A stretch of DNA of 54,766 nucleotides from an uncultured bacterium (GTDB lineage: Bacteria > Bdellovibrionota_C > UBA2361 > JANWWW01). Where the stretch lies: contig CALHSA010000007.1 of assembly GCA_938038205.1 (NCBI GenBank), positions 1 through 54,766 of the forward strand, in the 5' to 3' direction. This document shows, in pieces, positions 1 through 54,766 of this stretch. Under the pieces are notes generated by a model that did not search any database, was not told the DNA's origin, and worked only from the letters and a program-made list of their open reading frames with translations. The position numbers and the translations under genes are program-made. Positions within the stretch are counted from its first letter, which is position 1; every line of letters starts with the position of its first letter.

Positions 1-168
1 TTAAACTGAAAAGAGCAAACCTCAAGGCAATTCATATTAGAAAATTAAACAAACAAATTTCCCATAAGATTTTTTAAAAAACAGTTAACTTTGTAAAAGA
101 CTAGTCTTAAACCTACTCAAAGCTAAACTTTTTAAATAGATTTTTTTTAGTTTAAAATTCTTGTATTT

Positions 169-242
169 AGGCGCGTAGCTCAGTTGGTCAGAGCGCTTGC
201 TTCACACGCAAGAGGTCCACAGTTCGAATCTGTGCGCGCCTA
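169..242 (+). tRNA. tRNA-Val (anticodon CAC)
   Basis: A complete 74-nt cloverleaf can be drawn by hand. The acceptor stem AGGCGCG (169-175) pairs perfectly with CGCGCCT (235-241), U8 and A9 follow, the D arm is GCTC/GAGC, and the anticodon stem CTTGC/GCAAG closes the loop TTCACAC. The T arm CACAG-TTCGAAT-CTGTG is perfect and the discriminator is A242. The anticodon CAC reads the valine codon GUG. The 3' CCA is not encoded, so it must be added enzymatically. A TAAAAT hexamer at 153-158 could be its -10 element. Its last three bases are also the stop codon of the convergent primase gene. Confidence 0.95.
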
Positions 243-1820
243 AATTTGGTCTGATTTCAAAAATATTTTGCTCGCTTTTTTTTTGCTCTCAACAAATTCG
301 TTTAAGTTAGAATTTTTTTGAATCTGAGAAATTTTCCTTGTTATCAAAGTTTTTCTTAAAAACTCTATAATCTCCTGTTCGCTCACCAGTTTTCCATAAA
401 AATCTATCTTAGAAGGACTTAAAATGCTCGTTTTCTCTTCCAAAAAAGTATAAATTAGATCTGCCGGAATTTCTCCAGCTAAAAAAGGATCTTTTAAAAT
501 TTCATTTTTTAAGCTCGGATATTTATTTATTAAACTTAAAAGTGTGTCGTCCGGCAAATCAACCAAAGGTTTGTCCTTTGGATTTAAATTAAATTCTCGG
601 ATACGCAGTTTAGAGGAGAAATAAGCTTTAGCCCTGTTTTGTAATAAAGGATTCCCTAGATTTGTTAAGTATTCATTAATGTATTCAGTAAGCTCTACAA
701 TCTCTTGCTTATCCAAGTCGCTAAATTCCGATTTACCTTTTAATGCTAAGAAAGCTTCCAAAATATACTCTTCTGGTGAGAGTTTTTTTAAACTCAAAAA
801 CTGATCAACCGAGAAAGACCTTAGATAGTCATCAGGATCCATACCAGGTGGCAACAAAACAAAAGAAATGTTTGCGCATGAAGAAGCTGTTAAAATAGCC
901 GTCTTTATTCCCGATTTAAATCCAGCTAAGTCAGCATCATAAATAAAAATTAAGTTTTTAGCTATATTTTCCAAAATTTTTAATTGATCCAAAGTAAAAT
1001 TCGTTCCTCCTGGGCAAACTGCTGGAATATTCGCTTTAAGCAGTGCTAAGACATCAAAATATCCCTCTAAAATGTAAATATCAGTGCTCTTTTTGACAAA
1101 ATTTAAACCGTAAACTACTTTAGACTTTTTAAATATCTCTGTATCAGGCGAGTTTAAATATTTTGGCTTCAAATTATCATCTATTGTCCTTCCACCAAAA
1201 CCAAAAACCCTACCATTTGAATCTTTGATCGGAAAGATTACTCTTCCGGCAAAAAAATCTATTATTCTTCCAGAGCCCTCTTCATACCTTATAAATCCCC
1301 CTTTCTTTGTTAATTCAATACCAAACTTACTAACCAGCTCCCTAGCCAAAGTTGCCCCTTCTGAGGGACAGAATCCTAACTCAAATTTTGACCAATCCTC
1401 CTGTTCAATTGATCTGGCTAAAAGATAATCTTTTGCTATATTTGATTTTTTAAGAAATTCAACAAAAGCTCTATGAGTATATTCATTAATTTCATAAAGC
1501 GCTGAATTTTTGCTGTCAAATTTTGAGTAAGTTAATTTTATTCCGTATTTACCTGCCAAGAACTCTATACTCTGAATAAAATTGAATCCTTTTTTTTCTG
1601 ATAAAAAGCTAAAAATATTCCCTTTTGCTCCACAACCAAAACAATAATAAAAAGTGTTGGTAGGGTCTATGTAAAAGGACGGAGTCCTTTCGGCATGAAA
1701 CGGACACAACCCAACATACTGCTTCCCGGATCTTTTAAGTGATGTATATTCCTGTACAACATCTGATAACTTAGCAACTTGTTTGATTTCCTCAATACTC
1801 TCTTTTGAGATTATTGCCAC
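240..1820 (-). CDS. dnaG: DNA primase DnaG
   Basis: DnaG makes the RNA primers for chromosome replication. The 526-residue protein has the CHC2 zinc finger (C39, H42, C60, C63) at its N-terminus. It then has the TOPRIM catalytic core, with the conserved Glu in 'LEGYFD' (E252), the acidic pair in 'YDADLAG' (D295, D297) and 'GMDPDDY' further on. The C-terminal helicase-binding part is somewhat short compared with the 581 residues of E. coli DnaG. The start is a GTG with no Shine-Dalgarno upstream. The gene converges on the tRNA-Val gene and its TAG stop lies within the tRNA 3' end, leaving no room for a terminator. It is divergent from a small gene at 1887. Confidence 0.96.
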   Translation of the reverse strand: MAIISKESIEEIKQVAKLSDVVQEYTSLKRSGKQYVGLCPFHAERTPSFYIDPTNTFYYCFGCGAKGNIFSFLSEKKGFNFIQSIEFLAGKYGIKLTYSKFDSKNSALYEINEYTHRAFVEFLKKSNIAKDYLLARSIEQEDWSKFELGFCPSEGATLARELVSKFGIELTKKGGFIRYEEGSGRIIDFFAGRVIFPIKDSNGRVFGFGGRTIDDNLKPKYLNSPDTEIFKKSKVVYGLNFVKKSTDIYILEGYFDVLALLKANIPAVCPGGTNFTLDQLKILENIAKNLIFIYDADLAGFKSGIKTAILTASSCANISFVLLPPGMDPDDYLRSFSVDQFLSLKKLSPEEYILEAFLALKGKSEFSDLDKQEIVELTEYINEYLTNLGNPLLQNRAKAYFSSKLRIREFNLNPKDKPLVDLPDDTLLSLINKYPSLKNEILKDPFLAGEIPADLIYTFLEEKTSILSPSKIDFYGKLVSEQEIIEFLRKTLITRKISQIQKNSNLNEFVESKKKASKIFLKSDQI

Positions 1821-1886
1821 TATTTAGTAGTCTACAGAAATAAAAACTACTTTAGCAAATTTGTTTTCTTCCGACAAACAAATATC

Positions 1887-2075
1887 ATGGATCGATTAAT
1901 TTACCCTTCAGAGCTATCGGATCCTGAGATACGTTGGCTGCTCTCGAATTTTTCGCAAATAGACCGATCCTTGATTTTAATAGCAGATGAAGATCATCCT
2001 GTCTCCTTGATAGTTTTTACTGATGAAGAGCTTAATCGATTGAAAAATATTTATAAAACGTCTTCAACTATTTAG
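1887..2075 (+). CDS. small acidic hypothetical protein (62 aa)
   Basis: This ATG-initiated frame is divergent from dnaG (66-bp gap) and its end overlaps the convergent gene at 2068 by 8 bp. The predicted protein has a normal amino-acid mix, with alternating hydrophobic and acidic segments such as 'ADEDHP' and 'FTDEELNRLKN', and no signal peptide or membrane segment. I do not recognise a family. Balanced composition and codon use like the neighbouring genes argue for a real gene. The short length and the lack of a clear promoter or ribosome binding site argue for caution. Confidence 0.45.
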   Translation: MDRLIYPSELSDPEIRWLLSNFSQIDRSLILIADEDHPVSLIVFTDEELNRLKNIYKTSSTI

Positions 2076-2568
2076 CTTTTATGATAATTGAATCATGGAT
2101 TAAATCAACATCAACTGAGTCATTGTCTAAATAAACCTCTATATCAAAAACTCCCCCCTTTTGAGAAAGGATTAAGTGGTTAATTGGTTGACAAAATGAT
2201 GGGGCAAAATAAAATGTCGGTTTAACTAGCAACACTCCCTCTCCTTCTATTTTAATTAGAGAGCCTTTCTTTTTTGCCTTAAAGCTTCCCCGGTGAGAAA
2301 CAGGGATGATAGCAGAGTTTTCATGAAATATAACCTTTTTTAAAAGATCGGCCTCTCCTGACTTCTTTCTTCCTAAATAATATATCTCTGTTTTTTCAGT
2401 TGTTTCTAGTTCTTTCACTTCCAGCCACTCTATACAGGAGTGTAAAAACCAATCCCTTGAAAGGATAAGATTATCATGCTGCATTACAATGCGATCATCC
2501 TGAATGTGGCTACAATCTACTAAATCAGCATTCAATAAAAACAGTGAAAGTAAGAGAAAAAACCTCAT
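2068..2568 (-). CDS. secreted hypothetical protein
   Basis: The 166-residue product begins with a short charged N-terminus and a run of leucines and phenylalanines ending near 'NADLVDC', a plausible signal peptide; the Cys after it could be lipidated, but the lipobox is poor. The remainder is beta-rich with no recognisable motif. Its ATG overlaps the TGA stop of the upstream TPR gene (ATGA), so it is translationally coupled and probably the last gene of the transglutaminase/TPR operon. A periplasmic accessory to those two proteins is an inference from context only. Confidence 0.7.
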   Translation of the reverse strand: MRFFLLLSLFLLNADLVDCSHIQDDRIVMQHDNLILSRDWFLHSCIEWLEVKELETTEKTEIYYLGRKKSGEADLLKKVIFHENSAIIPVSHRGSFKAKKKGSLIKIEGEGVLLVKPTFYFAPSFCQPINHLILSQKGGVFDIEVYLDNDSVDVDLIHDSIIIKAK

Positions 2569-4298
2569 CCTTTTATTCCAAAAAATCTTTCACTTAAAAT
2601 TCCTAAACCTTTATTTAAATCGAAATCCTTCACTACGATACTTTTACCCTTTTTGTCATAAAGACTAATCTTATACAAACCTTTCTCACGCTCTGAAATT
2701 AGTGTAAAACGCAAATTTTTAGAAATGATCGGATGAAAACCAAATTTTAATACAATGCCCTTTGGTAAGTTAGTTTCAACAGGCATTCTCAGCCCAAAAG
2801 CAGGAAAAACTATCGGAGCTTTATCGTATAATAAAGATGATAGTTTAACTCTCTCCTCGGGATCTTTTTCTTCCTGTAAAACGCTTATTAGGGTAGCTAT
2901 GGCTAAAGATTCATCATAGTATGCTCTCATGTCACTCAAATTATTCTTTAAATTTTCAATGCTCTCCTCACCAAGATTAAAGAGCATTAAGTCATAGTAA
3001 TATTTTGCAATTTTTCTTTTATCTTTTCTTCTGAAGCTTTGAATAAGTTGAGAAGCCTTCTTTCTTGGCCAATATCGCACCTCAAAAGCAAGAAATGGAT
3101 AAAAGAGAAAACTATCAGAATTTCGAATTTTCAAATCCTCGAAATAGTTCAAGCTTTTAAAGATATTAAGGAACTCTTTGCGGTAAAGCCAATTCTCAAC
3201 CTTTAACCTTAAAGCTAGAAGAAGATTTTTAACTTTATGATTAAAATTATGATTGTAATACTTCAAAGAACCGATAATAGCTTCATTAGCTAGTAAAAGA
3301 GACTGAATCGCAGCTAATTTTAAGTCTTTTGGATCTGTCCCCACATACCCAAGTTGTTGTTCATAATCCAAAATCCATCTAGCCAATCGCCTCGACTCAA
3401 AAAAATCGCCTTCTAAATATTTTATCCTAGAGTCAACCAAGTTTAGTAAAGATAAATAAGCTTGGTTCTTTCGATATGGGAATCTTCTAATGCAATTTTT
3501 ATAAGATTTAACCACTCTACTAGCCGAACCAATATCTTTGAAATCTAGGTAAAGTAAAGATAGATTTACATAAGATAGTAAATATTCACAATTTGGATCA
3601 TCATTTATTACTTTGTTATACATTTGTATTCCAAGATTCTCCAGAAAAATTTCCTCATAAATTTCTCCAAGATTATTAACTGGTGCTGAAATATTCTGTT
3701 TGAAAGCTTCTCCATATCCAATAGCCTTTTTCAGAGTTTCAATAGCTCTTTCTGTCTCTCCTTTAACTCCGTAAAGAATACCTAACATGTTTAAAGCGTT
3801 AAGAAAATCTCCCCAGTAGTATAAAGCACTTTCGGCTGCTTGGATTGCTTCATCAATCTTTCCTAGTTTAAACAAAACCCAGGATAAACTCGAGTTATAC
3901 CATATTGGCATTAAGCCATCTTTCTCAGCTTTTTTCAAAGTTTCAAGCGCTTTATCGTACTGGTTCTTTTGGTTCCAAGCATTATACTCGTGCCAAAGGA
4001 TCTGGCTTGAGTATGTTATTCTCTTTATGATTTCTACCTCTTTCAAAACACTTTTTGCTCGTTGAACATACTTTAGAACCTCATCAAAATCAGCCACTAT
4101 CAACGAGTAGTAGTCCATTAAAAGTATTAATGCATCTAAATTTTTTGGATTTTTTTTTAAAATCTCTACAAGCCTATCTCTGCCATCAATGTACAATCCA
4201 CTCTCAATCTCCTGTCTAGCTTTACTTAGCTCGTCCTGTATATCATCTAAAAAAAGCTTAAAAAGCGGTAAAAATAGAATTATAAACCTCCTTACCAT
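2565..4298 (-). CDS. TPR-repeat protein
   Basis: The 577-residue protein opens with a hydrophobic segment (about residues 4-17, probable signal anchor). It continues with several tetratricopeptide repeats in the first ~260 residues, recognisable from phrases such as 'LDALILLMDYY', 'KIDEAIQAAESALYYWGD' and 'ALNMLGILYGVKGETERA'. TPRs are protein-interaction scaffolds. The C-terminal half is helical and then beta-rich and matches nothing I know. The start overlaps the end of the transglutaminase-like gene by 7 bp and the stop overlaps the next gene by 4 bp, so the three form an operon and the products may work together in the envelope. Confidence 0.85.
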   Translation of the reverse strand: MVRRFIILFLPLFKLFLDDIQDELSKARQEIESGLYIDGRDRLVEILKKNPKNLDALILLMDYYSLIVADFDEVLKYVQRAKSVLKEVEIIKRITYSSQILWHEYNAWNQKNQYDKALETLKKAEKDGLMPIWYNSSLSWVLFKLGKIDEAIQAAESALYYWGDFLNALNMLGILYGVKGETERAIETLKKAIGYGEAFKQNISAPVNNLGEIYEEIFLENLGIQMYNKVINDDPNCEYLLSYVNLSLLYLDFKDIGSASRVVKSYKNCIRRFPYRKNQAYLSLLNLVDSRIKYLEGDFFESRRLARWILDYEQQLGYVGTDPKDLKLAAIQSLLLANEAIIGSLKYYNHNFNHKVKNLLLALRLKVENWLYRKEFLNIFKSLNYFEDLKIRNSDSFLFYPFLAFEVRYWPRKKASQLIQSFRRKDKRKIAKYYYDLMLFNLGEESIENLKNNLSDMRAYYDESLAIATLISVLQEEKDPEERVKLSSLLYDKAPIVFPAFGLRMPVETNLPKGIVLKFGFHPIISKNLRFTLISEREKGLYKISLYDKKGKSIVVKDFDLNKGLGILSERFFGIKG

Positions 4299-6268
4299 CT
4301 ACCAATTAAAAAGTATCGTATTACTGAATTTGGGTTGAGGAAATGAAATAAGCCAGTTTTAATATCTTTCTGTCCAGCGGTGCCAGGTTCAAAAAAAACT
4401 TTTACAATTTCTTGGTGCGATATTTCCGGTATAGAGTTGATGAACTCCTCCAAGGTCTGAGTGTTCTTTCTTTGATACCCTTTATCATATAACCTACTAA
4501 CAATACTTAGTGCTAAATATTTTTTTGTTCTAAAAATCAAATAACCATACCAGAGATAAAATTTAAGAGCCAAATAAAATAATACAAGCAAGAGCGGAAG
4601 ATACCAACCAAGTCTAAATATTCCAGTGAAAACATCGACCTTTTCCTCTTTCCGCTTTTCTTCAATGTCTAGACCCTCTACCTTTTCAATTAAACTTTTT
4701 AAAAGATCTTGATCAACAGGTGCAACACGATGAGATTCGACTTGTTCAGGTTGCGCATCAAACACTACCCATCCAATAGAGTCAAAATAAACTTCAGCCC
4801 AAGCATGTCTATCATTCATTCTTAATAATAAGTATCCGTCTCTTGATTCGGAGAGATCAGAAGCATAACCTAAACCAATTCTGGATGGTATCTCCAAACT
4901 TCTCATCATATAAACCAGAGCATGCGCTATGTGTACACAATATCCTCTTCTATCACCGAACAAAAATGGAGCCACTGGATCCTCATTTTTACCTACGTTG
5001 TGATTAGGTTTAACAGTGTAAATGTAATTTTTATTTATATACTCCACCAGCTTAAATATTTGAAGTAAGGGTTTTGTCTCATTCCCAACAATGCTGAATG
5101 CCAGTTGTTGATATCTTGGATCTTGATGTTTTTCAGTGTAATGAGCCCATTCTCGTTTAGACCAATATCGGGCACCAAGTTTTTTATCCGTCAAATCAAA
5201 ATCAGTGAAATTAGGTGCCCACGAAAGAACGGTATAACTTCCTCCCACAAATTTCTCTGGATTAGGATTCGGTATTGGATTAAAACTAATTGGAATATCT
5301 ATTCCAAAGGGTCTCGAATGACTGTGCAACAAATAAACTTTTGAAGTTAACTCAATCCTAAAGCTTTTTAATTCATCGAAAATCGAAATTGATTGTGGCA
5401 CAAGGGGTCCCTCTTTTGGGATATCTGAGTCAAATTCAGAACTGGTTAGCTCTCTACCATTGAATTTACTTACCGCATTTTCTCGAAAGTAAATTATAGG
5501 ACTTGTTCTTTGGTCAATGTAATTAAAGCCAAGTTTAATCAAAGCAGTTGCTTGCTGACTAGATCCTACAAATGAATCAAAAGATAAAGGTGAATCGTTT
5601 TCACTATCTTCAAAACCAACACCCATGGGATGAGTGCTTGCATTTTTGTACTCTAAAATGGTTAATTTGCTAGCTAAAAAACCAATAAGAGTTGATATAA
5701 AAATCCATAATATTATGGTTCTTTTTTGGAGTTTGGAGTTACTTCTAAAAAAAAGAGCTACAAGATATAAAACAACAAGAACTCCAGCGAATATGGCTGC
5801 AAAATTAATCTCGTTAGTTTCTAAAAAGCTGGCCCAATCATAGATAAATTTGGAACTCGAAAAATTTAGACCTCTTACAGCTTCAAGGCTTAAAAAAGTA
5901 AACAGTAAAAGTAAAAGTCCTTCTAAAATAAGATAAGAATTGTATAAGTAAATAATTGATACGCTTACAATTCCATAAACATAAAATCCTAAGGCTAATA
6001 AAATATCAGTTTTTCTCCAAGCTATTTCAAATTCTAGATGATCAAACAATAATGAGAAAAAATACGTCGTTAATATCATTATTCCAGACCAAAGCATCGA
6101 GATAATCACTTTAGCTGAGTCTTTTAGATAAGATTTGTTTATGATTTGAAAGCTAATTGTGCCAAGCGCAAAAAAAACTATGCCATAAATAAAATTGATA
6201 GTGAGGTTATATGTCAACTTTAAACTGTAAAGAACTGCCCAAAAAGCAGCTAATCTCAGCAATATCAT
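4292..6268 (-). CDS. transmembrane transglutaminase-like protein (TgpA type)
   Basis: The 658-residue protein has six or seven N-terminal membrane helices (about residues 1-205). A periplasmic region follows that carries the transglutaminase-like core: Cys in 'RGYCVHIAHAL' (~443), His in 'DRHAWAEVYF' (~487) and Asp in 'VVFDAQPEQ' (~504), the usual Cys-His-Asp triad. One more membrane helix lies near 560 and a short cytoplasmic tail follows. The architecture matches the TgpA/DUF3488-transglutaminase family, which is commonly encoded beside DUF58 and MoxR genes. A DUF58 gene lies upstream on the same strand across a 519-bp gap. The natural substrate is unknown; cross-linking or proteolysis of envelope proteins are both possible. 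Confidence 0.9.
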   Translation of the reverse strand: MILLRLAAFWAVLYSLKLTYNLTINFIYGIVFFALGTISFQIINKSYLKDSAKVIISMLWSGIMILTTYFFSLLFDHLEFEIAWRKTDILLALGFYVYGIVSVSIIYLYNSYLILEGLLLLLFTFLSLEAVRGLNFSSSKFIYDWASFLETNEINFAAIFAGVLVVLYLVALFFRSNSKLQKRTIILWIFISTLIGFLASKLTILEYKNASTHPMGVGFEDSENDSPLSFDSFVGSSQQATALIKLGFNYIDQRTSPIIYFRENAVSKFNGRELTSSEFDSDIPKEGPLVPQSISIFDELKSFRIELTSKVYLLHSHSRPFGIDIPISFNPIPNPNPEKFVGGSYTVLSWAPNFTDFDLTDKKLGARYWSKREWAHYTEKHQDPRYQQLAFSIVGNETKPLLQIFKLVEYINKNYIYTVKPNHNVGKNEDPVAPFLFGDRRGYCVHIAHALVYMMRSLEIPSRIGLGYASDLSESRDGYLLLRMNDRHAWAEVYFDSIGWVVFDAQPEQVESHRVAPVDQDLLKSLIEKVEGLDIEEKRKEEKVDVFTGIFRLGWYLPLLLVLFYLALKFYLWYGYLIFRTKKYLALSIVSRLYDKGYQRKNTQTLEEFINSIPEISHQEIVKVFFEPGTAGQKDIKTGLFHFLNPNSVIRYFLIGRW

Positions 6269-6787
6269 TTACCTAAGCTTTCTTATTGATAGCATACTGG
6301 ATTAAGCCCTGTTATTAAACATTAGTAAAAAAATCGTAACTTTTAACCTCTTTATCAAAGGTTTAAAGAATGGTCATTTATTCAGACATTAAAAAATAGA
6401 ACTTCTAGGATTTTTATGGTTTTGTTTTCATTTATCCTTTCACATAATTTGTACTACTGCTTTTAAAAAAGTTTTGCTAATTTTCTAAAGTTGAGTTTCT
6501 TGCCTTGTTTTAGTAGATCTGATTTAAGGATTTATAAATAGTATCTCTAACTGGATGTGGTTAATTTTAATTATTTAAAGTTTAGAGTGCTGTGTATAGA
6601 AAAAATATTTGTATTTAAAATCAGAATAAACTAAAAAGGATATTGATGAGAAATTTTTGAAATTTGTAATTGCTTCTTATCAAATAGCCCACTTGGCTAC
6701 TAGATAAATTAAATTTACTCGATTTTTAACAAATTTTTCATCACAATTTCTGAAATTCATGCTCTTAATATTCCACTTATTTTTCTC
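6269..6787. other. 519-bp gene-free gap
   Basis: The region between the DUF58 gene and the transglutaminase-like gene is very AT-rich and holds no credible reading frame on either strand. A small imperfect hairpin (AACC..CTTT / AAAGGTT, about 6346-6364) and a 5-bp stem TAGCC/GGCTA near 6686 are visible; neither is followed by a T-run. In related loci a MoxR ATPase gene accompanies these two genes, so this could be a site of gene loss, but no remnant can be recognised. Confidence 0.5.
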
Positions 6788-7948
6788 TTAAACGCCCTGC
6801 GCAGAGATACTATCGTTCTGACGAAGAGCAGCCAAAGCATTTTCATAAATAACGAATTTCTTCTCTGGTATTTTCAGAAAGACATTGGATAAATCCGATT
6901 TACTTATACAAGTGGGAAGAATAAAAACTTTAAAATTAGGGTTTTTGAGGTAATCAAAGATTATTTTCTCTTTTTTTCGGTTTTTTGAATTATCGGAAAT
7001 AATTAGATATATAGTATGATGTCTAAATTCCAGAAAAGCTTTAGATAGCACATCGCTTAATTCAAATCTTTCAAATTTATTCCCAGATTCCAGTATTTCT
7101 TCCACAAATAGCTGAGGGTTTGCATGAAAATTTCCAGAAGATGTTACACAAAAATAAGACTTATTAACCGTCTTCAAATTATCTACCAACTTTATAGCAA
7201 CCTGAGCCAAAAAATCATCCTCTTGTAACGGATCAACAATGATAACAAAACCCTCACTTTCATCATAGGACATCTCGAGCTCTCTAGTTATCATTTGACC
7301 TCTCTTTGCAAATATCTTCCACGCTATTCTCTTCATTGGATCCCCAGGCTGATATTGTCTCAGTAGAAGTGGATCTCCATCTCCTTTTAAGGGGCTTGAA
7401 ATCCCAACTATAGAATTTGATATTCGTTGTAAGGTAGCTTCAACATCCGTGAAATTAGTATTAAAAACCCTTGCTTTCAATAAACAAAAATTTTTTACAG
7501 TTACTTTAAAAATGTCACCAATTATATTTAGCTCTAGATCAAGGAAAAAGTTTCCCTTCGCTCTTCTTTTAAAGATTACCTCAAAGGTTGCCTCCTCGCC
7601 TGAATTAGGAAACACCGATTCGCTGAATATTTCAAACAAACTCGGATCATTTGATTTAATTTTCAGAGTATATAAGCTTAGCGGCCAAAAAAAATCAGAT
7701 TGATATGATAATTTTATCAAATCTCCTGCGGAAACATTATTAATAACAATAGTTTGCTGTTCAAGATCTTTCAGTGCTACAAACTTTAAGTACAGGGCGT
7801 AAAGAAAGCTTATAAAAGCTAAACCCAATAGACTAAAGCCTAGAATTACAAAAAATAAGTCAACTAAAGTAGATCCCAGAAAAATTAAAATCAAAGCGGA
7901 TACCAAGACAATTAGCATTCCGACTTTCGGTAAAATGTAAATCTTCAT
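6788..7948 (-). CDS. DUF58 family protein
   Basis: Two membrane helices occupy the first ~60 residues. A beta-rich segment follows, then the signature of the DUF58 family: 'LLRQYQPGDPMKRIAWKIFA' (about residue 205 of 386) and a degenerate von Willebrand A-like fold with 'GFVIIVDP'. DUF58 proteins are typically encoded with MoxR ATPases and TgpA-like transglutaminases. The frame stays open upstream to a TTG at 7978, but the ATG at 7948 gives the canonical short N-terminus before the first helix, so I use it. No MoxR gene or BatA/BatB-like gene is next to it here. Confidence 0.85.
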   Translation of the reverse strand: MKIYILPKVGMLIVLVSALILIFLGSTLVDLFFVILGFSLLGLAFISFLYALYLKFVALKDLEQQTIVINNVSAGDLIKLSYQSDFFWPLSLYTLKIKSNDPSLFEIFSESVFPNSGEEATFEVIFKRRAKGNFFLDLELNIIGDIFKVTVKNFCLLKARVFNTNFTDVEATLQRISNSIVGISSPLKGDGDPLLLRQYQPGDPMKRIAWKIFAKRGQMITRELEMSYDESEGFVIIVDPLQEDDFLAQVAIKLVDNLKTVNKSYFCVTSSGNFHANPQLFVEEILESGNKFERFELSDVLSKAFLEFRHHTIYLIISDNSKNRKKEKIIFDYLKNPNFKVFILPTCISKSDLSNVFLKIPEKKFVIYENALAALRQNDSISAQGV

Positions 7949-8080
7949 AAAAAGTTTTACTTCGAAATTATATTTCAAGTTTAATTGAAAAATATTTAAA
8001 TCTTACAGAAAAACATTCAACAAATTGGAACGGCAGACTTAAAAATCTAAGTTAACCCTTGGTATATTTAGATAATACAA

Positions 8081-8785
8081 GTGAAAACAGTTGATAAGGC
8101 GCGGATTTTAGCACCAAACCTATTTACCTTAGGAAATCTTTTATGTGGATATGTATCTACTATCAGTTCCTTAGGTGGGAAAGTAGATCTTGCATGTCAA
8201 TTAATTTTGTTAGGTGCTCTGTTAGATTACATTGATGGTCTTGTAGCTAGAAAACTAAACTCTCAAACGAAATTTGGTGTTGAATTTGATTCAATTGCAG
8301 ACTTTTTAACCTTTGGAATAGCCCCTTCGGCAATATTGTACAGTGTTTTCAGTAAATATGGATTTGACCAGTTGATCCTGGTTATAGGGTTCATATACTC
8401 TGCATCCGTTGCGATAAGATTAGCCAGGTTCAACAGTGCTGATACAGGCTCTTTACATTTTAGGGGTTTGCCTTCTCCTGCTGGAGCAATAACACTAGCG
8501 AGCTTATTTCAGATAACAAAGGAAATAGATGATAGAATTTTTTTATTTTTAACCCTAATCCCATCAACCTTGTTTATCTCTTTTCTGTTAGTCTCTAAAA
8601 TTGTTTTTCTCTCACTTAAGGAAAATACTAGGATCTCATTAAAACAAAAATTTTTAATATCAGTTTTATTAGGAGTTATTTACTATTTTGGTTGGTATGC
8701 AGTTCTTTTTATCATGGCCATTTACGTTATTTCTGGACCACTAATTTATCTTAGCCGACTATTTAAGCTTTTTCCCCGCTTTTAA
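8081..8785 (+). CDS. pssA: CDP-diacylglycerol-serine O-phosphatidyltransferase
   Basis: This integral membrane enzyme makes phosphatidylserine, the precursor of phosphatidylethanolamine. The CDP-alcohol phosphatidyltransferase signature DG-x2-AR-x8-G-x3-D-x3-D is perfect, running from D52 to D74 of 234 residues, and about six to eight hydrophobic helices follow the usual pattern of the family. The start is a GTG; a GATAAT hexamer lies only 4 nt before it (8071-8076), so any leader would be minimal. The 3' end overlaps the convergent coiled-coil gene by 27 bp. Confidence 0.93.
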   Translation: MKTVDKARILAPNLFTLGNLLCGYVSTISSLGGKVDLACQLILLGALLDYIDGLVARKLNSQTKFGVEFDSIADFLTFGIAPSAILYSVFSKYGFDQLILVIGFIYSASVAIRLARFNSADTGSLHFRGLPSPAGAITLASLFQITKEIDDRIFLFLTLIPSTLFISFLLVSKIVFLSLKENTRISLKQKFLISVLLGVIYYFGWYAVLFIMAIYVISGPLIYLSRLFKLFPRF

Positions 8786-9295
8786 GGCAGCTAACCTTGA
8801 TTTAAAATCTGACAAATCTTTAAATGATTTTGCCGATTCCAAATCTTTTTGGAGTTCATCTTTAGTTGAAGGATCTAAAACTTCCTTATATCTATCCAAC
8901 TCCCTTTGTAAAAGTTTTTTAAAAGCCAAAAGATCTGGAGGAATAGGATCTTGTTTAACTTTAATCAAGTCACATGAAGTTTTTAAGTCCTCTAATTCTT
9001 TTCTACAATTTTCAAGATCTTTTTTTAAACTATCATCAAAAACTGTCTTCTCAATAACTTTAATCTCGGACGGACAATCACATTCAGAGATACAATTTGA
9101 AGAATTTCTTGAGCTCTCTGAATTTTGTTCCAACTTTGCTTCTTCTAATTTACTCTCCAAATATGCTACTTTTTTTATTAGTTCATCGACAGCGTTTTCT
9201 AATTCAGTTACATAATCAAGAATTAGCTCATTTCTTGCCTGAGAAAACAAAGTAAAAACAAGTAAAATTAGGATTCTAACAAAAGAGTTCCCCAC
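8759..9295 (-). CDS. exported coiled-coil protein, function unknown
   Basis: I place the start at GTG 9295, which gives a clean signal peptide ('FVRILILLVFTLFSQA') directly after the initiation codon. The frame is open upstream to 9358, but that extension would only shadow the ketoacyl synthase gene. The mature protein, about 160 residues, is mostly charged heptad-like helix: 'VTELENAVDELIKKV' and 'LESKLEEAKLE', then a short Cys-rich linker 'SNCISECDC' and a second Lys/Glu-rich helical half. It overlaps the end of the upstream synthase gene by 28 bp and pssA by 27 bp. A periplasmic structural or scaffolding role is plausible, but no family is recognised. Confidence 0.6.
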   Translation of the reverse strand: MGNSFVRILILLVFTLFSQARNELILDYVTELENAVDELIKKVAYLESKLEEAKLEQNSESSRNSSNCISECDCPSEIKVIEKTVFDDSLKKDLENCRKELEDLKTSCDLIKVKQDPIPPDLLAFKKLLQRELDRYKEVLDPSTKDELQKDLESAKSFKDLSDFKSRLAALKAGKKLK

Positions 9296-10251
9296 GAGAG
9301 TCCTGCTCCTAACACAGCTATTAAAATTTTTTGACCATGATACTGAATTTCTTCCCAATTTTCAGACAAGCTAGCTAAAGCACCAGCAGCAGCTTGATTC
9401 CCCCGATAAACCACATTGCTCCAATGATTTTTTTCAGGGATTCCGCAAGCTTGGCAAATCTGATCTAACATGGTTTTATTCGCTTGATGACCTATAAATA
9501 TATCTCTGGAGAAATCCAAATCATACTGGTTTTTTACATCTTTTATCATTCTTACAGTTTGTAATACGGAGAAGTTTCTAACTGCTCTTCCGTCTTGCCT
9601 AAAATATCCTTCTCTCTCAATTAATACACTCGCCGCTCTAGTAGGGTCTGAATCAAAACTTGAATGTATTATTTTTAATCCTTTTTTTTCCTTTTTCGTA
9701 ACTATCATGGCCGCAGCACCATCTCCCCAAATGGCTCCATCAGTTCTATCACTGTAGTTTACAGTATGAGAAACCGTTGCTGATGTTACACAGCAAATAT
9801 TTTCTGGTAGATCCTCTAAGTTAAAGTTCAAACAAAGGTAACCATGTAGAGCAACTGCCGGACACGCTGTTATACAATCAACAGCTAAACAATCTATACC
9901 CAACTTTTCTTTTAATTGAACTGAGGGCGGTGGGAAAAAAAAATCTGGAGTGATACAATCTAACAACAACATTCCAATTTCATTTAGATCAATTTCTGCT
10001 CTTTTTGCAGCCATTCTAATAGCCTCATCAGCTAAATCAATCCATGTTTTTGTTCTAACTTTTAGAGTATCATAGGGGTTCTTATTTTTAGTTTGGCTTA
10101 TATAATCAAGTGGCAAAGTTACAGATCTCTCCTTTATACCAATTTTTTCTAAAATCCATGCTTCGGTTGTTCCAACATCAAGTGCTTCAATGAATTTGTT
10201 ATCAATAATTACATCTCCATAAGCGTGCCCAACTCCTACTACTCTTAACAT
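9268..10251 (-). CDS. 3-oxoacyl-ACP synthase III family protein (active subunit)
   Basis: This 327-residue thiolase-fold condensing enzyme has the full KAS III triad: Cys130 in 'CITACPAV', His255 in 'GHQANKT' and Asn285 in 'YRGNQAAAGA'. The C-terminal 'GAGLSWGTLLLE' is typical of FabH. FabH starts fatty-acid synthesis by condensing an acyl-CoA with malonyl-ACP. Several sequence features (a long 'DFFFPPPSVQ' segment, no other fab genes nearby) suggest a specialised paralogue rather than the housekeeping enzyme. It overlaps by 7 bp the 3' end of a gene encoding a shortened relative without the catalytic Cys, so the two are probably partners. Confidence 0.88.
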   Translation of the reverse strand: MLRVVGVGHAYGDVIIDNKFIEALDVGTTEAWILEKIGIKERSVTLPLDYISQTKNKNPYDTLKVRTKTWIDLADEAIRMAAKRAEIDLNEIGMLLLDCITPDFFFPPPSVQLKEKLGIDCLAVDCITACPAVALHGYLCLNFNLEDLPENICCVTSATVSHTVNYSDRTDGAIWGDGAAAMIVTKKEKKGLKIIHSSFDSDPTRAASVLIEREGYFRQDGRAVRNFSVLQTVRMIKDVKNQYDLDFSRDIFIGHQANKTMLDQICQACGIPEKNHWSNVVYRGNQAAAGALASLSENWEEIQYHGQKILIAVLGAGLSWGTLLLES

Positions 10252-10901
10252 CTGACTAATTCAGCAATACCAATAGTTCCATCAACTCCAACCTCTATTA
10301 GTTGAAATTCCTTAAAACTTATTTTAGAGAGCTGTATCATTACATCAATTTGCTGAAATAAAGAGTTTCCGTAGTTTTGACTAAGTATGGCTGGTTTTTG
10401 ACTAAAAAATCTACTCAGAGATGGCTCATATTCAGATGTCTCGGAGTTCTCTTCCTCAAGTTCAGAGTTTTCATTTTTAAAACAAGGCACTCTGAACCTT
10501 TTGTTTATCTTGTTTGTTCTCTCTAGAGAAACAGATTTAACTAAAAAATCACCCCTTTGGTTGTTAAATTCAATAACCGCCCCTACGCTTTCAAAGTCCT
10601 TGTAAATTTTTGTGTTAGCGATGAAATAGATTATGCGATTAAATTTCTTAGGAGAAAAAAATTTTAAGATAAAAGATAAACTGTATCCGCCTGTATTTAT
10701 ATCAAAACAAGGAAGTGTTTTCCCTAGAAGCCCAACTGCCCATTGAGATACAGTTGGACTTCTGAAGTCAGGACTGTAACTTTCGCCTATCACTATATCT
10801 GCTTTGTCTAATTCTACTAATTCTAACAGCTTTTTTGACAAGTCATTAGTTGATACGATTTGATTAGAGATGATAAATTTTGGAGACCCAATATACCACA
10901 C
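10245..10901 (-). CDS. degenerate KAS III-like subunit lacking the catalytic Cys
   Basis: The 218-residue product follows the KAS III outline but is about 100 residues short. The N-terminus keeps 'TNDL' and 'SPDFRSPTVSQ' (like the family's TPD..P...Q). 'CFDINTGGYS' (65-74) aligns with the active-site region of the next gene, with Gly72 where Cys130 stands. The C-terminal 'NYGNS' (176-180) and 'GVDGTIGIAELVR' match the Asn-containing loop and final strand. The segment carrying the catalytic His is missing, replaced by an acidic linker (146-160). It cannot be a working synthase on its own and overlaps the active gene by 7 bp. A heterodimer, as in PqsB/PqsC, is my inference. Start is GTG. Confidence 0.75.
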   Translation of the reverse strand: MWYIGSPKFIISNQIVSTNDLSKKLLELVELDKADIVIGESYSPDFRSPTVSQWAVGLLGKTLPCFDINTGGYSLSFILKFFSPKKFNRIIYFIANTKIYKDFESVGAVIEFNNQRGDFLVKSVSLERTNKINKRFRVPCFKNENSELEEENSETSEYEPSLSRFFSQKPAILSQNYGNSLFQQIDVMIQLSKISFKEFQLIEVGVDGTIGIAELVRC

Positions 10902-10908
10902 AACAACA

Positions 10909-10920
10909 ATATTATAATAT
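10909..10920. promoter_or_regulatory. palindromic divergent -10 element
   Basis: The 23-bp space between two divergent genes contains the perfect palindrome ATATTATAATAT. It supplies TATAAT on both strands: 10913-10918 on plus, 6 nt before the ATG at 10925, and 10916-10911 on minus, 9 nt before the GTG at 10901. A transcript starting about 7 nt after either hexamer would have no leader, or one of at most a few bases. No clear -35 element accompanies either side. Confidence 0.6.
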
Positions 10921-10924
10921 CTAA

Positions 10925-11617
10925 ATGCTGAAAAGAATTAATTGGATTGTCTTGTTTTTCTGTATAGGAATGTCTATTTGGCAATTAGTAAGGTTTCTTG
11001 AAAAGAAAAGCTTAGTTAGTTTAGCAAACGATAGAATACAAGTGGTAAAACAATTAAGTGAAATAGACCATCTAGATAATTTCCTGCTAGTTAGTTTAGA
11101 AGAACCATTAAACTTTGATTATATCATCAAAGTAAAACAATCATATCATGGTCAACCTGTTACACACATATATGTTTTAATATGGTTTGATAACTCGTAC
11201 TTGCCAGTTCAAATTGAGTGCAAGTATGGTAATAGTGTTTTTAAAACTCATAATAACCTTTGGTTAACAAGAGTTTTGCCAAGTAGAAAAATATATGTAC
11301 ATCTTATTTCAGGAATTTTAGTGAACGACTTTTTGCCCTTCTTAGATAAAAATCTTATTGAACGAAAATTTGGAGTAAAGGTACACGATTATTACTTACA
11401 AATGGTTCCGGAAAAAATAACAACTGATAGTATTTTTGCATTTGATTTCTCTAGATCAGATCTACTTTTTAAAACAGCTAACAAAGATATAAATCCTTGC
11501 TATCCAAGAATAGCTCCTCCTGAGCTTCATCTATCATATGTCTTTGAATGGCTTGTGCTTGGATTCCTAGGTTTTGGAATACTGAGTTTGGTTATGAGGA
11601 AAGTTCTCGTATTTTAG
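10925..11617 (+). CDS. SURF1-like cytochrome oxidase assembly factor
   Basis: The 230-residue protein has one membrane helix at each end with a periplasmic domain between, the SURF1 layout. The N-terminal 'SIWQLVRFLEKKSLV' matches the family's 'WQ..R...K..L' motif. 'ILVNDFLPF' sits where 'LVNRGWVP' is expected, and 'ELHLSYVFEWLVLG' matches the C-terminal 'HLSYA..W' motif. SURF1 helps insert haem a into cytochrome c oxidase. The middle part is highly divergent, so the assignment rests on topology and end motifs. It is transcribed from the palindromic divergent promoter and probably has a leaderless mRNA. No oxidase genes are in the window. Confidence 0.6.
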   Translation: MLKRINWIVLFFCIGMSIWQLVRFLEKKSLVSLANDRIQVVKQLSEIDHLDNFLLVSLEEPLNFDYIIKVKQSYHGQPVTHIYVLIWFDNSYLPVQIECKYGNSVFKTHNNLWLTRVLPSRKIYVHLISGILVNDFLPFLDKNLIERKFGVKVHDYYLQMVPEKITTDSIFAFDFSRSDLLFKTANKDINPCYPRIAPPELHLSYVFEWLVLGFLGFGILSLVMRKVLVF

Positions 11618-11723
11618 AGCTTATTCTTGCCGATCTTTTAGCATTTTTTTTTGCTCTGTTTTTTTCCCTCTTTTCAAGTTTTCTTCTTCTCTTACTTCTA
11701 GTTCTTGTCGTATCTGAGACCAT
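11592..11723 (-). CDS. 43-aa Lys/Arg-rich protein downstream of gyrB
   Basis: An ATG-initiated frame begins 40 bp after the gyrB stop on the same strand. It encodes 43 residues of which nearly half are Lys or Arg ('SKRRRKLEKREKNRAKK'), with no hydrophobic segment, and ends in 'IRELSS'. Such composition fits a nucleic-acid-binding peptide. The opposite strand reads as a run of Phe and Leu codons, the expected shadow of an A-rich gene. It overlaps the 3' end of the SURF1-like gene by 26 bp. It could also be chance in A-rich sequence. No family is recognised. Confidence 0.4.
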   Translation of the reverse strand: MVSDTTRTRSKRRRKLEKREKNRAKKNAKRSARISSKIRELSS

Positions 11724-11763
11724 GCTTTCAGTTTACATTTACGTAACTTTTGTTTTCAATCGC

Positions 11764-15179
<3,416 letters not shown>

Positions 15180-15238
15180 TACAAAGCTTATTTTAACCAA
15201 AAAATAATACTAGAGTAAGTTCAGATTGGTAATAAATT

Positions 15239-15261
15239 TAAGAATTGAAATTCAGTTCTTA
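15239..15261. repeat. 23-bp dyad in the dnaA-dnaN gap
   Basis: TAAGAATTGAA and TTCAGTTCTTA flank a single A; the arms are complementary except for one G-T type mismatch. The dyad lies in the 181-bp AT-rich gap between dnaA and dnaN, a common place for oriC. No T-run follows on either strand, so a terminator is unlikely. An operator or origin element is possible. Confidence 0.45.
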
Positions 15262-15360
15262 AAATTAATTATTTAATTTTATGATATATATTTAGTGTGA
15301 AAATGTGAAATTCAAAAAGAAGAACTTTTCAAGAGATTAAAAAGTCGATTATAAAAAAAT

Positions 15361-16569
15361 TCAATTACCAATTTTATTCTGCTTTGAAGTTGAGTCACTT
15401 TTAGCTCTTAAGTAAGCTTTAACAACGCTTGAATGATCCTTGAAGCCAACAATTTTTGAAATTTCTTTAAAAGACAAATCTGTTTCTTGTTTCAACAGCA
15501 AAATTAAAGTTTCCTTAGCTTTTACACTGACTCTACTTTTTGATGTTGTTAATATATTTTCTGGTGTTAGATTATACATAGAAGCAACAGTTTGGATTAT
15601 GCTTGATATCTGATCATCGATGTTTTGAACTTCTTTACTTGGAGTGAATCGCTTAATTATTTTGTCTAAATTTAATTGACCATTACTAAATCTCGACGAT
15701 AATTCTAAATTTTTGAGTATACCAAGTATCTGTCTTATATTTTTAGGCCCATCAAAACATACTTTTTTTAAAAGTTCATCAGAGATGTTCTGTGCAAACT
15801 TCAAATTCTTCACTATTTCAAAAATAGATTCTCGAGAGTAGGCCTGAATTTCGCAGGGGATAAATGAGTCTATCTTACTCTGTAAAATTTCATTTAAAAA
15901 TTTATTTGTGAATGGATTCTTGGTTGAAGTTAAAATAGCTTTTTTACTTTCTAACTGCATACAGTCCAATAAATATGCAAGCTCAATTTGAGTTTTTTCT
16001 TTACCAAAAAGATTATGTATATCCTCCAGTATTAAAAAATCGAAAGATAAAATTTCTTGCCTAAATTTATCTAACTTTTTGTTATAGGATGATTGAACAA
16101 ACCAAGAAACAAAGTTAATTGAATTTATAGAAAAAACTTTTTTACCTTCAAATTCAAAAAATTTCTTAAGATAATTACACATTGTAGTTTTACCTAGACC
16201 AGATTCCCCGTAAATAACAACTCCATGAAGCGAATTATCTTTCAAAAGAGATTTTGATGCCTCTATTGCGAAAATATTTTCGCTAACCACAACTAAATTA
16301 GATTTACTATCAACGTTAATAGTATGGATTCTATCGGCTTTCCTAACTTCAATATGTATATCAGATAAATATTTATTATGTTTCTTTAGTTTATTTAAAA
16401 GAGTATAAAGATTAACATTACTTTTTACTAAACTCGCTAGTAGAGATGATTCACATTCTATACATACTATATCTTCTTTTAGAACTAATCTAAGACGGCC
16501 TGATGAAAACCCTATTCTAAGGATAGAGCTCTCCTTAGATATTAACTTCTCTAAATTTTTGACATCCAT
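15361..16569 (-). CDS. dnaA: chromosomal replication initiator DnaA (divergent)
   Basis: DnaA binds boxes at oriC and melts the origin. The 402-residue protein is short (E. coli 467). Its AAA+ core has Walker A 'GESGLGKT', Walker B 'LILEDIH', sensor I 'LTSTKNPF' and sensor II Arg in 'NIRQILG'. The DNA-binding domain keeps the fold signature as 'GFKDHSSVVKA' where E. coli has 'GGRDHTTVLHA'. Two functional motifs are eroded: the box VII segment reads 'LQSKIDSF' instead of 'LKSRFGWG', putting Lys where the arginine finger is expected, and the 'ARPRQMAM' helix reads 'VKAKETLI'. The linker domain II appears almost absent. Position beside dnaN and gyrB supports the call. Confidence 0.92.
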   Translation of the reverse strand: MDVKNLEKLISKESSILRIGFSSGRLRLVLKEDIVCIECESSLLASLVKSNVNLYTLLNKLKKHNKYLSDIHIEVRKADRIHTINVDSKSNLVVVSENIFAIEASKSLLKDNSLHGVVIYGESGLGKTTMCNYLKKFFEFEGKKVFSINSINFVSWFVQSSYNKKLDKFRQEILSFDFLILEDIHNLFGKEKTQIELAYLLDCMQLESKKAILTSTKNPFTNKFLNEILQSKIDSFIPCEIQAYSRESIFEIVKNLKFAQNISDELLKKVCFDGPKNIRQILGILKNLELSSRFSNGQLNLDKIIKRFTPSKEVQNIDDQISSIIQTVASMYNLTPENILTTSKSRVSVKAKETLILLLKQETDLSFKEISKIVGFKDHSSVVKAYLRAKSDSTSKQNKIGN

Positions 16570-16808
16570 AACTATACAGTTTTTTAAATTTAAACTTTAA
16601 ACTTGCTAGAGAACCTATTGTTGGTATTTTTAAACGAGGATAAAACTTCTTCAATATAAATTTTGAGAAAAAAAAATTGCCTACTAAGTGCTTATAAAAT
16701 TATTAAAAATTCGGACAATTAAAATTAAACTTAAAGTTGCTTTAACTAATACATTCTAGGAATGTTAAAAATTGACAATAACCAATTGAAAAGTTATCTT
16801 AAATTTAA
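16570..16808. other. dnaA-atpB divergent intergenic region
   Basis: This 239-bp AT-rich region separates divergent dnaA and atpB. It carries the atpB promoter and is a candidate for part of oriC by position. I looked for TTATNCACA-type DnaA boxes and found none; given the altered DnaA recognition helix, different boxes are expected. A short AATTG/CAATT motif recurs (around 16675, 16718, 16770 and 16784). Confidence 0.4.
16772..16800 (+). promoter_or_regulatory. sigma70-type promoter of atpB
   Basis: A perfect -35 TTGACA (16772-16777) is followed after 17 bp by TATCTT (16795-16800). Transcription would begin near 16807, only about two bases before the atpB ATG at 16809, so the mRNA would be leaderless or nearly so. 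This is the clearest promoter in the window. Confidence 0.7.
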
Positions 16809-17507
16809 ATGGTTGATCTCTCATCTGAAATACAGAAAGGAATAGTCGGTTTATTCAGTTATCTTTTGCTGGGAATTCTATTCTATTTAGTTTTTCAAAA
16901 AATCAAACCAACTATAAATCAGCCGAGAAATATTGTTGTTTCAATAATTGATTTTTTACTACATAACTTAATTAAGTCTGTTAAAACAGATTTGGGACCA
17001 CATTTTGAAAAACATGTTGGTTTTCTAATTTTTTTATTTTTTGTGGTTTTAATCTCAAATCTTGTGGGATTGCTGCCAAAATTTCCGGTTCCTTCAATGA
17101 GCCCTCAGTTGGTTCTAGGTTTGTCTTTGTTATGCTTTATATATTTTAACTACTACGGAATAAAAGAATTAGGTTTAAAAAAATATTTAAAACATATGGC
17201 CTCACCACTTATTGATTTGGGTCTCCCTTTTAAGATAATTGCGATCATTATATTTTGCGTTGAATTAATAAGCACTTGTTTAAGAGTAGGTACTTTAACC
17301 CTTCGTCTAATCGTAGCCATGTTTTCTGATCATAGTATTTTAGATATTTTTGCAACGACCAACCTAGGCATGTTATTTGGTTTTATACCAATTGGTTTCT
17401 TTTTTTACCTCGTAGGTTTTTTTATATCCTTTGTTCAAGCTTATGTTTATTTTATTTTAAATATGCTCTATATACAAATTGCAGTGACTGAAAGTGATGA
17501 TCATTAG
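16809..17507 (+). CDS. atpB: F0F1 ATP synthase subunit a
   Basis: Subunit a forms the ion half-channels of F0. The 232-residue protein has about six hydrophobic helices and the family landmarks: 'LISNLVGLLP' in helix 2, the essential Arg in 'TLTLRLIVAMF', the preceding 'VELISTCLR', and the C-terminal 'QAYVYFILNMLYI'. It stands first in a two-gene unit with atpE, while the remaining subunit genes are not in the window, so the ATP synthase genes are split into at least two loci. A strong promoter lies directly upstream. There is no Shine-Dalgarno. Confidence 0.95.
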   Translation: MVDLSSEIQKGIVGLFSYLLLGILFYLVFQKIKPTINQPRNIVVSIIDFLLHNLIKSVKTDLGPHFEKHVGFLIFLFFVVLISNLVGLLPKFPVPSMSPQLVLGLSLLCFIYFNYYGIKELGLKKYLKHMASPLIDLGLPFKIIAIIIFCVELISTCLRVGTLTLRLIVAMFSDHSILDIFATTNLGMLFGFIPIGFFFYLVGFFISFVQAYVYFILNMLYIQIAVTESDDH

Positions 17508-17546
17508 TTGAAAAGCTTTATCAAAGAATGCTATAAGTTACATGAG

Positions 17547-17822
17547 ATGAAAAGGGTATTAGGGTTTTTTCTTTTGCTTGTAACAGTATCTGTTTTTGGA
17601 GAAAGTAACGATGCTAGTAAATCCATGTACCACGTTTTAGGGCTTGGTTTAGGTGTTCTAGGAGCTGGGCTTGGTATGGGACAAGCTATATCAAAAGCAG
17701 TAGAGGCAATTGGAAGAAATCCGAGTGCATTTGAGTCAATTCGAGGTAGCATGATTATAGGATTAGCTTTTGTAGAATTAACTATACTATTAACATTTGC
17801 TTTAGCCTATATTTTAAAGTAA
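17547..17822 (+). CDS. atpE: F0F1 ATP synthase subunit c
   Basis: Subunit c forms the rotor ring. From the ATG at 17547 the protein has 91 residues: a hydrophobic signal-like N-terminus (to about 'VFGES', 16-20), then two membrane helices joined by the polar loop 'RNP' (57-59). The ion-binding Glu77 is in 'LAFVELTILL'. Gln46 is present in helix 1 as in Na+ types, but the Ser and Tyr ligands next to the Glu are replaced by Leu, so H+ coupling is more likely. The frame is open to a TTG at 17508 abutting the atpB stop, which would add 13 residues; I prefer the ATG because it makes a normal signal-like start. Confidence 0.93.
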   Translation: MKRVLGFFLLLVTVSVFGESNDASKSMYHVLGLGLGVLGAGLGMGQAISKAVEAIGRNPSAFESIRGSMIIGLAFVELTILLTFALAYILK

Positions 17823-17835
17823 AGCGAAAAAAGAT

Positions 17836-18786
17836 TTAAAAGATAGAAACTTCTGGCATCAATTTAGAGATTTCGTTATCAATGTCGGCAACATTGTTGC
17901 TGCTAATAACGGAGTATATCTTTTTAAGCCAAAGCAATTTTCCAAGTTTATAACGCTTAAAATCTAATTGGGTTTTTTCTCTGATTTTAATTTTTGAGAG
18001 TATTTTAAGAATCTCAAGTGTTCGATGGTACTCAGTGTGAAAATTTAAGAATTTGTTATGTGCTCTATTTCTAATCTCATCTCCTTGAGCCCTGTTTGAA
18101 AGAAAATATTCTACTTTCTCAATGCACTCCTCAAAATTAGAGTATGTGATTACTTCCCGATTATTCTCAAATAAATCGAATAAGCCATCAGCATGGTCTG
18201 TTATTAGAAGGCAATTAGAGGCAAGAGCTTCAAAGACTCTGAGATTTAAATCATCCAGTATTGATTTATTTACCACTATATAGAAATACGGATATATATC
18301 TTGCCAGGGACCGTTGATAATCTTTAAAGGTACATACTTCTGAAGTTTTCTTAAGAACTTTTTTCTTTGCTCATGAATTGATAGGTCTAAATTACCAACA
18401 AAGCACAAACCAGATCGGTGAAGATTTTTTTCGAAGTTTATTTTTGGCGCAAATAGAGGAAGCCAGTATGCGTTTTCATTAAACTTTTTAAAAAAATCAA
18501 CGTAACTTTTTTGAGCTACAAGCACAACATCGTAAACAGAACTCATTAAAGCCTCTTCAACCTTGTGTATGTGTACATCGACAGCATAAAAAACTTTTAC
18601 GGCATCTAATAAAAGAAAGCTATCATTAAAGGGTAAACATGAATTGTCTAAGTAAAAAACAAGATCCCAGGAATTTTTTATAAGGTTGGGAAGACTATTA
18701 GGATCGTGACAAACAACTACTTCATAACCTAACTCCGATAATGGTTGGGCAAACCAAGTTTGATTAATGAGAAGTACTTTTTTCAC
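17836..18786 (-). CDS. glycosyltransferase (CgeB-like / GT group 1-like)
   Basis: The 316-residue cytoplasmic protein resembles the glycosyltransferase fold seen in CgeB-type and Glyco_trans_1_2 proteins. It has an N-terminal Rossmann-like half ('WDLVFYLDNS') and a C-terminal half with 'LNLRVFEALASNCLLITD', 'LFDLFENNREVITY' and 'ECIEKVEYFL..', the nucleotide-sugar binding pattern of this group. The acceptor cannot be told. It converges on atpE with a 13-bp gap that holds no terminator. The start is a GTG. Confidence 0.75.
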   Translation of the reverse strand: MKKVLLINQTWFAQPLSELGYEVVVCHDPNSLPNLIKNSWDLVFYLDNSCLPFNDSFLLLDAVKVFYAVDVHIHKVEEALMSSVYDVVLVAQKSYVDFFKKFNENAYWLPLFAPKINFEKNLHRSGLCFVGNLDLSIHEQRKKFLRKLQKYVPLKIINGPWQDIYPYFYIVVNKSILDDLNLRVFEALASNCLLITDHADGLFDLFENNREVITYSNFEECIEKVEYFLSNRAQGDEIRNRAHNKFLNFHTEYHRTLEILKILSKIKIREKTQLDFKRYKLGKLLWLKKIYSVISSNNVADIDNEISKLMPEVSIF

Positions 18787-18868
18787 TTTTTTATTTTGAT
18801 TAAAAAAAGTTAGTTTTGATTTTATTTTTATTTGCGTTGAGATCTTGGTAGTATGTAAATTCTTAAAC

Positions 18869-19672
18869 TTAAGGTCTTCTACCCGTTAAAACCTCAAAAA
18901 TCTTGATAGATGCATCATTTAGTGCAACTCTCATAGCTTGGCCTAGGGCTGATTGAGCTGTTTGACTGGATTGTTTGCCAATCCCAAAAACAGAAAATCC
19001 GCTATATTGAGTAACAGCAGTGAATGTTCCTTTAACCGGAAAAGATCGGATAATTCTTCCAGTTGATTTTTCGATAATTTTTACATCAAGAGCAACAACA
19101 CCGGTTCTCCTTGCTTTTACATTCTCAATTGTAGGATTTGCCGCTGCTACGGCTGCTCCTCCCCACATTAAACCAGGTTTATCAGCATATGCACCTGCAA
19201 CTCCTGCTATTAAACCAGCTGCGCCAAGCGAGCCACCAAATCCTGAGGATGCTTCGTCAGCAGTTTCATTAAATTCTGTAATGGTTGCTGAGATAATATA
19301 AGGACCTTTCTCACCCGAACCAACTTTTATATTTTTAACTGATGAATCATAAAGAACAATGTTGCCAACGTTCGATAATGCTGATTCAAGTTGGGATGTA
19401 ATAATTGCACCATATTCTGATGCAGAACTAATGTCTAAATTTACGTTTTGAACCTTGCCATCTATGACAGTATTTCCGGTTATGGAAGTTACTTTAAAAT
19501 TTACAGGTTGAACTTGAACTGCAAATTTAGGGTACATTGGATCATATGGTATGTATACTGGTTCAACCTCTGCTGCGATCGGTACTCTATTACTGGCTCT
19601 AGCCTCATAAGGATCAAAATTAGCAGCACATCCTACAAAAATTAGTAAAACGAATAGTAAATTTAACTTCAT
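18869..19672 (-). CDS. CsgG-like outer-membrane lipoprotein
   Basis: A signal peptide with lipobox 'IFVGC' (Cys15) directs this 267-residue protein to lipid anchoring. The middle has a Gly/Ala-rich segment 'SLGAAGLIAGVAGAYA' that could be membrane-embedded. 'GVVALDVKIIEKSTGRIIRSF' resembles the CsgG/HfaB strand 'l.vrlvd..tGevv', and an earlier 'ALSNVGNIVLYDSS' fits the CsgG N-terminal domain. CsgG forms secretion pores for curli subunits; here no curli genes adjoin, so only the fold is suggested. The sequence AGGAAGGA stands directly before the ATG, an unusually purine-rich start for this window. It is divergent from mdh. Confidence 0.6.
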   Translation of the reverse strand: MKLNLLFVLLIFVGCAANFDPYEARASNRVPIAAEVEPVYIPYDPMYPKFAVQVQPVNFKVTSITGNTVIDGKVQNVNLDISSASEYGAIITSQLESALSNVGNIVLYDSSVKNIKVGSGEKGPYIISATITEFNETADEASSGFGGSLGAAGLIAGVAGAYADKPGLMWGGAAVAAANPTIENVKARRTGVVALDVKIIEKSTGRIIRSFPVKGTFTAVTQYSGFSVFGIGKQSSQTAQSALGQAMRVALNDASIKIFEVLTGRRP

Positions 19673-19704
19673 TCCTTCCTGATATACTACAAGAGGGATT
19701 TTAT

Positions 19705-19733
19705 TTGAAAGCTCTTTTTATTCTATCTAGATT
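19705..19733 (+). promoter_or_regulatory. possible promoter of mdh-sdhCAB
   Basis: TTGAAA (19705-19710) is spaced 17 bp from TAGATT (19728-19733). Transcription would start near 19740, about 12 nt before the mdh ATG. The -10 is imperfect, so this is a moderate candidate. Confidence 0.4.
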
Positions 19734-19751
19734 AGGCTAACATTTCAAAAA

Positions 19752-20678
19752 ATGAAGATTTCTCTAATAGGAGCTGGTCAGATAGGTGGGATTCTTGCTT
19801 TTCTAGCTGCGCTTGATAGAGTTTTTTCTGAAATTATTTTGTACGATGTTGTTGAAGGTTTACCCCAAGGAAAAGCTTTAGATATAAGCCATTCACTAAG
19901 TGTAATAGGAAGCTCAAGTAGGTTAAAAGGAACAAATGAGATTAGTGAGATTACTGGAAGTGATGTAATTATAATTACTGCAGGAGTTGCTAGAAAACCA
20001 AATATGTCTAGGGACGATCTTCTTTTTACGAATGCAAAAATAATATCTGATATAGGAACCCAGATCAAACATTTGGCTCCAGATTCAATTTGTATCGTTG
20101 TTACAAATCCTTTGGATGCGATGAGCTGGTTGATGATGAAAAAGACTGGTTTTCAATCTAATAGAGTGGTCGGCATGGCGGGAATGTTGGACTCAGGTAG
20201 GTACAGTTTTTACCTCTCTGAGAAATTAGGGGTATCTCCTGTTTCAATTGAAGCACTTGTTTTAGGAGGACACGGAGACGATATGGTTCCTGTTAGACAT
20301 TGTACAAACGTTAATGGCTTACCGATATCCAACTTTTTATCTGACGATGATCTGGAAAAAGTAGAGGATAGAGTGAAAAATGCTGGTGGTGAAGTACTAA
20401 AACTTTTGCAAACTGGATCAGCGTTTTTTTCACCTGCTGTATGTGCATATCGAATGGCAAAAGCTATCGTTTTTGACGAAAATTTGGCAACTGTAGCATC
20501 ATGTTATCTTAATGGTGAGTATGGTCTTACGGACATTTTCTTTGGGGTTCCTTGTATTCTGGGCAAAGGAGGGGTAAAAAAAGTTCTTGAAATTAATTTA
20601 TCTGAAAGAGAGATTAACCAGCTGAATTTATCAGCAGAAAGGATTAAAAAGCTTATTGAGCAGTTAAGGAATGTCTAA
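19752..20678 (+). CDS. mdh: malate dehydrogenase (LDH-like type)
   Basis: It oxidises malate to oxaloacetate with NAD+ in the TCA cycle. The 308-residue protein has the NAD-binding 'GAGQIGG' at the N-terminus, Asp in 'LYDVVEG', 'RKPNMSRDDLL' with the Arg that selects malate over lactate, 'VTNPLDA' and the catalytic His in 'LGGHGDDMVP'. This is the compact LDH-like MDH found in many alphaproteobacteria, Bacteroidota and others, not the E. coli type. sdhC starts within its last 8 bases, so TCA enzymes for succinate and malate oxidation are made from one operon. Confidence 0.95.
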   Translation: MKISLIGAGQIGGILAFLAALDRVFSEIILYDVVEGLPQGKALDISHSLSVIGSSSRLKGTNEISEITGSDVIIITAGVARKPNMSRDDLLFTNAKIISDIGTQIKHLAPDSICIVVTNPLDAMSWLMMKKTGFQSNRVVGMAGMLDSGRYSFYLSEKLGVSPVSIEALVLGGHGDDMVPVRHCTNVNGLPISNFLSDDDLEKVEDRVKNAGGEVLKLLQTGSAFFSPAVCAYRMAKAIVFDENLATVASCYLNGEYGLTDIFFGVPCILGKGGVKKVLEINLSEREINQLNLSAERIKKLIEQLRNV

Positions 20679-21321
20679 GATCAGTTTTTTAAAACTGGTA
20701 TCAAGTTCTACCGGTTTATTTATAATTCTTTTTTTAATCCTTCATGTTTCTGGAAATTTAAAATATTTTGGTGGACCTGATAGTCTCGATAATTATGCAC
20801 TTTTTTTGAGGATATTTGGAAAAGAGATTTTAGGAGAGTATACTTTTTTAAATCTTTTTAGAATTGTTTTAGTAATAGCTTTTATCCTTCACATTTGGTC
20901 AACTTATTTGTTAACGAGATATAATGCAAAAGCCTCTCCACAATACGAAAGTAGTTTAGCGTACAAGTCAACTACTTTTTCTTCTAAGTATATGTTTGTT
21001 TTAGGTATATTAGCCTTATCATTTTTGGTTTTTCATATATTACATTTTACTTTAGGGATAATTCATCCAGACGGTTTTGAGTATTTGAAGGTTTACAATA
21101 ACGTTACTATCAGTTTCAAAAACACCATTTATTTTTTAATATACTTTATAGGCGTTACTGTTGTATCTCTTCATGTCTCTCATGGCATCTGGAGTGCCTT
21201 TCAATCTTTAGGGTTTAATTACCTATTTGTTAAACATGCAAGAAATTTTGCAAAGTTGTTTGCTATGTTCCTTTGGATAGGCTTTCTGTCAGTACCGATT
21301 TTTGTTTATTTTTTTAAATAA
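20671..21321 (+). CDS. sdhC: succinate dehydrogenase cytochrome b558 subunit
   Basis: The 216-residue membrane anchor has five hydrophobic helices and spaced His residues for two b haems: 'LILHVSGN', 'LHIWSTY', 'FHILHFTLG' and '[10 protein letters not shown]'. That is the single-polypeptide b558 anchor of type B complexes, as in Bacillus, Bacteroidota and deltaproteobacteria; no separate SdhD is needed and none is present. The ATG overlaps the mdh end by 8 bp and sdhA begins 1 bp after the stop. AAGGA abuts the ATG directly, too close to act as a normal ribosome binding site. Confidence 0.92.
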
Positions 21322-21322
21322 A

Positions 21323-23227
21323 ATGATAGATCCAAAAATACCGGATGGCGAACTTAGCAAAAAATGGGAGAATTTTAAGAGCAGCAGTTCACTCATATCT
21401 CCTTCGAATAGGAGAAAATTTAGGATAATTGTTGTTGGTACTGGATTGGCGGGTGCATCGGCAGCTGCCAGTTTGGGTGAACAAGGGTATAATGTGGTTG
21501 CTTTTACATATCATGACTCTCCAAGACGTGCTCATAGTGTTGCTGCTCAAGGAGGCATAAATGCCGCTAAGAACTATCGTAATGATGGAGATAGCATATT
21601 AAGGTTATTCTATGACACGATAAAAGGGGGGGATTTTAGATCAAGAGAGGCTAATGTATACAGATTAGCTGAAATCTCTCTACAAATAATTGATCATTGT
21701 GTAGCTTTAGGAGTTCCTTTTGCTAGGGAGTATGGTGGCACCTTGGATACCAGGAGCTTTGGAGGAACAAGAGTCTCTAGAACTTTTTATGCTAGAGGGC
21801 AGACAGGTCAACAGTTGTTATTAGCATGTTATTCGGCTTTAGAGAGACAAGTAGCTAATGGAACGGTGAAGCTTTTACCCTTCAAAGAGATGGTAGATTT
21901 AGTGGTTGAGGGCAATAGAGCAAGAGGGATTTTAGTAAGAGATCTATTAACTGGAAGATTGGAAAGATACGCTGGAGATTGTGTCATTCTTGCAACCGGA
22001 GGTTACTCAAATGTTTACTATTTATCAACAAATGCAAAAAAAAGTAACGCAACAGCAATAGTTAGGGCTTATAAGAGAGGAGCTGGTTTTGCAAACCCTT
22101 GTTTCACTCAAATTCACCCGACTTGCATACCAAGATCCTCTGAGACTCAATCAAAATTAACTTTGATGTCTGAGTCGCTAAGAAATGATGGCAGAGTATG
22201 GGTGCCGAAAGATCCTAGTATGAGAGCGAAAGATCCTAGAGAAATCGCCGAAAAGGATCGTTTCTATTATTTGGAAGAATGGTATCCATCATACGGAAAT
22301 TTAACACCAAGAGATATTGCGAGTCGAGCAGCGAAACGAGTTTGTGATATGGGGCTAGGTGTCGGACCTTTGGGACAAGCTGTTTATTTAGATTTCGCAG
22401 ATGCAATTAAAAGACTCGGCAAGAACGTTGTTTATGAGAGATATGGTAATTTATTTGAAATGTACCAGTTGATAACAGGGGAAAATCCGTGGGAATTTCC
22501 AATGAAAATATATCCAGCACCTCATTATACTATGGGAGGTTTATGGGTAGATTACACTCTAATGAGTAATGTTGAAGGACTGTTTGTTATTGGAGAAGCA
22601 AATTTCTCTGATCATGGGGCTAATCGTTTAGGAGCAAGTGCCTTAATGCAAGGTTTGGCAGACGGATTTTTTATAATCCCGTATTCTGTACCAAATTACC
22701 TAGCGAGTGCTGGTAAAAATACATTAGCTGAAGATAGTAAAATTTTTGATTTTTCAGAAAAGCAAATTACTAACACCATAAAGGATTTTCTTGAAGCTGA
22801 TGGGGATAAAACTGTTGAGGAGGTTCATCGAAGCCTTGGAAAGATTATGTGGGATAAGTGTGGGATGTCAAGGAGTTTAACAGGCTTGAAAGAAGCTTTG
22901 GAAGAGGTTCTGGTACTGAAAGAAAAATTTAAAAGCTTAATCAGAATATCTACAAATGATGAGCGCTTAAATGATAGCTTAGAGAAGGCCATGAGGGTCA
23001 AGGATTTTATCGATTTGGCTGAAATTATGATAAGGGATGCTATTGAGAGAGATGAGAGTTGTGGAGCCCATTTTAGAGAAGAACATCAGACTTCAGATGG
23101 TGAAGCAATTCGTAATGATGAGAGATTTGCAAAGGTTCAAATTTGGTTTGATAGAGGAGAACCTGCGTTAGAAACAGAGGACTTAAAATTTGAGTTTGTA
23201 AAACCGAGTGAGAGAAGTTACAAATAG
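21323..23227 (+). CDS. sdhA: succinate dehydrogenase / fumarate reductase flavoprotein subunit
   Basis: The 634-residue protein starts at the ATG 21323, one base after the sdhC stop; an upstream TTG lies inside sdhC. It has the FAD-binding '[12 protein letters not shown]', the His that carries covalent FAD in '[13 protein letters not shown]' (~70), '[17 protein letters not shown]', the substrate-binding '[10 protein letters not shown]' and a C-terminal FAD loop '[11 protein letters not shown]'. It oxidises succinate and passes electrons to SdhB. The sequence is of the long, b558-associated type, which works as succinate dehydrogenase or fumarate reductase depending on quinone; the aerobic context favours the former. 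Confidence 0.96.
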
Positions 23228-23231
23228 AAGT

Positions 23232-23963
23232 ATGGAAATTAGGTTAAAAATTTGGAGGCAAGAGAGTCCTGAATCTAATGGTTACTTTGAGGAGTTTTTG
23301 GTTGAAAATATTAGTCCTGAGGCTAGTTTGCTGGAAGCCTTGGATTCTTTAAATGAGAGATTAACTTTGGAAAATAGAAGGCCAATTAGTTTTGACTCAG
23401 ACTGCAGAGAAGGAATTTGTGGAACGTGTGGTTTTGTAATAAATGGTAGACCTCATGGTCCTTTTCCAGGAGTAACTACATGCCAACTACATATGCGCAT
23501 GTTTGAGAAAGCAGGACTACTAGTTTTAGAGCCTTTTAGAGGGGGACCTTTCAAGGTTTTAAAGGATCTTATAGTTGATAGATCAGGTTTGGACAGAATT
23601 ATTCAAGCAGGAGGTTTTATATCTGTTTCAACTGGTTCGGCCCCAGAGGCAAACTCGATATTAGTTCCAAAAAACTTAGCAGAAGAGGCTTTTAATGCTG
23701 CAGCCTGTATTGGTTGTGGAGCTTGTGTTGCGGCTTGTCCTAATGGAAGCGCAATGTTGTTTACTGCTGCTAAAATTAAGCACCTTAATATCCTTCCACA
23801 GGGTAAAGCTGAATCAAAAAAAAGAACTAAAAACATGTTGGACGCTATGATTAATGAAGGCTTTGGTGCCTGTTCAAATCACGGAGAGTGCGAAACCGTA
23901 TGTCCAAAAAGAATATCTTTAGAAACAATTAACTTTGCTTTTAAGGAAGGTTTAAGTAGTTAA
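23232..23963 (+). CDS. sdhB: succinate dehydrogenase iron-sulfur subunit
   Basis: The 243-residue protein from the ATG at 23232 binds three clusters: [2Fe-2S] by 'CREGICGTCG', [4Fe-4S] by 'CIGCGACVAACP' and the [3Fe-4S] region 'CSNHGECETVCPKRI'. It passes electrons from SdhA to SdhC. The frame is open for eight more codons into sdhA, but these add nothing characteristic. It is the last gene of the mdh-sdhCAB operon; beyond it lies a 1.2-kb gap. Confidence 0.95.
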   Translation: MEIRLKIWRQESPESNGYFEEFLVENISPEASLLEALDSLNERLTLENRRPISFDSDCREGICGTCGFVINGRPHGPFPGVTTCQLHMRMFEKAGLLVLEPFRGGPFKVLKDLIVDRSGLDRIIQAGGFISVSTGSAPEANSILVPKNLAEEAFNAAACIGCGACVAACPNGSAMLFTAAKIKHLNILPQGKAESKKRTKNMLDAMINEGFGACSNHGECETVCPKRISLETINFAFKEGLSS

Positions 23964-24536
23964 AATATTTTTTTGTGAAATAAAAATATTTTCTAAATAT
24001 TACGACTGTAAAAAAATATTACGTTCCTATGAATCTTAATTTTCCCTAGTTTTAGGCAAAAGAGGTTTTGAACAGATATCAAGTAAGATAGTAATGTTAA
24101 CGCTTTTGTAATTTAGGAAAAAATCTCTATATTATTTTTAATTGTATAATCGCAATTTTTTCTGGTTTTTATCATATTTGCTTATAAAATAACTAAGATT
24201 GAAAATCAAAAATTTGTGTGGTGTGTGATACTAAGGTGGTATTGTAAAAAATAATATATTGATCTAACTCATTAATTTTGTTCATTTTGCTTTTATGTTA
24301 TTCACTATTCTTCCCTTTGTATGATGGTTATCTTGTTCTTGAACCACTTATATAGAATTTTTTCTGATAACTGAATAATGGATTTGAAAACGGTATTCAA
24401 TGAAATAATTAGATTTGCTCTACTGAATTCACGTATTGGCGTTTTATTGAAAAAATGTTAATGGGTTTTTATCAGTCTAGTTTTAGAAGCGGTCGGAAAT
24501 GAGTTAAAAGTTAAAAAAAAACTGAAAAAAAATAGT

Positions 24537-24571
24537 AGGTAAGAACTTGAATTCTCTCTAAGGTCTTACCT
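24537..24571. repeat. hairpin with possible pseudoknot partner
   Basis: AGGTAAGA (24537-24544) and TCTTACCT (24564-24571) are perfectly complementary, and the stem extends after one mismatch by CTT/AAG, leaving an 11-nt loop. The loop segment TTCTCT (24552-24557) is complementary to AGAGAA just downstream (24574-24579), so an alternative or pseudoknotted fold is possible. No T-run follows. Confidence 0.5.
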
Positions 24572-24758
24572 CTAGAGAAGCAAAGCTAAAAACTTTTCAA
24601 AGAGTTGTTAATTAGGTGCGTTATAAATTTAAAAAGTTATAAACAAAGTTTTTTAATAAAAAGGTTTTTTAACTTTTGATGAGAATGTTAAATTTTTACT
24701 GTCGGTATTGCGTTTCTCTCAACGAAAAAATGATGGGAAAAAAGGATCTAGGGATATT

Positions 24759-24790
24759 AGATTAAAAATTTAATCTCTTAAAAGAGATTA
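24759..24790. repeat. two interlocking dyads
   Basis: AGATTAAA-AA-TTTAATCT (24759-24776) and TAATCTCTT-AA-AAGAGATTA (24771-24790) are each perfect dyads. They share the segment TAATCT, so the two hairpins are mutually exclusive. Loops of two bases are tight for RNA, so DNA-level protein binding is equally likely. Confidence 0.5.
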
Positions 24791-25182
24791 CCTAAACGAT
24801 TTCATGGTCCACTACTATTTAATCCATAAGAACCCCCACTTTTTTATAACTTAGGATTTACTTTAATAAAAAGTAAATTTTAAAGTAAAAGCATTTAATA
24901 GAATAACAGTATTTGTCTGTGTAATTTTTATAGAGCTGAAATAATACATTCAAATGGATAGTTTAAAACGTCTAAAAATTTCCTAAATTTTCTAAATATT
25001 AGAGTTTCATTGTAATCCTTCTATCAAAAACAGTTTGAATGTTAATTTAGGCTACCAATAAAATTGAGTTGTTACATGCTTCAAGTGTTATTTTAGTCAG
25101 TAGTTCAAAAATCCTAGAAGCTACTTTGTATCAAAAAGAGGCAATTAGTTGAATTTTTTCACCCGGTTGATTACTAAATTTT

Positions 25183-26388
25183 TTAAGATTCAGTAAAATC
25201 CAGATTTTTTCCATAGGTTTCTGAGTAAAAAAATGAAAAAATCAAGCCCAGAATTGACCAGCTAATTATTATGGTTGTAGCTAACAACACTGTATCAACA
25301 TTATTAATAAAATTCTTAAAAACAGTAATTGAAATTATACTTGTAGCTCTTGCGAAATTTGTTAAAGATGAGGTGCTTAAGGCTCTAAAATTAGACCCAA
25401 ATGTTTCAGCGCAAGAAAGAGCGACAACTCCGAAATTAGATGTTAAGATATAAAAAACTAATAGAAATAACTTATATCCAAGTGCAGTTTGAGGAGGAAA
25501 TATATAAATGTAAATAGGTATGAGTAGGGAGAAAATTAAACAGATTCTTATTGCCAATAGTCTACTTTTCAATAGCTCACTAAGCCCAACTCCTACAAAG
25601 TCTCCAATGATGATACCAAGGTATCCGTAAAAAATAGCGGTGCTAACAGGGATAGGATCAAGTCCAAGTTTTTTTGATATCTCAGGCGAGAAAGTCATAA
25701 ATGTTCCAAGCACGGCAAAAATATGACCGGTGAAGATGATTAAAATTAAAAAATCTCTAGTCCTTTTAAAAGAAGAGAAGAACTGAAACACATTTCCTCG
25801 AGAGAGAGTCTCTGCTTGGGTTTTTAAAAAAATATCACTCTCAGATACACTAAACCTAAATATTAAAAGAAGGAGACCAAGAACTCCTCCAAGGATATAA
25901 GCGTTTCTCCAATAAACGTAATCTGATATTAAAGATGCCACTATTACACCTAATAATCCAAAACTTATTAAAAAACCTAAACCCCAACCACGATGTTTAG
26001 GATCAAGCTGCTCCGATACAAGGGTAACAGCAGCTCCCAGCTCTCCAGCTAAGCCAAATCCACACAAAAACCTTAAGATTCCATAAATAAAGGTCGACTG
26101 AACAAAGGCACACAATAATGTGGTGATTGAATACAAAAATATTGTAGCGAATAATGCTGTTTTCCTCCCTAATTTATCTCCAAGGTAACCAAAAAAAACT
26201 CCTCCCGTAAGCAGACCTAAAAACTGTAGATTCAAGATTACGGCTCCAGTTGATAGCAGCTCATCATCGGTAACCCCTAATTCCTTGAGACTCTGAACTC
26301 TATATATTTGAAATAAAAGTATGTCAAAAATATCAACGAAGTAGCCCAATGCTCCAGCAAGCAATGCAATAATTTGAGCTTTTGACAT
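25183..26388 (-). CDS. MFS transporter (metabolite:H+ symporter type)
   Basis: The 401-residue protein has twelve hydrophobic helices. 'GYFVDIFD' in helix 1 recalls the acidic helix-1 motif of the metabolite:H+ and sugar porter families. 'GYLGDKLGRKTAL' between helices 2 and 3 is the MFS signature, and 'RFLCGFGLAGELGAAVTLVSE' in helix 4/5 fits the MHS group. It would import an organic acid or similar solute with protons; the substrate is not predictable. It stands alone between two gaps and carries its own start ATG without a Shine-Dalgarno. Confidence 0.88.
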   Translation of the reverse strand: MSKAQIIALLAGALGYFVDIFDILLFQIYRVQSLKELGVTDDELLSTGAVILNLQFLGLLTGGVFFGYLGDKLGRKTALFATIFLYSITTLLCAFVQSTFIYGILRFLCGFGLAGELGAAVTLVSEQLDPKHRGWGLGFLISFGLLGVIVASLISDYVYWRNAYILGGVLGLLLLIFRFSVSESDIFLKTQAETLSRGNVFQFFSSFKRTRDFLILIIFTGHIFAVLGTFMTFSPEISKKLGLDPIPVSTAIFYGYLGIIIGDFVGVGLSELLKSRLLAIRICLIFSLLIPIYIYIFPPQTALGYKLFLLVFYILTSNFGVVALSCAETFGSNFRALSTSSLTNFARATSIISITVFKNFINNVDTVLLATTIIISWSILGLIFSFFYSETYGKNLDFTES

Positions 26389-26727
26389 TAACTAAGCTGT
26401 AAATCTAGATTTTACTTTTTCATTTCAAGGCTATTCAACAGAATATAAAACCAATCTTTTGATGTTAAGAATTTCTTTTTAAGCTTAACTTAATGGTTAG
26501 CTTAAACTAAAAAAATTAGGGCTTATAGCTTTTTTCATTTTTTACATATTTTAACATACCTATTCATTCTAATTTTTTTAGAACAGTTGGTTCGGATGGT
26601 TCATTTTTTACTGTAAAATTTTTAAATTATGTTTAACAGTTCTGTTTTCAACTTTGGCTCGTAAAAATCTTTACTAAATTTAATCCGTAGCTTATCTTAA
26701 ATAAATTCTCTAAGATAAATACTAATC
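26389..26727. other. 339-bp gene-free divergent gap
   Basis: The region between the divergent MFS and tmk genes is AT-rich with no coding frame. It must carry promoters for both; TAAGAT (26711-26716) 11 nt before the tmk start is a possible -10. A weak 5-bp dyad AACAG/CTGTT occurs near 26635. I see nothing else. Confidence 0.4.
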
Positions 26728-27363
26728 TTGATCGTTGAAAAGCTGCCCGAATTCTGTAGTTTTTTGGTGATCGACGGACCCGTGGGTGCGGGCAAAACTA
26801 GCATTATAGATCTCTTGAAAAATGAATACCCAAAATTTTTTTACACTAGAGAGCCTGGGGGAACCGAGTTAGGAAAAATCCTCAGAGAGTTAATACTTGA
26901 TTCAAAACCATCTCTTTCAGCTTGGACCCAGCTTTATCTTGTTTTAGCTGATCGAGCCGAGCATTTAGTTAAACTAAAAAACTCAGATACTTTAATTGTC
27001 TCTGATAGATTTATTTACTCAACTATTGCTTATTTTGGAGCAGCGTATGGTCTAGGAGAAGATTTTGTTACAAACCTTTGCAGAGTCTTGATAGGCAATA
27101 TGATCCCAGATCTTGTTATATTACTGGATGTTGATCCTAAAGTGGGAAGAACTAGAAAACTTAGGCAAGGGCCATTAGATAATTTGGATGGAATGCCCTT
27201 AGAGTTTCACTCAATTGCTCGTAATTCATTTTTGAAACAAGCTCAAGAATTTGAAGAACCGTTTTTAGTTATTGACACAACCGAACAAGATATCTCTAAG
27301 ACTTACCAAATGATTAAGAAAATTTTTGATCAAATAATCTCGAACTCACCTAAAATAGCCTGA
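26728..27363 (+). CDS. tmk: thymidylate kinase
   Basis: It phosphorylates dTMP to dTDP for DNA synthesis. The 211-residue protein has the P-loop 'GPVGAGKTS', the 'TREPGGTELG' motif that binds dTMP, 'SDRFIYSTIAYFGAAYG' (the DR(Y/F) motif) and the LID-like 'RKLRQG'. The P-loop has Val where most bacterial enzymes have Asp or Glu ('GxDGAGK'), a mild oddity. The start is a TTG; there is no in-frame ATG near enough to replace it and keep the P-loop context. Confidence 0.92.
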   Translation: MIVEKLPEFCSFLVIDGPVGAGKTSIIDLLKNEYPKFFYTREPGGTELGKILRELILDSKPSLSAWTQLYLVLADRAEHLVKLKNSDTLIVSDRFIYSTIAYFGAAYGLGEDFVTNLCRVLIGNMIPDLVILLDVDPKVGRTRKLRQGPLDNLDGMPLEFHSIARNSFLKQAQEFEEPFLVIDTTEQDISKTYQMIKKIFDQIISNSPKIA

Positions 27364-27555
27364 AAATTAATATACTGTTATCAAATCTTCTTAAGTTATT
27401 TTTTGTTCTTTCTTTAATCAAAATTTTTGAGGGTTTAAGCATTAAAAAAATTTCTTTTGAGTAAACCAGTGAGTTACATGTAAAAGTAGTTCAAAACGGA
27501 GTAAAAGAAATTTTCTGAAGTCATCTGAAATTATACTGGTGATATTCTTACGCTC

Positions 27556-28917
27556 TTACTTTTGAAGTTGAAGAAGCCTTTCACTCTCTCGTTTTGCTAA
27601 TTCTGATTTCTTAATTCTCCATAATATTACCTTCGCTTCCTCCAAATTTTTTCTCCAGTTGACAATTGGTTTTGGTCTTTTAGTAGGAAGCCACATTTTG
27701 CAAAATCGATAAAATCTATCGTTATCTCTTAATTGTTTTTCAGGATCATATATTCTTATAGTATTATATCCGGTAACTCCTGCCTGCATTTGAATCTGTG
27801 GGTAATGTATCCCTGGTTCGAAATCTAAAAAAAGTTTAGCAAGAGTATTAGCTGCGAATTCCCATGGTTGTTTTAAAGCGTGACAGAAGAATGAGACAAC
27901 CATGGCTCGCATTCTGAAATTAATCCACCCAGTTGCTTTTAAACATTTCATAACTGCATCAACTAAATCAACACCAGTTTCTCCCTCGGCCCAAGCTTGA
28001 ATTAATTCATGATTAACCTCAAACGGCCAAGGTTTAAATGCTGCGTTAATACTTTCAAACTCATATTCTGGCAGTGATTCAAATTTCTGAATAAAATGTG
28101 AACGCCAAAAAAGCCTCGAAATGAAGGCGTTGCGCGAGCTTAAGGAGCTGGTATTAGATGCTTGAACGCTCTGATACACCTTTCTTGCGCTGATATTGCC
28201 GTATGCCAAATAAGGGGATAAACGAGAAGAATAAACTTGGGATTCATAAGGTTTTGAAATTGATTTCAAGTATTTTTCAAGCCTCCGTTCGCAAAAAGAT
28301 TTAAGTACCTTCAAAGCCTCCTCCTCGCCGGGAGTTTGAAAATTATTAGGATAATAAGAAAGCTCTGATTTAATTGCATACGGAAGTTCAAAGTGATTTT
28401 CCTTTAAATTTACAGCTAAATTTGCTTTGGGATATATTTTCAATGTTTTTTCGCTAAACCATCTTTCTACTCTCTCTTTCCATCCATCTCTGCTATTTTT
28501 TCCTCTTTGAATTCCGTCCCATGGTATCTCTATCCAAGTAACATGATTTTTTTTAAAAAATCGCCTTAATCTAATATCTCTTTTAAATGTGGCATCTACA
28601 CCCACTTCCTGGTGAGAAACAACGCACTTAACTTTAAAAATTGTTAGAAGATATTGAAATATTTCTAACGCCTCTCCCCAGAAAACTTTTATCGAGTGAC
28701 CATACTTATTTAAATTTTTATCAAGATTTAATAGGCTTCCATAAATAAACCTCCAGTGACGAATGTCCCATGTTGGCAAAAGTCTTAAAGATGGTTCAAA
28801 AATATAAATTATTAAGTATGGTAAACCTAACTCCTCGGCTTTAACAATTGATGGATTATCATGTAGCCTCAAATCCCTTTTTAGATAAACGATATTAATC
28901 AGCTGATATTGCTCCAT
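27556..28917 (-). CDS. cryptochrome/photolyase family protein (atypical class)
   Basis: The 453-residue protein has an N-terminal photolyase domain ('YLKRDLRLHDNPSI') and a FAD-binding C-terminal domain ('SRLSPYLAYGNISARKVYQ', 'GETGVDLVDAVMKCLKATGW', 'NFRMRAMVVSFF'). In place of the 'GGWQWSA' motif of classical enzymes it has 'HYPQIQMQAG', so the Trp residues at the end of the canonical electron-transfer chain are missing. The ending 'NTIRIYDPEKQ' marks a distinct subclass often found beside prokaryotic (6-4)-type photolyases. Its start overlaps the upstream photolyase gene by 23 bp, so they form an operon. Whether it repairs DNA or senses light is open. Confidence 0.85.
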   Translation of the reverse strand: MEQYQLINIVYLKRDLRLHDNPSIVKAEELGLPYLIIYIFEPSLRLLPTWDIRHWRFIYGSLLNLDKNLNKYGHSIKVFWGEALEIFQYLLTIFKVKCVVSHQEVGVDATFKRDIRLRRFFKKNHVTWIEIPWDGIQRGKNSRDGWKERVERWFSEKTLKIYPKANLAVNLKENHFELPYAIKSELSYYPNNFQTPGEEEALKVLKSFCERRLEKYLKSISKPYESQVYSSRLSPYLAYGNISARKVYQSVQASNTSSLSSRNAFISRLFWRSHFIQKFESLPEYEFESINAAFKPWPFEVNHELIQAWAEGETGVDLVDAVMKCLKATGWINFRMRAMVVSFFCHALKQPWEFAANTLAKLFLDFEPGIHYPQIQMQAGVTGYNTIRIYDPEKQLRDNDRFYRFCKMWLPTKRPKPIVNWRKNLEEAKVILWRIKKSELAKRESERLLQLQK

Positions 28918-30370
28918 GGTTTAATAGGAAATTTAAATAGTCGTCACCTACTTTAACTAATTCGTTCTTTTTGGAAGAATTAGTTAATCTACTCAATAAA
29001 GGCTTCAGGCGAGGATTTTCAGATAGTTTGTCATAATTTTTGTGTATGAATCTGTAAAAGAGTCCATCAAGTTTAAGTGTCCATTCTCCTTTTTTAAAAT
29101 CAGACATCTTTAAAATATAATTGGAGCCCGAAAAATATGGCTTTGTTGAGAGAATTCCTCCGCAAGCAAACTGACTCATCGAGTAAACATTAGGTACCAT
29201 TACCCAATCAAATGCATCTATGAAATTTTGCATAAAATATTTATAAACTTCATCAGGATGAATTTCGCACAGAAAAAGAATATTCCCAACTACCATCAAT
29301 CTCTCGATGTGATGTAGATATGCAATCGATTCTACTTTTTTTACACAATGAATTAAGGGTTCTAAATTAAATTTCTTTAGGTCTTTAATTTTATATCTGT
29401 GATCAAAAAAATTTGATTTTCTTATGACTGAGCCTTTAGTTTCATACAAAAATCTCATGTATTCCCTCCAGCCAATTATTTGTCTAAGGAATCCTTCAAT
29501 AGAAGGCAGGTTTTCGTTATTTACTCTCTCAATAACCTTAGAAATGATAACTGTAGGATCTAATAATCCTACGTTTAGATATGCTGCTATACCACTATGA
29601 AAAATAAAATTACTTTTTACAGTGATAAAATCCTGGTAGGCTCCAAAGTTCTCAAGCCTCTGCTCCAGGAAAGTTTCAAACCAAGTTTCAGCATCTTCTC
29701 GCGTTACAGGGAAGAAAAATTTTTCACTACTTCCTGGATTTGAGGGAAACAAAGATTCGACATAATCTTTTGCTTCTTTGACAAAAACATTTTGTTTTAC
29801 ACAGGGATCTGGTGGCAGAGAGAATTTTTTTGGCAATCTTTTCCTATTGAAAACATCAAAACTCCACCTTCCTCCAACTGGTTTTCCATTTGAATATAGA
29901 ATTGAGTGTTTTTTTCTTTGATGTATATAAAAATCATGTAATTTGTATTTATCCTTTATACCAAAATCAGACTCTAAATCTTTCAATGAGTTAATAAAAT
30001 TTGGTGTGGTATGAAAAAGCACACTAGATCCTAGTAAAACTCTCAATCTTTTGGCTAATATGTAATCCGTGGGTTCATATGTGTGGAACTTTTGAAAACC
30101 TAACTCTTTAAGTTTTTTTACCACCTGCTTTAAATTTTTAAATGCTTGAAAATCGAAATATAACACAGCTCTACCTGAGTTTTTCAGCTCAAACTCGTGA
30201 GCTTTCATTGTTGCTCTGTGAAAAACTAGTTTTAGCTTATGAAATTTGACTTCATACTCATAATCATTAAAAAACAATGAATCCTCAATAAGGGCAATCG
30301 TATGATCTTTAGGTAAACTCAGGTTTTGTTTATAAAGTTGGTGGGGGAAAATTAGCCAAACGGAGGACAT
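28895..30370 (-). CDS. prokaryotic (6-4) photolyase-like protein lacking Fe-S cysteines
   Basis: The 491-residue protein belongs to the PhrB/CryB branch: an N-terminal DUF-like photolyase domain ('WLIFPHQLY'), 'GKPVGGRWSFDVFNR', 'GFLRQIIGWREYMRFLYE' and 'DWVMVPNVYSMSQFACGG', 'KPYFSGSNYI'. Fe-S members have Cys-x2-Cys after 'MSDY' and another Cys before 'PFN'. Here the segment reads 'MSDFKKGEWTLKLDGLFYRF' (~420), with no Cys and a shortened loop, so a [4Fe-4S] cluster is not expected. The gene heads a two-gene unit with the next cryptochrome and is divergent from a third photolyase gene across 195 bp. Confidence 0.88.
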   Translation of the reverse strand: MSSVWLIFPHQLYKQNLSLPKDHTIALIEDSLFFNDYEYEVKFHKLKLVFHRATMKAHEFELKNSGRAVLYFDFQAFKNLKQVVKKLKELGFQKFHTYEPTDYILAKRLRVLLGSSVLFHTTPNFINSLKDLESDFGIKDKYKLHDFYIHQRKKHSILYSNGKPVGGRWSFDVFNRKRLPKKFSLPPDPCVKQNVFVKEAKDYVESLFPSNPGSSEKFFFPVTREDAETWFETFLEQRLENFGAYQDFITVKSNFIFHSGIAAYLNVGLLDPTVIISKVIERVNNENLPSIEGFLRQIIGWREYMRFLYETKGSVIRKSNFFDHRYKIKDLKKFNLEPLIHCVKKVESIAYLHHIERLMVVGNILFLCEIHPDEVYKYFMQNFIDAFDWVMVPNVYSMSQFACGGILSTKPYFSGSNYILKMSDFKKGEWTLKLDGLFYRFIHKNYDKLSENPRLKPLLSRLTNSSKKNELVKVGDDYLNFLLNHGAISAD

Positions 30371-30530
30371 ATTTTTTTACCCTGTTTTAAGTTTATTACG
30401 CTTAGTTAATAATAAGAACAACAAGCTCAATTGGTCCAAGTCTCTGCTCAATAATAAGGTCTATAGAACCATACCGAGGAGCACTGTAAATGATAAGCGA
30501 ACTAATATTAATTCAAGTAGCAATGAATGT

Positions 30531-30559
30531 TTGTTAAAATAATACAAATCGCATAAAAT
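30531..30559 (+). promoter_or_regulatory. promoter of the third photolyase gene
   Basis: TTGTTA (30531-30536) and TAAAAT (30554-30559) are 17 bp apart. The GTG start codon at 30566 lies 6 nt after the -10, exactly where transcription should begin, so the mRNA would be leaderless. Confidence 0.55.
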
Positions 30560-30565
30560 CGCGAT

Positions 30566-32002
30566 GTGTCATCTCCTTTAATTTTTTACTGGGTTAGAAG
30601 AGATTTTAGGCTAACAGATAATCCAGCGCTACACTATGCTAGCATGGTGGAAAAAAAGCCTATTATTCCAATTTTTTTTATTGAACCTTATATGCAGCAA
30701 GGTGCGGTTGAAAACAACTTTGGATGGCCTCAAAGGTTTTTTCTAACAAGAGCTTTAAAGAATTTTGCCAAACAATTTAAAGATTTTTATATAATTAATG
30801 ATCACCCAACAAAATTTTTCCGGAAAATAGCTGAAAAGCATCCTTTAAAAATTTTAGTTAACGAGGACGTACATCCTGATTTTTACTCTCAAGTAAAAAA
30901 ATTACATAAAACAGGAATTGATATCAGGGTTTTCCCCGATCAGATAACAGTGCCTAAAAATACTGTTACCAGTAATGGATCAGAATTTTCTGTTTTCTCA
31001 CCATTTAAAAAAGCTGTTTGGGATTTCTTTTTAGCACAAAAACCATTACCAAATGTTCATATTGAGACAGAAAAAAATATTTTTTGTGAAAACTCTAAAT
31101 TAGATCATACAAATTTGGAAACAGTATTTTCTAAGTCTCGTAAGTTTTTAGTAGACAATTATGTTATTGATTTAGATGAAATTTCAGAGGGTCCTAAGCT
31201 TGATGGATGGTATTTTACTGAGCAAGAGGCACAAAAGATGTTGGATGAATTTATCCAAAATAAACTAAGGCTTTACCATAAAAATAGAAATTTTCTCAAC
31301 ATGGATGGCACATCAAAACTAAGCTTAGCGCTGACATGGGGTTTAATCTCGGCAAGAAGTATTAAACAGAGAATTATGGAGTATATTAACCTAGATTACA
31401 TCAAACCAGATTCCAAAGAGTTTACTGGAGAGATTACGTTCATTTCAGAGCTGATTTGGAGAGAGTTTTATAAATATCTTCTTTTTCTAAAGCCATGGCT
31501 ACTTAAAACTGAATTTCAAGAAAATAAAAGAGGTATTAAATGGCTCAGTAATGATAAAGCTTTATTGCGTTTTAAATCATGGATAAGGGGGGAAACAGGC
31601 TATGCCATTGTGGATGCCGCAATGAAGGAGATTCAACAAACAGGTTTTATGCATAACAGGGCCCGAATGATAGTTGCCTCAATTTTGACCAAAAACCTTG
31701 GTATTAATTGGAGATGGGGTCAGGAATACTTTAGGGCAGCTTTGATTGATTTAGATGAGGCTTCAAATAACGGAGGATGGCAATGGTCTGCTAGTGTTGG
31801 TGCAGACCCTCAACCAATTCGAATATTTAACCCATATCTTCAAGCTAAAAAGTTTGATCCTGATTTTACTTACCAAAGAAGATGGTTAGGACCCGCGTTC
31901 GAAAGGTACAAGAAAGATGAAAAGGATATTGCTCCAATTAAGCCTTTGGTGGAACACGTTGATGCTAGACAAGAGGCCTTAAGAAGATATTTTTTATCTT
32001 AG
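30566..32002 (+). CDS. phrB: deoxyribodipyrimidine photolyase (class I CPD type)
   Basis: This 478-residue flavoprotein would split cyclobutane pyrimidine dimers with light. It has 'YWVRRDFRLTDNPAL' at the N-terminus, 'ISELIWREFYKYLLF', 'ETGYAIVDAAMKEIQQTG', 'HNRARMIVASIL' and 'NNGGWQWSASVGADPQPIRIF', including the Trp residues of the classical electron-transfer chain, then 'FNPYLQAKKFDP'. Of the three related genes it is the closest to textbook photolyases. The start is a GTG with a well placed promoter. The 3' end overlaps the convergent E2 gene by 4 bp. Confidence 0.92.
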   Translation: MSSPLIFYWVRRDFRLTDNPALHYASMVEKKPIIPIFFIEPYMQQGAVENNFGWPQRFFLTRALKNFAKQFKDFYIINDHPTKFFRKIAEKHPLKILVNEDVHPDFYSQVKKLHKTGIDIRVFPDQITVPKNTVTSNGSEFSVFSPFKKAVWDFFLAQKPLPNVHIETEKNIFCENSKLDHTNLETVFSKSRKFLVDNYVIDLDEISEGPKLDGWYFTEQEAQKMLDEFIQNKLRLYHKNRNFLNMDGTSKLSLALTWGLISARSIKQRIMEYINLDYIKPDSKEFTGEITFISELIWREFYKYLLFLKPWLLKTEFQENKRGIKWLSNDKALLRFKSWIRGETGYAIVDAAMKEIQQTGFMHNRARMIVASILTKNLGINWRWGQEYFRAALIDLDEASNNGGWQWSASVGADPQPIRIFNPYLQAKKFDPDFTYQRRWLGPAFERYKKDEKDIAPIKPLVEHVDARQEALRRYFLS

Positions 32003-33282
32003 ATAAAGATATTTCTGTTCAGATCCCAATTTTCTATATATTTTTTTACAAAGCTTAGAAATTGTCCTGAAACAGATCCATCAATTACTCGATGATCGTA
32101 TGACAGAGTTAAGTAACATAGATCCCGAATAGCTATCTTGTCATCATCCACTACCGCTGGTCTTTTTGTTATAGCACCTAGACATAGTATTGCTACCTGA
32201 GGCTGGTTTATTATCGGTGTCCCGATTAATGTTCCAAAGACTCCTGGATTTGTAACGGTAAATGTCCCTCCGGCTACCTCATCAGGTGTTAATTTTTTAT
32301 TTCTAGCTCTATTAGCAAGGTCGTTTAAGGCTCTACAAATACCTAAGAAAGACTTTTCTTCAGCTCTTTTAATAACTGGCACAATGAGTCCGGTGTTACC
32401 TAATGCAACCGCCACACCTAGATGGATGTGTTTTTTATAAATTATGTTAGTCCCATCAACTGATGTGTTTAAAATGGGGAACTCTAAAATTCCCTTAATC
32501 GCAGCTTCTAAGAAAAAGGGAGTGAATGACAGAGAGTACCCTTCAATTCTTTGAAAATCTTCCTTAATACTGTTTCTGAATCTTGAGATCCTAGTGCAAT
32601 CAACTTCAATAATTGAGTAAACGTGAGGACTAGTTGCCTTCGAACGCACCATGTGCTCTGCAATAGACCGTCTCATAATGTCCATCGGGGTGATGGTATG
32701 TTCATTATCTATCAATTGTTTCGCAAGCTCAGGACTGATCTCTAATCCAGATGAGAAAGATAGTTTACTAATTTGATATTTGGGAGCTTGCTGTGAGGAA
32801 TTATCTGAGGTCTGAGCTGAGCTAGTCTGATTCACTTTGTCCAATGACCTTGAGCGAATGTAATTTTGAATATCTGCTTTTGTCACTCGGCCCCCTGCTC
32901 CGCTTCCTTTTATCTCCTGCAACTCATGATCTGTTAAACCAGCCTCTTGAGCTATTTGCCTAACAACAGGCGTAATCTTTGACATAGAATCTTTCTCCCT
33001 AGAAAGATTTTCGCCATCATTTTGATATATTGCCTGTTGAGTAACATCCGTATCAATTACAGCAATGACCGTTTTAACTGGAACAACCTCTCCTTCCTTG
33101 AAAATTATTTTTTTTATCCTACCATCAGCTGGTGCAGGTACTTCCGAATCTACTTTATCCGTTGAGATTTCTAATATAGGTTGATCACGCTTTACTACAT
33201 CTCCTTCCTTGACTAACCATTTAGATATGGTTCCTTCAGTGACACTTTCCCCCATTTGGGGCATCAGAACCTCAATTTCCAT
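31999..33282 (-). CDS. 2-oxoacid dehydrogenase E2 (dihydrolipoamide acyltransferase)
   Basis: E2 is the core of the complex and carries the swinging lipoyl arm. The 427-residue protein has one lipoyl domain (residues ~1-77) with the lipoylated Lys43 in 'ISTDKVDSE'. A linker follows, then an E3-binding domain (~105-145, 'ITPVVRQIAQEAG..GSGAGGRVTKADI'). The catalytic domain ends with 'YDHRVIDGS' carrying the His-x3-Asp active site (~H397, D401). 'MPQMGESVTEGTI' leans towards branched-chain or succinyl-type E2, but the gene order lpd-lipB-E1-E2 leaves pyruvate or branched-chain acids open. It is the last gene of its operon, 3 bp after E1. Confidence 0.92.
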   Translation of the reverse strand: MEIEVLMPQMGESVTEGTISKWLVKEGDVVKRDQPILEISTDKVDSEVPAPADGRIKKIIFKEGEVVPVKTVIAVIDTDVTQQAIYQNDGENLSREKDSMSKITPVVRQIAQEAGLTDHELQEIKGSGAGGRVTKADIQNYIRSRSLDKVNQTSSAQTSDNSSQQAPKYQISKLSFSSGLEISPELAKQLIDNEHTITPMDIMRRSIAEHMVRSKATSPHVYSIIEVDCTRISRFRNSIKEDFQRIEGYSLSFTPFFLEAAIKGILEFPILNTSVDGTNIIYKKHIHLGVAVALGNTGLIVPVIKRAEEKSFLGICRALNDLANRARNKKLTPDEVAGGTFTVTNPGVFGTLIGTPIINQPQVAILCLGAITKRPAVVDDDKIAIRDLCYLTLSYDHRVIDGSVSGQFLSFVKKYIENWDLNRNIFI

Positions 33283-33285
33283 TTT

Positions 33286-35268
33286 TTAAAAGTTTAACAC
33301 TTCTACGGCTGATTTGTAAATTTGCTCTTCCTGTGGCAATATAGCCTTCTCTAGGTTTGGTGCTTGACACACTCCTGGAACATTCAAACCACCCACTCTA
33401 ACGACTGGAGCATCTAGGAAATTAAAACAGTCTTGAGCTATTCTTGCAGCAATTTCAGCACCGTATCCCATAAATAAAGAATCTTCATGCACAATTAAAG
33501 CTCTTGATGTCTTTTTTATAGACTTAGCTATCGTTTCAAAATCAAGTGGATATAAAGTTCTAATATCAATAACTTCTACAGTTTTGCCAAAATTGCGTTG
33601 AATATCTCTTGCAACATTAACGCACCTATGCAAGGTATAACCGTATGAAATAATTGTTAAATTTTCGCCACTTGATACTATTTTTGCTTTTCCTAATGGA
33701 ACATACTTTTTAATTGGTGATTTTGAATAAGGTGCTCTATAAAGCCCTTTATGCTCAAGAAATAAAACTGGATTGTTTGATCTGATGCTTGCGTTTAAAA
33801 GCCCATAAGCATCTCCAGCATTACTCGGCATCACAATTACCAAACCACCAAAATGCGAGAATGTAGCTTCTATGTTTTGAGAATGATAAAAGGCTCCTCT
33901 AATATAACCACCAACAGCTACACGTATAACAACATTCGCTGTAAAATCGCCTTTTGATCGGTAGCTAATGGTATTTAATTCATTTCTGATCTGATTCATA
34001 GCAGGCCAAATATAATCGCCAAACTGAATCTCAATAACAGGTTTGAAGCCCTTTAAAGCGAGTCCAATAGCTACTCCCACAATGCTTGATTCAGCAAGTG
34101 GAGAATTGAAACATCGCTCAACCCCAAAAAGCTCGGTTAGTCCTCTTGTCGCTCCAAAAACACCTCCTTTGCCATGTGCAACATCTTCTCCGAAAACTAC
34201 AATCTCAGATCGAAGCTTCATGGCATCTTTTAAGCATTGGTTTATACTATCTACCATAACAACCTCAGGACCCTCAGGTTCAGATTCATCTTGACCAAAA
34301 GAATCATCATAGTTTATAGCTCCTACGAAAATTTCCTCAACAAGAGGATCCTGCTCAGCTTCAACCTTCGAAATAGCTTCATCTATTAAAGCCTTAATTT
34401 CCGAGGATATTTTTTCTAACTCTTCTTTAGTGCAACCAAGCTCAATTGCTTCAGCTTCCACAAAAATTAACGGATCTTTTTTTTCTGCAATAGATATATC
34501 TTCAAGTGGTCTATATTTTGTTTGATCATCAGAAATGGAGTGGCTACATAATCTAGGGACTAAAGCCTCTATTAAAATAGGTGTTTCTCCTAGTTTGACT
34601 CTTTGATAAGCCGATGTAAAGGCCTCATAAAGTTTTTTTATATCTTTACCCTCAACTGTTACAGAGGGAAGAAAAGCTTCTGCAATACTAGATATCTTTT
34701 TTTTACACCATAATTCCTGAAAAGAAACAGAAATTGCCCAAAGATTGTTATGAATAACAAATACAATCGGCAAGTTATCTTTAGATGCCCAATTAAGAGC
34801 CTCAAAAAAATCACCTTGACAACAGGCTCCCTCCCCTGCACTAACGTAAACCACCCCTTTCTCTTTGGATTTTTTTAAACCGAGAGCAAATCCAACAGCC
34901 GGTAAGAATTGGCTTCCAGTGGGAGAACTTTGAGATATTATGTTTAATTCTTTACTTCCCCAATGCATAGGCATTTGTCTTCCATGTGAGTTGGGATCAG
35001 TTTCTTTAGAGAGCAGATTTCTTCCAAAATCTTCAAAACTCATACCTAAGCCAAGCACCAAAGAGTGTTCCCTGTAGTATGGAAAGAACCAGTCCACACT
35101 AGGAGAAAAAATTTCTGATGCAACAGCTCCGATTACCTCATGACCTTTACAACCAATCTGAAAATGACATTTATTCTGCTTATACAAAGTTATAGATTTT
35201 TCATCAAAAAGTCGAGCTGTGACTATTTTTTTATAAATTCTAAGCAATAACTCTCTCGTGAGTTCCAT
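33286..35268 (-). CDS. 2-oxoacid dehydrogenase E1, alpha-beta fusion
   Basis: One 660-residue chain joins the alpha subunit (residues ~1-325) and the beta subunit (~335-660), which are separate proteins in many bacteria. The alpha half binds thiamine diphosphate through 'GEGACCQGD' (145-153) and 'NN' (174-175). The usual GDG reads GEG, a conservative but notable change at the Mg2+ ligand. The beta half contains 'FGEDVAHGKGGVFGATRGL', 'NSPLAESSIVGVAIGLAL' and 'HEDSLFMGYGAEI'. E1 decarboxylates a 2-oxoacid and acylates the E2 lipoyl group. Substrate (pyruvate or branched chain) is uncertain. The start lies 29 bp inside lipB. Confidence 0.92.
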   Translation of the reverse strand: MELTRELLLRIYKKIVTARLFDEKSITLYKQNKCHFQIGCKGHEVIGAVASEIFSPSVDWFFPYYREHSLVLGLGMSFEDFGRNLLSKETDPNSHGRQMPMHWGSKELNIISQSSPTGSQFLPAVGFALGLKKSKEKGVVYVSAGEGACCQGDFFEALNWASKDNLPIVFVIHNNLWAISVSFQELWCKKKISSIAEAFLPSVTVEGKDIKKLYEAFTSAYQRVKLGETPILIEALVPRLCSHSISDDQTKYRPLEDISIAEKKDPLIFVEAEAIELGCTKEELEKISSEIKALIDEAISKVEAEQDPLVEEIFVGAINYDDSFGQDESEPEGPEVVMVDSINQCLKDAMKLRSEIVVFGEDVAHGKGGVFGATRGLTELFGVERCFNSPLAESSIVGVAIGLALKGFKPVIEIQFGDYIWPAMNQIRNELNTISYRSKGDFTANVVIRVAVGGYIRGAFYHSQNIEATFSHFGGLVIVMPSNAGDAYGLLNASIRSNNPVLFLEHKGLYRAPYSKSPIKKYVPLGKAKIVSSGENLTIISYGYTLHRCVNVARDIQRNFGKTVEVIDIRTLYPLDFETIAKSIKKTSRALIVHEDSLFMGYGAEIAARIAQDCFNFLDAPVVRVGGLNVPGVCQAPNLEKAILPQEEQIYKSAVEVLNF

Positions 35269-35899
35269 ATAATTCCAGGTTTGATTTAAAAATTTGTTGT
35301 GCAGCTAAAATGACTTCATCTAGAGAAACTGACCGAAAATCTTCCATGAAACAGTATAATGAAGAATCTAATCCACACGGATTAATCAAATAAAGACCAT
35401 AAGGAGGCTCCCTTTTTACATTTAAACATAATCCATGAATTGAAACTCCTCGAGAGATATGAATTCCTATTGAAGCTATTTTTAATGGTTTATTGTTTTT
35501 TAATACCCAAACCCCAGTTTTTTGTTCAATCTGATATGCTTTTATGTCAAATTTATCAAGTACTTTAATTGTCAAGGTCTCTAATTTTCTAATCCAGGAT
35601 AAACAATCCAGCTCCCTTTTTCTTATATTAATGATTGGATAAATAACGAGCATTCCCGGTCCATGATACGTAAAATCTCCTCCCCTATTTGTTTGAACAA
35701 TGTCAATGGAGTTACTTTTTAAGAAATTTGTTGAAACTTTTAAATTTTCTAAGTTAGCAAGTCTTCCATAAGTAATAACCGGTGAATGCTCACATAGAAT
35801 TAAAAATTCATTTCCACTTTTTAAACAATCTTCTCTAAGAAGTTGTTGAATTTGCCATGTTTCCTCATAATTCGCATTTTTTCTCACTATAACTTGCAT
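35240..35899 (-). CDS. lipB: octanoyl-[ACP]:protein N-octanoyltransferase LipB
   Basis: LipB moves octanoate from ACP to the lipoyl domain, the first step of lipoate assembly. The 219-residue protein has 'RGGDFTYHGPGMLVIYP', 'KIASIGIHISRGVSIHG' with the catalytic Lys140, and 'INPCGL' with the catalytic Cys175; the two residues match the E. coli Lys/Cys pair in spacing. It sits inside the dehydrogenase operon, 6 bp after lpd and overlapping E1 by 29 bp, so the enzyme that modifies E2 is made with E2. LipA is not in the window. Confidence 0.95.
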   Translation of the reverse strand: MQVIVRKNANYEETWQIQQLLREDCLKSGNEFLILCEHSPVITYGRLANLENLKVSTNFLKSNSIDIVQTNRGGDFTYHGPGMLVIYPIINIRKRELDCLSWIRKLETLTIKVLDKFDIKAYQIEQKTGVWVLKNNKPLKIASIGIHISRGVSIHGLCLNVKREPPYGLYLINPCGLDSSLYCFMEDFRSVSLDEVILAAQQIFKSNLELYGTHERVIA

Positions 35900-35905
35900 T
35901 CGAAG

Positions 35906-37297
35906 CTAAAAATTAATTGGCCTTCCAACAGCTGCTGCTACAGATTCCAAAAACATCTCAGATAAGGTTGGGTGAGGGAAAACTGTTTCAATTATACTCT
36001 CTGCAACAGCCTCATGTGATTTAGCTACTGATACTGTTGCAATTATCTCAGTGACCTCTGGGCCAATCATGTGTACTCCAAGTATCTCGCCATATTTAGA
36101 ATCTATGATTACTTTGCAGAATCCGTCAGTTTCAAAAATAGCGACAGCTTTACCAAGAGCAGTAAGAGGGAATTTTAAAACTTTGATGCTATGACCTTTA
36201 GCTTTGGCTTGCTCCTCAGTTAGTCCAATTGAAGCAACTTGAGGTTCCGTGTAAATACAGCTCGGAATTTTTTCTTTATCAAGCGCCTTATGACTATGAC
36301 CCGAGAGGATCTCTGCCACTATAATCCCTTCATGACTTGCCTTATGCGCTAACATTGGAGCTCCAATACAGTCCCCTATCGCATACACAAGCGGATTTGT
36401 AGTCTGATAGTTTTCATTAACTGATATTATATCTTTGTTAACAAGAATACCTGCCTTTTCCGGTTCAACCAGCGCAGAGTTTGGCGTAACACCAACAGCG
36501 ATCAGTATCATTTCACTGGTAATTTTGTTCACGTTGCCATTAGAATCTTGAACTTCAAGAGTATACTCTGATCCATCTTTATTGATTGATCTAACGGAGC
36601 AGCTTGTCATTAATCTTATGCCATTTGATTCAAAAGATTTACTAAGAGCAACAGATATTTCTGGATCTTCAAGTGGTGCTATTCTATCCAAAGCCTCAAT
36701 CAGCGTTACCCTACACCCAAGACTAGCGAAAAAATAACTAAACTCTAAACCAATAGCACCTGCACCAATAACGGCTAAACTTTTTGGTAAGTTTTTATTT
36801 GCTAAAATTGTTCTGTAATTATGAACCGTTTCTCCATCTACATCAATAAATGGTAAACTTTTTGGGCGGGCACCTACCGCTAGAACTGCATTTTTAAATT
36901 TAAAAGTTTTAACTCCATCTTTGCCTTCCACCGTAATCGTTGAAGGGTCAGCGAATTTTGCGTGACCATATATCACTTCAACATTATTTTTTTTCATTAA
37001 GTACTTTACTCCCTGCTCCAATTTTGTAGCAACTGACCGAGAGTTCTGCATAATTTGGGAAAAATCAAAAGAGTATCCATTAATTTTCACTCCAAAAGTA
37101 GACGATTTCTGAATGTCATTCAGAAATTTTGCGTGCCGGAGAAGAGATTTTGTTGGAATACAACCCCAATTTAAACAAATACCTCCTAAATTCTCTTTTT
37201 CAATTAATGTCACTTCACGTCCCAGTTGAGCCGCACGAATGGCACAAGTGTACCCCGCCGGGCCTCCACCTATTATAATAAGATCCTTGATATCCAT
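35906..37297 (-). CDS. lpd: dihydrolipoyl dehydrogenase (E3)
   Basis: E3 reoxidises the lipoyl groups of E2 with NAD+. The 463-residue flavoprotein starts at the ATG 37297; a longer frame to 37345 would overlap the divergent pseudouridine synthase. It has 'IIGGGPAGYTCAIRA', the redox disulfide 'GGICLNWGCIPTKS' (C41, C46), a second nucleotide-binding 'VIGAGAIGLEF' and the active-site 'FPHPTLSEMF' His-Glu pair at the C-terminus. It is the first gene of the lpd-lipB-E1-E2 operon. TAATCT ends 8 nt before the ATG, another possible near-leaderless promoter. Confidence 0.96.
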   Translation of the reverse strand: MDIKDLIIIGGGPAGYTCAIRAAQLGREVTLIEKENLGGICLNWGCIPTKSLLRHAKFLNDIQKSSTFGVKINGYSFDFSQIMQNSRSVATKLEQGVKYLMKKNNVEVIYGHAKFADPSTITVEGKDGVKTFKFKNAVLAVGARPKSLPFIDVDGETVHNYRTILANKNLPKSLAVIGAGAIGLEFSYFFASLGCRVTLIEALDRIAPLEDPEISVALSKSFESNGIRLMTSCSVRSINKDGSEYTLEVQDSNGNVNKITSEMILIAVGVTPNSALVEPEKAGILVNKDIISVNENYQTTNPLVYAIGDCIGAPMLAHKASHEGIIVAEILSGHSHKALDKEKIPSCIYTEPQVASIGLTEEQAKAKGHSIKVLKFPLTALGKAVAIFETDGFCKVIIDSKYGEILGVHMIGPEVTEIIATVSVAKSHEAVAESIIETVFPHPTLSEMFLESVAAAVGRPINF

Positions 37298-37334
37298 ATT
37301 TTGAAAGATTAACACACTGTAATTTAAGGTGTAA

Positions 37335-38213
37335 ATGAGGCACATTTTTGGAACTCTAAACTCTAACAGAATTGAAATTAAATTTTATGGTCCATTTCCT
37401 ATAACTGTTGGTGAGGTGCTTGATAAGTTTATAAGTGAAAAGTTTACAAATTTTAATGTTACAGTTAATGGAAAGCCGGAGCAACTTGACACTGTGTTAG
37501 TGAAACCATCCATGATTGAAATATTTTTTGGAGAACAGATTAAAACTGTGAATCTCCCTCAAGTTGTATGGAGAGATGAACATTTGGCAGTTGTTTTTAA
37601 ACCTCCTCTTATGGCAACTCAACCTACCCGTTTTGCTTCGGAGCCTCATCTTAAAGGCTTTTTGACAGAGATGTTTGGTCCTCAAATTCATATACCAAGT
37701 AGATTGGATTTTGGTGTATCAGGGCTTATCTTGGTTAGCTTAACCTCTAAAACTCATAAATTTGTGCATAACTTATACGAAAAAAAATTAATTAAAAAAT
37801 ATTACTGCTTTAAAAGTTTAAATTCTGTACCCTGGCTCTATCGGTATATTGAAACGAACATAGTAACTAATCCTCTGCATCCTGCCACAAGATTAGTATC
37901 ACGTGGCCAAGGGGCTCAGAGTCTATTTATTAATCTTAAAATTTTCACGGATTATGGCTGGATTTATGTGGTGAGGATATTCACGGGAAAAACCCATCAA
38001 ATTAGGTTGCATTCGAAGTATTTAGGTATACCTATAATCGGAGATCCTTTTTACAATCCATCAGCTCAGCCCAAAAGTTTTGAATTGTGTTGTTTTTGTT
38101 TGAGCTTTAATTATTTAGGCCAAGATCATACATTTTTCATCCCAAAAAACTTATCTCCAACCTGGTTAAGTTTAGAAAAGGTTATTGAGATGCAGGATCT
38201 TTGGTTTATCTAA
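37335..38213 (+). CDS. RluA-family pseudouridine synthase
   Basis: The 292-residue protein has an S4-like N-terminal part ('VTVNGKPEQLDTVLVKP') and the RluA catalytic domain. The key Asp is in 'PSRLDFGVSGLIL' (the family motif HRLD..TSG), and 'TGKTHQIRLHSKYLGIPIIGD' is the standard C-terminal signature. It isomerises uridine to pseudouridine in rRNA or tRNA; which site cannot be told. It is divergent from lpd with a 37-bp gap and overlaps the convergent infA by 4 bp. Confidence 0.88.
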   Translation: MRHIFGTLNSNRIEIKFYGPFPITVGEVLDKFISEKFTNFNVTVNGKPEQLDTVLVKPSMIEIFFGEQIKTVNLPQVVWRDEHLAVVFKPPLMATQPTRFASEPHLKGFLTEMFGPQIHIPSRLDFGVSGLILVSLTSKTHKFVHNLYEKKLIKKYYCFKSLNSVPWLYRYIETNIVTNPLHPATRLVSRGQGAQSLFINLKIFTDYGWIYVVRIFTGKTHQIRLHSKYLGIPIIGDPFYNPSAQPKSFELCCFCLSFNYLGQDHTFFIPKNLSPTWLSLEKVIEMQDLWFI

Positions 38214-38422
38214 AGCCTTTTAATAATCCTGCCTGTTTTAAGGTCGTAAGGACTAATTTCCAAAACAACTCTATCTCCAGGCATAATCTTAATTGAGTAT
38301 TTTTTTAGTTTGCCCCCCGGATAGGCAGCAACTGTTAATTTCTCATTTATTTTTACTAAACATCTCATATCTGGGTATACTTCTAGTACAGATCCTTCAA
38401 AAATCAATACATCTTTATCCAT
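38210..38422 (-). CDS. infA: translation initiation factor IF-1
   Basis: The 70-residue protein is an S1-like OB fold with the IF-1 pattern: 'FEGSVLEVYPDMRCLVKIN', 'GGKLKKYSIKIMPGDRV' and the hallmark 'SPYDLKTGRIIKRL'. Its length is that of the family. It differs from E. coli IF-1 at many positions, notably 'VAAYPGGK' for 'LAHISGK'. It is the last gene of the htrA-mutL-miaA-accA-infA run, with its start 8 bp inside accA. Confidence 0.93.
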   Translation of the reverse strand: MDKDVLIFEGSVLEVYPDMRCLVKINEKLTVAAYPGGKLKKYSIKIMPGDRVVLEISPYDLKTGRIIKRL

Positions 38423-39368
38423 TTTTTATGATCTCAAAAATTCCAATTTCGTAATACTTTCTCTTCCTCGCACTTAAAATATCCTCAACCGATTTTCCTG
38501 AAAACTCAGAAATCTGTTTTAGCAGATGATCTTTTAGAATTTTAAAACTTTCTTCATGACCCCAATGTAGTCCTCCTAAAGGCTCAGGAATAATAGCATC
38601 TACTATTCCCATTTTTTTTAAATCAGCTGCAGATAATTTTAACATTTCTGCACATGTTGCTACGTGCTTTACAGCATCCTCCCCGAATAGAATAGAAGCA
38701 CAGCCCTCTGGAGATATGACTGAGTAGTATGCATTCTCAAACATTATTATTTTATCTGTTAAACCTAGTGCTAATGCGCCTCCGCTGCCACCTTCGCCAA
38801 GTACTATACTTATCGTAGGAATAGTTAAATGTGCCAGTTCTAAAAGATTCTCGGCTATAGCTTGAGCTTGTCCTCTCTCTTCAGCTTGATCCCCTGGAAA
38901 AGCTCCTGGTGTATCTATAATTGTAATAAGAGGCAACCTAAATTTTTCTGCCAATTTAAATATTCTTAACGCTTTTCTATATCCTTCCGGATGAGGCATG
39001 CCAAAATTTCTTTTGCTTCTCTGCTTTAAACCCTGACCTTTATCCTCGGCTACTAAAGCAACCCTATACAGATCTAATTTTGCCAATCCCGCTATAATAG
39101 CGCTATCGTCGCCATATCTCCTATCACCATGCAGCTCAATAAAATCGTGAAAAACCTCTTGAATTAGCGTTTGGGCCGTTGGCCTATCTAGGTGACGAGC
39201 TATTTGAACACGTTGATATGGTGTAAGGTTCAGATAAACCTTCTTTTTTAGTTCCTCTAATTTTTTTTGCAATCTTGCTGCTTCTTTATCAGAGCATGTT
39301 ATAAGTTCTTGGGTTAACTTAAAAATTTCATTCTCAAAAGGTAGAGGGTTTTTTAAAATGCTACTCAT
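38415..39368 (-). CDS. accA: acetyl-CoA carboxylase carboxyltransferase subunit alpha
   Basis: AccA and AccD transfer the carboxyl group from biotin to acetyl-CoA to give malonyl-CoA. The 317-residue protein matches throughout: 'NLTPYQRVQIARHLDRPTA', 'ELHGDRRYGDD', 'NFGMPHPEGYRKALR', 'IDTPGAFPG' and 'GEGGSGGALALG', 'SPEGCASIL'. accD is not in the window. It overlaps miaA by 8 bp upstream and infA by 8 bp downstream, so it is embedded in a tightly coupled operon. Confidence 0.96.
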   Translation of the reverse strand: MSSILKNPLPFENEIFKLTQELITCSDKEAARLQKKLEELKKKVYLNLTPYQRVQIARHLDRPTAQTLIQEVFHDFIELHGDRRYGDDSAIIAGLAKLDLYRVALVAEDKGQGLKQRSKRNFGMPHPEGYRKALRIFKLAEKFRLPLITIIDTPGAFPGDQAEERGQAQAIAENLLELAHLTIPTISIVLGEGGSGGALALGLTDKIIMFENAYYSVISPEGCASILFGEDAVKHVATCAEMLKLSAADLKKMGIVDAIIPEPLGGLHWGHEESFKILKDHLLKQISEFSGKSVEDILSARKRKYYEIGIFEIIKNG

Positions 39369-40377
39369 CTAAACTCTCAAAAATATATTTTGCATCAAGG
39401 TAGATAATACACGGTTTTTTAAACTCAAAATCCTCAATAACATTTACCAAGTCCTGAAGCCGATATCTATAGCATAAAACTTTTTTATCTCCAACATTTA
39501 TTTCAACGCCTCTGAGATCCCCTGGTTTTGGTAATACCACATAACCTCTTTTTATTGGTTCATGTAACATATAATAAGTTTGCTTCCTAGCAAATGTTTT
39601 TGTGTCTTTAACAAAGAGCCTAAGTGCAGTATCAAAGTCGAGTTCATTTTTTAAATACTTTAAGAAATGCTTATAACCTATGCTTTTTTTTATTCCCCAT
39701 GCATCAGGTCCATACAGCTTAGCAGCATTCGAGACTTCTTGAATCAGCCCCTGATTCAACATTTCTAAACATCTTCTCTCTATTCTGCTGTATAGTTCTT
39801 TTCTATCCCAAATTAATCCAAGGATTAAAGGCTTCACTCGAAGTTCTGCAAAATTATGATTTTTAATCGCCTCAGAGTATTTTTTATTTAGTTGAATAAA
39901 TTGTAGAGCTCTTTGAATTCTAATTTTATCAGAGGGCGATATTTTTGCTGCGTACTCAGGGTCCAAGACCTTAAGTTTCTCATAGCTAATATCAGAAATT
40001 GCAAATTTCGGCGAGGTGTCTTTTAAATAACCGTGAATCAGAAATTTTAGGTACATATACGAACCTGCCACAATTACCGGAAGCTTGCCAACTGAATTGA
40101 AACTTTTTACTAATCCAAAAGCTTCATCAGAAATTTGTGCAGCATTTATTCTTGTATTAGGAGTATATATCCCGATCAAATGATGACGAACTCTCTTAAT
40201 CTCATCTACCGATGGAGCTCCTGTTCCTATTGGAATATCTTTATAAATCTGACTTGCATCTAAAGAGATTATTTCAGATTTCAAACGTGTTGCTAATTCA
40301 ACAGAGACTTTAGTTTTACCAGAAGATGTAGGGCCAGTAATTACAAGTGCTCTAGGTTTATCTACGAAAGCAATCAT
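39361..40377 (-). CDS. miaA: tRNA dimethylallyltransferase MiaA
   Basis: MiaA adds the isopentenyl group to A37 of tRNAs reading UNN codons. The 338-residue protein has the P-loop 'GPTSSGKTKVSVELA', 'SLDASQIYKDIPIGTG' (the DSxQvY motif), 'HHLIGI', 'VAGSYMYLKFLIHG' and 'GIKKSIGYKHF'. The last ~40 residues are an extra tail. miaA following mutL is a very common gene order. Its ATG lies 20 bp inside mutL. Confidence 0.94.
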   Translation of the reverse strand: MIAFVDKPRALVITGPTSSGKTKVSVELATRLKSEIISLDASQIYKDIPIGTGAPSVDEIKRVRHHLIGIYTPNTRINAAQISDEAFGLVKSFNSVGKLPVIVAGSYMYLKFLIHGYLKDTSPKFAISDISYEKLKVLDPEYAAKISPSDKIRIQRALQFIQLNKKYSEAIKNHNFAELRVKPLILGLIWDRKELYSRIERRCLEMLNQGLIQEVSNAAKLYGPDAWGIKKSIGYKHFLKYLKNELDFDTALRLFVKDTKTFARKQTYYMLHEPIKRGYVVLPKPGDLRGVEINVGDKKVLCYRYRLQDLVNVIEDFEFKKPCIIYLDAKYIFESLDE

Positions 40378-42064
40378 CTAAACTTGAACAATCAATCTCA
40401 AAAACAAAAGGTCTTCCATGGGGGCAATATGTTACTCCTAAAGAGCTTAATTCTAGGAGCAAGGCTTCAGCTTCCACTGGAGCTAAATGATCTCCAAGTT
40501 GAATACTGCTTTTGCAAGCTAATTTAGCAGCTAGTCTTGAAATAAAATCGTGTAAGCCAAACTTACCCTGATCAAATGATTCATTAACCGCAGATGTTAT
40601 TAGACTTATGTCTCCCTTGCATAGATTCAATAAGCCAGAGTTGATCTCTAAGATACACAACTCATTATCTATCTCTTTTAGAGTTATACCACACTCTTTA
40701 AATAACGCTAAAGCTGAAGAATCGTTTGGGTGATTAATTTTTACAGGCATTAGTAAAGGTTGTTTAGTTGAATCTTTTTTTAAAGAGAATAATATTTTTT
40801 CATACAATAACCTTTCATGAGCGGCATGAGGATCAATTATTAAGATTTTTTCTTTATCAATGGTTGTGTGAAAAATTAGGTAACCTCGATTTGTCATTCC
40901 AAGAAACTTACACTTAGTAAGATTGCTTACGTCATTAAATAAATGATTTGAGGCTAAAGGTTTATCATTACGAGATATTTCAACAGAGTTAGATGCGCCA
41001 TTTTGCAAGGCGTTATTCGAAAATGATAAATTTTCGAAATTAAAGAAATTTACATCACCTTTTGGTTCTTTATTGCTATAGCTTACCGCTTGCAAAAAAA
41101 ATCCGCGAGGAAGCAGATTATTCCTAATTTTTTGAACACAAGAAAATATCTCCTGATAAATTTTACTTGGGCTCAAAAACCTCACCATTAATTTCCGAGG
41201 ATGCACATTACAATCAATTAAGCTTGGATCAATATTTAAACTTATGTAACCACATAAATCCTTATCAGATTTAACAAGTGTCGTTAAACTTTCCTTAACA
41301 GCCTTTAAAACTAAACTATCTTGAACTGGTCTCCTGTTTACAAGTATGTAAAAATTACCCTTTGCTCCTAAACTTTTTAGTCCAATATATCCTTCAATTT
41401 GAATGAATCCACGGTCATTTGAGAAATATGCCAGTTTATCACCGAAAAATTCAATAACTCGATTAGTAGAATTCTGAAATATTTCTACTTTGCCATCAAT
41501 TGATAATGTTATTTGAACATCTTTATTGGCTAGTAAGTATGGTTTAACAAGTTCTTTAATTCTTTTATTCTCAGTGTTGGCCTCTGCTTGAAATTTTTTT
41601 CGTGCCGGTGCATTTTCGAAAAGATCTTTGACCAAAACAGAAGTTCCTACACTGCAAGATACAATATCATCTTTCACTTTCTTGCCAAAATCGTAAACGA
41701 TCTCTCTACCAAGATCATTTGCTAGGTGCCTGCTACAAATACTCAAACGGCTTAACTGGGAAATGGCATATAAACCTTCCCCTCTGAATCCATACGTTCT
41801 TAACATGGATAAGTCGTCAAGAGATTTAATTTTTGAAGTTGCAAACCTCATCAAAGCTGTTTCAACTTGATCTGCGGGGATTCCAACACCGTTATCCTCT
41901 ACAAAAATCAAATCGAGACCTCCTCCTTCAACTTTTATTTTTATATTTTTAGCTCCAGCATCCAAGCTGTTCTCCAGTAGTTCTTTAACTACAGATTCAG
42001 GTCTTTCAATAATCTCACTTGCAGCTATTTGTGATGAGAGCCAATCCGGTAGTATCTCTATCAC
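40358..42064 (-). CDS. mutL: DNA mismatch repair protein MutL (endonuclease type)
   Basis: The 568-residue protein has the GHKL ATPase ('ENSLDAGAKNIKI', 'EDNGVGIPADQ', 'FATSKI', 'TYGFRGEGLYAISQ') and a C-terminal domain with the endonuclease motif in the form 'DPHAAHERLLYEK' (classical DQHA-x2-E-x4-E). It also has the metal-site motifs 'ACKSSI' and 'CPHGRP'. It therefore nicks DNA itself and mismatch repair should not rely on MutH. In motif I 'IAASEIIERP' replaces 'IAAGEVVERP', a Gly-to-Ser change. The start is GTG, overlapping the htrA stop by 4 bp. mutS is not in the window. Confidence 0.94.
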   Translation of the reverse strand: MIEILPDWLSSQIAASEIIERPESVVKELLENSLDAGAKNIKIKVEGGGLDLIFVEDNGVGIPADQVETALMRFATSKIKSLDDLSMLRTYGFRGEGLYAISQLSRLSICSRHLANDLGREIVYDFGKKVKDDIVSCSVGTSVLVKDLFENAPARKKFQAEANTENKRIKELVKPYLLANKDVQITLSIDGKVEIFQNSTNRVIEFFGDKLAYFSNDRGFIQIEGYIGLKSLGAKGNFYILVNRRPVQDSLVLKAVKESLTTLVKSDKDLCGYISLNIDPSLIDCNVHPRKLMVRFLSPSKIYQEIFSCVQKIRNNLLPRGFFLQAVSYSNKEPKGDVNFFNFENLSFSNNALQNGASNSVEISRNDKPLASNHLFNDVSNLTKCKFLGMTNRGYLIFHTTIDKEKILIIDPHAAHERLLYEKILFSLKKDSTKQPLLMPVKINHPNDSSALALFKECGITLKEIDNELCILEINSGLLNLCKGDISLITSAVNESFDQGKFGLHDFISRLAAKLACKSSIQLGDHLAPVEAEALLLELSSLGVTYCPHGRPFVFEIDCSSLDDCFRR

Positions 42065-43092
42065 CTCAGTAAAGGTTTTATAAAAACTCTTCTAACATTT
42101 TTGGGATTAAGACCTGATCTCACTAGAAATGAAAACGGCTGATTTAGGGGGGTTTTCTGGATATCTACCATTAACTCTTTTGAATCGGTAACTTTTTTAC
42201 CATTAAATTCCAAGATGTAATCAGCTGCTTCCGGCTCTAAAATGAATTCAAAACCACCACGAAATCTAATAATTCTTTCCATTGGAACAATACCAGCTCT
42301 GTCAGCAGGCGAGTCTGGTATAACTCTTCTAACTGCTACTCCCCATTGGGTGTTCTGTAACACCCATCCTATGAATGGCTTTCGAACTTTTCCAAACTTA
42401 AGCAAATCTGGCAGAATTCTTTTAACATCATCAATAGGCACCGCAAAAGAAATTCCTCCAAACATTCCAGACTTGGATAAAATTTGCGTGTTTATTCCAA
42501 TGACTTTTCCAGATAAATCAAAAAGAGGGCCACCACTACTACCCACATTTATCGCTGCGTCAGTTTGAATCATGGATACCAACCCTTCACGAGTACGCAC
42601 AGTCCGGTTGACAGCAGAGATTATTCCAGAGGTCATTGTCCAATCAAGACCAAACGGGTTCCCGATAGCTACCACTTTCCTTCCAACTTTAAGGGAATCA
42701 GAATTTCCAAAACTTACTTGAGTTAATTTTCTACTTGGCAAAGCTGTTAGTTTAACAACGGCAACGTCAAGCTCATTGTCCATCCCTACTAATTCAGCCG
42801 GAATCTTATCTCCTCCATGTAGAGTTACTATTATCCTAGTTTTAGGATCTACTATTACGTGAGCATTAGTGAGAATCAAACCCTGCGATGAATCAAAAAT
42901 AAATCCACTTCCAATACCTCTGGTTGGTTGAGGATCAAAAAAATCAAAAGGATCTAGTTCAACTCTAACTGTGGTAATAAAAACCACTGCAGGGGCGTTA
43001 TTTTCAAAAATCTGAACTAATTTTTCTTCTTCCGTTTGCGCATAAAGAAATAAACTAGGAATTAAAAATATTGAAATTACCAGATTAATCAT
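42061..43092 (-). CDS. periplasmic HtrA/DegP-type serine protease
   Basis: From the ATG at 43092 the 343-residue protein has a signal peptide ('INLVISIFLIPSLFLYAQ'), then a trypsin-like domain with His78 ('TNAHV'), Asp109 ('ELDVAVVK') and Ser186 ('NVGSSGGPL', where most have GNSGG). A single PDZ domain follows. It would degrade or refold damaged envelope proteins. The frame is open to a TTG at 43101, adding three residues. recA ends 47 bp upstream, so it may also be read from the lexA-recA operon. Confidence 0.92.
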   Translation of the reverse strand: MINLVISIFLIPSLFLYAQTEEEKLVQIFENNAPAVVFITTVRVELDPFDFFDPQPTRGIGSGFIFDSSQGLILTNAHVIVDPKTRIIVTLHGGDKIPAELVGMDNELDVAVVKLTALPSRKLTQVSFGNSDSLKVGRKVVAIGNPFGLDWTMTSGIISAVNRTVRTREGLVSMIQTDAAINVGSSGGPLFDLSGKVIGINTQILSKSGMFGGISFAVPIDDVKRILPDLLKFGKVRKPFIGWVLQNTQWGVAVRRVIPDSPADRAGIVPMERIIRFRGGFEFILEPEAADYILEFNGKKVTDSKELMVDIQKTPLNQPFSFLVRSGLNPKNVRRVFIKPLLR

Positions 43093-43139
43093 ACTGAGCA
43101 ATTACACAATCATACTTAAAAGTTTCTTAAAACTAATAT

Positions 43140-44183
43140 TCACTTTTTTTTCTTAACATTCTTGTCGCTATCCAAATCCGCTTTTTGTAATTCCGACGGA
43201 CAATTACGTTTTATTCCGGCTTTCTCTAAAATTAAACTTTCTATTTTCTGAGCAATAGAAGGATTTTGCTGTAAATAAATTCTTGCGCTATCTCGACCTT
43301 GACCCAGTTTTTCACCCTGAAAAGCATACCAACTTCCTGCTTTGTCTACTACCCCATAATCTACGCCCAGGTCTAACAACTCCCCCTCTTTACTTATGCC
43401 ATGATTAAATATTACGTCAAATTCAGCCTCTCTGAAAGGTGGAGCTACTTTATTTTTAACTACCTTAACCCTGACTCGATTGCCAGTGACTTCACTACTA
43501 TCTTTAACTGGGCCAACTCTGCGGACATCAAGTCTTACAGACGCATAAAATTTTAATGCATTACCTCCAGTTGTAGTTTCTGGGGAGCCAAACATTACCC
43601 CAATTTTCATCCTGATTTGGTTAATAAAAATTAAGGTGGTTTTACTTTTTGAGGCAACGGCTGTTAATTTTCTTAAAGCCTTACTCATTAAACGAGCCTG
43701 CATACCTGGTTGCTGATCATAAATATCCCCTTCTAATTCAGCACGAGGTGTTAAAGCGGCAACTGAGTCAATTACAATCAATTCAACTTTGTTTGTGTTT
43801 AACAAAGCTTCAGCAATTTCAAACGCTTGCTCTCCGAAATCAGGTTGGCTAACTAGCAGTTTTTTTGTGTCAACTCCAAGCTGTTTTGCGTACTTAACAT
43901 CTAAGGCATGCTCTGCATCAATGTATACTACTGTACCACCCATTCTTTGGACCTCTGCCGCAATATGTAAAGCTATGGTTGTTTTCCCTGATGATTCCGG
44001 ACCAAAAATTTCTATAATCCTTCCTCTTGGGATTCCTCCCACTCCTAAAGCTATATCAAGTCCAAGGCTCCCAGTAGGAATAATTTCAATCTGCTTGCTA
44101 AGTTCGTCTCCATCAAGACGCATTAAAACACCTTCGCCAAATTTTTTTTCTAAAAGCGCGACTACTGTAGAAAATTCGTCCAT
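43140..44183 (-). CDS. recA: recombinase RecA
   Basis: RecA forms filaments on single-stranded DNA, drives homologous recombination and activates LexA self-cleavage. The 347-residue protein has Walker A 'GPESSGKTT', 'YIDAEHALD', Walker B '[10 protein letters not shown]', the L1/L2 loop region '[22 protein letters not shown]' segments and '[12 protein letters not shown]'. It lies 2 bp after lexA, so both are probably induced together in the SOS response. The C-terminal tail is Lys/Asp-rich and ends in a poly-Lys stretch. Confidence 0.98.
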
Positions 44184-44185
44184 AG

Positions 44186-44821
44186 CTATTTATTAAAATT
44201 GTAATCTCTAACCAATCCAATAACTACTCCCTGAATCTGAAATTTATCTGCTAAATCTCCACTAACAATTATTGTTTCAAACTCTTTATTTGCTGGTTTA
44301 AGCACGATTTTATCCTTATATCGATAAAATTTCTTTATTGTTGACTCTGAATTAAGGGTAGCTACAACTGTGTCCCCATCCTTAGCTTGGTTTGTTGACT
44401 TAACTATAAGGTAATCTCCATCAAAAATGTTCTCCTCAATCATTGAATTTCCTCGAGCTTTAAGAATGTAAACCTCGGATGGCTTAACCCCTTTAAATAA
44501 AAGGGTATCAAGTCTGATAAACTCCTCAAATTCTGGGGTCAGAAATGGTTTACCTGCTGATATATAACCCAAGAATCTAACGGAAATAGGTTGATCAACA
44601 AAATTTTCTGTGTCTGGAATCTCAATAGCTCCTCTTTCTATTTTTATCAAATTTTTTTTCTCTAAAGCTTTTAAATGAAACCGAGCTGTAGATAAATACT
44701 TACTTCCTAGAAATTCGGCTACCTCTTTAAGGCGTGGAGGCCTCCGATTAAGCGCAATAAAGCTCTTTAAGTAATTCAAAAGCTTTTTCTGTTTTGAGGT
44801 TAAATTCAATACCTTCGCCAA
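44186..44821 (-). CDS. lexA: SOS repressor LexA
   Basis: The 211-residue protein has an N-terminal winged helix ('[22 protein letters not shown]') and a C-terminal S24 peptidase domain. The self-cleavage site is Ala89-Gly90 in 'GYISAGKPF', and the catalytic pair is Ser126 ('GNSM') and Lys163 ('STIKKF'). All elements for RecA-stimulated cleavage are present. The start is a TTG; TATAAT lies about 15 nt upstream in the 28-bp gap after the ArnT-like gene region. No dyad typical of a known LexA box could be recognised upstream. Confidence 0.95.
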
Positions 44822-44849
44822 TCTGTTCTGCTTTAAATTATAAAACTTT

Positions 44850-46262
44850 TTATTGCTCTGAGCGAGCTATATAAAATTTGCTACCCATCATAATTATTGG
44901 AAACTTAGATTTCTCGTCTTTTTCAAAGATAAGGCAGTCATTAGCTTTAATCTCTTTCTCGTTTTTGATCCTAACAATTTTTATAGGAGAGTACAGTTCT
45001 AAGGAATGGAGCCGATTGTGTAGGGTTTTAATCAACAAACATTCTTTACTTCCTGATAAGTTCTTAAATAATTCTTTATCAAAATTAGTTCTGTTTGAAA
45101 AAACAATCATGAGAATTCCTAAGCTCAAAGGTGTAATGTAAGATAAATTAGCTCGAGGCAGAAAAAGAGTTCCAAGAGAGATCAAAATGAAAGCTGATAG
45201 AATAGAGAAGTTTAAGCCTAGGAAAAATGACCCTAAAAAATACCCTACAAATCCAATTAGTTTTAAGAATATAGAATTTTTGGTTTCCATATAACTTTTA
45301 GTATCAATAATTAAAGGAATGAAATAAGCCAGAGGGAGCAAGTATGAGAGCAAAATAGTTCGTGAAAAAGAGAAAAATAGCACTATTAGTAAAATAATTT
45401 TTAAAAAATTTTTTCTAGCAGCATCATACTCTGAGGATATTTTTGAGTTCATTAGATACTTGACTGCACTTATAAATGGATGAAAGTATGGAAACACAAA
45501 AAGGGCGGAAAAAATAGCTGCTAGACCAAAAGGTTCTACATGTAATTGGCCATACCGAATATTAGCTTTCCCCAAAAATCTAAAGATATTCTCCTCTAAA
45601 AAAAAATATTTTAAGAAATTACCATCAATTGACCATACGAGCAAAAACCACCATGCCGATGATAAAAAACAACCAAAACTAAATATTAGAAATCTCTTGA
45701 AAATAATAAAAAAATTCCTAAACGAAAAATTAACAATAAAGGCGAAGCAGCAGAAGATATATCCAATAGGACCTTTAGTTAAAACCGCTAAACCAGCTAT
45801 AACACCTGCTAAAAACCATTGATTGAATATTAAGGTTAAACCACAGGATACAAAAACAAGAAATCCAAAAATAGGGTCTGTTATCCCAAGGCTTGCTGAA
45901 ACTATCAATGGAGGATAATTATCAAATCTAAACTCAGGACTATTGTCTTGCTTTAGTTTTCTTAAAATACTTTTATGAAAAAAAAAATAGCCAATAACTG
46001 AAAGTAAACTAGGTAATCTCAGCGCCATTTCAAGGGGAAGGAACTGAGAAAAAAACATTACGCACCAAACAAAGAGAGGCGGCTTAGAATAGTAGGGGAT
46101 CAAATTATTTTGGTTATCGTAAAACATGGGGATTAACCAACTATTTTTTTCCAAAGAGATTTGTGCCATTAGAGCGAATCTCGCTTCAGAGGGATTAGAA
46201 ACTGGGGAGAAGGTATTTACTGCTAGAATAAGAGCAAAAAAAATGAGCAAATTTCGGCTCAT
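44850..46262 (-). CDS. ArnT/PMT-family glycosyltransferase
   Basis: The 470-residue protein has about ten to twelve hydrophobic helices. Early in the chain is 'SNPSEARFALMAQ', followed by 'YYSKPPLFVW', the catalytic-loop pattern (Asp/Glu..E.R.a and Y..KPPL) of lipid-linked sugar transferases such as ArnT. A short C-terminal periplasmic part follows. It would transfer a sugar from undecaprenyl phosphate to lipid A, protein or another acceptor in the periplasm; the acceptor is unknown. Its ATG overlaps the previous gene's stop (TAATG), and lexA starts 28 bp after its end. Confidence 0.87.
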   Translation of the reverse strand: MSRNLLIFFALILAVNTFSPVSNPSEARFALMAQISLEKNSWLIPMFYDNQNNLIPYYSKPPLFVWCVMFFSQFLPLEMALRLPSLLSVIGYFFFHKSILRKLKQDNSPEFRFDNYPPLIVSASLGITDPIFGFLVFVSCGLTLIFNQWFLAGVIAGLAVLTKGPIGYIFCCFAFIVNFSFRNFFIIFKRFLIFSFGCFLSSAWWFLLVWSIDGNFLKYFFLEENIFRFLGKANIRYGQLHVEPFGLAAIFSALFVFPYFHPFISAVKYLMNSKISSEYDAARKNFLKIILLIVLFFSFSRTILLSYLLPLAYFIPLIIDTKSYMETKNSIFLKLIGFVGYFLGSFFLGLNFSILSAFILISLGTLFLPRANLSYITPLSLGILMIVFSNRTNFDKELFKNLSGSKECLLIKTLHNRLHSLELYSPIKIVRIKNEKEIKANDCLIFEKDEKSKFPIIMMGSKFYIARSEQ

Positions 46263-46666
46263 TAAATTTGATATAGCTCGACGTAAGCTTCTAAAAATTT
46301 TAATGCAGTTTTTTGTCGTGAGTTCAATAATTCGATATTATCTTTTAAATCTCCAATAATCATACTTGCTTGTCTTATGTTGCCAGCTAAAATTTCAGAA
46401 AGGGCTTGAAATATTGTAAGTGTTGGATCAAGTTTTTTCTTTGTTTCCTTATAAGCGTTTAATTGCTCAACAACCTGATTGTACTCACCTTTAATTATGT
46501 TGATGAAACACCAAAGTGCAAGTAAGTAATCATTTGTTTTGATTGTTAAAAGTCCATCAATTATTTTTTTTGCCCTGTCAAACTGACCTATCTCAATTAA
46601 TCTTCGTGCTATTTCACATGAGAAATCAAATTCAGGATCTGTTATTTTGATCTTAGAGTCTTTCAT
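46262..46666 (-). CDS. small TPR-like helical protein
   Basis: The 134-residue soluble protein consists of helical hairpins with TPR-like spacing ('EIARRLIEIGQFDRAKKIIDG', 'ALWCFINIIKGEYNQVVEQL', 'ALSEILAGNIRQASMI'). No signal peptide or catalytic motif is visible. It overlaps the upstream 68-aa gene by 14 bp and the ArnT-like gene by 1 bp, so all three form one operon. A binding or adaptor role is an inference from fold only. Confidence 0.65.
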   Translation of the reverse strand: MKDSKIKITDPEFDFSCEIARRLIEIGQFDRAKKIIDGLLTIKTNDYLLALWCFINIIKGEYNQVVEQLNAYKETKKKLDPTLTIFQALSEILAGNIRQASMIIGDLKDNIELLNSRQKTALKFLEAYVELYQI

Positions 46667-46859
46667 GATGAAAGAAATTATTGAACGATTCCAACAGCGC
46701 TTGAATCATTTCTCTTTGAATTGGATCAAGCTGATCGTCAGTGTAGATTTTAAGATATGTATTTAATTTGGCTTTAAAATCCTTTATTTTTAAATCTGGA
46801 TTAATTTTTAATGGTGGTATTAAGTAAAAAAGAGGGTTTCTATCTTCTGCTTTAAACAT
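46653..46859 (-). CDS. small hypothetical protein (68 aa)
   Basis: An ATG frame with a good promoter directly upstream and a coupled gene directly downstream. The protein is soluble and probably helical ('IKDFKAKLNTYLKIYTDDQ', 'PIQREMIQALLESFNNFFHH') with no recognised family. Coupling by a 14-bp overlap and the -10 element support a real gene. Confidence 0.6.
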   Translation of the reverse strand: MFKAEDRNPLFYLIPPLKINPDLKIKDFKAKLNTYLKIYTDDQLDPIQREMIQALLESFNNFFHHERL

Positions 46860-46868
46860 ACACGGTAA

Positions 46869-46874
46869 ATTATA
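46869..46874 (-). promoter_or_regulatory. -10 element of the 68-aa gene operon
   Basis: TATAAT on the minus strand lies 9 nt before the ATG at 46859, so transcription would start within about three bases of the gene. The prs stop codon is only 12 bp further upstream and no convincing -35 is present. It would drive the operon leading to the ArnT-like gene and possibly lexA-recA. Confidence 0.5.
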
Positions 46875-46885
46875 GACTTAAAAGT

Positions 46886-47818
46886 TTACCATTTAAAAAG
46901 CTCACTTACAGATGCATTGGTATGTATTCTTTTAATAGCTTCAGCGAAAAGGGGGGCCACATCCAAAATATTTACTGCTTGTTTAATATCATCTTTTAAG
47001 CTTATTGTGTTCGTAGTTGAAATTGAGTTCTTTGGAAGATCATTAATCGTTTTCAGAGCAGGATTACTAAAAACTCCGTGAGTTGCAAATGCTAGAACTT
47101 TATTCGCTCCATTTTTTAAGAGCAATTCAAAAGCTTGTTTAATAGTTCCGCAAGTGTCAATTATATCATCAACCACTAAAGCAGTTTTGCCTTTAACATT
47201 ACCCACCATTCCAAAGTTAAAAATCCCCTGATCTGTTCTGTATTTGTATATTATTGCAAGTTCGTTATTTACTCCTAATCCATCTAAAAAACTTTTAGCT
47301 CTTTCAACTCCTCCAGCATCAGGGCTAACAATAACACATTCTTCTAAATCAATAGAATTTTTTAAATAAGGAATTACAGTTGGATGAGGCAGGAGATTGT
47401 CAACTGGTATATCAAAAAAACCTGCTAACTGCCCTCTATGAAGATCCATGGTAAGTACTCTATCTACTCCTGCAGCCCTCAGTAGATTAGCAAGAGTCTT
47501 AAATGAGATTGGAACTCTTGGTTTTAATTTCCTATCTTGTCTCATGTAAGCAAAGTACGGAACAACGGCGCAAACTCGTCCAGCGGAGGCTCTTTTCAAA
47601 GTATCGGCTGCTAAAAGAAGCTTGATAATCTCATCACTAGAGTTCGGATACAGGCTTTGAACAAGGAAACAGTCTTCTCCTCGACAGTTCTCCTGAAACT
47701 CTATGAACCATTCTCCATCAGGGAACCTAGCTACATTAACCTTGTTAATTTCAACCCCTAAGCTTTTGGCAATATTTGAGGTTAACTCAGGGTTAGATCC
47801 TAAACAAAAAAGCTTCAT
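46886..47818 (-). CDS. prs: ribose-phosphate pyrophosphokinase
   Basis: It makes PRPP from ribose 5-phosphate and ATP for nucleotide, His and Trp synthesis. The 310-residue protein has 'FPDGEWFIEF', 'YMRQDRKLKPRVPIS', the flexible loop and 'VVSPDAGGVERAK' region, 'DLHRGQLAGFFDIPVDNL', and the PRPP-binding signature 'ALVVDDIIDTCGTI'. Length and motif order are those of class I enzymes. Start is an ATG with no ribosome binding site; it follows the CpaE-like gene by 39 bp. Confidence 0.96.
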   Translation of the reverse strand: MKLFCLGSNPELTSNIAKSLGVEINKVNVARFPDGEWFIEFQENCRGEDCFLVQSLYPNSSDEIIKLLLAADTLKRASAGRVCAVVPYFAYMRQDRKLKPRVPISFKTLANLLRAAGVDRVLTMDLHRGQLAGFFDIPVDNLLPHPTVIPYLKNSIDLEECVIVSPDAGGVERAKSFLDGLGVNNELAIIYKYRTDQGIFNFGMVGNVKGKTALVVDDIIDTCGTIKQAFELLLKNGANKVLAFATHGVFSNPALKTINDLPKNSISTTNTISLKDDIKQAVNILDVAPLFAEAIKRIHTNASVSELFKW

Positions 47819-47857
47819 AACAGTATTTTTTATGAATTCTAAATTTAATTAAATGTT

Positions 47858-49087
47858 TTATCTTCTACCGAATAATCTTGAGAACAGGCCCCCTGAGTCA
47901 CCCATTTCTTGTGACAGTGCAGATTTCTCATCTATAAGGTTTAGCAAACCTGCTATCTTCGTTAAAACATCTTTGGTTTTAGATCCAGACTGACTGTAGA
48001 AGGAGTTTCCTGATCCAGGCCAAGAGGCTCCTTTTGTGTCTGGAGGAACAGGAGGCAGTATCCAGTTCTCACTAGTTAAAGAATGTCCAGGGCTTAACTC
48101 ATTAGCTATTTGATCTATTAAGCTTCTGGACGCTGTAACACCATTCAATAAAAATTTAAGCCTTGAAGGTTCCTCAAGAAGATTAAGAACATAGTGTAGA
48201 TATAAATCAGTTGCAGTTAATCCAAAAACCGTATCATCTATCACAAGGACACAAGTATCACATAGTCGAAATACAGTACCTGTCGCGGGGCCAATTCGTC
48301 CACAAGTATCTACAATAATGTAATCAAACGAAACTCTGGATATGTCTATAATTCTTTTAGCTATGTTGATTCCATCAGTGTGACAAACTAAATCAACGCA
48401 TTCAGCCATAGTATCAGGAGGTGGCAGCAGGGAAACATTATCCGAAATAGTAACAAGACACTCATATAGGGAATCTCTCGAAATGTCTCTAGATCCATTG
48501 ACTAAAGATGCAAATGATTTTGCTTCTTCCTCAGCAAGAGTTAGAGATCTGGTTAAATCTCGAGTCTCTATGTCCAAGTCCCAGATTAAAACATTCTTTC
48601 CGCTAAGGGAGGCAATTTCAGCTAAGGCTGCTGCTATTGTCGTTCCTCCGACACCTCCTTTTGATTGTGAAATGCAGATTAATCTACCCTCTCTTGCCCT
48701 TCCTTCCCTTTTAAATTCGGCATGAATTGCAATTAATTCCTGTAAAAAATCTAATGGATTACATGAAATCGGAAAAACTTTTCTAATCCCAACAAATGGG
48801 GCATTCCTAAATAGACCAGAGCTGTAAGCTTCATCAGAGCAAAACATTAATATTTGAATCCAAGAATGAGAGACACTTATTTTACGAGCGATAGCAAGTC
48901 CTTTCTCTCCTAGTTGAGGACCTAAAACTACAATATCCGTTTCATCTAATTTCGATTCAAAATCAACTTCTGAAGCAAGTCTAAACTTTAAATCAAGAAC
49001 CTCTCCATCCGCTGGAGGAATTGCCTCAAATATTCTAACGGTTTGAGCCTGACTTTCAGCAGAGGAATCGATAATTAATATAATCAT
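47858..49087 (-). CDS. CpaE/TadZ-like MinD-family ATPase
   Basis: The 409-residue protein has an N-terminal atypical receiver-like domain (~1-125, with 'DIVVLGPQ' but no full phosphorylation pocket). The MinD/ParA ATPase domain follows, with the deviant Walker A 'KGGVGGTT' (~145), 'LIWDLDIETRDLT' and 'YIIVDTCGRIG'. This layout is that of CpaE/TadZ, which places type IVc (Tad) pilus machinery at the pole. No tad genes are in the window. It is the last gene of the PP2C-FHA-kinase operon, 2 bp after the kinase, so it may be a target or localiser of that signalling set. The C-terminus ends in 'GGLFSRLFGRR'. Confidence 0.82.
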   Translation of the reverse strand: MIILIIDSSAESQAQTVRIFEAIPPADGEVLDLKFRLASEVDFESKLDETDIVVLGPQLGEKGLAIARKISVSHSWIQILMFCSDEAYSSGLFRNAPFVGIRKVFPISCNPLDFLQELIAIHAEFKREGRAREGRLICISQSKGGVGGTTIAAALAEIASLSGKNVLIWDLDIETRDLTRSLTLAEEEAKSFASLVNGSRDISRDSLYECLVTISDNVSLLPPPDTMAECVDLVCHTDGINIAKRIIDISRVSFDYIIVDTCGRIGPATGTVFRLCDTCVLVIDDTVFGLTATDLYLHYVLNLLEEPSRLKFLLNGVTASRSLIDQIANELSPGHSLTSENWILPPVPPDTKGASWPGSGNSFYSQSGSKTKDVLTKIAGLLNLIDEKSALSQEMGDSGGLFSRLFGRR

Positions 49088-49089
49088 AA

Positions 49090-50289
49090 TTATCCAAAAT
49101 AAAAAATAACTAATCTTCCAAGCAGTATACCAACTAAAGCCGTTAAGAATAATGATACAATAAAAATAACCGTTTCCGTAGATATATATTGAGTTTCAAC
49201 CTCCTGCACCTCTGTATCTAAACTTTTTAAATTTAAGTTTGATTTTAAAACCTGATTATTTTTAAAAAGCTCAACTTCAGTTCCGGAAGTGGATTCCTCA
49301 AGGATAGCAAAATCAAAAGGATCTTTAGCAGTTGTATTGCTTTGTCTTGAATCAGTAACTTTATGAAAATCTTTTACACTAATCTCACTAGTTTTACTCG
49401 TAACCTGGGATAGTTCCTCAACTGTAATATTTTCTTTTTCGAAAATACTTGCAAGCTCAACAAGTATCTCCTCCATACTTTGAAATCTTTCGTCAGGATT
49501 TCTTCTGAGACACTTTAGAATTAGATTAGCAAGGCCTTCGGGTATTCTAGGATTTATTGTACGAGGATCTATAGGATCTTGTTTGATCCGGGTAGTCATT
49601 ATGTCTAACATTGACCCCTGATTAAATAGTTGAACTCCAGTAAAAATTTCAAATGCTAACAATCCAAATGCGTAAATGTCACTTCTCTTATCTATGGTTC
49701 CATGAATGATGTATTCTGGACTGACATAATTGATTGTGCCTACTACGCCTCCATGCTCAGTTAACTTTGGGCCAAACTGAGCCTTTGCAATTCCAAAGTC
49801 AACAATCTTAACATTTTCATCAGATGTTAAAAGGATATTCTCTGGTTTTAAATCTCGATGAATGATGCCAGCATCGTGTAAAGCCTGCAAGCCAGAAGCC
49901 ATTTGCCATAACCACTTGAGCCCAAGCTCAAAGGGAATAGGATTTTGATTGTATTTTGCGAGCCTGTCTGCAAGATCACCGCCATCCAAGTATTCCATGG
50001 AATAAGCTACTAAATCCCCATCCCTAATGTATTCATAAGCTCTCACAACATTTGGATGATTTACTCCATACGCAACTAATACTTCGTTTCTGAACCTGGC
50101 ATTCAATGCTGGATTTTTTGCGACCTCCGGATATAAGACCTTTAACGCATATAATTTTGAATTATCGCTACCAACGATTCTGGCCGAATAAACTATACCC
50201 ATGCTCCCTGCGCCCAGGCATTTAATGATTTCATACTTACCGGCTACTATAGTACCAGAGCGCAGAGTGGTAGTTGCTACATCTACCAT
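49090..50289 (-). CDS. membrane-anchored Ser/Thr protein kinase
   Basis: The 399-residue protein has a eukaryote-like kinase domain (residues ~18-285): Gly loop 'LGAGSMGIVYSA', ATP-binding Lys in 'YALKVLYPE', 'HRDLKPENILL', 'DFGIAKAQFG' and 'GTINYVSPEYI'. A ~90-residue linker follows with a single membrane helix near the C-terminus ('FIVSLFLTALVGILLG'). The kinase therefore faces the cytoplasm with almost no periplasmic part. The ATG shares one base with the FHA gene stop (TAATG), and the CpaE-like gene follows 2 bp later. Confidence 0.94.
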   Translation of the reverse strand: MVDVATTTLRSGTIVAGKYEIIKCLGAGSMGIVYSARIVGSDNSKLYALKVLYPEVAKNPALNARFRNEVLVAYGVNHPNVVRAYEYIRDGDLVAYSMEYLDGGDLADRLAKYNQNPIPFELGLKWLWQMASGLQALHDAGIIHRDLKPENILLTSDENVKIVDFGIAKAQFGPKLTEHGGVVGTINYVSPEYIIHGTIDKRSDIYAFGLLAFEIFTGVQLFNQGSMLDIMTTRIKQDPIDPRTINPRIPEGLANLILKCLRRNPDERFQSMEEILVELASIFEKENITVEELSQVTSKTSEISVKDFHKVTDSRQSNTTAKDPFDFAILEESTSGTEVELFKNNQVLKSNLNLKSLDTEVQEVETQYISTETVIFIVSLFLTALVGILLGRLVIFYFG

Positions 50290-51014
50290 TAAATCAGAAG
50301 AGCTATGAACTCAACGTTTCCAAATACAATTTTATCTCTTGAATCAGCTTCGGCTTTTTCACCACATAAATTTAGCACCTCTCCACTCTCTTTTTTAATT
50401 ACCTTGGTCCCATTATCAGATAGTTGATCAAGGACCAAAATTTTACCCTCAGTAACTTTGAGAATTGCGTGAAATAAATCTACAGTTTCATCCTTGATAA
50501 TTAATTGATTTGTATCACTAAAGTCAGGTTTTTTTGAGACTATTAATCTTCCTTCATACAAAGGGAAATACTCTCCCTCTGGGTCAAAATGGTAGGTGAT
50601 TAAAAATCCAACAAGCTTTCCCTTTTTTGATTTATAGTTAAATACCACCGGTGAATTATCCTCAGCAGTAGTAACAAAGGGGAAGTTTTGATTAGGAGTA
50701 GCTTGAGGCTGGTTGTGGAGCGGCTCCTCCGGTCTTAACGCAGTTGGGGATTCATGTCCAGACTGTTTTGGAGAAATAATAGTTTGAGGAGTTGCAACAT
50801 CTGAAGGTATTTTTAGCAAACTCTCTCTATTTAAAGTGATCCTTCTAGTGGGTTCAGCTGAAGTTTCACCACTACCTGGCTCAGATAGCACCTGATGCCT
50901 AACTTTGCTGGTTATTTCAGGGCTAAGCATCATGGTTTTATTTTTTGCTCGGGTAGCAGATAAATCACCTTGCTCTTGATCATCAAAATTAAATCCAAAC
51001 TTTTCCTCTTTCAT
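50289..51014 (-). CDS. FHA-domain protein
   Basis: The 241-residue protein has a long disordered N-terminus (~1-140) rich in Pro, Gln and Thr, with Thr motifs such as 'KNKTMML' and 'TRRITL' that could be kinase targets. A C-terminal FHA domain (~165-241) follows: 'SDTNQLIIKDETVDLFHAIL' and 'LSDNGTKV', matching the S-x2-H and NG positions of phosphothreonine binders though the Ser is replaced. It would bind phosphothreonine made by the neighbouring kinase. It alone in the operon has a strong Shine-Dalgarno. Confidence 0.85.
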   Translation of the reverse strand: MKEEKFGFNFDDQEQGDLSATRAKNKTMMLSPEITSKVRHQVLSEPGSGETSAEPTRRITLNRESLLKIPSDVATPQTIISPKQSGHESPTALRPEEPLHNQPQATPNQNFPFVTTAEDNSPVVFNYKSKKGKLVGFLITYHFDPEGEYFPLYEGRLIVSKKPDFSDTNQLIIKDETVDLFHAILKVTEGKILVLDQLSDNGTKVIKKESGEVLNLCGEKAEADSRDKIVFGNVEFIALLI

Positions 51015-51017
51015 ATT

Positions 51018-51023
51018 ACCTCC
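51018..51023 (-). promoter_or_regulatory. strong Shine-Dalgarno of the FHA gene
   Basis: GGAGGT on the minus strand lies only 3 nt before the ATG at 51014. It is the best ribosome binding site I found in the window and shows that SD pairing is available, although most genes lack it. The spacing is shorter than usual. Confidence 0.6.
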
Positions 51024-51026
51024 AAA

Positions 51027-51926
51027 TCAGTTTACCAGTAACACTACCCCTATAATCAAAAGTAGTAGTGAGAGTAAAATCGCGATTATGTATAAAATTT
51101 TCCTGGTGAATATATTTTGAGAGCGGGAGTAAACTTTAACCACGGAATCCTCAAATGAGACCTTGCCAGGAAGAGGTATAATTGCTACTGTGATATTGTC
51201 AAAGCCACCTCTATTCTTAGCAAGCTCAACAAGTTTAAGAACAGCTGCCTGTGGGGATAACTCTTTTGTTATTTTGCATATTTCAGACTCACTAACTAGT
51301 GAGTAGAGTCCATCAGTACATAAAACAAGAGTATCAAAACCACTGTTTCTGTAGATTGAGTATACAAAGGTATCTGGAATCAATCTATGATCAGATCCAA
51401 GACATTTTGTCAGAACGTGGGATTCTGGGTGCCTTAACGCATCTTCAGGGTTCATTTTTCCTTGGTCAACATACATTTGAACTAATGTGTGATCAATGGT
51501 TAACTGAGTAAGCTCATTTTCTTTTAAAAGGTAGGCCCGGGAGTCTCCAACATTGGCTATATACAGTTTCTCAGGTGTTATTAACGCTGCTACTATCGTT
51601 GTACCCATATTTGAATAATTAGGATTTTGCCTTCTAAGAATGATTACCCTGTTGGCTTCTCTTACAGCTGAAATCAAAACTTGTTCAGGATTCTCATTTT
51701 CTCCAGCCGAACTTACTTCTCTTAAAAAAGCATCCATGGCAATTTGAGCAGCTACTTCCCCTCCAGCTGCCCCTCCTAAGCCATCAAAAACTGCCCAAAA
51801 TATTCCTAACTTAGTCTCTAAAACACAATACCTATCTTCATTTAAGTCCCTTTCTAGCCCAGTGTCAGTAATAGCAGCTGGGAGCAAAAAATTTTGATCA
51901 GATTTAGTTTCCCCTAACCGGTACAT
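51027..51926 (-). CDS. PP2C-family Ser/Thr phosphatase
   Basis: From the ATG at 51926 the 299-residue protein carries the PP2C motifs 'LNEDRYC', 'AVFDGLGGAAGGEVA', 'NVGDSRAYLL', 'LVLCTDGLYSLV' and 'GGFDNITVAII'. The metal-binding Asp residues are all present. A membrane helix closes the protein ('IIAILLSLLLLIIGVVLLV'), so it is membrane bound. The frame is open to a TTG at 51932, adding two residues. It heads the operon PP2C-FHA-kinase-CpaE-like and would reverse the phosphorylation made by the kinase. Confidence 0.93.
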   Translation of the reverse strand: MYRLGETKSDQNFLLPAAITDTGLERDLNEDRYCVLETKLGIFWAVFDGLGGAAGGEVAAQIAMDAFLREVSSAGENENPEQVLISAVREANRVIILRRQNPNYSNMGTTIVAALITPEKLYIANVGDSRAYLLKENELTQLTIDHTLVQMYVDQGKMNPEDALRHPESHVLTKCLGSDHRLIPDTFVYSIYRNSGFDTLVLCTDGLYSLVSESEICKITKELSPQAAVLKLVELAKNRGGFDNITVAIIPLPGKVSFEDSVVKVYSRSQNIFTRKILYIIAILLSLLLLIIGVVLLVN

Positions 51927-52022
51927 TTCCAACTACACACTTAAAGTCGTCTATTCAAAATTTTTCTTAAGCTTTTATTTCCTATTATAAACCTTTTGCA
52001 AAAGCTAAAATGAAAATTTGTT

Positions 52023-52613
52023 ATGGGTCTTTACACAAAAAAAGGTGACTCAGGAGAAACTTTTATATTCCGTTGGAAAAAAAAACTATATAAATCGGAT
52101 AATGTTTTCGAGCTGCTCGGAACTCTTGATGCAGTAAATAGTTGGTTGAGTTTTGCGGCTGTTCAGGTTCCAAATAAAAGACTGAAAAGAGTAATTAGGA
52201 GCATTCAAGGTTTAATTTTAAGCGTAGGAGCTGAGATAAATTTGGGCAAAGTAGAGAAAAACCTGGAAGTGGATAAAAAAGATACACAGCTTTTAGAGGC
52301 TTTGATTAATTTTTTTGAATCAAAAACCCCTGCCTTAAAAAACTTTATATTACCGGGTCAGAGTCTAGCAGGAGCCTCGTTGCACATTTGCCGTTGTAGC
52401 GTAAGGGATGCAGAAAGGCTAGCCGTTGGTTTAAAAGAGAGACTGAAAATTCGAGATGAAATTTTGGCTTTTCTTAATCGATTATCAGATTGCTTATTTG
52501 CAATGGCAAGATACGTCGATTTGGTTTTACTTAAAAAAGAGGAGATAATTTGGAAATTGCAGAATAGCAAAATAGATTTCTCTGCTAGTGTAAAGACAAT
52601 TCTTAAAAACTAG
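52023..52613 (+). CDS. cob(I)alamin adenosyltransferase (PduO type)
   Basis: It converts cob(I)alamin to adenosylcobalamin. The 196-residue protein has the N-terminal nucleotide loop 'YTKKGDSGET' (family YTrtGDdGtT), 'FILPGQSLAGASLHICRCSVRDAER' segments matching 'FILPGG...A..LH.aR...RRAER', and 'LNRLSDCLFAMARY'. Gly-to-Gln and Arg-to-Asp replacements in the middle motif are unusual. No cobalamin-dependent enzyme gene is in the window. It is divergent from the PP2C gene across ~96 bp; TAAAAT (52006-52011) may be its -10. Confidence 0.88.
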   Translation: MGLYTKKGDSGETFIFRWKKKLYKSDNVFELLGTLDAVNSWLSFAAVQVPNKRLKRVIRSIQGLILSVGAEINLGKVEKNLEVDKKDTQLLEALINFFESKTPALKNFILPGQSLAGASLHICRCSVRDAERLAVGLKERLKIRDEILAFLNRLSDCLFAMARYVDLVLLKKEEIIWKLQNSKIDFSASVKTILKN

Positions 52614-52952
52614 TTTCTAAAACCCTAAATGTGATTGAAACAGTTAAAATATTTCTCTAAATATACATTTGGATTTTTGTTATTCTTGATAATCACCTAG
52701 ACTGTTGGCAGATGTTTGTTTATTAGTATGCCAAGTAAAATTAATCTTAGCCTAGCTTTAACGTTTTTAGCTTTGATTAATGTTAATTTTAAAGTATTAA
52801 GCAATTATCTGGGAGATGTAATTTTACAAGGCATTACATACTTAATGCTTGATATAGTTTATACAATCTGCTCTTTGAGCATGTATCAGAAAGACTGATT
52901 TCATTACGGTATTTTTTAATTTATGTTAAAATAACAGGTTACAGGTTATACA
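52614..52952. other. 339-bp gap before greB
   Basis: The gap holds a single weak coding candidate (52728-52898) and otherwise AT-rich sequence. The greB promoter should be here; TTAAAAT (about 52925-52931) upstream of the greB start is a possible -10. No hairpin with a T-run is present after the adenosyltransferase gene. Confidence 0.35.
52728..52898 (+). CDS. possible 56-aa membrane peptide
   Basis: An ATG frame encodes a peptide with one or two hydrophobic stretches ('NLSLALTFLALINV', 'ITYLMLDIVYTICSL'). AT-rich noncoding DNA easily yields such hydrophobic frames, no ribosome binding site or promoter is clear, and no family is recognised. I list it only as a candidate. Confidence 0.2.
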   Translation: MPSKINLSLALTFLALINVNFKVLSNYLGDVILQGITYLMLDIVYTICSLSMYQKD

Positions 52953-53447
52953 ATGGATTCAAGTGAGGCAAAATTTTTCATTACAAAAAAGGGGTATCAT
53001 GAAATTTTAGAGGAGTATAATCGTCTCAAAAACGTTGAAAGAATAAACGTCACCAAAACAATTGAGTGGGCAAGGTCAAATGGGGATTTATCGGAGAATG
53101 GAGATTACATTTATGCCAAGAGGAGGCTAAGAGAGATAGATGAAAGATTAGCATACATAGCATCTAGGTTGTCTAAATATGTTGTTGTGGATCCGGTTAG
53201 TATAAATTCTGACACAATTCAGTTTGGCGCAACTGTTAAATTATTGGATATGGATGACGACAAGGAGATCACTTACATGATAGTTGGTGAAGATGAGATT
53301 GATCCTGATAGGGGTTTGATAAGTTACAAATCGCCCATTGGTATGGCGCTACTAGGTAAAAGAGTGGGAGATTATGTTGAGGTTACAACTCCTAGGGGCA
53401 GGAGGGAGTTTGAGATCCTGGAGATCACTTTTAAAGATCGGGATTAG
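52953..53447 (+). CDS. greB: transcription elongation factor GreB
   Basis: GreB inserts its coiled coil into the RNA polymerase secondary channel to rescue backtracked complexes. The 164-residue protein has the acidic-tip motif in 'ARSNGDLSENGDYIYAKRRL' and 'REIDERLAYIASRL'. The C-terminal FKBP-like domain has 'FGATVKLLD', 'YMIVGEDEIDPDRGLISY' and 'SPIGMALLGKRVGD'. The 'REID' and 'DE.D...g.IS..SP' forms favour GreB over GreA. The kinase-receiver gene begins directly after its stop. Confidence 0.94.
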   Translation: MDSSEAKFFITKKGYHEILEEYNRLKNVERINVTKTIEWARSNGDLSENGDYIYAKRRLREIDERLAYIASRLSKYVVVDPVSINSDTIQFGATVKLLDMDDDKEITYMIVGEDEIDPDRGLISYKSPIGMALLGKRVGDYVEVTTPRGRREFEILEITFKDRD

Positions 53448-54677
53448 GTGCAAAAACCTTTACTGGGTAAGTACAATGTTTTGAAAACACTTGGTAGTGG
53501 ATTGGGTTCTAAAGTTTTTCTCACGGAGCATGGAGGGGAGCGATTTGTTGTTAAACTTTTAACATCGTCTTTAACAATTGATACTCGCATACAAGAGGAG
53601 GTTTTTAACAGAGAGGTTAATGCCCTTTTAAAACTTCAATCTCCTCTTGTTCCAAAGCTGATTGAGTATGGATTTGATAAATCCCATAATGCTTTTTTTT
53701 TGGTTACGGAATATATTGAGGGTGAAAGTTTAAGTAGTTTACTTGAAAGAGAGGGAAGTTTATCGGCGCTTAGAAGTATCGAGATCTGCGCTGAGGTATT
53801 AGCAGTGCTAGATTTTTACCATTCCAAAGGATTAGTTCATCGGGATGTTAAGCCTTCAAATATCATAATATCGAAAGATCAAATTGTAAGACTTGTAGAT
53901 TTTGGCATTGCCAAAGATTTCACTAACGCTAGTAAATTAACTTTGGTTAACACTAACCTGGGAACACCTGAGTACATCTCCCCGGAAATGGCAAACAATG
54001 AAGAAACTGATCATAGGTCTGATTTTTTTTCTCTAGGGGTTGTTTTGTACGAGTGTTTAGCTGGTAAAACACCTTTTAAATCCAAAAGTCCTATGCATAC
54101 CCTTTTACTTGTTTTAACCTCAAACCCACCAAAGCTGCCTTATAGGGAAGATGTTCCTCCAGAGCTTGAGCAAGTTATAAACAAGGCTTTGGCCAAAAAT
54201 CGGGAAAAAAGATATCAGTCTGCTGATGAGTTTTTGGAGGATTTAAAAAAATGCTATGACATAATAAAAAGCGGATATAAACGACAACTTGAGACCGAAA
54301 CAAAGGAGGATTTTCAGAAACAGCCAATTAAAAAAAGGAAAGCAACTACTCCTCTAATTTATTGTCTTGATGACCAGATTTTTATCCTAAATATTTTAAA
54401 ACATATTTTAGGGTCTCATGGGTTTGAGGTTTTTACTTTTTCTACATGGGATGATCTTCATAAGGCGATGGATGAGGATATTCCAGATCTTGTGATAACG
54501 GATGTTCAAATGCCAGAAGTTAATGGAGTTCGAGTATGCCAGCTTTTAAAGCAAGCATATCCAAGCCTAAAGGTGATCTTGTTCTCAAACGTTTATGAAG
54601 ATGAACTGGCAAATCTCAGTATTCAAGCAGGAGCAAATGCATGGATTTCCAATCGGATACCCCAGTGGCATGTCTAG
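53448..54677 (+). CDS. Ser/Thr kinase-receiver hybrid, 3' end disrupted
   Basis: The 409-residue frame joins a soluble eukaryote-like kinase (residues ~8-265: 'LGSGLGSKVFL', 'VVKLL', 'HRDVKPSNIII', 'DFGIAKDF', 'GTPEYISPEMA') to a CheY-like receiver (~298 onward: 'LDDQ', phospho-accepting Asp in 'VITDVQMPEV', 'VILFSN'). The receiver reaches 'GANAWIS' and then runs into GC-rich foreign-looking sequence, ending after 'NRIPQWHV'. The Lys expected at this point and the last helix are missing, so the true C-terminus is probably lost at a join near 54650. The GTG start abuts the greB stop with no gap. Confidence 0.88.
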   Translation: MQKPLLGKYNVLKTLGSGLGSKVFLTEHGGERFVVKLLTSSLTIDTRIQEEVFNREVNALLKLQSPLVPKLIEYGFDKSHNAFFLVTEYIEGESLSSLLEREGSLSALRSIEICAEVLAVLDFYHSKGLVHRDVKPSNIIISKDQIVRLVDFGIAKDFTNASKLTLVNTNLGTPEYISPEMANNEETDHRSDFFSLGVVLYECLAGKTPFKSKSPMHTLLLVLTSNPPKLPYREDVPPELEQVINKALAKNREKRYQSADEFLEDLKKCYDIIKSGYKRQLETETKEDFQKQPIKKRKATTPLIYCLDDQIFILNILKHILGSHGFEVFTFSTWDDLHKAMDEDIPDLVITDVQMPEVNGVRVCQLLKQAYPSLKVILFSNVYEDELANLSIQAGANAWISNRIPQWHV

Positions 54678-54766
54678 AGCCCACCGAAACGGGGCTCTAG
54701 GCAACACCATGCACGTGCATCAGCTACAAGTGGTGGTCGAGACCCTCCTCATCAACGTGGCGCCAA
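54650..54766. other. GC-rich terminal segment, likely chimeric join or mobile-element end
   Basis: The final bases differ sharply from the rest: 63 of the last 106 are G or C. They contain a perfect 9-bp hairpin CTAGAGCCC/GGGCTCTAG with a 9-nt loop (54674-54700), which includes the stop codon of the kinase-receiver frame. There is also a 12-bp palindrome ATGCACGTGCAT (54709-54720). An ATG at 54709 opens a frame of 19 codons to the window edge. Origin unknown; a join artefact or the end of an inserted element are the main options. Confidence 0.6.

Follow-up and report, generated by a model that had tools for sequence, protein, structure and literature searches.

The gene pair and its surroundings

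The stretch of DNA analysed here, 54,766 nucleotides in length and referred to as the window, carries on its reverse strand two overlapping genes of the ketoacyl-ACP synthase III (KAS III) type, designated A and B in the order of transcription, which lie between a gene for an exported coiled-coil protein and a divergent SURF1-like gene (Table 1). A preliminary description of the locus had recognized two coupled KAS III-like genes, the downstream one retaining Cys130-His255-Asn285 and the upstream one with Gly72 in the Cys position and without the His segment, and all of this could be confirmed. Both open reading frames were located, with a 7-bp overlap through which A and B are likely to be translationally coupled; Cys130, His255 and Asn285 of B occupy the KAS III positions and are invariant in an alignment of 16 orthologue rows; Gly72 of A aligns with Cys130 of B, and the segment with the His is absent from A. 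Asn179 of A falls on the Asn column, within a gappy stretch of the alignment.

Table 1. Features of the gene pair and its immediate neighbours (positions in the window).
Feature	Position	Strand	Description
Exported coiled-coil gene	8759..9295	-	Start probably the GTG at 9295, within the end of B; relatives have similar genes at this place
Gene B	9268..10251	-	KAS III-like catalytic subunit, 327 aa, Cys130-His255-Asn285
Phe106-Pro107 of B	9931..9936	-	Equivalent gate position; coordinates derived from B residue numbers
Overlap of A stop and B start	10245..10251	-	7 bp; both open reading frames located
Gene A	10245..10901	-	Non-catalytic KAS III-like subunit (putative pseudoenzyme), 218 aa, GTG start; relatives in 24 genomes, predicted KAS III fold
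Residues 43-58 of A	10728..10775	-	S-P-D-F-R-S-P-T-V-S-Q-W...; interface loop and start of helix, matching E. coli FabH Phe87-Pro88; gate residue Ser48; coordinates derived from A residue numbers
SURF1-like gene	10925..11617	+	Divergent neighbour; SURF1-like genes at this place in 19 other loci

The B protein matches the Pfam families ACP_syn_III_C (2.6e-14) and ACP_syn_III (1.6e-9), while A gave nothing over the cut-off in Pfam and no match in NCBIfam; a weak Pfam match to ATV_ORF273, below the cut-off, was rejected as a name for A. The chance of 218 open codons at the local composition is about 2e-8, and the codon usage of A agrees with the annotated frame 0, which taken alone is a weak test, because the opposite strand, read in its second frame, scores similarly for both genes. 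Another genus of the window's family holds an orthologue of A with an open frame (33% identical, E=2e-27). The host genome comprises 1.22 Mb in 46 contigs and is about 81% complete.

Around full-length pairs the gene order SURF1-like, A, B, exported coiled-coil, O-antigen-ligase-like recurs, with the SURF1-like gene found in 19 loci, the O-antigen-ligase-like gene in 18 and the coiled-coil gene in 11. The neighbours had earlier been thought to look different, a view to be modified, as the SURF1-like and exported coiled-coil genes are conserved around full-length pairs too. By its position and by a motif seen by eye, the coiled-coil gene of the window is probably the orthologue of those in the relatives; beyond it lies a CDP-alcohol phosphatidyltransferase gene, as is also the case in genome G001. 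The neighbouring genes point to no substrate. A and the SURF1-like gene start on either side of a gap of 23 bp (10902-10924) and read away from each other; the gap holds the palindrome TATTATAATA, which gives TATAAT on both strands near each start, a possible bidirectional promoter yielding near-leaderless mRNAs. At a distance from the pair, inspection of the translations by eye brought to light three consecutive photolyase/cryptochrome-like open reading frames (27556-32002), as well as serine/threonine-kinase-like, FHA-like and PP2C-like frames close together (49090-51932).

Distribution of the pair

Of the 45 genomes of the window's phylum-level group, 26 contain an orthologue of B (45-66% identity), and in 24 of them a KAS III paralogue immediately precedes B on its strand. 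Class-level and phylum-level searches cover the same 45 genomes, and the search for a wider spread consisted of a single pattern scan of named genomes, in which the matching records were deposited as Deltaproteobacteria, Oligoflexia, Bdellovibrionales and Candidatus Dadabacteria MAGs; the nearest of them, Deltaproteobacteria bacterium SKYG31, belongs to the same family as the window. The preliminary description had called for a search for the same pair in related genomes and had named its absence from all of them, amid random decay, as a refutation; this did not come about, the pair being kept by the 24 genomes just mentioned. No account of such a pair in this bacterial group turned up in the literature library consulted.

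Four B genes have no adjacent A. In G033 and G043 no A was found next to B in the retrieved stretch, the contig of G043 reaching only about 0.5 kb upstream, and two more cases were met in MAGs labelled Gammaproteobacteria (L064) and Lysobacterales (L069). The B-like genes of the latter two nest with the B genes of the group, by transfer or mis-binning. When A was sought elsewhere in the genomes without an adjacent copy, just weaker KAS III-like matches, individually unread, appeared besides B; A could lie elsewhere or on a missing contig. In G031 a fragment of A was found on a separate contig, and B was not found. Of the earlier suggestion of an obligate heterodimer, the conserved, coupled pair of dead and active genes is borne out, but the word obligate overstates the case across the group because of the four B genes without an adjacent A, so A is not always needed.

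Loss of the catalytic residues and origin of A

Among the 24 A sequences, the Cys is replaced in all by G, S, A, L, I, D or T, and the His is likewise replaced in all, while the Asn is replaced in 23, the A of the window with its Asn in the gappy stretch being the exception. All three catalytic residues are accordingly missing in 23 of the 24, and the A of the window is without Cys and His. The B sequences, on the other hand, keep Cys and His without exception (26 of 26) and the Asn in 25, the remaining one being a masked sequence (L040). Full-length homologues of A with an intact Cys-His-Asn triad would have spoken against a dead partner; full-length homologues were indeed found, and none of them has an intact triad.

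The A proteins mostly measure 318-368 aa, with 282 and 283 aa in two genomes, 256 aa (open frame) in G001 and 218 aa in the window. Since A is full length in most relatives, the short form is a trait of the window's family, and by this comparison of lengths the 218-residue form is a late shortening confined to that family, with two partly shortened cases elsewhere. The notion of a miniature dead copy therefore remains valid for the A of the window, but not for the dead partner in general, which is mostly full length elsewhere, the shortening being late and family-specific.

In a careful tree, from which the four most divergent A sequences (that of the window included) and the KAS III of the PRK09258 type were omitted as long branches, A forms one clade (100/98) and B another (96/94), the two being sisters, and five solo active KAS III from Spirochaetales, Desulfobacterales, Polyangiaceae and other MAGs fall outside A+B (100/97). 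In a quick tree that includes the long-branch sequences, A, B and the solo group are each set apart from the rest by a single branch (100, 95 and 68). The simplest reading of these trees is one duplication before the radiation of the group, after which catalysis would have been lost in A. More specifically, an active KAS III may have been duplicated in tandem, A may have lost its catalytic residues, and the window's family would finally have trimmed A to an interface core.

Constraint on A and the interface loop

Conservation was compared over 22 full-length pairs and 321 columns, in blocks of ten residues (B numbering). Pairwise identity averages 0.34 among the A proteins and 0.67 among the B proteins, and the A/B ratio is distributed very unevenly along the chain: it amounts to 1.10, 0.94, 0.98, 1.25, 1.01 and 1.01 in the blocks across B 70-129, drops to 0.29 at the Cys turn (B 130-139), returns to 0.99 and 0.81 at B 140-159, and lies at 0.11-0.32 over B 200-279, which contains the His region. 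The conserved half is the dimer interface of the KAS III fold. Judged by these ratios, A matches B in conservation only in the dimer-interface half, and the catalytic half of A itself is unconstrained.

Within the interface half, the loop B 100-114 ranks 12th of 306 fifteen-column windows for the conservation of A relative to B, a rank that is descriptive, as the loop was picked from the known role of Phe87 after its conservation had been seen. In E. coli FabH, residue 87 sets the chain length, Phe being associated with short chains and Thr, as in M. tuberculosis, with long ones, and in PqsD the equivalent residue, provided by the second monomer, lines the pocket (PMC3734052). At this gate position the A proteins carry Cys, Thr, Ile, Val or Ser across the relatives; in B the position varies widely, with Phe in the window and in G001. 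Within the interface stretch, Pro49 and Gln53 are shared by every A row.

A further hint comes from the B proteins without an adjacent A. Residues present in at least 75% of A and in at most 50% of the 21 paired B were listed for B positions 60-199, and eight positions emerged. At four of these, the A-typical residues P70, Q104, Q111 and K120 (B numbering) occur in 4/4, 4/4, 4/4 and 3/4 of the B without an adjacent A, as against 24, 38, 43 and 5% of the paired B (n=21); the A-typical S108 occurs in 2/4, and those at 122, 143 and 158 in 0/4. The four sequences represent two branches at most and hence are not fourfold independent. Because B without an adjacent A carries A-typical residues, the pattern is suggestive of A supplying part of the active-site wall of B in trans; alternatively, the residues could be retained ancestral ones. 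The swap is not directly applicable to the window's family, in which both loops have diverged.

Predicted fold of A

A first AlphaFold2 model of the A of the window, built from A rows alone, reached a pLDDT of 67.8 and a pTM of 0.70, and its best PDB matches were FabH structures at about 1e-7. A second model, made after the first had given this pLDDT and with B and solo rows added to the alignment, reached a pLDDT of 82 and a pTM of 0.81; 217 of its 218 residues align to chains of type III PKS and KAS III (Z up to 17.4, rmsd 3.1). The best Foldseek match of the A model is a FabH (5.6e-9). The second model is the better of two tries and may be biased towards the KAS III fold by the B rows in its alignment, such that the first provides the cleaner evidence. 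A is thus predicted to adopt a compacted KAS III (thiolase-type) fold over the whole chain.

Comparison with known KAS III enzymes

The closest precedents are heterodimeric. PqsB of Pseudomonas aeruginosa is a dead KAS III-like subunit devoid of all three catalytic residues and forms with PqsC, which lacks the Asn, a FabH-like pseudo-twofold dimer that makes alkylquinolones (PMC4807248). The preliminary description had put forward PqsB/PqsC as a precedent, and the conserved combination of a dead and an active KAS III-like subunit in A/B lends support to the analogy. The differences are equally clear: B keeps Asn285 and in this respect departs from the active subunit of PqsBC, A/B are not part of a recognizable pathway, and A and B are each other's sister clades in the present trees, which contain no PqsB/PqsC sequences. 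In the lipstatin synthase LstA/LstB, another heterodimeric KAS III, the active subunit has Cys-His-Asn, as B does, and needs its partner LstB, which provides Glu60 required for activity (PMC12141560). A has no Glu at the position of OleA Glu117; where OleA and LstAB have a partner-supplied Glu before Pro, S, C, T, I or V is found in A. By analogy, and apart from any common origin, the pair may work like PqsB/PqsC or LstA/LstB.

Canonical FabH (TIGR00747) shares with B the fold and the Cys-His-Asn triad, whereas B has in addition a stretch around residues 46-67 unmatched by FabH, as well as a dead partner. Against TIGR00747, B scores 107.7 bits (97.5 in the genome search), well short of the cut-off of 292.1, and A gives no match. 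By tree position, the nearest active relatives are the solo KAS III of L071-L073 and L076 (Spirochaetales, Desulfobacterales and other MAGs), which are 33-37% identical to B and share its extra stretch, but have no dead partner. They adjoin FabG-, FabA- and FabF-like genes, an acyltransferase and a phosphopantetheinyl transferase, gene sets that resemble a dedicated fatty acid or polyene pathway. Chains of BioZ (3-oxopimeloyl-ACP synthase) are among the sequence matches, though not the best ones.

Proposed mechanism and alternatives

Very probably, A and B are two halves of one KAS III of which only B is catalytic, the formation of an A-B heterodimer being inferred from conservation. We further consider it likely that the two form an asymmetric dimer in which A lends B interface and pocket wall. 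B would then do all the chemistry: Cys130 would accept the acyl group from a thioester, and His255 and Asn285 would drive the Claisen condensation; the CoA-stacking Trp32 is kept in B. A would fill the place of the second monomer, give B a stable interface, and lend across it the loop that walls the acyl pocket of B (the equivalent of Phe87 in E. coli FabH). In the window the wall residue from A would be Ser48, B's own being the bulky Phe106. The small gate residue allows the guess that the substrate might be an acyl-CoA of more than two carbons.

That A might instead act as a regulator or in a non-enzymatic role of its own, with B as an ordinary homodimer, would fit the intact triad of B in the four genomes without an adjacent A; it is nevertheless unlikely, given that the conservation of A is concentrated in the dimer-interface half, that A-typical residues appear in B where A is missing, and that the two genes are directly adjacent and overlap. 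Less probable still is that the A of the window is a decaying remnant. Its long branch, its 218 aa as compared with about 325 aa elsewhere and the loss of catalytic residues are what decay would produce, but the gene is open and coupled, has the open counterpart in another genus of the family, obeys the invariance of Pro49 and Gln53, and yields a confident predicted fold over most of its length.

Two further proposals concern the reaction. The pair might replace canonical FabH in starting fatty acid synthesis, at least in families without FabH, a claim on the pathway that does not conflict with the heterodimer. FabH above the TIGR00747 cut-off is missing in at least seven B-bearing genomes, the window's included (G000, G001, G003, G007, G028, G036 and G043), and FabF is present in each of these seven. 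Canonical FabH is, however, also present in most other B-bearing genomes, the seven include several incomplete ones, G000 contains a second KAS III, no fab genes adjoin the pair, and Thr260 of B stands at what we presume to be the position of E. coli FabH Arg249, which may weaken ACP binding. We regard this replacement as doubtful and as a lead only. The second KAS III of G000 is of the PRK09258 type (318 bits, over the cut-off) and lies on another contig (L103:8436-9512). Placement of the pair within a fatty acid gene cluster was rejected for G000, G001, G003 and G007, whose fabF lies elsewhere, and no fabH-like open reading frame was seen by eye beside fabF in these four. A joining of two acyl-CoA chains without decarboxylation, in the manner of OleA or LstA/LstB, has a precedent in the heterodimeric LstAB (PMC12141560), and OleA is among the structural matches of the A model. 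Yet OleA requires Glu117-Pro from the other subunit (PMC7064751), where A never has Glu, and genes like oleB, oleC or oleD were not noticed in passing beside the pair; this reaction seems to us improbable, more so than the regulatory role.

Taken as a whole, the picture of a KAS III heterodimer that evolved separately and distributes its active site over two chains, with the pocket wall on a dead paralogue cut to 218 residues in one family, is in our estimate evenly poised between right and wrong. If true, it would add a third lineage with such an architecture, and the A of the window would be, to our knowledge, the smallest KAS III-fold partner. The solo enzyme, the paired full-length pseudoenzyme and the miniaturized partner would then form a natural series that bears on the route by which duplication turns a homodimer into an asymmetric heterodimer, and the B genes with and without A would make the contribution of the dead subunit directly testable. 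In library searches, B and full-length A would both be labelled ketoacyl-ACP synthase III, and the short A gets no name.
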